Shown here: in pieces, positions 1-32,557 of the stretch
Layout: each line of letters begins with the position of its first letter
How positions within the stretch are numbered: position 1 is the stretch's first letter
Virus record (IMG/VR): IMGVR_UViG_3300032163_000069
Coordinates: 1 to 32,557 of that record
Source: a virus
Direction: 5' to 3' (one strand)
DNA: 32,557 nucleotides
The notes under the pieces: model-generated
What the model saw: the letters and a program-made list of their open reading frames with translations, nothing else
Told to the model about the DNA's origin: nothing
The model's database searches: none
Position numbers and translations under genes: made by a program

Positions 1-133
1 AAAAGACGATCCGGCCAGACCACGGCCCCTTCTTAAATCAACGAGTGTAAGACCCTTAAGCTTTCCGGGGGTTAGAAACAACACATCCCATACTGCAACA
101 ATAAGCTATAGCGACTCTAGGGTATCTGAGGCA
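1..133. repeat. Left copy of terminal direct repeat
   Basis: Positions 1-126 are identical to 32422-32547. Position 127 is T here and C in the right copy, the match resumes for six bases, and the copies then diverge after about 133. No gene is visible in it and it does not look like a tRNA 3' end. The repeat is AT/GC mixed with several purine-rich tracts. It probably reflects circular assembly overlap or terminal redundancy; an att-site pair is the alternative, since the integrase starts just inside it. Confidence 0.9.
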
Positions 134-138
134 AATTC

Positions 139-146
139 TTATAATA
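139..146 (+). promoter_or_regulatory. TATA-like box for integrase
   Basis: TTATAATA lies about 40 bases before the ATG at 181. An archaeal TATA box directs initiation roughly 25 bases downstream, near 165-170, which would leave a short leader before ATG 181 and would exclude the upstream ATG at 148 as the start. The box lies just outside the terminal repeat. Confidence 0.45.
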
Positions 147-180
147 TGTGAGGTGTTTTTCCTTTCTTGGGGGAAGGTTT

Positions 181-1353
181 ATGGATTGGCGGCGGAAGTA
201 TGCTTATGGCGTTTCTCGTGAAGAGGTTGAGGCTTTTGTTTCTGGGAATTTGAGTGTGAGGCAGTTTCTTGCCAAGTATGCTGAGTCGTCGCAGTATAAT
301 TTTGGTCGGTATTTGTGCATGTTTTTTAAGTGGTTGAAAATGCTGAAGAGCTTAGAATTGAGGCCTGACGAGTTTCTGCAGATGTTATGCGAGAAGCGTG
401 AGAGTAAGCGCGTTGATGATCGATGTTGGGGCCGCAATCTGGTGTTGGAGTTTACTCGGGATAATCCTGATCTTAAGGGCAAATCCCATAGTCTTTTGTA
501 CGGCGCAATGTTCAAGAGCGTTAACCTATTCTGCAAGGCGCATGAGGTTGAGCTGACGAGTGCGCGTGGCGTTTATGGCCAGAAGATCAAGCGAAAGTAT
601 AGGCCAGCTCCTTACACGATTGCTTTGGCGAAGAATGTTTTGGCGGCCGTGAATCAGCGTGACCGTGCGATTTGCATGTTGGGCTTGCAGGCTGGTCAAA
701 GTATCAAACAAGTGTTAGGTGATATTAATGATCAGTACGAATACATAGTGCGTGAAATAGCGTCGGGAAAGCGAAGGATTCGCTTTGATTTTCCCGAGCG
801 TAAAGGCAATGATTTTCCGTACTACACTTTCTGTTCTATTGATGCGATAGTGGAATTGCAGAAGTGGCTTTCGATTCGTAAGAAGTGGCTTGGTGACCTT
901 CAAAGTCCATATTTGTTTATCAAGCGCAACGGAACCAAAATGACGCCCGAAGCTTGGAGAAGCCCATTTCGTGATCGTCTCCGTCGTCACGGCATATACA
1001 CAGGTCCTTACAGCGCGGTTTTTCACATGTTCCGAAAAATATTTGAGTCTGAAGCCAGCCCGCCGGACCGGGGAATTAGCAAAGACTATGTGCGGTTTAT
1101 GATGGGCCATTCAATTAATGATGTAAACGGTGATGAGCTGGATATTCCGGGGGGCACGTATGATCAGGCGCCGTTGACGCATCCTGACGCCATGGAACGC
1201 GAGTACGCGAAGCTGGAGCCTTATATCAACATTTACAGCGGCAAGAGTGCGTTGCCTGAACTTACTGAAAAAGAAAGGTATGCACTAAAGAGACTATCGG
1301 AGCTCATTGAAGAGGGCAAGATCGATCCTGCAAAGCTGTTTCAGTCTTCTTGA
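181..1353 (+). CDS. Tyrosine recombinase/integrase, archaeal virus type
   Basis: A 390-aa site-specific recombinase expected to integrate or excise the viral genome. The C-terminal catalytic half shows H-x-x-R in FHMFRK (His282, Arg285), the GH pair at about 309-310, and a likely nucleophile Tyr in GGTYDQ (about Tyr327), followed by a helix of the REYAKLEPYI kind common in archaeal integrases. The N-terminal ~140 residues look like the helical SAM-like core-binding domain. The first catalytic arginine, usually in a G-x-R-x-x-E motif, is not evident: the corresponding stretch reads AGQSIKQ (about 172-178). ATG 181 is chosen over ATG 148 because the TATA-like box at 139-146 would start transcription downstream of 148 and because a purine-rich GGGGGAAGG precedes 181. 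The gene's position next to the terminal repeat suggests that attP lies there. The 3' end overlaps the convergent membrane gene by 13 bp. Confidence 0.85.
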   Translation: MDWRRKYAYGVSREEVEAFVSGNLSVRQFLAKYAESSQYNFGRYLCMFFKWLKMLKSLELRPDEFLQMLCEKRESKRVDDRCWGRNLVLEFTRDNPDLKGKSHSLLYGAMFKSVNLFCKAHEVELTSARGVYGQKIKRKYRPAPYTIALAKNVLAAVNQRDRAICMLGLQAGQSIKQVLGDINDQYEYIVREIASGKRRIRFDFPERKGNDFPYYTFCSIDAIVELQKWLSIRKKWLGDLQSPYLFIKRNGTKMTPEAWRSPFRDRLRRHGIYTGPYSAVFHMFRKIFESEASPPDRGISKDYVRFMMGHSINDVNGDELDIPGGTYDQAPLTHPDAMEREYAKLEPYINIYSGKSALPELTEKERYALKRLSELIEEGKIDPAKLFQSS

Positions 1354-1583
1354 CGTTGATTTTCGGGTCTCACTTGTTCCTCGAGTTGTTGCAGTCTCTC
1401 ATCATCTTCCCAAACCCAGTAAGCTACGGCGACAAAACATAAGCTAGAAAATAGTGAAAGAATGACTATTAATTTCAGAGAAGAGGATAGCAGATCCCAC
1501 GCGCCTCCAATAGAGAATACGCCCCCTAGTGCTACGAAAAGCATTATGATACTAAACATAAACACGAATACTCGCATTCCCAT
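1341..1583 (-). CDS. Small two-TM membrane protein
   Basis: An 80-aa protein with two hydrophobic segments, about residues 6-26 and 34-59, and a charged C-terminal tail rich in Glu, Gln and Arg that is likely cytoplasmic. I do not recognise a family. ATG at 1583 is chosen because AAGGAGA (complement at 1591-1597) sits at proper spacing; a GTG two codons upstream is too close to that site. It follows the leftward ribbon-helix-helix gene by 12 bp and is probably co-transcribed with it, so it may be an integration- or lysogeny-associated membrane protein such as a superinfection-exclusion factor. That role is only a guess from position. Confidence 0.65.
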   Translation of the reverse strand: MGMRVFVFMFSIIMLFVALGGVFSIGGAWDLLSSSLKLIVILSLFSSLCFVAVAYWVWEDDERLQQLEEQVRPENQRQED

Positions 1584-1595
1584 TTCCACTTCTCC

Positions 1596-1982
1596 TTAGA
1601 CGTCTGGAAGCTTCCAGCCTGCCTTGTTATGCTTGCGCACGATATCCCGTATTTCTGGCAAGGAAAGAGCATAATCAATGTGTACGCATGTACTTTTTTG
1701 GTCCAAATCACACCATGGTCCTTCGGGTCTGAAGTAGATATCCGCGACTTTACGTAATTGTCGATCGTGCACTTTTACGCCATTGTTGTCGTGATTGATT
1801 TGTTCAAAACGTGGCGGATTTACCGATTCTGGTATAAGTTCTTCCAGTCGTCTTCGCGACGCGTCTTCCATGAACTGTGCAATACTACGGTATCCAAGTT
1901 GTGGGTGAGAGTCTACGAACTTCTCAATTTCCTCGGCGAATTCACTCTTCACGCTAACGTTCTTGTATTGGCGTTCGCTCAA
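1596..1982 (-). CDS. Ribbon-helix-helix regulator with C-terminal extension
   Basis: A 128-aa predicted DNA-binding protein. Residues ~6-48 form a ribbon-helix-helix pattern: a β-strand YKNVSVK, then helix EFAEEIEKFVDS, turn GYRS and helix IAQFMEDASRRRLEEL. It is clearly related to the divergent 56-aa protein at 2131 (FKNVSIK, YRSVAEFVSEACRLRLEQL). The C-terminal 75 residues hold one His/Cys/Asp-rich stretch but no domain I recognise. TTG 1982 is chosen because GGGAGAAGG precedes it with normal spacing; the open frame extends up to 2069, but that part begins beside the TATA-like box. It probably binds the 14-bp palindrome at 2098-2111 and controls the switch between the leftward and rightward operons. 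Confidence 0.7.
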   Translation of the reverse strand: MSERQYKNVSVKSEFAEEIEKFVDSHPQLGYRSIAQFMEDASRRRLEELIPESVNPPRFEQINHDNNGVKVHDRQLRKVADIYFRPEGPWCDLDQKSTCVHIDYALSLPEIRDIVRKHNKAGWKLPDV

Positions 1983-2070
1983 ATCCTTCTCCCAAGAAAT
2001 TAGTGGAAACCTGCGGTATTTATGCGTTATTCTGTAAAGATGCACTAATATCTGCGTAAAGTTACACAAA

Positions 2071-2079
2071 ATTTATAAG
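2071..2079. promoter_or_regulatory. TATA-like box between divergent regulators
   Basis: ATTTATAAG reads as TTATAAAT on the minus strand and TTTATAAG on the plus strand. Leftward initiation would fall near 2046-2050, giving a ~65-nt leader before TTG 1982. Rightward initiation would fall near 2100, inside the palindrome at 2098-2111. Which direction it serves cannot be decided from sequence alone. Confidence 0.4.
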
Positions 2080-2097
2080 GTGTTTGCATTAGAAATA

Positions 2098-2111
2098 CGT
2101 GATTAATCACG
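2098..2111. promoter_or_regulatory. 14-bp perfect palindrome, putative operator
   Basis: CGTGATTAATCACG is a perfect palindrome in the 148-bp gap between the two divergent ribbon-helix-helix genes (1982 leftward, 2131 rightward). Dimeric ribbon-helix-helix repressors commonly bind such symmetric sites. It would overlap the predicted rightward transcription start, so binding could repress the early operon. Confidence 0.6.
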
Positions 2112-2130
2112 CAATAATGGGGGCATTTGT

Positions 2131-2301
2131 ATGAAGGAAAAGTCAACTTTCAAAAACGTGAGCATCAAAGCGGGACTCGCCAAAGAAATTGGGGGATTCA
2201 TCGAACACAGTAAGCGGTATCGAAGTGTCGCTGAATTTGTGAGTGAGGCTTGCAGGCTTCGACTTGAGCAACTTGAAAAGGAGGAATCGAAGGTTGCTTG
2301 A
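2131..2301 (+). CDS. Short ribbon-helix-helix DNA-binding protein
   Basis: A 56-aa protein consisting almost entirely of one ribbon-helix-helix unit: strand FKNVSIK, helix LAKEIGGFIEHS, turn RYRS and helix VAEFVSEACRLRLEQLEKEE. It is a paralogue of the N-terminal domain of the divergent gene ending at 1982, sharing KNVS[IV]K, YRS[IV]A and RLE[EQ]L. It starts at the ATG at 2131 and is the first gene of the large rightward operon. Its stop overlaps the next start by 8 bp. It resembles an autoregulating CopG/Arc-like repressor that may bind the palindrome 20 bp upstream of its own start. Confidence 0.75.
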   Translation: MKEKSTFKNVSIKAGLAKEIGGFIEHSKRYRSVAEFVSEACRLRLEQLEKEESKVA

Positions 2302-2416
2302 TCGTGCTGGTGATTTGGAGTTGGCGCGTCGGGTCGCTGCCATATTTGCTCCGCTTATTGAGGAATATGACCGCGAGCAGCAAAAACGGGACCAGAAGGC
2401 AAAGGAGGAGCGCTAG
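2294..2416 (+). CDS. Small charged helical protein
   Basis: A 40-aa protein from TTG 2294, preceded by AAGGAGG about ten bases upstream. The first half has an amphipathic pattern (LELARRVAAIFAPLIEEY) and the second half is highly charged (Lys, Arg, Gln, Glu), which suggests one long helix. It overlaps the preceding gene by 8 bp and is followed immediately by the TTG of the next gene. I do not recognise the family. Support comes from the ribosome site, operon packing and composition only. Confidence 0.5.
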   Translation: MLDRAGDLELARRVAAIFAPLIEEYDREQQKRDQKAKEER

Positions 2417-2749
2417 TTGCCGGGCTGTCGGGACGATGCTCAGCCGCCGCGGGACCTGTGCCGTCCTATCGTGGAAGTGGGGAAGGCCCTGAAAGAGGCT
2501 GAAACGCAGTTGGGCGTTTGTCTTCAGGAGACGCTTGACATGTTGTTGGATCATGAGCGGCGTTTGCAGGAGCTTGAGAATTCGGACCGGGCGAGTAAAC
2601 TGAGTCTTGAGGAGGAGTTTGACTTTCTGCAGGCTCAGGTAGAGCGGCTTGGCGATTCGGCGAAGCGCGTTGAGGGTTTGAGTCTGCTTGGGCAGCTTCG
2701 TGAGATTCTTGGCTTCATCGATGAGCTTGAGGACCTGGAGGGGGCGTAG
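2417..2749 (+). CDS. Coiled-coil hypothetical protein
   Basis: A 110-aa acidic protein starting at TTG 2417 directly after the preceding TAG, with AAGGAGGAG at ideal spacing. Residues ~20-105 are predicted to be mostly helical with heptad-like Leu/Val spacing (ETLDMLLDHERRLQELEN, EEEFDFLQAQVERLGD). Two Cys near the N-terminus (C4, C15) form no obvious zinc motif. It lies in the early rightward operon. No family is recognised; it may be an oligomeric accessory factor for replication or regulation. Confidence 0.6.
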   Translation: MPGCRDDAQPPRDLCRPIVEVGKALKEAETQLGVCLQETLDMLLDHERRLQELENSDRASKLSLEEEFDFLQAQVERLGDSAKRVEGLSLLGQLREILGFIDELEDLEGA

Positions 2750-2956
2750 GTGTTGCAGCGGTTTTTCACCGTCGCCGCCAAGGGCATCCGAGGCAAAAAC
2801 AAGAAGCAGCCGTTTGTGAAGTTGCAGACCGACGAAGGCGACACGCTTATGCTCGTTTTGGCTACGAAGGAAGACCTTGCCGGCTTTGAGATCGGGCAGG
2901 AGCTGCCGGTCACGATCGGCGAGGGCAAGAGCCCGCAAACTAGGCTTCAGCAGTAG
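2750..2956 (+). CDS. Small β-rich hypothetical protein
   Basis: A 68-aa protein from GTG 2750 immediately after the previous stop, with GGAGGGGG upstream. Alternating hydrophobic residues (KQPFVKLQTDEGDTLMLVLA, then a short helix, then QELPVTIGEG) suggest a compact β-barrel of OB or SH3 type. The N-terminus is basic (AAKGIRGKNKK), compatible with nucleic-acid binding. No family can be named with confidence. It is co-directional and abuts its neighbours in the early operon. Confidence 0.6.
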   Translation: MLQRFFTVAAKGIRGKNKKQPFVKLQTDEGDTLMLVLATKEDLAGFEIGQELPVTIGEGKSPQTRLQQ

Positions 2957-2972
2957 CGGGAGTTGTGGTACC

Positions 2973-3656
2973 ATGCCATCCATAAGCATAAGTGAGTTGG
3001 GGAAGCGTTTTCTCGCGCGCGAAGTGGCGCCGCACGGCCCGTGCGTAGTCGTGCCCGGCGACGAGTTTGACCCTGACTGGGAGGCGTTGCTGACTGATCA
3101 AGGCTACGCGTGCATCATGACGGATTTGGATGGGGCGCCGGTCACGCTTGTCGTGCTAACTAAGGCGTCCCACGGGTCTGAGGTTAAGCAGGTCTATTCT
3201 CCTGAGGCCAAGGAACCTTCGATCGAGGCAAAAAAGCGGCGGTTGTCTTGGCACGATCCTGGATTTTTCTGGTCTGAGAAGGAAGACCGGCTGCTCGTGG
3301 AGTTGTGGAACCGGGAGCCGAAATTAGGGAAAACTGAGATTGCCAAGTATTTCCCGAAGCGGACTGTGAGCGCAGTACACGGCGAATTGCAGCGTCTGCG
3401 CAACGCACAGAAAATAAAGCCCCGCGAAAGAGGGGGACAAAGGAAACATCAGCCAACTCCGGCCCCGGCCAAGTCGAAAGAATCGAGTGTTTCTACGACG
3501 CCTACTCCGACACCTACTCCCATGGAAGCGCCTGCAAGCGCGAAGCCCGCGCCAAAGACGCTGCCGATCAGCATCACAGTGACAATTAACGTTGACTGCA
3601 GCAACCCAGTTGCAATGGGAAGTCTGCAGAAATTTCTCAAGGAGATGAGAACGTGA
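2973..3656 (+). CDS. SANT/Myb-like DNA-binding protein with Thr-Pro linker
   Basis: A 227-aa protein. Residues 1-55 form an α/β N-terminal domain with no known match. Residues ~95-140 fit a SANT/Myb helix bundle (FFWSEKEDRLLVELWNRE, TEIAKYFPKRTVSAVHGELQRLR), with the typical W-S-x-x-E-D start and a recognition helix of the RTVSAV type. A basic segment follows, then a low-complexity Thr-Pro linker (TPTPTPTP at about 188-195) and a β-rich tail (LPISITVTINVD). ATG 2973 is chosen because upstream codons in this frame overlap the preceding gene. It ends with a 4-bp overlap into the ParB-like gene, so the two may work together in genome partition or replication. The exact role is unknown. Confidence 0.7.
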   Translation: MPSISISELGKRFLAREVAPHGPCVVVPGDEFDPDWEALLTDQGYACIMTDLDGAPVTLVVLTKASHGSEVKQVYSPEAKEPSIEAKKRRLSWHDPGFFWSEKEDRLLVELWNREPKLGKTEIAKYFPKRTVSAVHGELQRLRNAQKIKPRERGGQRKHQPTPAPAKSKESSVSTTPTPTPTPMEAPASAKPAPKTLPISITVTINVDCSNPVAMGSLQKFLKEMRT

Positions 3657-4903
3657 AGGATCTGAAGGATTTCACGCGTTCAATAGCCCAGGTACTAGAT
3701 TTCAAAGAGCAAGTCATCCCGGAGTGGTTCAATATCGAAGAGGCAAAAGACGGATACTTTATTGCGGTTTTACAGAAGGGAAAATGGCTTGGTGATCTGC
3801 AGTTCAAGGCCCTGTGCGCTCTGATGCGAGATCTGAAAGGCGACTACATTAGGGGAGCCAAAACATTCCGGGTTCCCGGTCCCTACGCGAAGAAGGAAGT
3901 TGCGAAACCGCAGGGGCATGGAATGCATTCCCAACCTACTTATAAAGAGCCTGGCAACGAAGTGCCAGCAGAACCATGCGGCGTTGCGCCGCCTCTCATT
4001 AGCCAGGACAAGAGCAGGCCGCCGCAGCTTGCTGTTCCCATAGGGGCCCTTTTGAGTCTGCCGTACCAGTGCCGCGAAAATCCTGAGGACCCTGACTTGG
4101 CCGAGCTTGTTGAAAGCATCAAGAACTTGGGAATGCTGCAGCCGATACTGGTCCGGCCTAAGCCTGATGGGCTTTACGAGATCGTCGCTGGTCAGAGGCG
4201 CGTTAGAGCTGCGAAGAAGGCTGGGCTCGTGGAAGTGCCAGTCAACATCAGAATTCTAAGTGATGAGGAGGCTTACGGCGCGTGTTTTGCGGAGAACATT
4301 CAACGCCGCGATCTCAGCGACATGGAGAAGGCCCGCATGCTGGACTACCTGACAAAACAGTTCGGCTATACACAGGAGCAGATGGCCCAGAAGCTAGGGA
4401 AGGAACGGGGTTGGGTTGCACGTCATCTTGCCATGCTAAACCTCGAAAATGTATCCCCGGGGATACAAACAGGAACGTTGACTGAGCGTCAGGCGCGCGA
4501 GATCCTTGCGGCTCCTCCGGAGAAGCAAGAAGAAATCTTGAACAAGATTAACGAGACCGGGCAGGTGCCCTCAGCCAGAGAGATCCACGCGGAGGTGCAC
4601 ACTGTTTCCTGTGCTTGGTGCGGGGATCCCGTGGCCGAGCCGGTGCACATCGACGGCAAGTTCTACTGTGTTGATTGTGCGGAGTTAGTTCAGGCTGAGA
4701 AGAAGCCCGGCCTCGTCCCAGAGACAAAACATGACTTCGCCGGAGACGAGACGGGGGCCGCCAAGCCTTCTGCATCTTCCGGCTCCGTGAACATTGGCGA
4801 GTTTGAGTGCCCTGAATGTCATAAGCACTTCATTGTGGAGCACCTGTCGAATGGCAAACATAAGCTTCAGCCTGTCAGAGAGGAGGCCGGCAGTTATGTG
4901 TAG
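3653..4903 (+). CDS. ParB/Spo0J-like protein with C-terminal zinc fingers
   Basis: A 416-aa protein. Residues 1-80 are an unassigned N-terminal domain. Residues ~125-215 form the ParB N-terminal domain with the GQRRVRAAKKAG box (180-191, the arginine-rich CTP/DNA-proximal motif) and ENIQRRDLSDMEKA (214-227). Residues ~235-265 form a KorB/ParB-type helix-turn-helix. Two zinc-binding units follow: CAWC (320-323) paired with CVDC (339-342), and CPEC (386-389) with His residues after it. ParB proteins spread on DNA from parS sites using CTP; some viral relatives act as nucleases or in DNA modification. GTG 3653 overlaps the previous stop by four bases. No ParA is encoded, so classical segregation is uncertain. 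An 18-bp palindrome lies inside the gene. Confidence 0.85.
   Translation: MKDLKDFTRSIAQVLDFKEQVIPEWFNIEEAKDGYFIAVLQKGKWLGDLQFKALCALMRDLKGDYIRGAKTFRVPGPYAKKEVAKPQGHGMHSQPTYKEPGNEVPAEPCGVAPPLISQDKSRPPQLAVPIGALLSLPYQCRENPEDPDLAELVESIKNLGMLQPILVRPKPDGLYEIVAGQRRVRAAKKAGLVEVPVNIRILSDEEAYGACFAENIQRRDLSDMEKARMLDYLTKQFGYTQEQMAQKLGKERGWVARHLAMLNLENVSPGIQTGTLTERQAREILAAPPEKQEEILNKINETGQVPSAREIHAEVHTVSCAWCGDPVAEPVHIDGKFYCVDCAELVQAEKKPGLVPETKHDFAGDETGAAKPSASSGSVNIGEFECPECHKHFIVEHLSNGKHKLQPVREEAGSYV
4450..4467. promoter_or_regulatory. 18-bp perfect palindrome inside parB-like gene, parS candidate
   Basis: TGTATCCCCGGGGATACA is perfectly self-complementary. It lies in the coding region for residues ~266-272, just after the HTH. 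Its TGT...ACA ends and length recall bacterial parS sites, which often lie near or inside parB. Only this copy is seen in the window. Confidence 0.4.
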
Positions 4904-5102
4904 GTGTGAGTTGTGTGGTCCCGTTTCGCGTAACGATGCCGAGTTTGAGGTTGGCGTCGGCCGTCTAGACCGGCCTATGCAGGTGTGCCTGTGGTGTCGG
5001 CAGGACCTGTCACTGGCCGGCGTGGTGAATCAGAGTGTGCCTTTGCCGAGGCGTCCGCGTAGGCCACGACCGGTCATAATCGTGCTGGAGGCGTCGACGT
5101 GA
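4896..5102 (+). CDS. Small zinc-finger protein
   Basis: A 68-aa protein with CRCELC (residues 2-6) and CLWC (about 31-34), which would form a four-Cys zinc site, followed by a basic proline-rich segment (PLPRRPRRPRP) and a hydrophobic end. ATG 4896 overlaps the ParB stop (ATGTGTAG) and is preceded by GAGGAGG. The product probably binds nucleic acid or acts as an adaptor. It ends in an ACGTGA overlap with the methyltransferase gene, so the two are likely translationally coupled. Confidence 0.65.
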   Translation: MCRCELCGPVSRNDAEFEVGVGRLDRPMQVCLWCRQDLSLAGVVNQSVPLPRRPRRPRPVIIVLEAST

Positions 5103-5719
5103 CTCAAAGAACACTTCTTGATTTGTGCTGCGGCATGGGTGGTTGGAGCATTGGGTTCCACAGAGCTGGCTTTGAATGCACAGGTGTCGATGTCCTCGAC
5201 ATCGCTTATCCATATAACCTAACCCTAGCCGACATCAGAGAATGGCATCCGAACAAGCACTATGATGTGGTCGTTGCAAGTCCACCCTGCACCGAATTCT
5301 CCACTCTCCTGCGACTTGCTGTGGCCAGAGGGCAACGTGGACCTGCAGACCCGAAAAAAGGTTTGGAGTTGATAAAAGCTTGCATTCGCATAATTGAAGA
5401 AGTCAAGCCAAGGTTCTGGATTCTGGAGAACGTTGCAGGTTCTGAGCAATACATAACGCCATTGCTGGGGCCTCCGAAGATCATTCACAGGCCTTGGTAT
5501 CTTTGGGGTGTTTTTCCTTATTTCATGTTGTCTCAGTCGAATATACCGAAAAAAACTGATGGTGAAGTCGGCAGTGTCAGGAAAAGCTGTAGACATGATA
5601 AGTTGAATTCCGTGTTTGCGTTTAACCCGTTGCGCTCGTTTTTCAGGGCTAAGATTCCATTGCCACTTTCTGTACCTTTGGCGAAAGCATGTAAGGAGGT
5701 CCTGAGTGAGGAAGACTAA
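5099..5719 (+). CDS. DNA (cytosine-5-)-methyltransferase
   Basis: A 206-aa enzyme predicted to transfer a methyl group from SAM to C5 of cytosine in DNA. Motif I is DLCCGMGGWSIGF (8-20), motif IV is SPPCTEFS with the catalytic Cys64, and motif VI is ENV (110-112). It is shorter than typical 300-400 aa enzymes and the target-recognition region is compact. The C-terminal RAKIPLPLSVPLAKACKEVL stands in for motifs IX/X, as in other small viral enzymes. GTG 5099 overlaps the upstream stop. There is no cognate restriction gene, so it is an orphan methylase, probably protecting viral DNA from host restriction or marking it for regulation. Confidence 0.88.
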   Translation: MTQRTLLDLCCGMGGWSIGFHRAGFECTGVDVLDIAYPYNLTLADIREWHPNKHYDVVVASPPCTEFSTLLRLAVARGQRGPADPKKGLELIKACIRIIEEVKPRFWILENVAGSEQYITPLLGPPKIIHRPWYLWGVFPYFMLSQSNIPKKTDGEVGSVRKSCRHDKLNSVFAFNPLRSFFRAKIPLPLSVPLAKACKEVLSEED

Positions 5720-5900
5720 GGTTCGGATCGTCGGTGATCCTGAGCTCGCAGACAAGGTCGCAGAGGCCCTAATCGAGCGCTTCGAGTTAAGCAGGATACA
5801 ACGTTTCAACGCGGCTCCCACGCGGTACGGCAGCGGCAGTGACGCGCCGGGCTGCAGCATCTACCTGGACGTGAAGAAGCCAAAGGAGGGGCCGAAATGA
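5706..5900 (+). CDS. Small α/β hypothetical protein
   Basis: A 64-aa protein from GTG 5706, 14 bp inside the methyltransferase end, with AAGGAGGT upstream. It reads as strand-helix-strand: TKVRIVGDPELADKVAEALIERF, then a polar loop, then SIYLDVKKPKE. The small βαβ pattern resembles conserved hypothetical proteins of archaeal viruses, but I cannot assign a family. It is in the early operon and ends ATGA into the next gene. Confidence 0.55.
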   Translation: MRKTKVRIVGDPELADKVAEALIERFELSRIQRFNAAPTRYGSGSDAPGCSIYLDVKKPKEGPK

Positions 5901-6028
5901 AGTTTAGCCTGAAAGCTGAGCAAGAAAAGTCCTGGAAGCCATACCGCACGGACGAAGAAATTGCCCGTGTAGCTCATCGACTTAGAAAATACGCGAAGAC
6001 ACCTTCGCCTAAGGAGCCGAAGCCGTGA
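5897..6028 (+). CDS. Tiny basic protein
   Basis: A 43-aa protein, start ATG 5897 overlapping the preceding TGA, with AAAGGAGGGG upstream at good spacing. It is rich in Lys and Arg, with one helix (DEEIARVAHRLRKYAK) and a Pro-Lys-rich tail. No family is recognised. It is supported by the ribosome site and the exact ATGA/GTGA junctions on both sides, the pattern of this operon. Confidence 0.5.
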   Translation: MKFSLKAEQEKSWKPYRTDEEIARVAHRLRKYAKTPSPKEPKP

Positions 6029-6165
6029 CTAAGCCTAGGGGCTGGAACTGCAAAGACTGCGGATACGTGTTTTGTAACAGTTCGAAAAGGCCATGCTTGA
6101 CCTGCGACGGGAGTACCAACTGGAAACCTCGAGACGAAAAGAAGCTGAAGGAGGCCCGTTCTTGA
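6025..6165 (+). CDS. Zinc-ribbon mini-protein
   Basis: A 46-aa protein from GTG 6025 (GTGA overlap). CKDC (9-12) and CLTC (24-27), separated by 11 residues, form a zinc-ribbon knuckle pair. Trp residues flank it and the C-terminal helix is charged. Such small ribbons bind nucleic acid or serve as subunits of larger enzymes. It directly precedes, and is coupled to, the helicase. Confidence 0.6.
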   Translation: MTKPRGWNCKDCGYVFCNSSKRPCLTCDGSTNWKPRDEKKLKEARS

Positions 6166-7691
6166 GTATTGAAGAGCTCCAGAAAGTCGTTGTCGAAGCT
6201 GACTTGAAGATCTCCGAGGCTATTGAGAAGCTGGAGAAGAGAAGGACCGATCTTGCGGCCCGTTTTCAGGAGGCCCTTTCGAAAGATCAGGGCAGCCAGG
6301 TTGATTTTGAGTTGCTTCAGCCTTTCCTGGAAGAGCCGTATGTTATGATTCCCAAGCATGGCCAGGAATGGTGGGTTATCGTTCCGAAGTGGCTTAAGCT
6401 TCAAGTCGGTTATCTGGACCACAGCACTCAGAGCTATAATGTGTTCATTGTTAACAAGTACGTGAAGTGGCTCAGCGAGATTCCCCCAGAACTCGGAGAG
6501 AGACTAAAGTTTCCTGAGGCCCTGCCGCTGAAGGTATATGATGGCATGCTCTTGACGGGGGAGCAGCTGCAGGACCGCGCCTGGCAGAAGTACAGCCAGT
6601 TCCTAAGCCGCAGAGAGGGCAAGGACCGCATCCGCGTCAAACAGGGTCTCGAGTTCCGCCTTATCGCTCAGCTGATCGAAGACGGTTCGTTACCGTTCAT
6701 TCCTAAGCCCATTTCGCCTGAGGACCTGCGGTCTTGGAACGACGCTGGCAGCGGCAAATACGCGGAGATCTGCAGGAGCAAGAACACTGTTGAGATTCAG
6801 GACCGGGCTTGGCAGGAGTTCACGCAACGCGGCGCCGTGGGCGTGTACTGGGCGTTCGGTACTGGAAAAAGCCTTTTCGGCCACAGGGTCATCGGCTCCG
6901 TTAAGGGGCCGCACCTGGTCATCGTGTCCACGTTGACTTTGAAGGAGCAGTGGCTTGAGCGACTGCAAATCTTCAATCCGTCGGCAAAACAGGACGTCAC
7001 TGTCGAGACTTACCACGCTTACGAGCGGGTTGCGCGGAAGCCCTGGAACGTAGTCTTGTTCGACGAATGCCAGCACCTGCCTGCTCCGACATTCATCAAG
7101 CTAAGCACTATCCAGACCAAGTATCGCATTGGGTTCAGCGGCAGCCCGTTCCGCGAGGACGGCCGGGAAAACTACATCTTCGCGTTAACCGGGTTCCCGA
7201 TCGGCATGAGCTGGAGCGACCTTCTCAAGCTGCGAGTCATTAGCGTGCCGCAGTTCCGCGTGTACGTGCTACCCGATCGCAGGGCCAAGGACCGCAAGCT
7301 CGACGAACTCATGCGTCTTCCTCTCAAAACGATAATTTTCTGTGACAGCCTCGACTATGGGGAGGAGATCAGCAAGCGCCTCGAGATCCCGTTCGTCTAC
7401 GGCGGCACGGGGGAGCGTTTGGACATTATTCGAAGTAGTCAGGCCTGTGTGGTCAGCCGGGTTGGGGACGAAGGGATAAGCGATTTGAAGCTTGAACGCA
7501 TAGTCGAAGTCGCGTTCTTGTTTGGCAGCAGGATGCAGGAGAGTCAGCGTTTCGGCCGCCTCATGCACAGCGAAAAGAAGACCCAGCATGTTATTCTCAT
7601 GACTAGGCAGGAATACGAGGCATATGACAAGCGGCTGTTAGCCATCACGCAGCGAGGCTTCAAACTTGAACTGATAGAGGAGGCGTCGTAA
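6162..7691 (+). CDS. SF2 DNA helicase, XPB/Rad25-like
   Basis: A 509-aa helicase expected to unwind DNA with ATP. The N-terminal ~200 residues contain a charged coiled-coil region and an unassigned domain. The ATPase core shows motif I AFGTGKS (231-237), a motif Ia-like IVSTLTLKEQW, motif II DECQ (301-304), motif III SGSPF (326-330) and motif VI QRFGR (462-466). The second RecA domain is compact. TTG 6162 is chosen because AAGGAGG precedes it and it overlaps the zinc-ribbon stop as TTGA; an ATG at 6093 would overlap that gene by 73 bp. It is the only obvious replication enzyme here: no DNA polymerase or primase is seen, so host replication proteins are probably recruited. Confidence 0.85.
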   Translation: MSIEELQKVVVEADLKISEAIEKLEKRRTDLAARFQEALSKDQGSQVDFELLQPFLEEPYVMIPKHGQEWWVIVPKWLKLQVGYLDHSTQSYNVFIVNKYVKWLSEIPPELGERLKFPEALPLKVYDGMLLTGEQLQDRAWQKYSQFLSRREGKDRIRVKQGLEFRLIAQLIEDGSLPFIPKPISPEDLRSWNDAGSGKYAEICRSKNTVEIQDRAWQEFTQRGAVGVYWAFGTGKSLFGHRVIGSVKGPHLVIVSTLTLKEQWLERLQIFNPSAKQDVTVETYHAYERVARKPWNVVLFDECQHLPAPTFIKLSTIQTKYRIGFSGSPFREDGRENYIFALTGFPIGMSWSDLLKLRVISVPQFRVYVLPDRRAKDRKLDELMRLPLKTIIFCDSLDYGEEISKRLEIPFVYGGTGERLDIIRSSQACVVSRVGDEGISDLKLERIVEVAFLFGSRMQESQRFGRLMHSEKKTQHVILMTRQEYEAYDKRLLAITQRGFKLELIEEAS

Positions 7692-7692
7692 G

Positions 7693-7857
7693 GTGAGTTT
7701 GGACCGGTTTTTGGGCCTACAGAAAAGGAAGCTAAGTGTCTGGCACTGCTACAAGTGCGACGTCGACTTCTATCGGCGTGAGGACATGCGCATTCACATG
7801 CGGAACAAGCATGGAGTGCGGTTTGAAGAGGCTCCCAGCCTGGAGGGGGCAACTTGA
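7693..7857 (+). CDS. Classical C2H2 zinc-finger protein
   Basis: A 54-aa protein from GTG 7693, with GAGGAGG upstream. Residues 19-40 fit C-x2-C-x12-H-x4-H (CYKC...HMRNKH), a textbook C2H2 finger with the hydrophobic F/Y and L/M core positions. Such single-finger proteins are frequent in archaeal viruses and probably bind DNA or RNA. It is the last gene of the long early operon and is followed by ~68 bp of non-coding DNA. Confidence 0.75.
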   Translation: MSLDRFLGLQKRKLSVWHCYKCDVDFYRREDMRIHMRNKHGVRFEEAPSLEGAT

Positions 7858-7872
7858 AAAATGAGTTCTCTC

Positions 7873-7880
7873 TAAAAATA
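7873..7880 (+). promoter_or_regulatory. TATA-like promoter element
   Basis: TAAAAATA at 7873-7880, with a second AT-rich stretch CTATATC at 7883-7889, lies 45-50 bases before the ATG at 7926 in the only gap between the early operon and the next genes. Initiation is expected near 7903-7911. A GGAGG at 7912-7916 serves the downstream start. Confidence 0.4.
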
Positions 7881-7925
7881 GACTATATCTAGCTACCTAC
7901 ATTCTGAGGTTGGAGGATGACTAGG

Positions 7926-8345
7926 ATGGGAAGAAAGAGTTTCCAAGAACACAAGGTCATGCTGTTTCTCGACAAAGAACTATACGTTGCGTTCATACGC
8001 CTTCAGGCGGACAAAACCATCGGACGAAGCTACGCGGGACTCTTGCCCTTCGTCGAGGGCCTCTACCACATGGGCTACATCAACACGGACACTTACAATG
8101 CGCATGTGACCCGGTACAGCGACAAACTCGTGGGCAAGAAGCAGATGACGCTTGCCGAAACTCAGGAGATGGAGAAAAACATCCAGTTAGCCAGGTTTTT
8201 CCAGGCTGTTGCGGACCAGTGGGAAGGGCTGTCGCCTGAACAGCGGAAGAAACATGTCGCACGGGCCTTGGCTCATAGGCAAAAGTTTCCGCAGGCCGAA
8301 TTAATCATTCAACTGGCAAACAGAGACGCGGAAAGGAGACGCTAG
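7926..8345 (+). CDS. Hypothetical protein, possible RHH-like N-terminus
   Basis: A 139-aa basic protein. Its first 50 residues (VMLFLDKELYVAFIRLQADK...YAGLLPFVEGLYHMG) have a strand-helix-helix layout loosely like ribbon-helix-helix proteins. The C-terminal 80 residues are helical and rich in Lys, Arg and Gln. ATG 7926 is chosen because GGAGG at 7912-7916 has normal spacing to it, while it touches the ATG at 7917. No family is recognised with confidence. It opens a cluster of DNA-binding proteins. Confidence 0.6.
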   Translation: MGRKSFQEHKVMLFLDKELYVAFIRLQADKTIGRSYAGLLPFVEGLYHMGYINTDTYNAHVTRYSDKLVGKKQMTLAETQEMEKNIQLARFFQAVADQWEGLSPEQRKKHVARALAHRQKFPQAELIIQLANRDAERRR

Positions 8346-8346
8346 A

Positions 8347-8490
8347 GTGCGCACAGAAGCTACATTTACTCGGTATACCGAGTATGGGAAAAGTCCATGC
8401 TTTACACAGAGGCCCGTTTTGAGCGCTGCTGACCCAGATCATTTTGGCTCTATCTTGCGAGTTGTCAACGTGGAGGTTTTCCATGGCTGA
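8347..8490 (+). CDS. Possible 47-aa protein overlapping a palindrome
   Basis: GTG 8347 has AAGGAGA about eight bases upstream, and the frame stays open for 47 codons to TGA 8490, overlapping the next start by 8 bp as is usual here. The product is hydrophilic at its start and ends in short β-prone stretches (SILRVVNVEVF). The 18-bp palindrome at 8367-8384 lies within it, so the region could instead be a regulatory leader. No family is recognised. Confidence 0.4.
   Translation: MRTEATFTRYTEYGKSPCFTQRPVLSAADPDHFGSILRVVNVEVFHG
8367..8384. promoter_or_regulatory. 18-bp perfect palindrome, putative operator
   Basis: TACTCGGTATACCGAGTA is fully self-complementary. It lies about 100 bp before the winged-helix gene at 8483 and just after the gene ending at 8345. 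It could be the binding site of the adjacent winged-helix regulators or an RNA hairpin between the two coding regions. Confidence 0.5.
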
Positions 8491-9028
8491 ACCGATTGAA
8501 CAGGAATCAAGCGAAGTCCGTGTGCATTCATCGAAAAAGGGGCGTTCTAGAGAGGAGAACGTAGGTCGGCTGAAGTATAATCAGTATCTGCTCAAGCGCG
8601 TGTTGACGGAGATCAGCGAAGTCCGAGAGATGCAGCGCATTATCATGAGCGGTTTGAAGGGTGCTGGCTACTTTCACTTTGATATTCCTTTGATTCAGAA
8701 GTTCGCGTGTGAGGATCAGCTTGATTTGGAGATTCTGCAGATGGTCCATGAGTCAGGCCGTGCAGGTATTTATCCGAAGGACGTCGCTGCTGCCTTGCCA
8801 GAGTACAAGGATCAGAAGGGCCAGCCGATCAAGCATTATCATGTGTCTCGCAGGATTCAGCGGATGAATAAGCGTCTAGCCCATGAGACGGGCGAGGTGC
8901 TGTTTGAGAAGCGCGGTTGGCAATGGGCTTTAACGGTGTTTGCGCTTGAATCATATGGAGACGTTGAGAAGCGTTCGCTGGAGGAGTTCACCGTTGAAAC
9001 ACGAGAATCAGACGCTGCAGAAAGGTAG
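8483..9028 (+). CDS. Winged-helix DNA-binding protein
   Basis: A 181-aa protein. The N-terminal ~35 residues are charged and probably disordered. Residues ~45-70 are helical. Residues ~78-150 fit a winged helix: LDLEILQMVHESGRAGIYPKDVAAAL, then HYHVSRRIQRMNKRL as recognition helix and GEVLFEKRGWQWALT as wing. ATG 8483 is chosen for the GGAGG about eight bases before it; the frame is open further upstream without a better site. A 35-bp overlap joins it to the next gene. It is likely a transcription regulator, perhaps of the palindrome ~100 bp upstream. Confidence 0.7.
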   Translation: MAEPIEQESSEVRVHSSKKGRSREENVGRLKYNQYLLKRVLTEISEVREMQRIIMSGLKGAGYFHFDIPLIQKFACEDQLDLEILQMVHESGRAGIYPKDVAAALPEYKDQKGQPIKHYHVSRRIQRMNKRLAHETGEVLFEKRGWQWALTVFALESYGDVEKRSLEEFTVETRESDAAER

Positions 9029-9458
9029 GACTTTTCGCCTTACTCTATTCGCTAAAATGCTCAACTATCCACGTGTAACTTCTAGGGAATTCAAACGTGT
9101 GGCCAGTTTTCTTGAGAGGGAAGGTATCGTCGTAGTTCAGCAGGGCGGTTTTCTGGGCCACAGTATGGCGCATCCCAAGATAGTTACAGTGCTGAAGCCT
9201 TTGGAGTTAGATGCTTTTAAGCAAGTTGTCATGTCCAATACGAACTTCACTGTTGGAGAATTTACGGTCCATAAGACAACGAAAAAGAGAAAATGTGGCG
9301 AGTGTCGACGAACCATTGATTATGGTGAACGGTATGGAGTTAAACTACGGTTTGGAAGGAAGAGGAAAGGTAGTCACCGCAAGATCATAATCGCTCAAGA
9401 GGTACTTTGCTTTCCATGCTTACTTGAAAAGACCGGGGTCGAAGGATTTGAGAGCTGA
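8994..9458 (+). CDS. Winged-helix plus zinc-ribbon protein
   Basis: A 154-aa protein from TTG 8994 (GGAGG upstream), overlapping the preceding gene by 35 bp. Residues ~10-70 resemble a winged helix (TLFAKMLNYPRVTSREFKRVASFLEREGIVVVQQGG). Residues ~100-150 hold a four-Cys site, CGEC and CFPC, around a basic β-hairpin (RYGVKLRFGRKRKGSH). This combination suggests a sequence-specific DNA-binding regulator. It pairs with the 8483 gene and could form a heteromeric or sequential switch; targets are unknown. Confidence 0.6.
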   Translation: MKHENQTLQKGRTFRLTLFAKMLNYPRVTSREFKRVASFLEREGIVVVQQGGFLGHSMAHPKIVTVLKPLELDAFKQVVMSNTNFTVGEFTVHKTTKKRKCGECRRTIDYGERYGVKLRFGRKRKGSHRKIIIAQEVLCFPCLLEKTGVEGFES

Positions 9459-9459
9459 T

Positions 9460-9525
9460 GTGGCTGAGAAGCGTGGCCATCACTGGGCCTTGACAGGGTC
9501 TGGGGTGAAACTGAAAAAGAGATGA
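9460..9525 (+). pseudogene. Remnant of a duplicated winged-helix C-terminus
   Basis: A 21-codon frame from GTG 9460 encodes EKRGHHWALT, closely matching EKRGWQWALT in the wing of the 8483 protein, and at DNA level GAGAAGCG-GG and TGGGC-TT-AC recur. The match is too short for a working domain and ends quickly. It is best read as a leftover from a tandem duplication of the winged-helix gene. Confidence 0.35.
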
Positions 9526-9529
9526 ACTG

Positions 9530-9715
9530 ATGAAGGACGAATTATCGTGTCCTTGTGGTTGCAAGATGTGGATTGAAAATGGCAGTTTTTACGTGATTCC
9601 TTGCTCTCCGAATTGCAAGTATTTTCGGTATGTTTTAGAAGAATCGAGAAGGCAAGGAGTTCCAATCGAGTATCACATTAAAACGCCGAAAGAAAATGGA
9701 AATGTGGATGTCTGA
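9530..9715 (+). CDS. Cys-rich small protein
   Basis: A 61-aa protein from ATG 9530. CPCGCKMW (7-14) and CSPNC (25-29) form a plausible zinc site in the N-terminal half; the rest is polar (YFRYVLEESRRQG). The ribosome site is weak. It ends 17 bp before the convergent membrane-protein gene. Family unknown; likely another nucleic-acid-binding or adaptor zinc protein. Confidence 0.5.
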   Translation: MKDELSCPCGCKMWIENGSFYVIPCSPNCKYFRYVLEESRRQGVPIEYHIKTPKENGNVDV

Positions 9716-9732
9716 TTTTGGGAAGTACCAGT

Positions 9733-10155
9733 CTAGGCTGGTGGGCCGACTGCTGGCGGCGTGAAGATTCCTTTTTTTGTAATTATCCTAGCCAGTATGG
9801 TTGCGATCTTCCAGAAGTACCAGGTCAGAAATCCGTTGGCGAGCCATGTTTGAACCATTGCTAAGGTCCAACCCCCGTACACTGTCACAAACCCGATTGT
9901 CAGGCTGATTAGCAGAGTGAAAATGAAGTTTTCCAGTTTGAAATTCTTGGGCGATGTTTTGGAGAGGTATCCGGCCATAACGTTTGCGAACGCCATGATT
10001 AGGGCCATCGGCGTGGCTATCGCCAAGGTCCAGATGGCGTGTATTGCTTCGTATGGTACTTCAGGCGGTTCCTCTCCTTGTGCGAGAACAACCTGAACCC
10101 CGAAAGACAGTATGAATGATGTTAGGATAATCGCAAAGAACATTCTTTTCTGCAT
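9733..10155 (-). CDS. Membrane protein with signal peptide
   Basis: A 140-aa protein. Residues 1-25 look like a signal peptide (hydrophobic core then VVLAQG). Three further hydrophobic segments lie at about 38-62, 78-98 and 105-125, and the tail is short and proline-rich. AGGGAGGTG precedes ATG 10155 at good spacing. It resembles small viral envelope, holin-like or egress membrane proteins, but no family is recognised. It is transcribed leftward with, or just downstream of, the HTH gene at 10470, separating early from structural genes. Confidence 0.6.
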   Translation of the reverse strand: MQKRMFFAIILTSFILSFGVQVVLAQGEEPPEVPYEAIHAIWTLAIATPMALIMAFANVMAGYLSKTSPKNFKLENFIFTLLISLTIGFVTVYGGWTLAMVQTWLANGFLTWYFWKIATILARIITKKGIFTPPAVGPPA

Positions 10156-10281
10156 GCTTTCACCTCCCTTGCTGGTCCGTCAATATTCTGCGGGTTTGCC
10201 GCTGGAAGACATGCTCGCAAGAGGGAAATGGAGAAGGATTTGTTCTAGAAGATTTCTGCCTTCCAGTCTCGGCTCCCTTCT

Positions 10282-10470
10282 TTAAAGTTCTACTCCGATT
10301 TTTTGAGCCCATTCGATGTCGACTTTTGCTTTGCGTAGTTTTTCTATGCCGTTCTTGCGGCTCCGCGTTATGCTTGGCGGGTCAGTGTCGATCTTTCTCG
10401 CTATCTTGTAGTCGCTTAGGCCCCCGGTTGCGAGCGCTAGAACTATTCTTTCCCGTTCAGTGAGGCTCAT
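10282..10470 (-). CDS. LuxR/sigma-4-like HTH regulator
   Basis: A 62-aa protein made of one helix-turn-helix: LTERERIVLALATGGLSDYKIARKIDTDPPSITRSRKNGIEKLRKAK. The LTxRE start, the SDYKIA turn and the PSITRSRKNGIEKL recognition helix match the LuxR/sigma-region-4 fold. It is divergent from the portal gene across a 104-bp gap holding the element at 10526, which makes it a good candidate for control of the structural operon. Confidence 0.65.
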   Translation of the reverse strand: MSLTERERIVLALATGGLSDYKIARKIDTDPPSITRSRKNGIEKLRKAKVDIEWAQKIGVEL

Positions 10471-10525
10471 TTCAGCTTCTAATTCTTAAACTAACTGCAT
10501 AAATAGGTTATTAGCGCATTTAGGC

Positions 10526-10547
10526 TAACAACGTATTTTTGTTTTGA
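10526..10547 (+). promoter_or_regulatory. Shared 22-nt element upstream of portal (copy 1)
   Basis: TAACAACGTATTTTTG followed by TTTTGA recurs with two mismatches at 16371-16392. It starts 49 bases before the portal ATG at 10575, where no Shine-Dalgarno is visible. It may be a virus-specific promoter element for structural genes. Confidence 0.45.
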
Positions 10548-10574
10548 AACTGCAATGGTACTCTTGACACATTT

Positions 10575-11939
10575 ATGCCCGAAATTAAGCGGCGGAAAGG
10601 TTCTGCAGATTCAGCGGACACCTACGGCATTCGCGGCACCGGTGCCACGTGGCAAGCTGACTTCGGGCAGCCGCTTAATGAGGCTGACCTGCTTTTTTCG
10701 GTTCGCCGGGAACCAGTGGCAAACCGGACCGTGTTCACGGTGGCGCACGACATTTTTGACAAGGGCTTCAAGGTTGAAGAAGTTGCTGAGAAGCCAAATC
10801 CCCGGTGGAGCCGCGAAGTCGGGAAAGTGCTTGACAGCTTGAACGCTAAGGCTGTTTTGACTCGGACAGTGGCCTTTGAGCGGCTGTTCGGCTGGAGCAT
10901 AATGGCCCTGACGTATGTAGATCGTGGCAAAGACGTTTCTAAGCCTGTGGAGGATCCGAAGGAGATTCGTGAACTCATGCCGTATTGTACTCTGCAGTTT
11001 TCGGTGCAATCCAGTGACGAAGACAAGGACGAAAACAGTGAGAGGATTGGGTTACCCGTGTTCTACACCGTTAGAAAGGCAGGAGCCGGGCAGACCAAGC
11101 TTCACTATTCACGAGCAATTCATTGTGCCACGCGACTTTTGGATCATCCGTACAAGGGCATATCAGTTTTAGAACCCATGTATGATGATCTTACGGTTTG
11201 GCGGAACGAAAGATGGGGCCTTGGCCAAACGCTGTTTCGCTATGGGAGCGGCTTCCCTGATGTAACCATATCGGGTGCAAAGAAAAATGACATTGACAAT
11301 TTTGAGAGTAGTGCGCAATTCCGGAACATAAGCGCCCGCACATATTTTATACACGATGAAGGTAAGACGCTGGATTTCAAGGGTGTTGCCGGTAAGGCGT
11401 TGAATCCCGAGCCATACACGACGCCGATCTTGGAGAGCATGAGTTGTGGGTCCGGAATTCCGACGCCCATTTTGCGTGGCGCTCAGGCCGGTGCTTTGAC
11501 CGGTTCGGAAGTTAACGAGCGGGAGTATTTCAAGCTCATTTCTGCTCAGCAGACGCTTTATGAGCCTATGATCTGGGACCTGATTGACCGGTTGATGGAG
11601 ACTGGCCAGATCAGCAGGGTTGAAGACTACCGCATCGTGTGGCTGAGCGGTATCGAGTTGAGCGAGAAGGATAAGGCTGCTGTGGAGCTGGAACTTGCAC
11701 AGACTCGTAATTTGAAAACTGGCTGGATGACGATTGATGAGATTCGTGCGGAGCAGGGTCTTGAGCCGCTGCCCGGGGGCGCCGGAAACGTGGTTTTGGG
11801 TTTAAAGAAGGCTGAGCAGCAGCCGTTTCAACAGGGGCCCGTAGCGGCTTCTCAAGACGACATGAACCTTTTTGAGAGGTTTGTTTCATGGTTGCGGAGG
11901 AAAAAGCAAGATGAGAACAGTCAGAACAAGCAAGATTGA
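10575..11939 (+). CDS. Portal protein (DUF1073-like)
   Basis: A 454-aa head portal, the dodecameric channel through which DNA enters and leaves. The pattern matches DUF1073-type portals: early helix segments (ADLLFSVRREPVANRTVFTVAHDIFDKGF), the LFGWSIMALTYVD core, and the late GIPTPILRGAQAGALTGSEVNEREYFK segment followed by the helix that contacts the terminase side. The C-terminal ~50 residues are Gln/Lys-rich. ATG 10575 has no ribosome site, so it may be leaderless or rely on the element at 10526. Its end overlaps the protease start by 29 bp. It heads the structural operon; terminase is not upstream but at 27829-29674. Confidence 0.82.
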   Translation: MPEIKRRKGSADSADTYGIRGTGATWQADFGQPLNEADLLFSVRREPVANRTVFTVAHDIFDKGFKVEEVAEKPNPRWSREVGKVLDSLNAKAVLTRTVAFERLFGWSIMALTYVDRGKDVSKPVEDPKEIRELMPYCTLQFSVQSSDEDKDENSERIGLPVFYTVRKAGAGQTKLHYSRAIHCATRLLDHPYKGISVLEPMYDDLTVWRNERWGLGQTLFRYGSGFPDVTISGAKKNDIDNFESSAQFRNISARTYFIHDEGKTLDFKGVAGKALNPEPYTTPILESMSCGSGIPTPILRGAQAGALTGSEVNEREYFKLISAQQTLYEPMIWDLIDRLMETGQISRVEDYRIVWLSGIELSEKDKAAVELELAQTRNLKTGWMTIDEIRAEQGLEPLPGGAGNVVLGLKKAEQQPFQQGPVAASQDDMNLFERFVSWLRRKKQDENSQNKQD

Positions 11940-13002
11940 GTTTGATTCGACAAAGCAGGTCCGTGAAGACGCGGATTCTGTTATTGTTCCCGCGATTTTG
12001 ACTCGAGAGAGCATTCTGCCTTTTGCTGATGGAAAGGGCTACAGGCCCGCGAAAGAGCTTCAGGATGCGGTTTGGACGCTTGAGGGCTCGTGGATCGTAG
12101 CCTTCGAGCATATAGATACGGTGTTCGTGACTGATCGGGCGGATATTCGGGGCAAGGTTGAAAACGTACAGTTTGACGCGAAAATCAACGGCGTAGTAGG
12201 CGATGTCCGACTTTTGAAAGCCAACTGCGACACTGCGTTCTTGGATGGCGTGAAAAAGGGCGAGTTAAAAGACGTTAGCGTGGCCTACTTCTGCGAGGAC
12301 GTCCTTACTCCGGGCAAGTTTGGGGATGAGCAATACGATTTTGTGCAGCAGAACTTCATGTTTGGTCACGTTGCGGTTGGAATTCCTGAAGGTAGGTGTC
12401 CGAGCCCATTCTGTGGCATGAGTGTTGATAGTCTCTTCGCTAAGCCCCGCAGCGATCCTGAGGTGACTGAGGAGTTTGTGCATATACGTGTCCGGGACCC
12501 GAACCTATTTGTCGACGGTAATTTCCGTACGATTAGCATCGATGCCGAGAAAGGCGTCAAAGCCGTAATTGGCAAGCTAAAAAGCGATCCAAAGGGCAGT
12601 ACGGTTATTCAAAAGTATATTTTCGACAAGGACAAGGAGTGGACGATGGAGAAGGCTCAGGCGTGGGTTAAGGATCACAAGGATGCGGCTGCTGCAAACG
12701 AGTTGTCTGTTGAAGAACTCAAAACGAAGGTTGAGAACCTTAACACGGAAAGAGCCGCGATTATTGAAAAGCTGTATCCGCGGCCTGCGAGGCTGCCTGA
12801 GGCTGAGGAACGTAAACTTCAGCTTGATCTTAGCTTGTTGGATGCTCAAATTCATGCGTTAATGCAGGTTTTGGCTGAGAAGGTTGCTGGCGTCGAATCT
12901 GAAGGTACTGGCGGCGAGGCCGAACCCAGCAAGCCGAAGGGTGACAGTTTGGACCCTGCGGCGGTGCTTGCGCGTAGTCGCGAGCTTCTCAAATCACGGT
13001 AA
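11911..13002 (+). CDS. Prohead protease, DUF2213-like
   Basis: A 363-aa protein. Residues ~20-190 match the DUF2213 pattern of putative head-maturation proteases (VPAILTRESILPFADGKGYRPAKEL, GKVENVQFDAKINGVVGDVRLLK, LKDVSVAYFCED). The C-terminal half has a stretch resembling a short helical DNA- or protein-binding motif and a long coiled coil (about 235-310), which may serve as scaffold. ATG 11911 is chosen for GCGGAGG upstream. Translation stops at TAA 13002, but the same frame stays open for 38 more codons. It is needed for cleavage of the capsid during maturation, inferred from the family and position between portal and capsid. Confidence 0.78.
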   Translation: MRTVRTSKIEFDSTKQVREDADSVIVPAILTRESILPFADGKGYRPAKELQDAVWTLEGSWIVAFEHIDTVFVTDRADIRGKVENVQFDAKINGVVGDVRLLKANCDTAFLDGVKKGELKDVSVAYFCEDVLTPGKFGDEQYDFVQQNFMFGHVAVGIPEGRCPSPFCGMSVDSLFAKPRSDPEVTEEFVHIRVRDPNLFVDGNFRTISIDAEKGVKAVIGKLKSDPKGSTVIQKYIFDKDKEWTMEKAQAWVKDHKDAAAANELSVEELKTKVENLNTERAAIIEKLYPRPARLPEAEERKLQLDLSLLDAQIHALMQVLAEKVAGVESEGTGGEAEPSKPKGDSLDPAAVLARSRELLKSR

Positions 13003-13119
13003 CATGCCCGGGACGCTGGGCCGATCAAGTGTTACGACTGGCGCGGGATGGTGCGCTCGCCCTACGGCGGGGCGTTAAACAGGCCAGAAATGAGCAGGAA
13101 AAGAGAAAATGAACGATAA
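13003..13119 (+). other. Open in-frame extension past the protease stop
   Basis: After TAA 13000-13002 the frame continues without a stop for 38 codons to TAA 13119. The translation is protein-like (CYDWRGMVRSPYGGALNRPE) and has no good start of its own. It may be a readthrough extension, a recently lost C-terminus, or chance. The same 106 bp also contains a GC-rich hairpin (CGCCC...GGGCG) before the next gene. Confidence 0.3.
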
Positions 13120-13561
13120 TCAAAACGGTGGGTCTGGTTCGGGAACTGGAGACCCTAATCCGTCTCCGGCTCCGAAGAACAAGACTGCGAAGATGAGTAT
13201 GGACCAAGTCATGGCTGAAAATGTTGCTCTCACCCAGAAGATCGAGAAAATGGACTCTTTGATTACGAACTTGACGAACCAACTAAAGGAAGCGAATGAC
13301 GTACTCGAGGGCCAAGAGAAACAGCGCCTCATAGGCGAGATTCTGCCTCGATCAACGTTCAAGGTTGACGAGCTTGCAGGAAAGACCTGTGAGGAACTGA
13401 AGGAGATCCGGGCCACGTTGGACATGGCTATGCCGCCAAAGATCAATAGCACTAGGCTGGGCGTATTTGCTGCTGATCTTTCTGATCGCGAGAGAGGCCT
13501 CACGGTTGGGGATCTAAGCGTTGTCACTGCTGAGAAACGTAAGCGCTTGAGGAGTGGTTAG
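13109..13561 (+). CDS. Scaffold-like coiled-coil protein
   Basis: A 150-aa protein. The first 30 residues are low-complexity Gly/Ser/Asn/Pro. Residues ~30-75 form a clear coiled coil (MSMDQVMAENVALTQKIEK, LITNLTNQLKEANDVLEGQ). The tail has basic and polar segments. Position between protease and decoration/capsid genes, acidic-helical character and lack of another scaffold suggest a head scaffold or assembly factor. It starts at ATG 13109 with a purine-rich AGGAAAAGAG upstream. Confidence 0.55.
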   Translation: MNDNQNGGSGSGTGDPNPSPAPKNKTAKMSMDQVMAENVALTQKIEKMDSLITNLTNQLKEANDVLEGQEKQRLIGEILPRSTFKVDELAGKTCEELKEIRATLDMAMPPKINSTRLGVFAADLSDRERGLTVGDLSVVTAEKRKRLRSG

Positions 13562-13563
13562 AC

Positions 13564-14040
13564 TTGCCACAAGGTATGCCTAAACCGACAAACCAAGTTG
13601 TGGCTCATGGCGATCCACTCCGGACTGAAATGGAAGTCGGCGCTAACGCGGTTGCTGCGAAAATGCTCCCAGGTACTATTGTAATCTTTGACTCGACAGA
13701 CTTCACAGTGAAAGAGGCTGGCGCCAAAGCTGCAGGATGGCTGGCGATCCTCGACGTCGCGCCTGACAAAAAGAAAGCCGATGCGTACGCTGTCGGCGAC
13801 GAATGCTCGGTGATTGAAGGCGAGTGCTACGCGGTTTTGCGGTTGAAGGCCAGCGAAAACGTGACGCGCGGGGACAAGTTGGTCACGGCTACTGACGGTT
13901 TGGTTGCAAAGCAAGCGGTGGGTGCGATGGGCGCTCAAGGACGCGTTATAGGGGAAGTATTGGAATCAAGCAACGTTACGACTGAGGCTGCGGTTCTAGC
14001 GCACTGGCGTCCAAGTCATGAACCTGCTGCAGCGAGCTAG
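13564..14040 (+). CDS. Capsid decoration/stabilisation protein (DUF2190-like)
   Basis: A 158-aa β-rich protein of the size and position of DUF2190-type head proteins. It has Gly/Ala/Thr-rich strands (PGTIVIFDSTDFTVKEAGA, GDECSVIEGECYAVLRLKA, GRVIGEVLESSNVTTEAAVLAHW). TTG 13564 has GAGGAG upstream; a later ATG at 13576 is possible. It probably trims or decorates the capsid surface, being co-transcribed just before the major capsid gene. Confidence 0.65.
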   Translation: MPQGMPKPTNQVVAHGDPLRTEMEVGANAVAAKMLPGTIVIFDSTDFTVKEAGAKAAGWLAILDVAPDKKKADAYAVGDECSVIEGECYAVLRLKASENVTRGDKLVTATDGLVAKQAVGAMGAQGRVIGEVLESSNVTTEAAVLAHWRPSHEPAAAS

Positions 14041-14047
14041 TGAGACT

Positions 14048-14935
14048 ATGCAAACGCTTAGAAGAGTAGGAATGGACACTGGCCGGCTAACTGACGAAGA
14101 AGCTCTCTACATTGACGACAGAATCGTTGAAACAGTAAAGTCGGCGCTCGTAGGTCGACGCTTATTCCCAGTCTTCCCATTGCCAAACCCGGGAATCATG
14201 AAGATTCGCGGCTACAAACGCGGAAACATGTCAGCTGCACGCATCAGCCTTTACGGTTCTGATGGCGGTCCAAAAGATCGTACACAGAAGACAGCATTCG
14301 ACATAACCGTTCCAGTGATTGACAAGGACTTCGACATTCCGTGGCGTGAACTTGCGGCAAGTAGGGGCACGGGCATGCCCATCGACACGCAAGAGGCTGA
14401 AAACGCCGCCAGAAAAGTCGCTGAGGATGAGGATACACTTCTCATCACGGGCGAGTACAGTGGCTGGAGGGCGTTGGGTGTTGAAGGTCTCGCGACGGCT
14501 ACGGGAAGGAATTCGGCCAGTGGTGGGGATTGGAGTGCTAATGCGTTTACGTACGTGAATACTGCCATCGGCGAGCTGGAAGCAGACGGTCATGTGAACG
14601 GGCCTTATGCCTTGGTCATCAAGCCGTCTTGGTGGCGACAGATCGCGGGCGCTTTCGTGACGAGCACTGCTGTTACTATTGCTGAGAAGGTCCGGGAGTT
14701 GTGTAATGGAGGCATATTCACGACTGACAATCTTTACACGTCTGCCGGATTGACGACTAACGCTTTGGTCGTGGAACTTTCCCAGGAGAACTTCGAAGTA
14801 GTTATAGGCGAAGACGTACACATGCTGCCCCCAACGTTCGACAGGCACGGGAATCTAGAGGGTTGTGTCCGCGAGGTTGTGGCGCCGCGTATCAAACGAC
14901 CCACCGCAATATGCGAAATAACAGGACTCACGTAG
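14048..14935 (+). CDS. HK97-fold major capsid protein (encapsulin-like)
   Basis: A 295-aa shell protein. It carries the pattern of the encapsulin/linocin branch of the HK97 fold: LTDEEALYIDDRIVETVKSALVGRRLFPV at the N-terminus, FDITVPVIDKDFDIPWRELAASRGTGMPIDTQEAEN in the E-loop/P-domain region, then helix NAARKVAEDEDTLLITG and the A-domain end of β-strands (VVELSQENFEVVIGEDVHML). ATG 14048 follows the preceding stop by 7 bp; an in-frame ATG at 14018 would overlap by 23 bp and cannot be excluded. It is the last gene before a short non-coding gap. Confidence 0.85.
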   Translation: MQTLRRVGMDTGRLTDEEALYIDDRIVETVKSALVGRRLFPVFPLPNPGIMKIRGYKRGNMSAARISLYGSDGGPKDRTQKTAFDITVPVIDKDFDIPWRELAASRGTGMPIDTQEAENAARKVAEDEDTLLITGEYSGWRALGVEGLATATGRNSASGGDWSANAFTYVNTAIGELEADGHVNGPYALVIKPSWWRQIAGAFVTSTAVTIAEKVRELCNGGIFTTDNLYTSAGLTTNALVVELSQENFEVVIGEDVHMLPPTFDRHGNLEGCVREVVAPRIKRPTAICEITGLT

Positions 14936-14966
14936 AATCCGTGGCGTAACACTCGATATGCCATCC

Positions 14967-14987
14967 ACCCCTACTTATTTTCGGGGT
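14967..14987 (+). terminator. Weak hairpin after capsid gene
   Basis: ACCCC (14967-14971) pairs with GGGGT (14983-14987) over an 11-nt AU-rich loop and is followed by TAAAAATG. The 94-bp gap after the capsid gene holds little else. Such a short stem could be a partial terminator or an mRNA processing site. Confidence 0.25.
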
Positions 14988-15029
14988 TAAAAATGAATCC
15001 GAACGCAGAGAAAAAAGGAGGTTGAGAAT

Positions 15030-15266
15030 TTGAAGTTCAAGTTAAAGAAGGGCGAGGGTGGGGTCAGCGGGTTCGTGGACGCTCAAGGTGTGACACATTT
15101 GCCTGGCGATGTAGTCGACTTGCCGGCAAGTTACAAGGGCGAGAAGTGGCTGGAGGCCATAGAACCTGAGTCGAAAGTGAAGGCTCCGCCTAGCAAGGTT
15201 GAGTCGCCCCCTGAAACGATGCCTGAGGCCCCTTTAGAACAGCCAAAATCAAGGAAGACAAAGTAA
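15030..15266 (+). CDS. Small head protein
   Basis: A 78-aa protein from TTG 15030 with AAGGAGG upstream. The first ~48 residues are a compact β-rich unit (GGVSGFVDAQGVTHLPGDVVDLPASYKGEKWLEAI) typical of small viral head-associated proteins, and the tail is Lys/Pro-rich. Its stop TAA overlaps the first codon of the downstream glycosyltransferase frame by two bases. Exact role unknown. Confidence 0.6.
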   Translation: MKFKLKKGEGGVSGFVDAQGVTHLPGDVVDLPASYKGEKWLEAIEPESKVKAPPSKVESPPETMPEAPLEQPKSRKTK

Positions 15267-16351
15267 GCGTTCTCGTTGGGATCCCAAGTCTCAACGAGAA
15301 TGACCGTTTTCTCGGTTATCGAGAGAACGTTCTGGCACACATTGCAGTCGCCTTGGCCGGGGTCGAACATGAAGTTTTTATTTCTCCGCCACAAGCGAAA
15401 CCGGGCATTGAGGGCATTACCAACGCACAAAACACGCTTATCGATCGGTGCGTGGAGGGTGACTTTTCGCATTTATGGATTGTTCAGGCTGACGTGGAAG
15501 TGTCGGCTGAAGCTTTTGATAAGCTCTCTGGGATTGACGTCGACGTGGCTCAGGGTGTTGTTTCGCGTCACGACGATCATAATGCGCTAATTTGTGGGTT
15601 CTTGGATGCGGATAAGAAGGTGTGGTATTTGCCGCGCAATGCGGTTCAGAACATGGTTCTCTCAGGTTGGGTTTTCGCCGGGATGAGCTGCACACTCCTC
15701 AAAAGGCGGGTCCTAGAGGCTGGAATCCGCTTTCGATATGAACGCGGAGTTGGTGAGGATATTCTCTTCATGTTCGACGTGCAGAAAGCGGGATTCGTTG
15801 CTAAGGTTGATGGCCGCGTGGTTTGCGGTCACCTGCCAGAGTGGCCCTTAGGCTCGGCATTAGGGGTCGCGACCCCTAATTATGGTGTTCTTGATGTCGG
15901 TTGTGGTCACAGGTCCAAGGGCGACGTGAACGTTGATTTGTATCCTGAACCTACTGCTCACCGGTGTGCGGATCAGCGGGTCAACGATGATGTGCGACTT
16001 AAAGTCGCAGAGATTCCGAATTTCGTTAAGGCAGATGCGTGCCACTTGCCTTTCCGGGATGGCGCGTTTAGAAGCAGTTACAGTTGGCATGTGATTGAGC
16101 ATTTGGCTGATCCTGAGGCTTTCCTGCGGGAGCTGCTGCGGGTTTCTGCCGGGGAAGTTGAGGTCCGGTGTCCGAATGGGGATCATCCTTCTGCTTTTGG
16201 CGATTCGAAGCCTTTGCACTTGCAGCGTTTGACGGCGAAGTGGTTTGAGGTGCGGTTGAAGGCTTTTCCCGGATGGAGCTGGGACGTGAGGCCTGAGTTT
16301 AGCCAGGGTGAGCCTTGGGAGATCGTGGTTCGCGGCGTAAGAAACGGTTAG
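15263..16351 (+). CDS. Glycosyltransferase-methyltransferase fusion
   Basis: A 362-aa two-domain enzyme. Residues 1-~195 look like a GT-A glycosyltransferase: SVLVGIPSLNENDRFLGYRE, then QADVEV (75-80) in the metal/nucleotide position and GED (164-166) near the end. Residues ~205-362 are a Rossmann methyltransferase: LDVGCG (210-215), ADACHLPF (257-264) and HVIEHL (276-281). The two are joined at a stretch encoded by a 22-bp palindrome. The clear protein pattern runs upstream to residue 1, yet no ATG, GTG or TTG exists there: the codon at 15263 is GTA (GTAA overlap with the previous stop, AAGGA upstream). The first ordinary start is TTG 15353, inside the domain. It probably modifies capsid, tail or host glycans, being set in the head module. 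Confidence 0.72.
   Translation, partial: VSVLVGIPSLNENDRFLGYRENVLAHIAVALAGVEHEVFISPPQAKPGIEGITNAQNTLIDRCVEGDFSHLWIVQADVEVSAEAFDKLSGIDVDVAQGVVSRHDDHNALICGFLDADKKVWYLPRNAVQNMVLSGWVFAGMSCTLLKRRVLEAGIRFRYERGVGEDILFMFDVQKAGFVAKVDGRVVCGHLPEWPLGSALGVATPNYGVLDVGCGHRSKGDVNVDLYPEPTAHRCADQRVNDDVRLKVAEIPNFVKADACHLPFRDGAFRSSYSWHVIEHLADPEAFLRELLRVSAGEVEVRCPNGDHPSAFGDSKPLHLQRLTAKWFEVRLKAFPGWSWDVRPEFSQGEPWEIVVRGVRNG
15859..15880. repeat. 22-bp perfect palindrome at domain junction
   Basis: ATTAGGGGTCG is followed directly by its exact reverse complement (CGACCCCTAAT). It encodes residues 199-206, in the linker between the glycosyltransferase and methyltransferase domains. It could be a hairpin, a protein-binding site or a recombination scar of the fusion. 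Confidence 0.6.
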
Positions 16352-16370
16352 GCTACTATCGCGTTTGCGA

Positions 16371-16392
16371 TAACAACGTATTTCTGCTTTGA
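16371..16392 (+). promoter_or_regulatory. Shared 22-nt element (copy 2)
   Basis: TAACAACGTATTTCTG followed by CTTTGA, two mismatches from the copy at 10526-10547. It starts 42 bases before ATG 16413 of the connector gene, in a 61-bp gap. It is probably a second structural promoter separating the head block from the connector-tail block. Confidence 0.45.
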
Positions 16393-16412
16393 CATACGCA
16401 TTTGCTAATATT

Positions 16413-16727
16413 ATGACGTATTCGTCGCGTTCTGACGTCAAAACTGTTCTTCAAATCAGCGAAAGTGTAGATGACACGGAAATTGACGGATGCATCGCAA
16501 GCAGCGACGCAATCATTGACAGTATACTACTACGAGAAGGCCTTTCGTTAGCCACTCCGACACCGCAGAACATCAAAGACGCAAGTGCGCATTACGCAGC
16601 CTGGCTGTTCAGACGCCGAAATGATCCGGTCGGGGCCGAGGCTTTCCGCGCGGAGGCTGAGCGCTTTCTCGCCTTGTATGTGGAGGCCCGGCGTGATCCG
16701 GGGTTCCGGGTGGTGAATGACGCGTGA
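16413..16727 (+). CDS. Head-tail connector (gp6-like)
   Basis: A 104-aa mostly helical protein like HK97 gp6/adaptor proteins: SSRSDVKTVLQISESVDDTEIDGCIASSDAIIDSIL and a helix DASAHYAAWLFRRRNDPVGAEAFRAEAERFLALYVEARR. Start ATG 16413 is preferred over TTG 16389 upstream because it lies at similar distance from the shared element as the portal start. It ends in a 4-bp GTGA overlap with the next gene. It is expected to join the portal to the tail. Confidence 0.68.
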   Translation: MTYSSRSDVKTVLQISESVDDTEIDGCIASSDAIIDSILLREGLSLATPTPQNIKDASAHYAAWLFRRRNDPVGAEAFRAEAERFLALYVEARRDPGFRVVNDA

Positions 16728-17164
16728 GCGTGCAGGTCTCGGTTGATGATTCGCGTTTTGAGGCTTGGCTAGATCGCGCATCTGGTTTTGGCGCCGAGTT
16801 TGAGCGACTTTTCCGCGAAAGGGGCAGCGTGATCGTGCGTGAGGAAATGCGGAGTCAGGTTCCTATTCGCTCGGGGTTCCTGCGCGAAAGCATAACAACC
16901 GCTTTCGCTCCAGACGGGTTTCTCGTGTATCCGACGGCGCCATACGCTGGCTTCGTCGACAGGGGCACTGGTCCGCACATGATTTTTCCGTCGACCGCGA
17001 AGATTCTGCGGTTTGAGAGGGGCGGCGCGGTGATTTTTGCCCGGCACGTGCATCATCCCGGTTTTACGGGCAGATTCTTTGTCCTGCATACGCTGGATCG
17101 GGCGCGGGATCGCCTCATGGCGCTCGTCAGAAACTTGATGGAGGAGCTTTATGGCAAATCCTAA
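16724..17164 (+). CDS. HK97 gp10-like neck/tail completion protein
   Basis: A 146-aa protein of the HK97-gp10 type. Signature segments are VPIRSGFLRESI (~44-55), YAGFVDRGTGPHMI and HHPGFTGRFFVLHTLDRARDRL. GTG 16724 overlaps the preceding stop. It is thought to seal or complete the head-tail interface. Its end overlaps the next gene by 14 bp, as is common in this block. Confidence 0.75.
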   Translation: MSVQVSVDDSRFEAWLDRASGFGAEFERLFRERGSVIVREEMRSQVPIRSGFLRESITTAFAPDGFLVYPTAPYAGFVDRGTGPHMIFPSTAKILRFERGGAVIFARHVHHPGFTGRFFVLHTLDRARDRLMALVRNLMEELYGKS

Positions 17165-17579
17165 GACGATCTGCGACGAGCTGATCAAGATTCTCGTGCA
17201 TGCGAATCCGGCAGACAGCAACGATGCTCACATTAGCGGCTGGCTTAAGGGTCAGCCTTTGCGGAGCCGGTGGCCAAAGTGTCCGTTTGGCTGGGTTGAG
17301 TGGGGAGGAGGCACACGCGACGCGCCCGTGGGTTCCCGGGCTGAGGTTCGAGACGTGTTTCACATAGTTATTGCTGTCCGGAACGTTGATGCGGGTAAGG
17401 CTGAGGACGGCGCGATGGAGTTTGCCGCTGCCGTCGAGGACGCGCTTGACGCGGTGCCTTCGCTTGGGGGCGTTGTTGAGCGCAGTTACGTGGTTAACCG
17501 TGAAAAGCAGAAGTTGTTCGAGGACGATTACAGCGTGTGCGCGGTGCGCGTGACCCTGCAGACCCATCGGAGAGAGTGA
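17151..17579 (+). CDS. Tail terminator-like protein
   Basis: A 142-aa α/β protein. Pattern: N-terminal helix TICDELIKILVHA, strand block EVRDVFHIVIAVRNVD, helix MEFAAAVEDALDAV, and end DYSVCAVRVTLQTHR, as in phage minor tail/terminator proteins (gpU/gp11-like fold). It lies directly after the gp10-like gene and before the tail tube, exactly where a terminator is expected. Assigned by position and layout, not by strong residue motifs. Confidence 0.6.
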   Translation: MANPKTICDELIKILVHANPADSNDAHISGWLKGQPLRSRWPKCPFGWVEWGGGTRDAPVGSRAEVRDVFHIVIAVRNVDAGKAEDGAMEFAAAVEDALDAVPSLGGVVERSYVVNREKQKLFEDDYSVCAVRVTLQTHRRE

Positions 17580-17600
17580 GTCGCGGAGAGGTGAAACGGC

Positions 17601-17753
17601 ATGGAACACGAGAAAAGGCGGCCGAGGGAGTTTTGGCAAAAGGAGTGTCAAGGCTGTCCCGGTCTGCTTCGGTTCGAAGATGTTGGCAGTGAACCCGACG
17701 TTACTGTTTACTGTCAATTCGAAGAATGCATCAAGGTAGAAAAGGTGAGCTAG
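17601..17753 (+). CDS. Cys-rich 50-aa protein
   Basis: A 50-aa protein from ATG 17601, with GGAGAGGTG upstream. Cys at 15, 18, 38 and 43 (CQGC, CQFEEC) could bind zinc. It sits between terminator and tail-tube genes, where it could be a small structural or regulatory protein. Family unknown. It is supported by a good ribosome site and by spacing of one base to the next ATG. Confidence 0.55.
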   Translation: MEHEKRRPREFWQKECQGCPGLLRFEDVGSEPDVTVYCQFEECIKVEKVS

Positions 17754-17754
17754 A

Positions 17755-18702
17755 ATGGGAACACGTTATGTGGCAACCGGGAAGGAGACAAGTTATGGCG
17801 TTGCCGTGGCTGCGGCCTACTACGAAGAAGCGAAAGCAGCGTTGAAGCCCGATCTCGGCTGGCTCATTCCTAAGCCGGTCGCGTCGAGAGCGTATAGAAC
17901 GAAGAGTGAGGGACCGTACCGCACGCGCGGCAACATCGGCGACTTCCCACTCATTACGGAGGGCATTATCGGCCATCTTCTGTACGGGGCGTTCGGAAGC
18001 ATCAGCACGGCAAATCAGACGACCGGAGTGTATCGGCACACGTTCACGCCAGCAGAGACGTTGCCAAGCTTGACGGTTAGGTTGGGCGTGGAGCAGACGC
18101 AGCGAATTCTCCCCGGCTGCCTCGTAAACACGCTGAAGCTTCACTTTCCGAACAATGATTCTGTTCAGGCCAACGCGGAGATCCTCAGCGGCATAATCGA
18201 GTCAAAGGCCGCGATCGGGACGCCGACGCCTAGCAATGTGCAGGCGATTAACATGTGCGGAAGCGAATGCGGCATGACAATTGGCGGAGTGACAAAGCGG
18301 GACGTCGTGTTCGACTTGGAATTTACGCTTGAAAACAAGATTCCCTTCGAACGCGGCGCCTTAGACGGGAGAACGTTCAGCAAAAAGCGCTATGGCGATC
18401 GCACGATCAAGGGAAAACTCAGCGCATACTTCGACGACACAACCGAGTACGACAGGTTCATGGCTGGAACCGAGTTTAGCATTATGATACATACAAGTGG
18501 CCCCCTGATCATTGACCCCTACTATCACTATCTGGAGATTGAGATGCGAAAATGCGTGTACTTGAAGGATGTGGCGCCTGGTGTTGAGCCGCAGAGTGAG
18601 CCGCTGGTCGTTGACGCGCCAATTCAAGCGTTCCACGACACGACAGGCGGATTCAACGCTGAGGCTAAGGCGGTTTTGCAGAACACGATAAACAGCTACT
18701 AG
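17755..18702 (+). CDS. Major tail tube protein
   Basis: A 315-aa β-rich protein. Its opening (GTRYVATGKETSYGVAVA) is typical of tail tube subunits, followed by many Gly/Thr/Phe strands (GIIGHLLYGAFGSI, TLPSLTVRLGVEQTQRILPG, GCLVNTLKLHF, DLEFTLENKI, GKLSAYFDDTTEYDRFMAG). It is expected to form the hexameric tube through which DNA passes. No sheath gene is found, so the tail should be non-contractile. It is followed directly by the tail chaperone gene. Confidence 0.7.
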   Translation: MGTRYVATGKETSYGVAVAAAYYEEAKAALKPDLGWLIPKPVASRAYRTKSEGPYRTRGNIGDFPLITEGIIGHLLYGAFGSISTANQTTGVYRHTFTPAETLPSLTVRLGVEQTQRILPGCLVNTLKLHFPNNDSVQANAEILSGIIESKAAIGTPTPSNVQAINMCGSECGMTIGGVTKRDVVFDLEFTLENKIPFERGALDGRTFSKKRYGDRTIKGKLSAYFDDTTEYDRFMAGTEFSIMIHTSGPLIIDPYYHYLEIEMRKCVYLKDVAPGVEPQSEPLVVDAPIQAFHDTTGGFNAEAKAVLQNTINSY

Positions 18703-18717
18703 GATGGGGGAGCGCGA

Positions 18718-19065
18718 ATGAAGATCAAAGTGGAAGGCACGGAATATAACGTACATGCAACACCGGTCTGGTTGAGTCCAATTTTAAGCAGAATAGCCGC
18801 GATAATACACATGGAGAGGGCCACCGAAGAAGACGTGCACAAAGATGTTGAAGAACTGAAAGCACTTATAACTGAAGTCTTGGACGCAACTGTCACGCCG
18901 TCGCCCCGCGACGGGCACACTGCGCGTTTGTTCAACGCGGTTAACGCGTTAACGACTGAAGAAATGCGGTTAGGAGCGCTTTTTTGCCAGAAATCCCAGC
19001 AGCCTACTAAAAGTGGCGGCGGACCTGGCGCGGACGATGGGGCAGAGGCCCAGCCAAATACTTGA
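18718..19065 (+). CDS. Tail assembly chaperone (gpG-like)
   Basis: A 115-aa acidic protein between tail tube and tape measure, the classic place of the gpG chaperone that loads the tape measure. Helical patterns occur at ~20-65 and the tail is low-complexity (Gly/Ala/Gln). GGGGGAGCG precedes ATG 18718. A second frame overlaps its 3' end (19037-19189). A 14-bp palindrome (GTTAACGCGTTAAC) at 18940-18953 is also present. Confidence 0.65.
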   Translation: MKIKVEGTEYNVHATPVWLSPILSRIAAIIHMERATEEDVHKDVEELKALITEVLDATVTPSPRDGHTARLFNAVNALTTEEMRLGALFCQKSQQPTKSGGGPGADDGAEAQPNT

Positions 19066-19189
19066 GCTTAGGAAAAGCGGGTTGTGGTGTCTGGCTTTTG
19101 ATCGTGAACTGCTGCGAGAACAAGCGGGTGATGCTACGGCGGATAAGATTGAGAAAATGAGGCGATGGAAACGTCGGAAGTCAGTATAA
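19037..19189 (+). CDS. Overlapping tail chaperone ORF (gpT-like)
   Basis: In the +1 frame relative to the chaperone gene, ATG 19037 opens 50 codons to TAA 19189. The product (QILELRKSGLWCLAFDRELLREQAG, ending in a basic helix) has the look of the second chaperone domain made as a G-T fusion in other phages. Here it has its own ATG, without a strong ribosome site, so it could be a separate protein or be reached by +1 frameshift before TGA 19065. It overlaps the tape measure start by 25 bp. Confidence 0.5.
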   Translation: MGQRPSQILELRKSGLWCLAFDRELLREQAGDATADKIEKMRRWKRRKSV

Positions 19190-19956
19190 CCGCAACCCTG
19201 TTTGGGGTGGATGGTGTGGTTGCCGGTTTCAGTAGGATCGGCGACGCGGCGGCAAATATGGGAAGCAGAACTGCTGATGTTGCAGACCGCACAGTTGCTG
19301 CGAATGAGAACGTAACTGAGAGCACGAATACTCTTGAGATAAGCGATAGGCGTTTGATGTTGACTACTGCAGGCATGATCGGAAACAGCGTACAGCTAGG
19401 AGACATCATGGGTAGGATGGCGAAAGGGCAGCTTGACCTTGGCAAAGGCACATTTCTTCTCACCATGAACTTTCTTCAGCTTGGCAGCCAACTTGCGCTC
19501 TTGGCACCAGCCTTTGAAGGCATGATCGCGAAGTCGGCAACATTGTTTGCGATGGAGGCGAAGAACGCCGCTGGGGCGCTTGCTCACGCGGCCGCTGAAG
19601 GTATCCGCCGGGCTGCGTCGTGGGCAACGGTGGCAGCTGAGAACGCGCGGTCAATAGCTCATACTGTGGCAAATGCTCTCAGCGGGCCCGCCGGGTGGGT
19701 GATCCTTGCCGGAGCTGCTGCTGCGGCCGGGGCGGGGTTTGCGCTTGCGAGCAGAATACCGCGCATGGCTGAAGGCGGAATAGTCAATGAGCCAACGTTG
19801 GCAATGTTGGGGGAGCGTGGCCCCGAAGTGGTTACGCCCTTGGACAGACTCCAGACGCGGCCTGCGCAAGTGATAATCAACATTTACGGTGCTCAAGGCT
19901 TCCGCGACGGGGTTGAGGATGGGGTTACTGCGTTGCGGAGGGCCGGCGTAGCTTGA
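19165..19956 (+). CDS. Short tape measure protein
   Basis: A 263-aa protein with the marks of a tape measure: an N-terminal start (VSITATLFGVDGVVAGFSRIGDAAANMG), Ala/Gly-rich helices with hydrophobic stretches (~100-190) and the conserved closing motif MAEGGIVNEPTLAMLGERGPEVVTPLDRL. Most siphovirus tape measures are 600 aa or longer. At roughly 1.5 Å per residue the tail would be about 40 nm, shorter than usual. The central hydrophobic segment may insert in the host membrane. It ends in a TTGA overlap with the hub gene. Confidence 0.75.
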   Translation: METSEVSITATLFGVDGVVAGFSRIGDAAANMGSRTADVADRTVAANENVTESTNTLEISDRRLMLTTAGMIGNSVQLGDIMGRMAKGQLDLGKGTFLLTMNFLQLGSQLALLAPAFEGMIAKSATLFAMEAKNAAGALAHAAAEGIRRAASWATVAAENARSIAHTVANALSGPAGWVILAGAAAAAGAGFALASRIPRMAEGGIVNEPTLAMLGERGPEVVTPLDRLQTRPAQVIINIYGAQGFRDGVEDGVTALRRAGVA

Positions 19957-21989
19957 GCGAAGTTGCTGTTCCAAAAGTGGCGATTCTGATCATTTCTGAG
20001 CCGGCGTTTTTTGATGATCACTTTTGTAAAGGATGGACTCTCATAAGCGGTTCACGCGGATTTGGCGAAGATGGCGTAACGCTAACGGGGAACGGAGCTG
20101 TCGCGCGTATTGAACGAGCACTGCTTTCCTTCATTCAAACTACAGCAACTCCGTACCTTATCCTGAACGTGGAGAGGGTTGAGGGTTCTGGGACGACGTG
20201 GGGCGTGCAAGGTTATCGTCAAGGCGTCGGATGGGTTCAGCTGCTGACTGGCCGTATAGACGTCGGGCTTGTGATTACACAAATGCCCTCAGGAATGACG
20301 TTGACAAAACTTGCGCTTATCGAAGAATATGTTGGGACAGCGGAGAACGTGGTCGACGTTGACATGATTGCCGTGTCAAAATCAGCGCCAACCGTTCCGT
20401 CTGAAGGTGACATCATTGGCCCTCTGAAAACTTCGCAAGGTGAAGTGCGTGAGGGCGTCAACTTCGCCGAGTTTGAACTTTCCAACCTGAATGGCGAGTA
20501 CAATGCCATCCGGCGAAACGACGTCGGAATCATCTGGCTGTCACGCTCTACCTCAGACCTGTGGAAACATCAGACAAAAGCCTTCGGGGGCAGAGTTATG
20601 ATCCGAGGCAAAACGGCGTCGCGGTATGGCGATTGGAGGCTGAAACTCACGCTACACGGTCACGCTGAGGAGTTGAATAAGCCGTCAGCTCACGCGAACA
20701 CCACATGTACCCGTCGATCACACGAGTACATACTTAACAGCACGTTTCTAAACATCCTTTACTACGTCACGCGCCACCCGGAAAACCAGATGTGGTTTGA
20801 TTATGGAGGAGCCACTGGCCAGACAGATGATCGGTTACCAACGGGGCAGAATTTCCCGATTGAATTTACGAAGGCTCGGCCAATGGATGTGCTTTCGGAC
20901 ATTCTTAACCGGGCCTCAAACGCAAGTGGCAAGGCTAACTGGTTCGTTCAGGAAAGGCCAAGCGGCGTCTTAGTTGGACATTTGAAAGATAGCCTTGACT
21001 TCACTAGTCCAGTATCCGCTGTTACACCTTCTGCTTACGCACTCAATGAAGACATGCACCCAGCCTATAGCGCAGTGCGCGTATATGGCAAAGAGATTGA
21101 AGACCTTTACTATCTAGACCCGGACGCTGTGACCGAACAAGACGCTGGCGAGTCGCCTCAGCAAGATGGATGGAGCAGTAACGGTCTTTGCACATGGGTG
21201 TTAATGTCAGACCCATACCGGCCCGTCGATCCAGTAGTTGGGAACAGCTGCATCAAGCTGGCGGCGCTGGGAAACACGATCACGGCCACACTTCATTTGA
21301 ACGTGGAAACTGACTTAGGGCCGAAAGGCTATAGAAAACTGGTCTTCTGGGTCTGGGTTTACCATTACACTGAGGCAGTCACGACAAACTTCACAGTGTT
21401 CGTGCGAGACACGTATGGCAGTTATTGGTATAAGTCAGTCACTAACCAGATCAAACAAGCAGACTGGAGCAAGATCGAGATCACGTTTGACGAAAGTTGG
21501 GGTGCATTCAGCTATCCCGATTGGCATTGTATCCGAGACCTAATTTTCCAGTTTAGTATAAGTCGAGAGACGGATTCCACAGTCATGTTCATCGACGGTT
21601 TGAGCCTTGGAAGGAGACGTGTTACCGGCACAGCGCAAGACACAAACTCGACCTTTGGCCGCGTGATTGAAGAGATAGTGATTGACGAGAATGTATGCAG
21701 TGATCTTGAAGCGCAGCAGCTGGCAGACGCGCTTATCGCGCGGAACAAAGACCCGCCGTTAACGCTTGAAGCAGTAACTATTGATGGTGACCTTCGATAC
21801 CAAGCTGGTGACCGGCAGCGCGTCGTGATCGGGCACGAGGGGGTTGACGCGTACTTTCCAATAGCCAAGGTTGAAAACTTGGTCGATGGGCCAACGTGGG
21901 ATTCGCAGTTGACTCTTGGCAAAGAATCACTCTCAGAGGCCTCCACGCTGCGTAAACTACACAAGATGTTCAGGAGCAGGATCGGTTAG
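19953..21989 (+). CDS. Tail hub/baseplate protein with inserted jelly-roll region
   Basis: A 678-aa protein from TTG 19953, located after the tape measure where distal tail or hub proteins sit. An N-terminal β-sandwich-like region (PYLILNVERVEGSG...) is followed by a hub-like core (REGVNFAEFELSNLNGEY, RPMDVLSDILNRASNASGKANWFVQ). Around residues 400-540 lies an inserted block that looks like a carbohydrate-binding β-sandwich (CTWVLMSDPYRPVD, KLVFWVWVYHYTEAVTTNFTVFVRDTYGSYWYK, DLIFQFSISRE). The C-terminal part (QAGDRQRVVIGHEGVDAYFPIAKVENL) resembles the end of hub proteins. It is probably the tail tip with a glycan-binding insert. Confidence 0.6.
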   Translation: MSEVAVPKVAILIISEPAFFDDHFCKGWTLISGSRGFGEDGVTLTGNGAVARIERALLSFIQTTATPYLILNVERVEGSGTTWGVQGYRQGVGWVQLLTGRIDVGLVITQMPSGMTLTKLALIEEYVGTAENVVDVDMIAVSKSAPTVPSEGDIIGPLKTSQGEVREGVNFAEFELSNLNGEYNAIRRNDVGIIWLSRSTSDLWKHQTKAFGGRVMIRGKTASRYGDWRLKLTLHGHAEELNKPSAHANTTCTRRSHEYILNSTFLNILYYVTRHPENQMWFDYGGATGQTDDRLPTGQNFPIEFTKARPMDVLSDILNRASNASGKANWFVQERPSGVLVGHLKDSLDFTSPVSAVTPSAYALNEDMHPAYSAVRVYGKEIEDLYYLDPDAVTEQDAGESPQQDGWSSNGLCTWVLMSDPYRPVDPVVGNSCIKLAALGNTITATLHLNVETDLGPKGYRKLVFWVWVYHYTEAVTTNFTVFVRDTYGSYWYKSVTNQIKQADWSKIEITFDESWGAFSYPDWHCIRDLIFQFSISRETDSTVMFIDGLSLGRRRVTGTAQDTNSTFGRVIEEIVIDENVCSDLEAQQLADALIARNKDPPLTLEAVTIDGDLRYQAGDRQRVVIGHEGVDAYFPIAKVENLVDGPTWDSQLTLGKESLSEASTLRKLHKMFRSRIG

Positions 21990-22216
21990 TGTTCAAAGCG
22001 CTCGTTATTCAGGATTCAGAGCGGAAATTCCGGGATCTGGGCGACGTTTTGGCTGTTGCGCGAGCGGAGGGCAAAAAAATCTTTAAATGCCAAACGGGCA
22101 TTAATGTTGTTCGAGTATGGCGTGACGAGGTTGTTGGCTGGGTGGTTGTTATCTGCCCAGACGAGGGTCGTTCAAGCCCGCTGGTCGTTAGTGGGGGAGT
22201 AAAAAATGGGAAATGA
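21989..22216 (+). CDS. Small hypothetical tail-region protein
   Basis: A 75-aa protein from GTG 21989, whose first base overlaps the preceding TAG. β/α layout: MFKALVIQDSERKFRDLGDVLAVARAEGK, then VVRVWRDEVVGWVVVICPDEG. It lies between the hub and a fibre protein. Family unknown; perhaps a small baseplate or chaperone protein. Confidence 0.45.
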   Translation: MFKALVIQDSERKFRDLGDVLAVARAEGKKIFKCQTGINVVRVWRDEVVGWVVVICPDEGRSSPLVVSGGVKNGK

Positions 22217-22905
22217 GTTGGAAGAAGAGTCTAAGGCGACTAGTAGCATGGCTTGAACGTGGAACGAAACGATGGCTATTTGTGCGGGGCGCAACACGGC
22301 CGTTGGGGCATAATGCGCATCGGCAGATTCGAAAAGCATGTATCACTGAAAACACGGGCCTGAACCCGCGCCCGAAAATGCGCATCGTCGTGGAACGTCG
22401 ACTTGAGGTTTGGCGGCCCGTGCGGCGGTTGACACCTGAGCAGATTAAGGACGCGTATGAATTCGCTGATGTCGGCGGCGTCCAGATGGCGCTCGTTGAC
22501 GTCGACGTAAAGCAGTACGTCCCGGAAACTGGCGAGATGGATCTTGTCGTGAACGCCGGGCTTAATGCTGCGTGTGGCGCGGTTTTCGATCGCAGTGGAT
22601 CCCGGCCGGCGGCGTCTGACTATGTTGCGATTGGCACGGACGGTACGACTCCGGCTGCCGGGCAGACTGCGCTCCTAGCTGAGGCGATGCGTGCGTTGGC
22701 CACCTACGGAAAGGACGCCAACGTGGGCGAGTGCAGCGTCGACGCGACGTTCAACATTATCACAACGCTTGCGTTGCAGGAGTGCGGCTTGTTCAACGCT
22801 AACAGCGGCGGCACGATGTATTGCAGGGACACGTACAGCACGAAGAACGTGGTCAGCGGCGACACCGTCAAAATCTACTACACGCCCAAGTTCCAGGCTG
22901 TCTAG
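22213..22905 (+). CDS. Tail fibre/appendage protein
   Basis: A 230-aa protein. The N-terminal ~60 residues are basic with no clear domain. The C-terminal half (YVAIGTDGTTPAAGQTALLAEAMRALATYG, then NIITTLALQECGLFNANSGGTMYCRDTYSTKNVVSGDTVKIYYTPKFQ) matches a recurrent domain of phage appendages, often found at the ends of fibre or baseplate proteins. It directly precedes the giant adhesin gene and probably helps attach to the host surface. Confidence 0.6.
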   Translation: MSWKKSLRRLVAWLERGTKRWLFVRGATRPLGHNAHRQIRKACITENTGLNPRPKMRIVVERRLEVWRPVRRLTPEQIKDAYEFADVGGVQMALVDVDVKQYVPETGEMDLVVNAGLNAACGAVFDRSGSRPAASDYVAIGTDGTTPAAGQTALLAEAMRALATYGKDANVGECSVDATFNIITTLALQECGLFNANSGGTMYCRDTYSTKNVVSGDTVKIYYTPKFQAV

Positions 22906-22929
22906 TCGCGTAGAGCAGGAGAAGCCTAG

Positions 22930-25900
22930 TTGCCAACGGAGACGATAGGCTACACTAGCATAGGCGCCAGTAATGCTTCGATAGGGAACGTTATTCGCGG
23001 CAGCAGGTTCACGGTTCCTAATGACGGGGTCGACAGGTACCCCATCACTATTTCTGCTTATTGCGACATGACGACCGGCCCCGGCGGCAACGTCAAGTTC
23101 GCTATTTACAAAGTTTCTGACAATTCCAAGGTCGCGGATACTTACGCGAGCATCATATACGGTACTCCGGCATGGGTCACGTGCGCATTCCCCGCGCCGT
23201 TCGTCAAGTTGTTGCCGAATACGGAGTATTATCTGCAGGCTTGGAGCGACGAGGTTGAGAACTGCATCCGCTATGTGGCGGAGTCCGGGAAGGGAGCGTA
23301 CGAGAACCGCACCTACGGCGTTTGGCCGGCAACGCTTACGCCTACTGCCGAGGACAAGAAGTGCAGCATCTACGTGACTGTGAGCAAGGACGTCGGCGAC
23401 GGAGTGACCAAGACCTGGTACGGCCGTAGTGGGGCGACGATAACGCAGAACGGTCACAATGGTTACCACTTGGACCCGGCGAACACGAGTAGTGCCATAG
23501 AAACGGACATTACCCAGCCCCCGACGTTGCCGATCACTGTCTATCTCGGAGTCAAGATATACCGCGTCGCGCCAGGCCATGTCGAGACCGAGATGACGTC
23601 CGGCGTCTCATGCATCCTCTCGAAAACGATAACTGTAGCGGGGTATACGTCAGGCGACGGCGCGGCGTACAACCTGTCCGCGTGCAAGATCAACGCCGAC
23701 GATGCGCTGATGGTCCAGGTCTACGGCGGGACGGTCAACCCGCCGACCACACTGCTGACGACGTTCATCTGCGAGACGGCGGACCTCGAGAAGTGCCTGA
23801 GCTTCAAGGGGACGTGGACGCCGACCTACTATGTCCACACTCTCTGGGACGATGAGGCCCAACTGTATTTTGTGACTTTCGTGTTTGGACACGCGACGTA
23901 CAAGTTCAAGGTTGTAGTCGGCGAGCCACGCTTAATCGACGAGCTCACACGGCTTGTTGACACGACCGTCAACTGGTCTGAGAGCGTTGAGACGAAGTAT
24001 CTCGGGGTCACGTTCAAGAAGAAGATCAAGGCAGACTTGGAGAGCGCGATCGACGCGCTTTCCGACTGGAAGGACGTGTTGACGTGGTCCGCGCGGTGTC
24101 TGAAGCTTGGTATTGAGCGGGAAGCGAAAATCAAGGCTGCCTTGGACAGTAGCACGATGGTTAATGGTCTTCCCAAAAGCGGCAACGATGGCAGCGACTA
24201 CTTTCACAGTTACGACGCGGAGCTTCTATACGGCTTCTACTGGGCAGACAAATGGAGTTATCAGACAAGCAAATGGAACAAGCTAACTGGCAAGGACAAT
24301 CTCAAGACCGCGCTGGCAAACGCTGGCCGTGGCTTCCTCATATACTATAGTACCACGAGCTATTATCTAGGTACGAATCGGTTTTACGACGAGAACGGTC
24401 AATGTCTGCGCAATATCCTGCTGTTCAGGGATTTACTGGGCTACTCGGACGCACAGACGAAGGCCGAGGACCTATGGACGTATCTAAACGCTCATCATTG
24501 GGGCAACGACATGATTGAGACGCATTTCGGCTACACAAGCGTAGATGCTGCTTGGGAGTGCGAGGGTGGAGGCTTCCTCTCAGCGATAGCTTTCCTTGAA
24601 TATTTCAATCGGGCCTTAACCAATATTGATAGGCTCTACACGGACCTTCGGAACCGCACTAACAGGAACCGCTGGTTTGCGCCTATCTGGATGGACCCTA
24701 ACACTAACTGTTCATGCGTCTTAGCCATGGTTCACGCTTGGGCTTCAAATGCGCAGCATCGACTGCAGAACACGCTCATGATCTGGGCGGCGATCATGGG
24801 AACGTGGATTCACCAGAGCAGCGACAGCCAGAATGATCTAAAAGCGATGTTAGAGGGCTACATGACTGGGGGCAGTTACAAATGGCGTCCAGCGTGGCTC
24901 TTGCTGCAGAGCGAAAAGGGCGGCCTATACATTCCATCAACCGACTTGTGGAAGGGAGTCACGACTGACTCAAGCGGCACGAACCTGGGAGCTGCAAAAG
25001 CAGCCGTCTTATCATTCATGCTCGGCATTGTTCCGGACACGGCAATGCTCGCCATCACGCTGGAGGAGATCCACTATGAGTACATTCACAACATTGCCGA
25101 TCCCGACTTGTTCCAGCTTGACATCGCCAACCGCAAGGTCACAGTGTCCATCTACGCGCCCGGCAACGTCAAGTTCCTGTTCGGCTCCTCAGTGGTTCAG
25201 CAGAACTTCACGCAGAGCGGAGTCTTCGAGCTGACGTTCGCGTCTGACTGGAACAGCATAACCAATGTCACACGCAACAGCGACTTGCCAAGCAACCGAA
25301 AGTATCTCGGGTTCCAGACCGTTGAGGTTAACGTTTACTCAGTAAACAGCGCGTCATCATCTACGTTCCCGGCTTGCACCTACAGCGTGTTCAAGGACGC
25401 GGCTGCAGGTAGTTCCGGGTCAAATGTGCCTACGGCGGAGATGCTCGTGAACGCCGAGTCAATCGCGCAGGTTCTCGCACAGCAGCTTACGGAGTTGGGC
25501 GTCCCACAACTTGCAGGGGCCGGAGTGCTTGCGACAGCAGGTCAAGAATGCGTATTTAATGCGCAGAAGGACGCTGCTGCAGTGTCTCAGGCTTTGGCGG
25601 CGGTCCAGTCCACCTTCAACTTTGCTGGTGAACCTCAAGCAGGAGCCGGCGCAACAATGTACTTAGGACTGGAGTTTCTGCTTGCGCCCGCAGCGGTGGC
25701 ACGGGCCTTGGCTCAGACCGCGTGGGAACTCCATGTTCCAGTCGGGTTCATCACGCAAGCGTTGACCGAGAAGTCGGTAATGTCCCTTTTCAACGTGCAG
25801 CAACAGCCTATTGTCAGATTGCTCGCCGACGTTTTTGCTCCGCTAACCCGGGAAGTGTATAGCGCTGCGCTTGTTCGTGCGGTTGCGGATTTGATTGCTG

Positions 25901-26505
25901 AGTGCGGCCTTGTACATATTGCATGCGTGCAGGCGTCGGCAGAACATGCGCCACAAGTCACGTTCAATGTTGACAAGATCCCGGGTTCCTCGGTCACGTC
26001 CACGGCCCTGTACCAGTTGGCGTTCAACGTTTCGAAGGGCGCGGTTGCGGCTGCTCTTGCCGCGGTCCTTGCGGAGATCGCGACCGAAGCGTTCGAAATT
26101 TTCAAAGATGCGATAGCGAGCGGCGCCGCCGGGCTTGCGGCTGAGTTGATCCTGCCAATGCAAGCGGCTACTCGCTCTCTCGGCGCGGTATCGTTGGAGC
26201 GTATACTTTCCGTTGCCAAAGACGCTATTAGCTTGGCATCTGCTCAGGACGCGACGCTTATCGACTGGAGCATGGCCAATGACGCGGCTACGCTTGTTTT
26301 CAGCGTTCCGGGACTCGAGCAGACGCTTAATCTGCGGCCTGACGCCCGGGTCCGACTGCTCGTTGAGGTTAGCGTGGCGACGAATGAGGTAATAGTCGTT
26401 CGCCGGGTCATCTTGCTGAGCGGCGTCGCTGCGCTGGAGCTGCATTGTCCCATAAAATCCGTGATATTGAAGAGTAATGATGAGGTGGTTGAGCTGAATG
26501 CCTGA
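22930..26505 (+). CDS. Giant multi-domain tail fibre/adhesin
   Basis: A 1191-aa protein, the largest in the window. Residues 1-~250 hold two β-sandwich modules rich in Tyr, Thr, Asp and Gly (VKFAIYKVSDNSKVADTY, TEYYLQAWSDE, LPITVYLGVKIYR). Residues ~400-760 form a helical region with many Trp and Tyr (AELLYGFYWADKW, AAWECEGGGFLSAIAFLEYF) like an α/α toroid of glycan-acting enzymes, closed by a β-domain. Residues ~850-1130 are Ala-rich repeats alternating amphipathic helix with FN[VAF]-type strands (VFNAQKDAAAV, LFNVQQQPIV, TFNVDKIPG, AFNVSKGAVA). The end is β-rich. TTG 22930 is used, with GAGCAGGAG upstream. It is probably a host-binding adhesin, perhaps with glycan-cleaving activity; no catalytic residues can be named. 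Confidence 0.65.
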   Translation: MPTETIGYTSIGASNASIGNVIRGSRFTVPNDGVDRYPITISAYCDMTTGPGGNVKFAIYKVSDNSKVADTYASIIYGTPAWVTCAFPAPFVKLLPNTEYYLQAWSDEVENCIRYVAESGKGAYENRTYGVWPATLTPTAEDKKCSIYVTVSKDVGDGVTKTWYGRSGATITQNGHNGYHLDPANTSSAIETDITQPPTLPITVYLGVKIYRVAPGHVETEMTSGVSCILSKTITVAGYTSGDGAAYNLSACKINADDALMVQVYGGTVNPPTTLLTTFICETADLEKCLSFKGTWTPTYYVHTLWDDEAQLYFVTFVFGHATYKFKVVVGEPRLIDELTRLVDTTVNWSESVETKYLGVTFKKKIKADLESAIDALSDWKDVLTWSARCLKLGIEREAKIKAALDSSTMVNGLPKSGNDGSDYFHSYDAELLYGFYWADKWSYQTSKWNKLTGKDNLKTALANAGRGFLIYYSTTSYYLGTNRFYDENGQCLRNILLFRDLLGYSDAQTKAEDLWTYLNAHHWGNDMIETHFGYTSVDAAWECEGGGFLSAIAFLEYFNRALTNIDRLYTDLRNRTNRNRWFAPIWMDPNTNCSCVLAMVHAWASNAQHRLQNTLMIWAAIMGTWIHQSSDSQNDLKAMLEGYMTGGSYKWRPAWLLLQSEKGGLYIPSTDLWKGVTTDSSGTNLGAAKAAVLSFMLGIVPDTAMLAITLEEIHYEYIHNIADPDLFQLDIANRKVTVSIYAPGNVKFLFGSSVVQQNFTQSGVFELTFASDWNSITNVTRNSDLPSNRKYLGFQTVEVNVYSVNSASSSTFPACTYSVFKDAAAGSSGSNVPTAEMLVNAESIAQVLAQQLTELGVPQLAGAGVLATAGQECVFNAQKDAAAVSQALAAVQSTFNFAGEPQAGAGATMYLGLEFLLAPAAVARALAQTAWELHVPVGFITQALTEKSVMSLFNVQQQPIVRLLADVFAPLTREVYSAALVRAVADLIAECGLVHIACVQASAEHAPQVTFNVDKIPGSSVTSTALYQLAFNVSKGAVAAALAAVLAEIATEAFEIFKDAIASGAAGLAAELILPMQAATRSLGAVSLERILSVAKDAISLASAQDATLIDWSMANDAATLVFSVPGLEQTLNLRPDARVRLLVEVSVATNEVIVVRRVILLSGVAALELHCPIKSVILKSNDEVVELNA

Positions 26506-26818
26506 ATTCTACATGGCGAAGAACGATCGTAAACCGTCTCTTGAAGCAGTGCTCATGCACAACGGCGTGGCCGTTAACCTGACCGGCTGCACCGCGAAGT
26601 TCTACATGAAAAAGGACGATACCGTACTTATTGATGGTCACAGCGCGGTGATCGTCGACGCTACCGCCGGCCTAGTGCGGTATGACTGGGGCGCGGGTGA
26701 AACGAACGTTGAAGGCAAATGTTCCGGCGAGTTCGAAATCACCTTTGCTGACAACAAACCGTGGACTTTTCCCGCGAAAGGAGACCTCATCGTAAACTTT
26801 AGGGAGCGGTTTTCTTGA
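26498..26818 (+). CDS. BppU/Ig-like baseplate or fibre-linking protein
   Basis: A 106-aa β-sandwich. The layout DRKPSLEAVLMHNGVAVNLTGCTAKFYMKK, ATAGLVRYDWGAGETNVEGKCSGEFEITFADNKPWTFPAKGDLIVNF matches the N-terminal domain of baseplate upper protein BppU and related Ig-like phage modules. ATG 26498 overlaps the adhesin stop. It is likely part of the tip complex that carries the fibres. Confidence 0.65.
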   Translation: MPEFYMAKNDRKPSLEAVLMHNGVAVNLTGCTAKFYMKKDDTVLIDGHSAVIVDATAGLVRYDWGAGETNVEGKCSGEFEITFADNKPWTFPAKGDLIVNFRERFS

Positions 26819-27237
26819 TGAACAAGCAAATTGCGAAGCGTTTGAAGGACGTGAAACCCGGCGATCTGGTGTGCGTCGAATGGCTTGATGCAAGCAGAGG
26901 CCGCATCGAAACCATACGGGGACTGCATGAAGTAGGCGTCGCAGATGGAGCGCTGATCGATAGTCCGGTCAAGAGCTTCGGAGTGTTTATTGGCGTGTTC
27001 GGCACCAGAAGCAAACATGTTGTTCTCGTCGCTAGCGTCTGGAACCACACCTTGGATTACGGCCAGGTTGACACGACCATTATTCCGCTCGGCGTGATTG
27101 AGAAGGTCATCGTAATTGCTGTCAAGGCGATGGACCTGCAAAGCGTGAAGCTGTGCCAGGCCGCGTTCTTAATGGGCCGGTGCTTCCACTTTCTAAAGCG
27201 CTTCCGAATTCGGGGACGGAAGTTTCAGGAGGCCTAA
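26818..27237 (+). CDS. Small β-barrel hypothetical protein
   Basis: A 139-aa protein. The first ~100 residues are β-rich with SH3/LSm-like alternation (DVKPGDLVCVEWLDASRG, GVFIGVFGTRSKHVVLVAS, TTIIPLGVIEKVIVIAV), and the C-terminal 35 residues are basic. ATG 26818 is preceded by an in-frame TTG at 26815; the gene abuts the previous one. No family can be named. Being between tail and membrane/terminase genes, it may be an accessory structural or DNA-packaging protein. Confidence 0.5.
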   Translation: MNKQIAKRLKDVKPGDLVCVEWLDASRGRIETIRGLHEVGVADGALIDSPVKSFGVFIGVFGTRSKHVVLVASVWNHTLDYGQVDTTIIPLGVIEKVIVIAVKAMDLQSVKLCQAAFLMGRCFHFLKRFRIRGRKFQEA

Positions 27238-27239
27238 GC

Positions 27240-27497
27240 GTGGATTGGGTTCGGCAGGTTTTGACGAGACGAATAAGGAGCAGAGGCGCCCGGGGTAATC
27301 AGCACGTGATCGTTCAAGAGCCAAATGAGAAGCTTGTTTACGCTGTCAAATTTGCCATTGCCATGGCAGTCTGTCTTTCCGGCCTCGAAGTTGCCCACAT
27401 GGCTTTTCTGCACTCTTGGAACGCGGAGATTTTCATTGCGATCTCCGGTCTGATCACGTTCGTGTCGGGCATAATTGTTGGCCAGAAGGCGAGTTAG
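27240..27497 (+). CDS. Two-TM protein, possible holin
   Basis: An 85-aa protein from GTG 27240 (GGAGG upstream). A basic N-terminus is followed by hydrophobic segments at ~32-53 and ~60-80. Two TM helices, basic N-terminus and location after tail genes fit a class II holin-like protein, but no lysin is found nearby, so this is only a positional guess. Confidence 0.5.
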   Translation: MDWVRQVLTRRIRSRGARGNQHVIVQEPNEKLVYAVKFAIAMAVCLSGLEVAHMAFLHSWNAEIFIAISGLITFVSGIIVGQKAS

Positions 27498-27499
27498 CC

Positions 27500-27826
27500 G
27501 TGGGCAGTCCGTACTACCACATTAAGCTGATGTTCGAAAAGATTGTTCAGAAACTTGACGTTCTCGAGGCGAGGATCTCCGCTGTTGCTCAGGACCTGAA
27601 GATGCCACGTGGCAAGTCGCGGACCGTTTACCTGTCCGTAGGGCAGCAGGCCACTGTCGACGCTTTGAAAAACTTCGCGGCGCCCGTGTCGGCTGAGCAG
27701 ATCTCCGCAGTCACCGGGCGAGCTCGAGCCGTGGAAAGCAAGTATTTGAATGAGCTTTTTCGGTCGGGTTTGGCTGCAAAGGAGAAACGCGGGCGCATGC
27801 GTGTGTTCGGATTGAAGGAGGAGTAG
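27500..27826 (+). CDS. Winged-helix protein
   Basis: A 108-aa protein from GTG 27500. An N-terminal coiled segment (FEKIVQKLDVLEARISAVAQDL) precedes a winged helix at ~50-105: QQATVDALKNFAAPVSAEQISAVTGRARAVESKYLNELFRSGLAAKEKRGRMRVFGL. It is followed by the small terminase gene after 2 bp. It may control late genes or assist packaging. Confidence 0.55.
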   Translation: MGSPYYHIKLMFEKIVQKLDVLEARISAVAQDLKMPRGKSRTVYLSVGQQATVDALKNFAAPVSAEQISAVTGRARAVESKYLNELFRSGLAAKEKRGRMRVFGLKEE

Positions 27827-27828
27827 CG

Positions 27829-28266
27829 GTGAGGGGAAAGCCTTGGACGCTGGAAGAGGAGAAAGAACTCAGGAACATGATCGCGCAGGGAACTTCCATG
27901 GAAGTTATAGCTGAAAAGATGCGGAGAAGCCCTGACGCGGTCGTGAAGAAGTGTGAGCGGCTTGGGTTAGAAGTAGTCGTCGGCAGTCCTAGGGTTCCGA
28001 CAACTACTTCTAGTTTGCACCTGCCAAAGGAGTTGCCGAGCGTTGAGGAGGCGTTGAAAATGCTTGCCGGAGCTCTCAAGACGGCTTGTCAGCCCGGGCT
28101 CGACAAGGTTGAGGTGCAGCGGCTACAGGTAATTGCGACTCTTGCGCGGACCTACAAGGAGGTCCTTGCGGACTATCTCGATTATCGTGGTGTGGAAGCT
28201 CAGCTTTTGGATTTGAGGCAGAAATATGAGCAGTTCGCGAAGAAACCCAAGAACACTGCGTCCTAA
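27829..28266 (+). CDS. terS: Terminase small subunit
   Basis: A 145-aa protein. The N-terminal HTH/SANT-like domain (KPWTLEEEKELRNMIAQGTSMEVIAEKMRRSPDAVVKKCERLG) should bind viral DNA; a loop with a 45-nt hairpin follows; the C-terminal ~80 residues are helical and oligomeric (VEEALKMLAGALKTA, KVEVQRLQVIATLARTYKEVLADYLDYRG). It lies directly before terL, the normal terS position. GTG 27829 follows GGAGGAG. It overlaps terL by 41 bp. It is expected to recognise the packaging site and hand DNA to the large subunit. Confidence 0.75.
   Translation: MRGKPWTLEEEKELRNMIAQGTSMEVIAEKMRRSPDAVVKKCERLGLEVVVGSPRVPTTTSSLHLPKELPSVEEALKMLAGALKTACQPGLDKVEVQRLQVIATLARTYKEVLADYLDYRGVEAQLLDLRQKYEQFAKKPKNTAS
27968..28012. 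repeat. Long hairpin within terS
   Basis: Arms 27968-27983 and 27997-28012 are 16 bases each with one mismatch (TAGAAGTAGT shared at the base, then GTCGG), around a 13-nt loop. It lies where the DNA-binding and oligomerisation domains of TerS meet. It may be a pac-like packaging signal or an mRNA structure. Confidence 0.55.
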
Positions 28267-29674
28267 TAGATGGATGCGGGAGCGAGTTCAACTCCAACGG
28301 GACGTTAAAGCTATTGAGGATGCTCGAGGTCGTCAGGTTGAGGAGTTGAAGTCTGATCCTATCGAGTTTTTTCGTCAGGTTCTAGGGTTTGAACCCACGA
28401 CGTATCAACGTGAGCTCATCGAGTTGTTCTTGAAAAATCAGTTTCTTGCCGCTCGATGGTGCAGGCAGTCCGGTAAGAGCTGGACCGCAAGCGCACTGTT
28501 GCTTAATTATGCTTTAACAAATCCCGACAGTCACATTGCCCTAGTAGGCCCGAGCTGGCGCCAAACCAAATTGAACATACGTAGGATAAGTTATTTCCTT
28601 CGCAAGATTCCCGCTGACAAGTACCTGAAGCCCGGCAGGACCGTTCTCAGGTTCAGCAACGGCAGCGTGATCGAGGCCTTTCCAAATAATCCGGAAACTA
28701 TACGTGGGCCAACGTTAAGCCTAATTTGGTTCGATGAAGCCAACTTCACTCCCTGTGATCAGGACCTCTACGACGCTATTCTATTCACGCTGGGCACGAC
28801 TGATGGCAAACTGATAGTCACGAGCACACCCTGGAATACGGATTCGCTGTTTTGGAAAATGTGTAACCATAAGGATTTCAGCGATTTTGCGCGGCATCAC
28901 GTGACGTGGCAGCAGGCGCAGGAGCCTAACGGTCCACTGAAGAAGGGCATTCTGGACAAGATTCGGAAGCAGTTTGGCGAGGATCCTGCTCGGTGGCGTC
29001 GTGAAATGGAGGCTGAGTGGGCTGAGGACGAGAACGTGTGGCTGCCGCAGAGCCTGATCGTTGCGTGTGTCGGCACTGAGAAAAATTGTGGAGAGGACCT
29101 GCGGCCTTGGAATCCCGAGCAGGGGCAACGCGGCGAGCTTTTCGCAGGCTTGGATCTCGCGCAGGTGCGGGACTACTGTGTTTTCAGCGTACTCGAGCGA
29201 TTGAACAATCAACTTTTTCTTCGTCACCTAAAGATTTTCAGTCAACCAACCAGATACGCTAACGTGTTGGGTTACATGAAGATGCTTCAGGATCGTTGGG
29301 AGGGCTTCGCCAAAATTCGCGTCGACTTCACGAAGGAAGGCCCTAGCATCATAAGCGATATGGAGGATGCGGGTATCAAAAACGCTGAGGGCGTGAACTT
29401 TAGTGTGCCGCGAAAGAGCGAGATGGCCAACTTGACGAAACAGAGAATGGGCGATCAAAAGCTGTTCTATCCATTGCTGACGTGGGACGCGCCATACAAA
29501 AGCGACATTTGCACTGAACTTAACGTTGAGCGGTATGAGTTGCGTCGGGACGGTGCAATAATGCTGTCGCATCCGACTGGTACGCATGATGACGTGTTTT
29601 GGAGCGTGGCGCTCGCCGTGTATGCTACCGTGGAGATGAAGACGCTGGACCTGGAGGCTATGCGATTTGGCTGA
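28226..29674 (+). CDS. terL: Terminase large subunit
   Basis: A 482-aa packaging ATPase and nuclease. ATPase: CRQSGKS (79-85, Walker A), LSLIWFDEA (Walker B, D170/E171) and VTSTPW (198-203, motif III). Nuclease: acidic residues at GLD (Asp310), RVDF (Asp367) and THDD (Asp455/456) fit the RNase-H fold. ATG 28226 overlaps terS and has a weak GAGG; ATG 28274 is the alternative. It packages DNA into the prohead through the portal at 10575. Its place after the tail genes, away from the portal, is unusual in a linear map but normal if the genome is circular. Confidence 0.92.
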   Translation: MSSSRRNPRTLRPNRWMRERVQLQRDVKAIEDARGRQVEELKSDPIEFFRQVLGFEPTTYQRELIELFLKNQFLAARWCRQSGKSWTASALLLNYALTNPDSHIALVGPSWRQTKLNIRRISYFLRKIPADKYLKPGRTVLRFSNGSVIEAFPNNPETIRGPTLSLIWFDEANFTPCDQDLYDAILFTLGTTDGKLIVTSTPWNTDSLFWKMCNHKDFSDFARHHVTWQQAQEPNGPLKKGILDKIRKQFGEDPARWRREMEAEWAEDENVWLPQSLIVACVGTEKNCGEDLRPWNPEQGQRGELFAGLDLAQVRDYCVFSVLERLNNQLFLRHLKIFSQPTRYANVLGYMKMLQDRWEGFAKIRVDFTKEGPSIISDMEDAGIKNAEGVNFSVPRKSEMANLTKQRMGDQKLFYPLLTWDAPYKSDICTELNVERYELRRDGAIMLSHPTGTHDDVFWSVALAVYATVEMKTLDLEAMRFG

Positions 29675-29708
29675 GATTTATCGCATTTTAAGTCGTCTCT
29701 CCGTGGAG

Positions 29709-29729
29709 TGCAGAAACGTCTTTTCTGCA
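29709..29729. terminator. Hairpin after terL
   Basis: TGCAGAAA (29709-29716) pairs with TTTCTGCA (29722-29729) over a 5-nt loop, with TTTTAA shortly after. It lies in the ~106-bp gap between terL and the ABC-GNAT gene. It may terminate the late operon. The rest of the gap has a CGTATTCCCTTTG stretch weakly like the shared element at 10526/16371. Confidence 0.5.
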
Positions 29730-29780
29730 GCGCAGTTTTAAGCGTATTCCCTTTGGGCGTATGCTGAGACGTGATTAGAG

Positions 29781-31247
29781 TTGAGGAGGCGTCGGGAGTT
29801 TTTCCGGATTCGGCAGATGCGAAGGGTCTATGATCGGGGCCAGAACCGTTTCACGTTCAACATCTCTTACGAGACGTCCACGAAGATAACGCCGAGAAGC
29901 ATCGCGGTTGCTGAGGCTTTCGGTTTGGGCATCGATGCACAACGTCGATTCGTGGTTCTCGATAACGCGGAGCTGAAGATGGGGCCTACGGACATCGTTT
30001 ACATCACCGGCGATAGTGGCAGCGGCAAAAGCGTGTTGTTGCGTGCTTTGTTGCAGGATTTGGGCGAGGAAGCTGTCAACATGGCCGACGTCCACGTGGA
30101 CCCTGAGAAGCCACTGATCGAGACCATAGGGGCAACGGTTCAAGAGAGCCTGGAACTGCTCAGTAGGGTGGGCCTTAATGATGCTTTTCTTTTCCTACGT
30201 ACATACGATCAGCTCTCAGATGGCCAGAAATACCGTTATCGCATTGCCAAAATGGTCGAAGGCGGAAAACAATGGTGGTTTATGGACGAGTTCTGCGCGA
30301 CGCTTGACCGTGATACTGCGAAGATCGTGGCGTTTAACCTGCAGAAGCTGGCGCGGGCCTCGGGGAAGGCTGCCGTCGTGGCCACTACGCACTCGGACCT
30401 GTTTGAGGACCTGAAACCCAGCGTGCATGTTCACAAGCGCTTCGGCAAGGAGATCACGGTTTCGTATTATCCGAATGAACTCGCTGTAGAGTGCAGTTTG
30501 GCCAAGGAAATGCGTATCGAGCCTGGCGTCCTTGATGATTGGAGAAAGCTCAGCGGCTTTCACTACCGGAGCCACAACGCCGGCGCCAGTCGAGAGATCT
30601 ATTGTCTCAAACGTGGTTATGAACTCTGTGGGGTCGTCGTCTATTGCTATCCTCCTGTCAATTGCGCCGGTAGAAGATTGGTGTTGCCACTCATGGACGT
30701 CAAGACCCTGAACAAGAGATTAAGCATCATTAGTCGTGTTGTGGTTCACCCGAAATATCGGACTGTAGGGCTCGGTGCGAAGCTGATTCGTGAGACCTTG
30801 CCGAAAGCCGGTACGCCTTACGTTGAGATGGTCGCGGTAATGGCCAAGTATAATCCCTTTGCAGAGAAGGCAGGAATGCGGAAAGTCATTGAAAAAGGGC
30901 CTTCTGAAGAAGCGGTCAAAATATCCAAAGTTCTAAAGGATGTTGGTTTCAATCTGCAGCTGCTGGGCAGCGAGAAACACGTGTATAGTGTACTATACGA
31001 TTTGAGTCCTGAGCAACTGGCCAGGGTGAAAGAGGGCCTTGCTAAGAATAATCATCCGCGGCTTTCTAAGGAAATTACGCCGGATCGGAGCCGAAGGCCT
31101 TACGGTTCAAAAGCAGAGTACGTTAAAGCCGTTACTGATGCGGATTTAGGAAAATTGGCCAAGGTGATTAGGGTTGTTGGGATGTTGTTGCAGACGAAGG
31201 CTTACCTGTTTTGGCAACGTCCTCAAGCTGAAAATCGTAAACCATGA
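29781..31247 (+). CDS. ABC-ATPase fused to GNAT acetyltransferase (COG2401-like)
   Basis: A 488-aa two-domain protein. Residues ~35-230 form an ABC-type ATPase without membrane segments: GDSGSGKS (77-84, Walker A), LSDGQ (145-149, signature), WWFMDE (165-170, Walker B with Glu170) and H-loop His204. Residues ~250-400 form a GNAT acetyltransferase: FHYRS (260-264) at the start and RTVGLG (327-332), a perfect R-x-x-G-x-G acetyl-CoA motif in VHPKYRTVGLGAKLI, followed by NPFAEKAGM. The C-terminal ~85 residues are basic. This domain order corresponds to COG2401, ABC-type ATPases fused to a predicted acetyltransferase, known mainly from archaea. TTG 29781 is used; ATG 29817 is the alternative. The 3' end overlaps the convergent ASCH gene by 80 bp. 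The substrate is unknown; nucleic acid is plausible by analogy with the ATPase-GNAT enzyme TmcA and with the GNAT-fold DNA modifier Mom. Confidence 0.78.
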   Translation: MRRRREFFRIRQMRRVYDRGQNRFTFNISYETSTKITPRSIAVAEAFGLGIDAQRRFVVLDNAELKMGPTDIVYITGDSGSGKSVLLRALLQDLGEEAVNMADVHVDPEKPLIETIGATVQESLELLSRVGLNDAFLFLRTYDQLSDGQKYRYRIAKMVEGGKQWWFMDEFCATLDRDTAKIVAFNLQKLARASGKAAVVATTHSDLFEDLKPSVHVHKRFGKEITVSYYPNELAVECSLAKEMRIEPGVLDDWRKLSGFHYRSHNAGASREIYCLKRGYELCGVVVYCYPPVNCAGRRLVLPLMDVKTLNKRLSIISRVVVHPKYRTVGLGAKLIRETLPKAGTPYVEMVAVMAKYNPFAEKAGMRKVIEKGPSEEAVKISKVLKDVGFNLQLLGSEKHVYSVLYDLSPEQLARVKEGLAKNNHPRLSKEITPDRSRRPYGSKAEYVKAVTDADLGKLAKVIRVVGMLLQTKAYLFWQRPQAENRKP

Positions 31248-31527
31248 CTTTTCGATTCGGGTCCCAAGAGCCGTATATTTGGACCCAATCCTTATGGAAT
31301 TCCTCTACGGTCGCGAATCCTTCATTCTTTGCATCTTTCGCTGTTATGTCGCCTAATCGTTCTTGAGATGCTCGCAGTATTCTTATGTGGGCTACCGATC
31401 TGTCGAATCTTCGGCAGCGTACTCCGTAGGTCCGGCCGACCTTAAGAAGATGCTTATGTATCCTGCGGGTCTGCGTCTTCCTGCCCTGCAACACTTTCTC
31501 AAGCAATTCTTTCCTGAAAATAGGCAT
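31168..31527 (-). CDS. ASCH-domain protein, YqfB-like
   Basis: A 119-aa protein with an ASCH (PUA-like) fold: FRKELLEKVLQGRKTQTRRIHK, GRTYGVRCRRF, LGDITAKDAKNEGFATVEEFHKDW, VMVYDFQLE. Lys17, Thr20 and Glu69 align by eye with Lys21, Thr24 and Glu74 of E. coli YqfB, an N4-acetylcytidine amidohydrolase; the same positions are conserved in many ASCH proteins, so activity is not proved. AGAGGA precedes ATG 31527. It is the last gene of a leftward operon of three and converges on the ABC-GNAT gene, with an 80-bp overlap in which its Ser/Thr-rich tail lies. Confidence 0.72.
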   Translation of the reverse strand: MPIFRKELLEKVLQGRKTQTRRIHKHLLKVGRTYGVRCRRFDRSVAHIRILRASQERLGDITAKDAKNEGFATVEEFHKDWVQIYGSWDPNRKVMVYDFQLEDVAKTGKPSSATTSQQP

Positions 31528-31768
31528 ACGCGCTTTCCTCTTCGACGGTTAGGAGGCCCCTCTTTTCCCGGTAAAGATTGGCCAAAACGACGAGTTTTGC
31601 CCGGTGGAAGTATCCTGCTTCGCGCAGCTCTCTTTTTGTCGCGGTTATGCCTTTAAAATCAGAATCCATGGTCCGCGCCTGGTTCTCTTGGAAGAGTTGC
31701 TCAGCTTTTTCCCAGATCATGGCCCTAACTCGTGGCCAGAATTTGCCTTGTTGCTGCATTGTTATCAC
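31499..31768 (-). CDS. Small helical hypothetical protein
   Basis: An 89-aa protein, almost all helical (FWPRVRAMIWEKAEQLFQE, ATKRELREAGYFHRAKLVVLANLYREKRG, TVEEESAYAYFQERI), with a basic Trp-containing start. GTG 31768 overlaps the upstream gene's TGA (GTGA); an ATG three codons later is possible. It overlaps the ASCH gene by 29 bp. Family unknown; it may be an adaptor for the neighbours in this operon. Confidence 0.5.
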   Translation of the reverse strand: MITMQQQGKFWPRVRAMIWEKAEQLFQENQARTMDSDFKGITATKRELREAGYFHRAKLVVLANLYREKRGLLTVEEESAYAYFQERIA

Positions 31769-32310
31769 GTAATTATTGCCTTGTTGTCTTTGCCGTTGCA
31801 GGGTATGCCTAGTTTGCGTCTGCAGATGTGGCCGTAGCCCGTGAGTATGCTGACTTTGGCGGAGATCGGGAGGCCGCAGCGTTTGCAGCGTGCGGTCCAC
31901 GCCTTGTCCAGCTCCTGAGCTATGTACTTTCGCGCGTGCGCGTGGTTGATGCTGGCCAAATGTGCTAGGTGATAGTGTGCCAGAATCTGTATTGCGACGT
32001 GGTACTCTGCTTGCGTGTAGCGGTTTTGCCAGCCGACAATGTACTCGGCCAGGTTGACTAGGTGTTCCTTTGTGACATAGGCAAGCGAGTTTTCGTCGTC
32101 GCATACGCGCTGGATCAGGGTCGAGAGATGCGTTTTTGCGGCGTTATCTTCGCACGTCGGGCAGACGTCCAGTTCATAGATGTTGCCGGGCGTGCGGTAG
32201 GGGCACTTGTCCAGTCTCACACAAATTACTGGTGTAGGCGATTTCTCGTCGCCGCGCAAAGCCACTTTCTGCTCGAAAGCTGGCGGGGTTTCTGATTTAG
32301 CGTTTTGCAT
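31765..32310 (-). CDS. Zinc-binding hypothetical protein
   Basis: A 181-aa protein. CPYR...CPTC (36-53) and CKRCG...GHICRRKLG (142-166) are two Cys/His clusters around a helical middle with many Tyr, His and Ala (VNLAEYIVGWQNRYTQAEYHVAIQILAHYHLAHLA). The second cluster resembles the zinc ribbons of other small viral proteins here. ATG 32310 is preceded by AGAGGT. It is the first gene of the leftward operon and starts next to the inverted repeat at 32313-32418. Confidence 0.55.
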   Translation of the reverse strand: MQNAKSETPPAFEQKVALRGDEKSPTPVICVRLDKCPYRTPGNIYELDVCPTCEDNAAKTHLSTLIQRVCDDENSLAYVTKEHLVNLAEYIVGWQNRYTQAEYHVAIQILAHYHLAHLASINHAHARKYIAQELDKAWTARCKRCGLPISAKVSILTGYGHICRRKLGIPCNGKDNKAIIT

Positions 32311-32421
32311 TTGTCTAGACCTCTAAAAGAAGCTATGGCACCGTCCGATTTAAGGGTTTAACGCAGCAGAAAGCGCGAAGAGGAGCCATGGGCCGCCGGC
32401 TTTTCCAGAGGTCTAGACTGA
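32311..32421. promoter_or_regulatory. Intergenic region with 12-bp inverted repeat
   Basis: GTCTAGACCTCT at 32313-32324 and its exact complement AGAGGTCTAGAC at 32407-32418 are separated by 82 bp. The palindromic GTCTAGAC core begins just upstream of the leftward start at 32310. CTTAAATC on the minus strand, about 40 bp from the start, may serve as TATA-like box. The region joins the terminal repeat and could hold operator or origin sites. Confidence 0.45.
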
Positions 32422-32554
32422 AAAAGACGATCCGGCCAGACCACGGCCCCTTCTTAAATCAACGAGTGTAAGACCCTTAAGCTTTCCGGGGGTTAGAAAC
32501 AACACATCCCATACTGCAACAATAAGCTATAGCGACTCTAGGGTATCCGAGGCA
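32422..32554. repeat. Right copy of terminal direct repeat
   Basis: Matches 1-133 with the single difference at 32548 (C, against T at 127) and diverges at 32555. The window ends three bases later. See the left copy. The end therefore joins to the start and restores a circular map, or the two copies flank a linear element. Confidence 0.9.
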
Positions 32555-32557
32555 CAC

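Follow-up and report, generated by a model that had tools for sequence, protein, structure and literature searches.

The window analysed here, a stretch of viral DNA of 32,557 nt, encodes an ABC ATPase-GNAT fusion (ABC-GNAT) directly behind its terminase large subunit (TerL). Our main reading, to which we give a probability of about 0.5, is that this fusion is a late, terminase-linked, predicted DNA acyltransferase directed against restriction, that the ASCH gene facing it is an accessory candidate for YqfB-type chemistry, and that the two genes are the ends of two modules that meet. The predicted DNA-acylating family, for which we found no demonstration in the literature, lies almost always beside the terminase in Bathyarchaeia viruses, and several phages unrelated to them also have it close to their terminase genes. 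This linkage is a concrete reason to seek a DNA modification that would be new, and it indicates the stage at which the modification would be made. The sequence-only reading of the window had proposed that ABC-GNAT writes and ASCH removes an acyl mark; taken one by one, an acyl-writing ABC-GNAT and a YqfB-like ASCH are reasonable ideas, but a terminase-linked ABC-GNAT that is probably a late DNA acyltransferase of Bathyarchaeia viruses is a better finding than their pairing.

Viral genome and probable host

The two ends of the record carry a direct repeat of 133 nt (1-133 and 32422-32554, 99% identical), and therefore the record is probably a complete genome, circular or terminally redundant. 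With its ends joined or redundant, TerL, ABC-GNAT and the genes opposing it adjoin the integrase across the ends. Because the relatives of ABC-GNAT came almost wholly from Bathyarchaeota assemblies, the virus probably infects an archaeon of the class Bathyarchaeia. This class is very abundant and largely uncultured, and two papers on Bathyarchaeia viruses and archaeal proviruses mention neither acetyltransferases nor ASCH. A short C5 cytosine methylase of 206 aa is encoded at 5099-5719, where the Pfam match is confined to the domain's N-terminal part. A 44-nt repeat (10504-10547 and 16349-16392, 80% identity) is located just 5' of a gene start in both places and is possibly a promoter or leader element.

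ABC-GNAT combines an intact-looking ABC ATPase with a GNAT domain

The ABC-GNAT gene (29781-31247, plus strand) starts with TTG and encodes 488 aa. The ABC ATPase domain (about aa 20-231; 29838-30473) was assigned by a structure match and by phrog_293 (E 1e-32), and the GNAT domain (about aa 232-375; 30474-30905) by weak Pfam GNAT matches and phrog_886 (E 2e-18). They are followed by a helical C-terminal extension (about aa 376-480; 30906-31220), whose predicted helices have pLDDT values mostly of 82-94. In Pfam searches the whole protein matched ABC_tran (E 1e-9) and, weakly, GNAT families; the GNAT part alone again gave weak GNAT matches (E 0.006-0.01). The AlphaFold model is fair (pLDDT 81, pTM 0.71). 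Its ABC part (aa 20-230) matched an ABC ATPase structure (Z 17.8, rmsd 2.9 over 187 residues), and the match list of a fold search with the whole protein was filled by ABC domains.

Motif conservation was scored in 24 viral relatives with 62-80% identity. All motifs named in the sequence-only reading were found, and those of the ABC domain were kept in the relatives: Walker A GDSGSGKS (aa 77-84; 30009-30032) is invariant or nearly so, and the signature LSDGQ (aa 145-149; 30213-30227) and Walker B Asp169-Glu170 (30285-30290) are invariant. The H-loop (H204) is also present, and the ATPase half is intact as judged from its sequence. In the GNAT domain, a His-Tyr dipeptide (HY, aa 261-262; 30561-30566) is invariant, as are R327 and G332 of the acyl-CoA motif RTVGLG (aa 327-332; 30759-30776), in which G330 is replaced by Ser in several relatives. 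The ABC-GNAT and ASCH genes both recur in many contigs, with dN/dS of about 0.04-0.26 where measurable, which indicates purifying selection; the two are real genes and not chance frames. In one relative (L140, record G040) a single TGA interrupts the ABC-GNAT open frame, for which an error, a pseudogene or recoding are possible explanations.

We compared the fusion with two known GNAT proteins. It shares the GNAT superfamily and HY with Mom of phage Mu, which has no ABC domain. The GNAT part gave no match to Pfam Mom (PF25680), only generic GNAT matches up to E 10, whereas Mu Mom as a control matched at 2e-75. Profile comparison by hhalign yielded 85% for Mom, 37-82% for RimI and 6-70% for TmcA, with Mom and RimI not clearly separated. 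Because the Pfam model was unmatched and hhalign did not discriminate, we set membership of the Mom family aside. HY is also found in the 7 phage homologs and the 8 Mom proteins examined, and in phage Appa a ParB-like gene adjoins a Mom relative, parallel to the ParB gene beside ABC-GNAT in phage Jace; both pointers to Mom likeness are suggestive only. TmcA, the tRNA N4-acetylcytidine synthetase put forward earlier as an analogue, is likewise a single protein that combines an ATPase with a GNAT. Its ATPase, however, is helicase-type and that of the window protein is an ABC domain, so this analogy was abandoned; the similarity of the GNAT profiles is weak to moderate.

ABC-GNAT is linked to the terminase

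The TerL gene (28226-29674, plus strand; Pfam Terminase_6N, E 6e-17; phrog_2, E 4e-40) lies directly upstream of ABC-GNAT. In a TerL-seeded survey that took in the 71 loci with 1 kb or more of downstream sequence, ABC-GNAT was found beside TerL in 69; a script placed it within 2.5 kb in 67, and the remaining two were a locus with ABC-GNAT at 3.3 kb (L151) and one recognised by match inspection (L214). Seeding with ABC-GNAT in genome assemblies, nearly all of them from Bathyarchaeota, gave TerL at no more than 2.5 kb in 43/48 informative loci, a figure re-counted by hand since stop-to-stop ORFs overlap. TerL was upstream of ABC-GNAT in 38 of these 43 loci and downstream in 5. The correlation between TerL and ABC-GNAT distances was near 0 once close relatives were removed, to which saturation could contribute. 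The distances are thus not congruent, and the position is kept while the gene combination changes.

In one locus (L142, record G047, 7437-9334) the slot after TerL is occupied by a D12 adenine methylase (E 4e-24) and a free GNAT, followed by ASCH. The N-terminus of this free GNAT is similar to that of ABC-GNAT. Further replacements of this type and relatives of this GNAT were sought, and none was found.

The closest phage families of ABC-GNAT are phrog_293, phrog_11143 and phrog_886, and tblastn found matches in 76 phage records, including SSU5, Jace, LE4 and pT24. These phage ABC-coupled GNATs have homologous ABC and GNAT parts and in several cases lie near the terminase. The gene order is ParB, ABC-GNAT, TerL in LE4; ParB, ABC-GNAT, TerS, TerL in Pmp13; and two ParB genes, ABC, GNAT, TerL in RHph_N2_6. 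Record G033 (L260, 3500-8500) also has a phage-type order (ParB, ABC, GNAT, TerS, TerL); its GNAT reading frame looks truncated or frameshifted. A ParB neighbour is common but not universal in phages, pT24 and P12024S having none. The window protein differs from the phage systems in being a single 488-aa fusion placed directly after TerL with no adjoining ParB; in SSU5-type phages ABC and GNAT are split. The ParB gene of the window (3653-4903, with a ParB HTH domain) is far from ABC-GNAT, and a ParB-like gene next to ABC-GNAT was absent there and from most of the bathyarchaeal relatives searched. In Rhizobium phage RHph_N2_6 (L255, 2133-2435) a Tad2-like Thoeris anti-defence gene is located between ABC and GNAT (PF11195, E 1e-23), a hint that these genes form a counter-defence cassette.

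It is to the terminase, and in phages to ParB, that ABC-GNAT has its strong and ancient link. Together, the terminase linkage, the phage clusters of ParB and terminase, and the methylase swap in L142 point to DNA as the setting and to packaging as the time. A review (PMC7824862) cites Iyer et al. 2013 for the prediction that GNATs coupled to ABC ATPases acylate a DNA base, and names pT24 as an example. The earlier statement that COG2401 proteins have no settled function holds for experiments but overlooks this published prediction. The same prediction agrees with the proposal that the virus places an acyl modification on its own DNA; the coupling of that proposal to ASCH is not supported.

The ASCH protein resembles YqfB

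The ASCH-domain protein (31168-31527, minus strand) has 119 aa, a YqfB-like fold and a Pfam ASCH score of 28.1 bits (cut-off 21.2). Its K17-x-x-T20-x-R22 motif (31462-31479) corresponds to Lys21, Thr24 and Arg26 of the E. coli N4-acetylcytidine amidohydrolase YqfB, and Glu69 (31321-31323) to Glu74. K and T are kept in 31/31 viral ASCH sequences spanning the motif, and Glu in 31/32 sequences. The matches of K17, T20 and E69 proposed earlier were thus confirmed, and R22 is a further one, aligned with Arg26 in an ungapped reading, with a gap put beside it by MAFFT. Asp27 and His70 of YqfB, fully conserved in YqfB-like enzymes (PMC6972931), are replaced by Ile23 and Asp65; the position of Tyr89 is variable in the family and Tyr in the window.

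The model of the protein (pLDDT 84) has YqfB as its nearest solved fold (9kyf/9kyh; Z 13.9, 2.0 Å over 98 residues, 26% identity), and the runner-up among ASCH structures reached Z 12.1. The structure check of the active site suggested with the sequence-only reading thus came out in favour of YqfB, with K/T/R/E kept, apart from the two replaced residues. Sequence searches of the PDB with the single sequence and with a profile gave no matches, and the NCBIfam YqfB model NF003443 scored 13.7 bits, far under its cut-off of 93. The likeness to YqfB is in the fold and the catalytic Lys/Thr/Arg/Glu; the window protein differs in being viral, in lacking Asp27 and His70 and in falling below the NCBIfam cut-off. 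Strong purifying selection indicates that the gene is functional. Whether or not it is a partner of ABC-GNAT, it is a directly assayable viral candidate for YqfB-type chemistry. In the frame upstream of ASCH (31499-32104, minus strand), only the C-terminal part is conserved in relatives, and therefore translation probably begins well downstream of the ATG that was listed.

An accessory ASCH gene, separate in position and history

ABC-GNAT and ASCH converge, as described earlier, and both ORFs overlap at their stop ends by 80 bp (31168-31247), a segment that encodes the ASCH tail. Because the tail (residues 106-119) overlaps the end of ABC-GNAT and has pLDDT below 50, its partial conservation may reflect the ABC-GNAT frame. 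Among relatives the overlap varies: in some it spans about 50-90 bp, and others lack it.

The results of the neighbourhood survey did not support a writer/eraser pairing: ASCH is patchy, present in 10 of the 37 TerL loci that leave 2.5 kb or more of room, compared with 69/71 TerL loci for ABC-GNAT. ABC-GNAT was present in 9 of those 10 loci, which says little since it is in nearly every locus; in the first ASCH scan, full ABC-GNAT was found in 17/21 contigs. In a 27-kb record that may be incomplete (G034), ASCH and a terminase are present, and neither ABC-GNAT nor a GNAT was detected. The gene that ASCH faces in G033 is long, structural-looking and not an ABC gene, and the overlap there is 35 bp; in three loci (L033, L055 and L081) it is on the other strand, kilobases from ABC-GNAT. 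The closest match found to the ASCH of the window (68% identity) comes from L142, a locus that lacks ABC-GNAT. ABC-GNAT and ASCH distances correlated with r 0.44 over 20 loci, dropping to 0.13-0.31 when close relatives and a single divergent locus were left out, and some co-inheritance is expected from adjacency alone. ABC-GNAT is so common in the group that its independence from ASCH is poorly testable there. The seeds portal, MCP and integrase had relatives at 0, 1 and 5 loci, too few for a 2x2 test; with the window excluded, integrase- and MCP-seeded records comprised 1 with both genes, 1 with ASCH only and 4 with neither. We regard ASCH as an accessory gene whose position and history are its own.

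Proposed mechanism and alternatives

Most likely, ABC-GNAT would take acyl groups from acyl-CoA and attach them to bases in the viral DNA, either ahead of packaging or in its course, and the acylated genome would be protected from host restriction. A dimerising ABC module may engage the DNA, with ATP used to present bases to the GNAT; the protein would be like Mom in purpose, not a demonstrated member of its family. ASCH is most likely a YqfB-type amidohydrolase that acts on cytosine compounds with an N-acyl group, or else a relative limited to binding such compounds. The packaging module, which runs rightward, would end with ABC-GNAT and the opposing one, on the integrase side, with ASCH, and the two genes would face each other for this reason; two modules whose ends meet are the simplest reading of the facing genes. 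The terminase linkage of ABC-GNAT and its swap for a methylase and GNAT in L142 fit a late-expressed DNA acyltransferase. Against DNA as the substrate, GNATs also acetylate proteins and small molecules, and the methylase replacement is a single case.

Acetylation of a protein by ABC-GNAT (terminase, capsid protein or a host factor), for packaging timing or host takeover, would also account for the tight terminase linkage across lineages, since GNATs often modify proteins and phage GNATs acetylating RNA polymerase are known (PMC7824862). We consider it unlikely, because the ParB partnership in phages, the resemblance to Mom in motif and neighbourhood, and the swap for a DNA methylase and GNAT point to DNA, and because a correlation near 0 between TerL and ABC-GNAT distances is unexpected for a dedicated enzyme-substrate pair. 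Still less credence goes to a reversible writer/eraser pair, in which ABC-GNAT writes an acyl mark such as N4-acylcytosine and ASCH removes it. The YqfB-like fold with K/T/R/E, the hydrolysis of N4-acetyl-2'-deoxycytidine by YqfB-type enzymes (PMC9599836), the 17/21 contigs and the r of 0.44 would agree with such a pair, but the paper on YqfB analogues reports no nucleic-acid binding (PMC9599836), and ASCH is found in only 10/37 TerL loci, without detectable ABC-GNAT or GNAT in G034, without ABC-GNAT at its nearest relative in L142, and facing a non-ABC gene with a similar overlap in G033. The terminase link is far stronger, and we therefore rejected the pairing as the main reading. Its specific form, with ABC-GNAT writing N4-acylcytosine on viral DNA at packaging and ASCH removing or recycling it after infection or in lysogeny, is very improbable.

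For the ASCH protein itself, a tentative alternative to the YqfB-type candidate is that it binds or reads RNA or modified bases without catalysis, with the catalytic-looking residues inherited from the superfamily. ASCH/PUA domains are often described as readers of nucleic acids (PMC12839542), and the replaced Asp27 and His70 and the low NCBIfam score agree with this. On the other side, essentially every sequence that spans these positions has Thr, Lys, Arg and Glu, YqfB ranks first among the ASCH structures with Z 13.9 against at most 12.1 for the others, and the His70Ala mutation of YqfB lowers its activity only about tenfold (PMC6972931).
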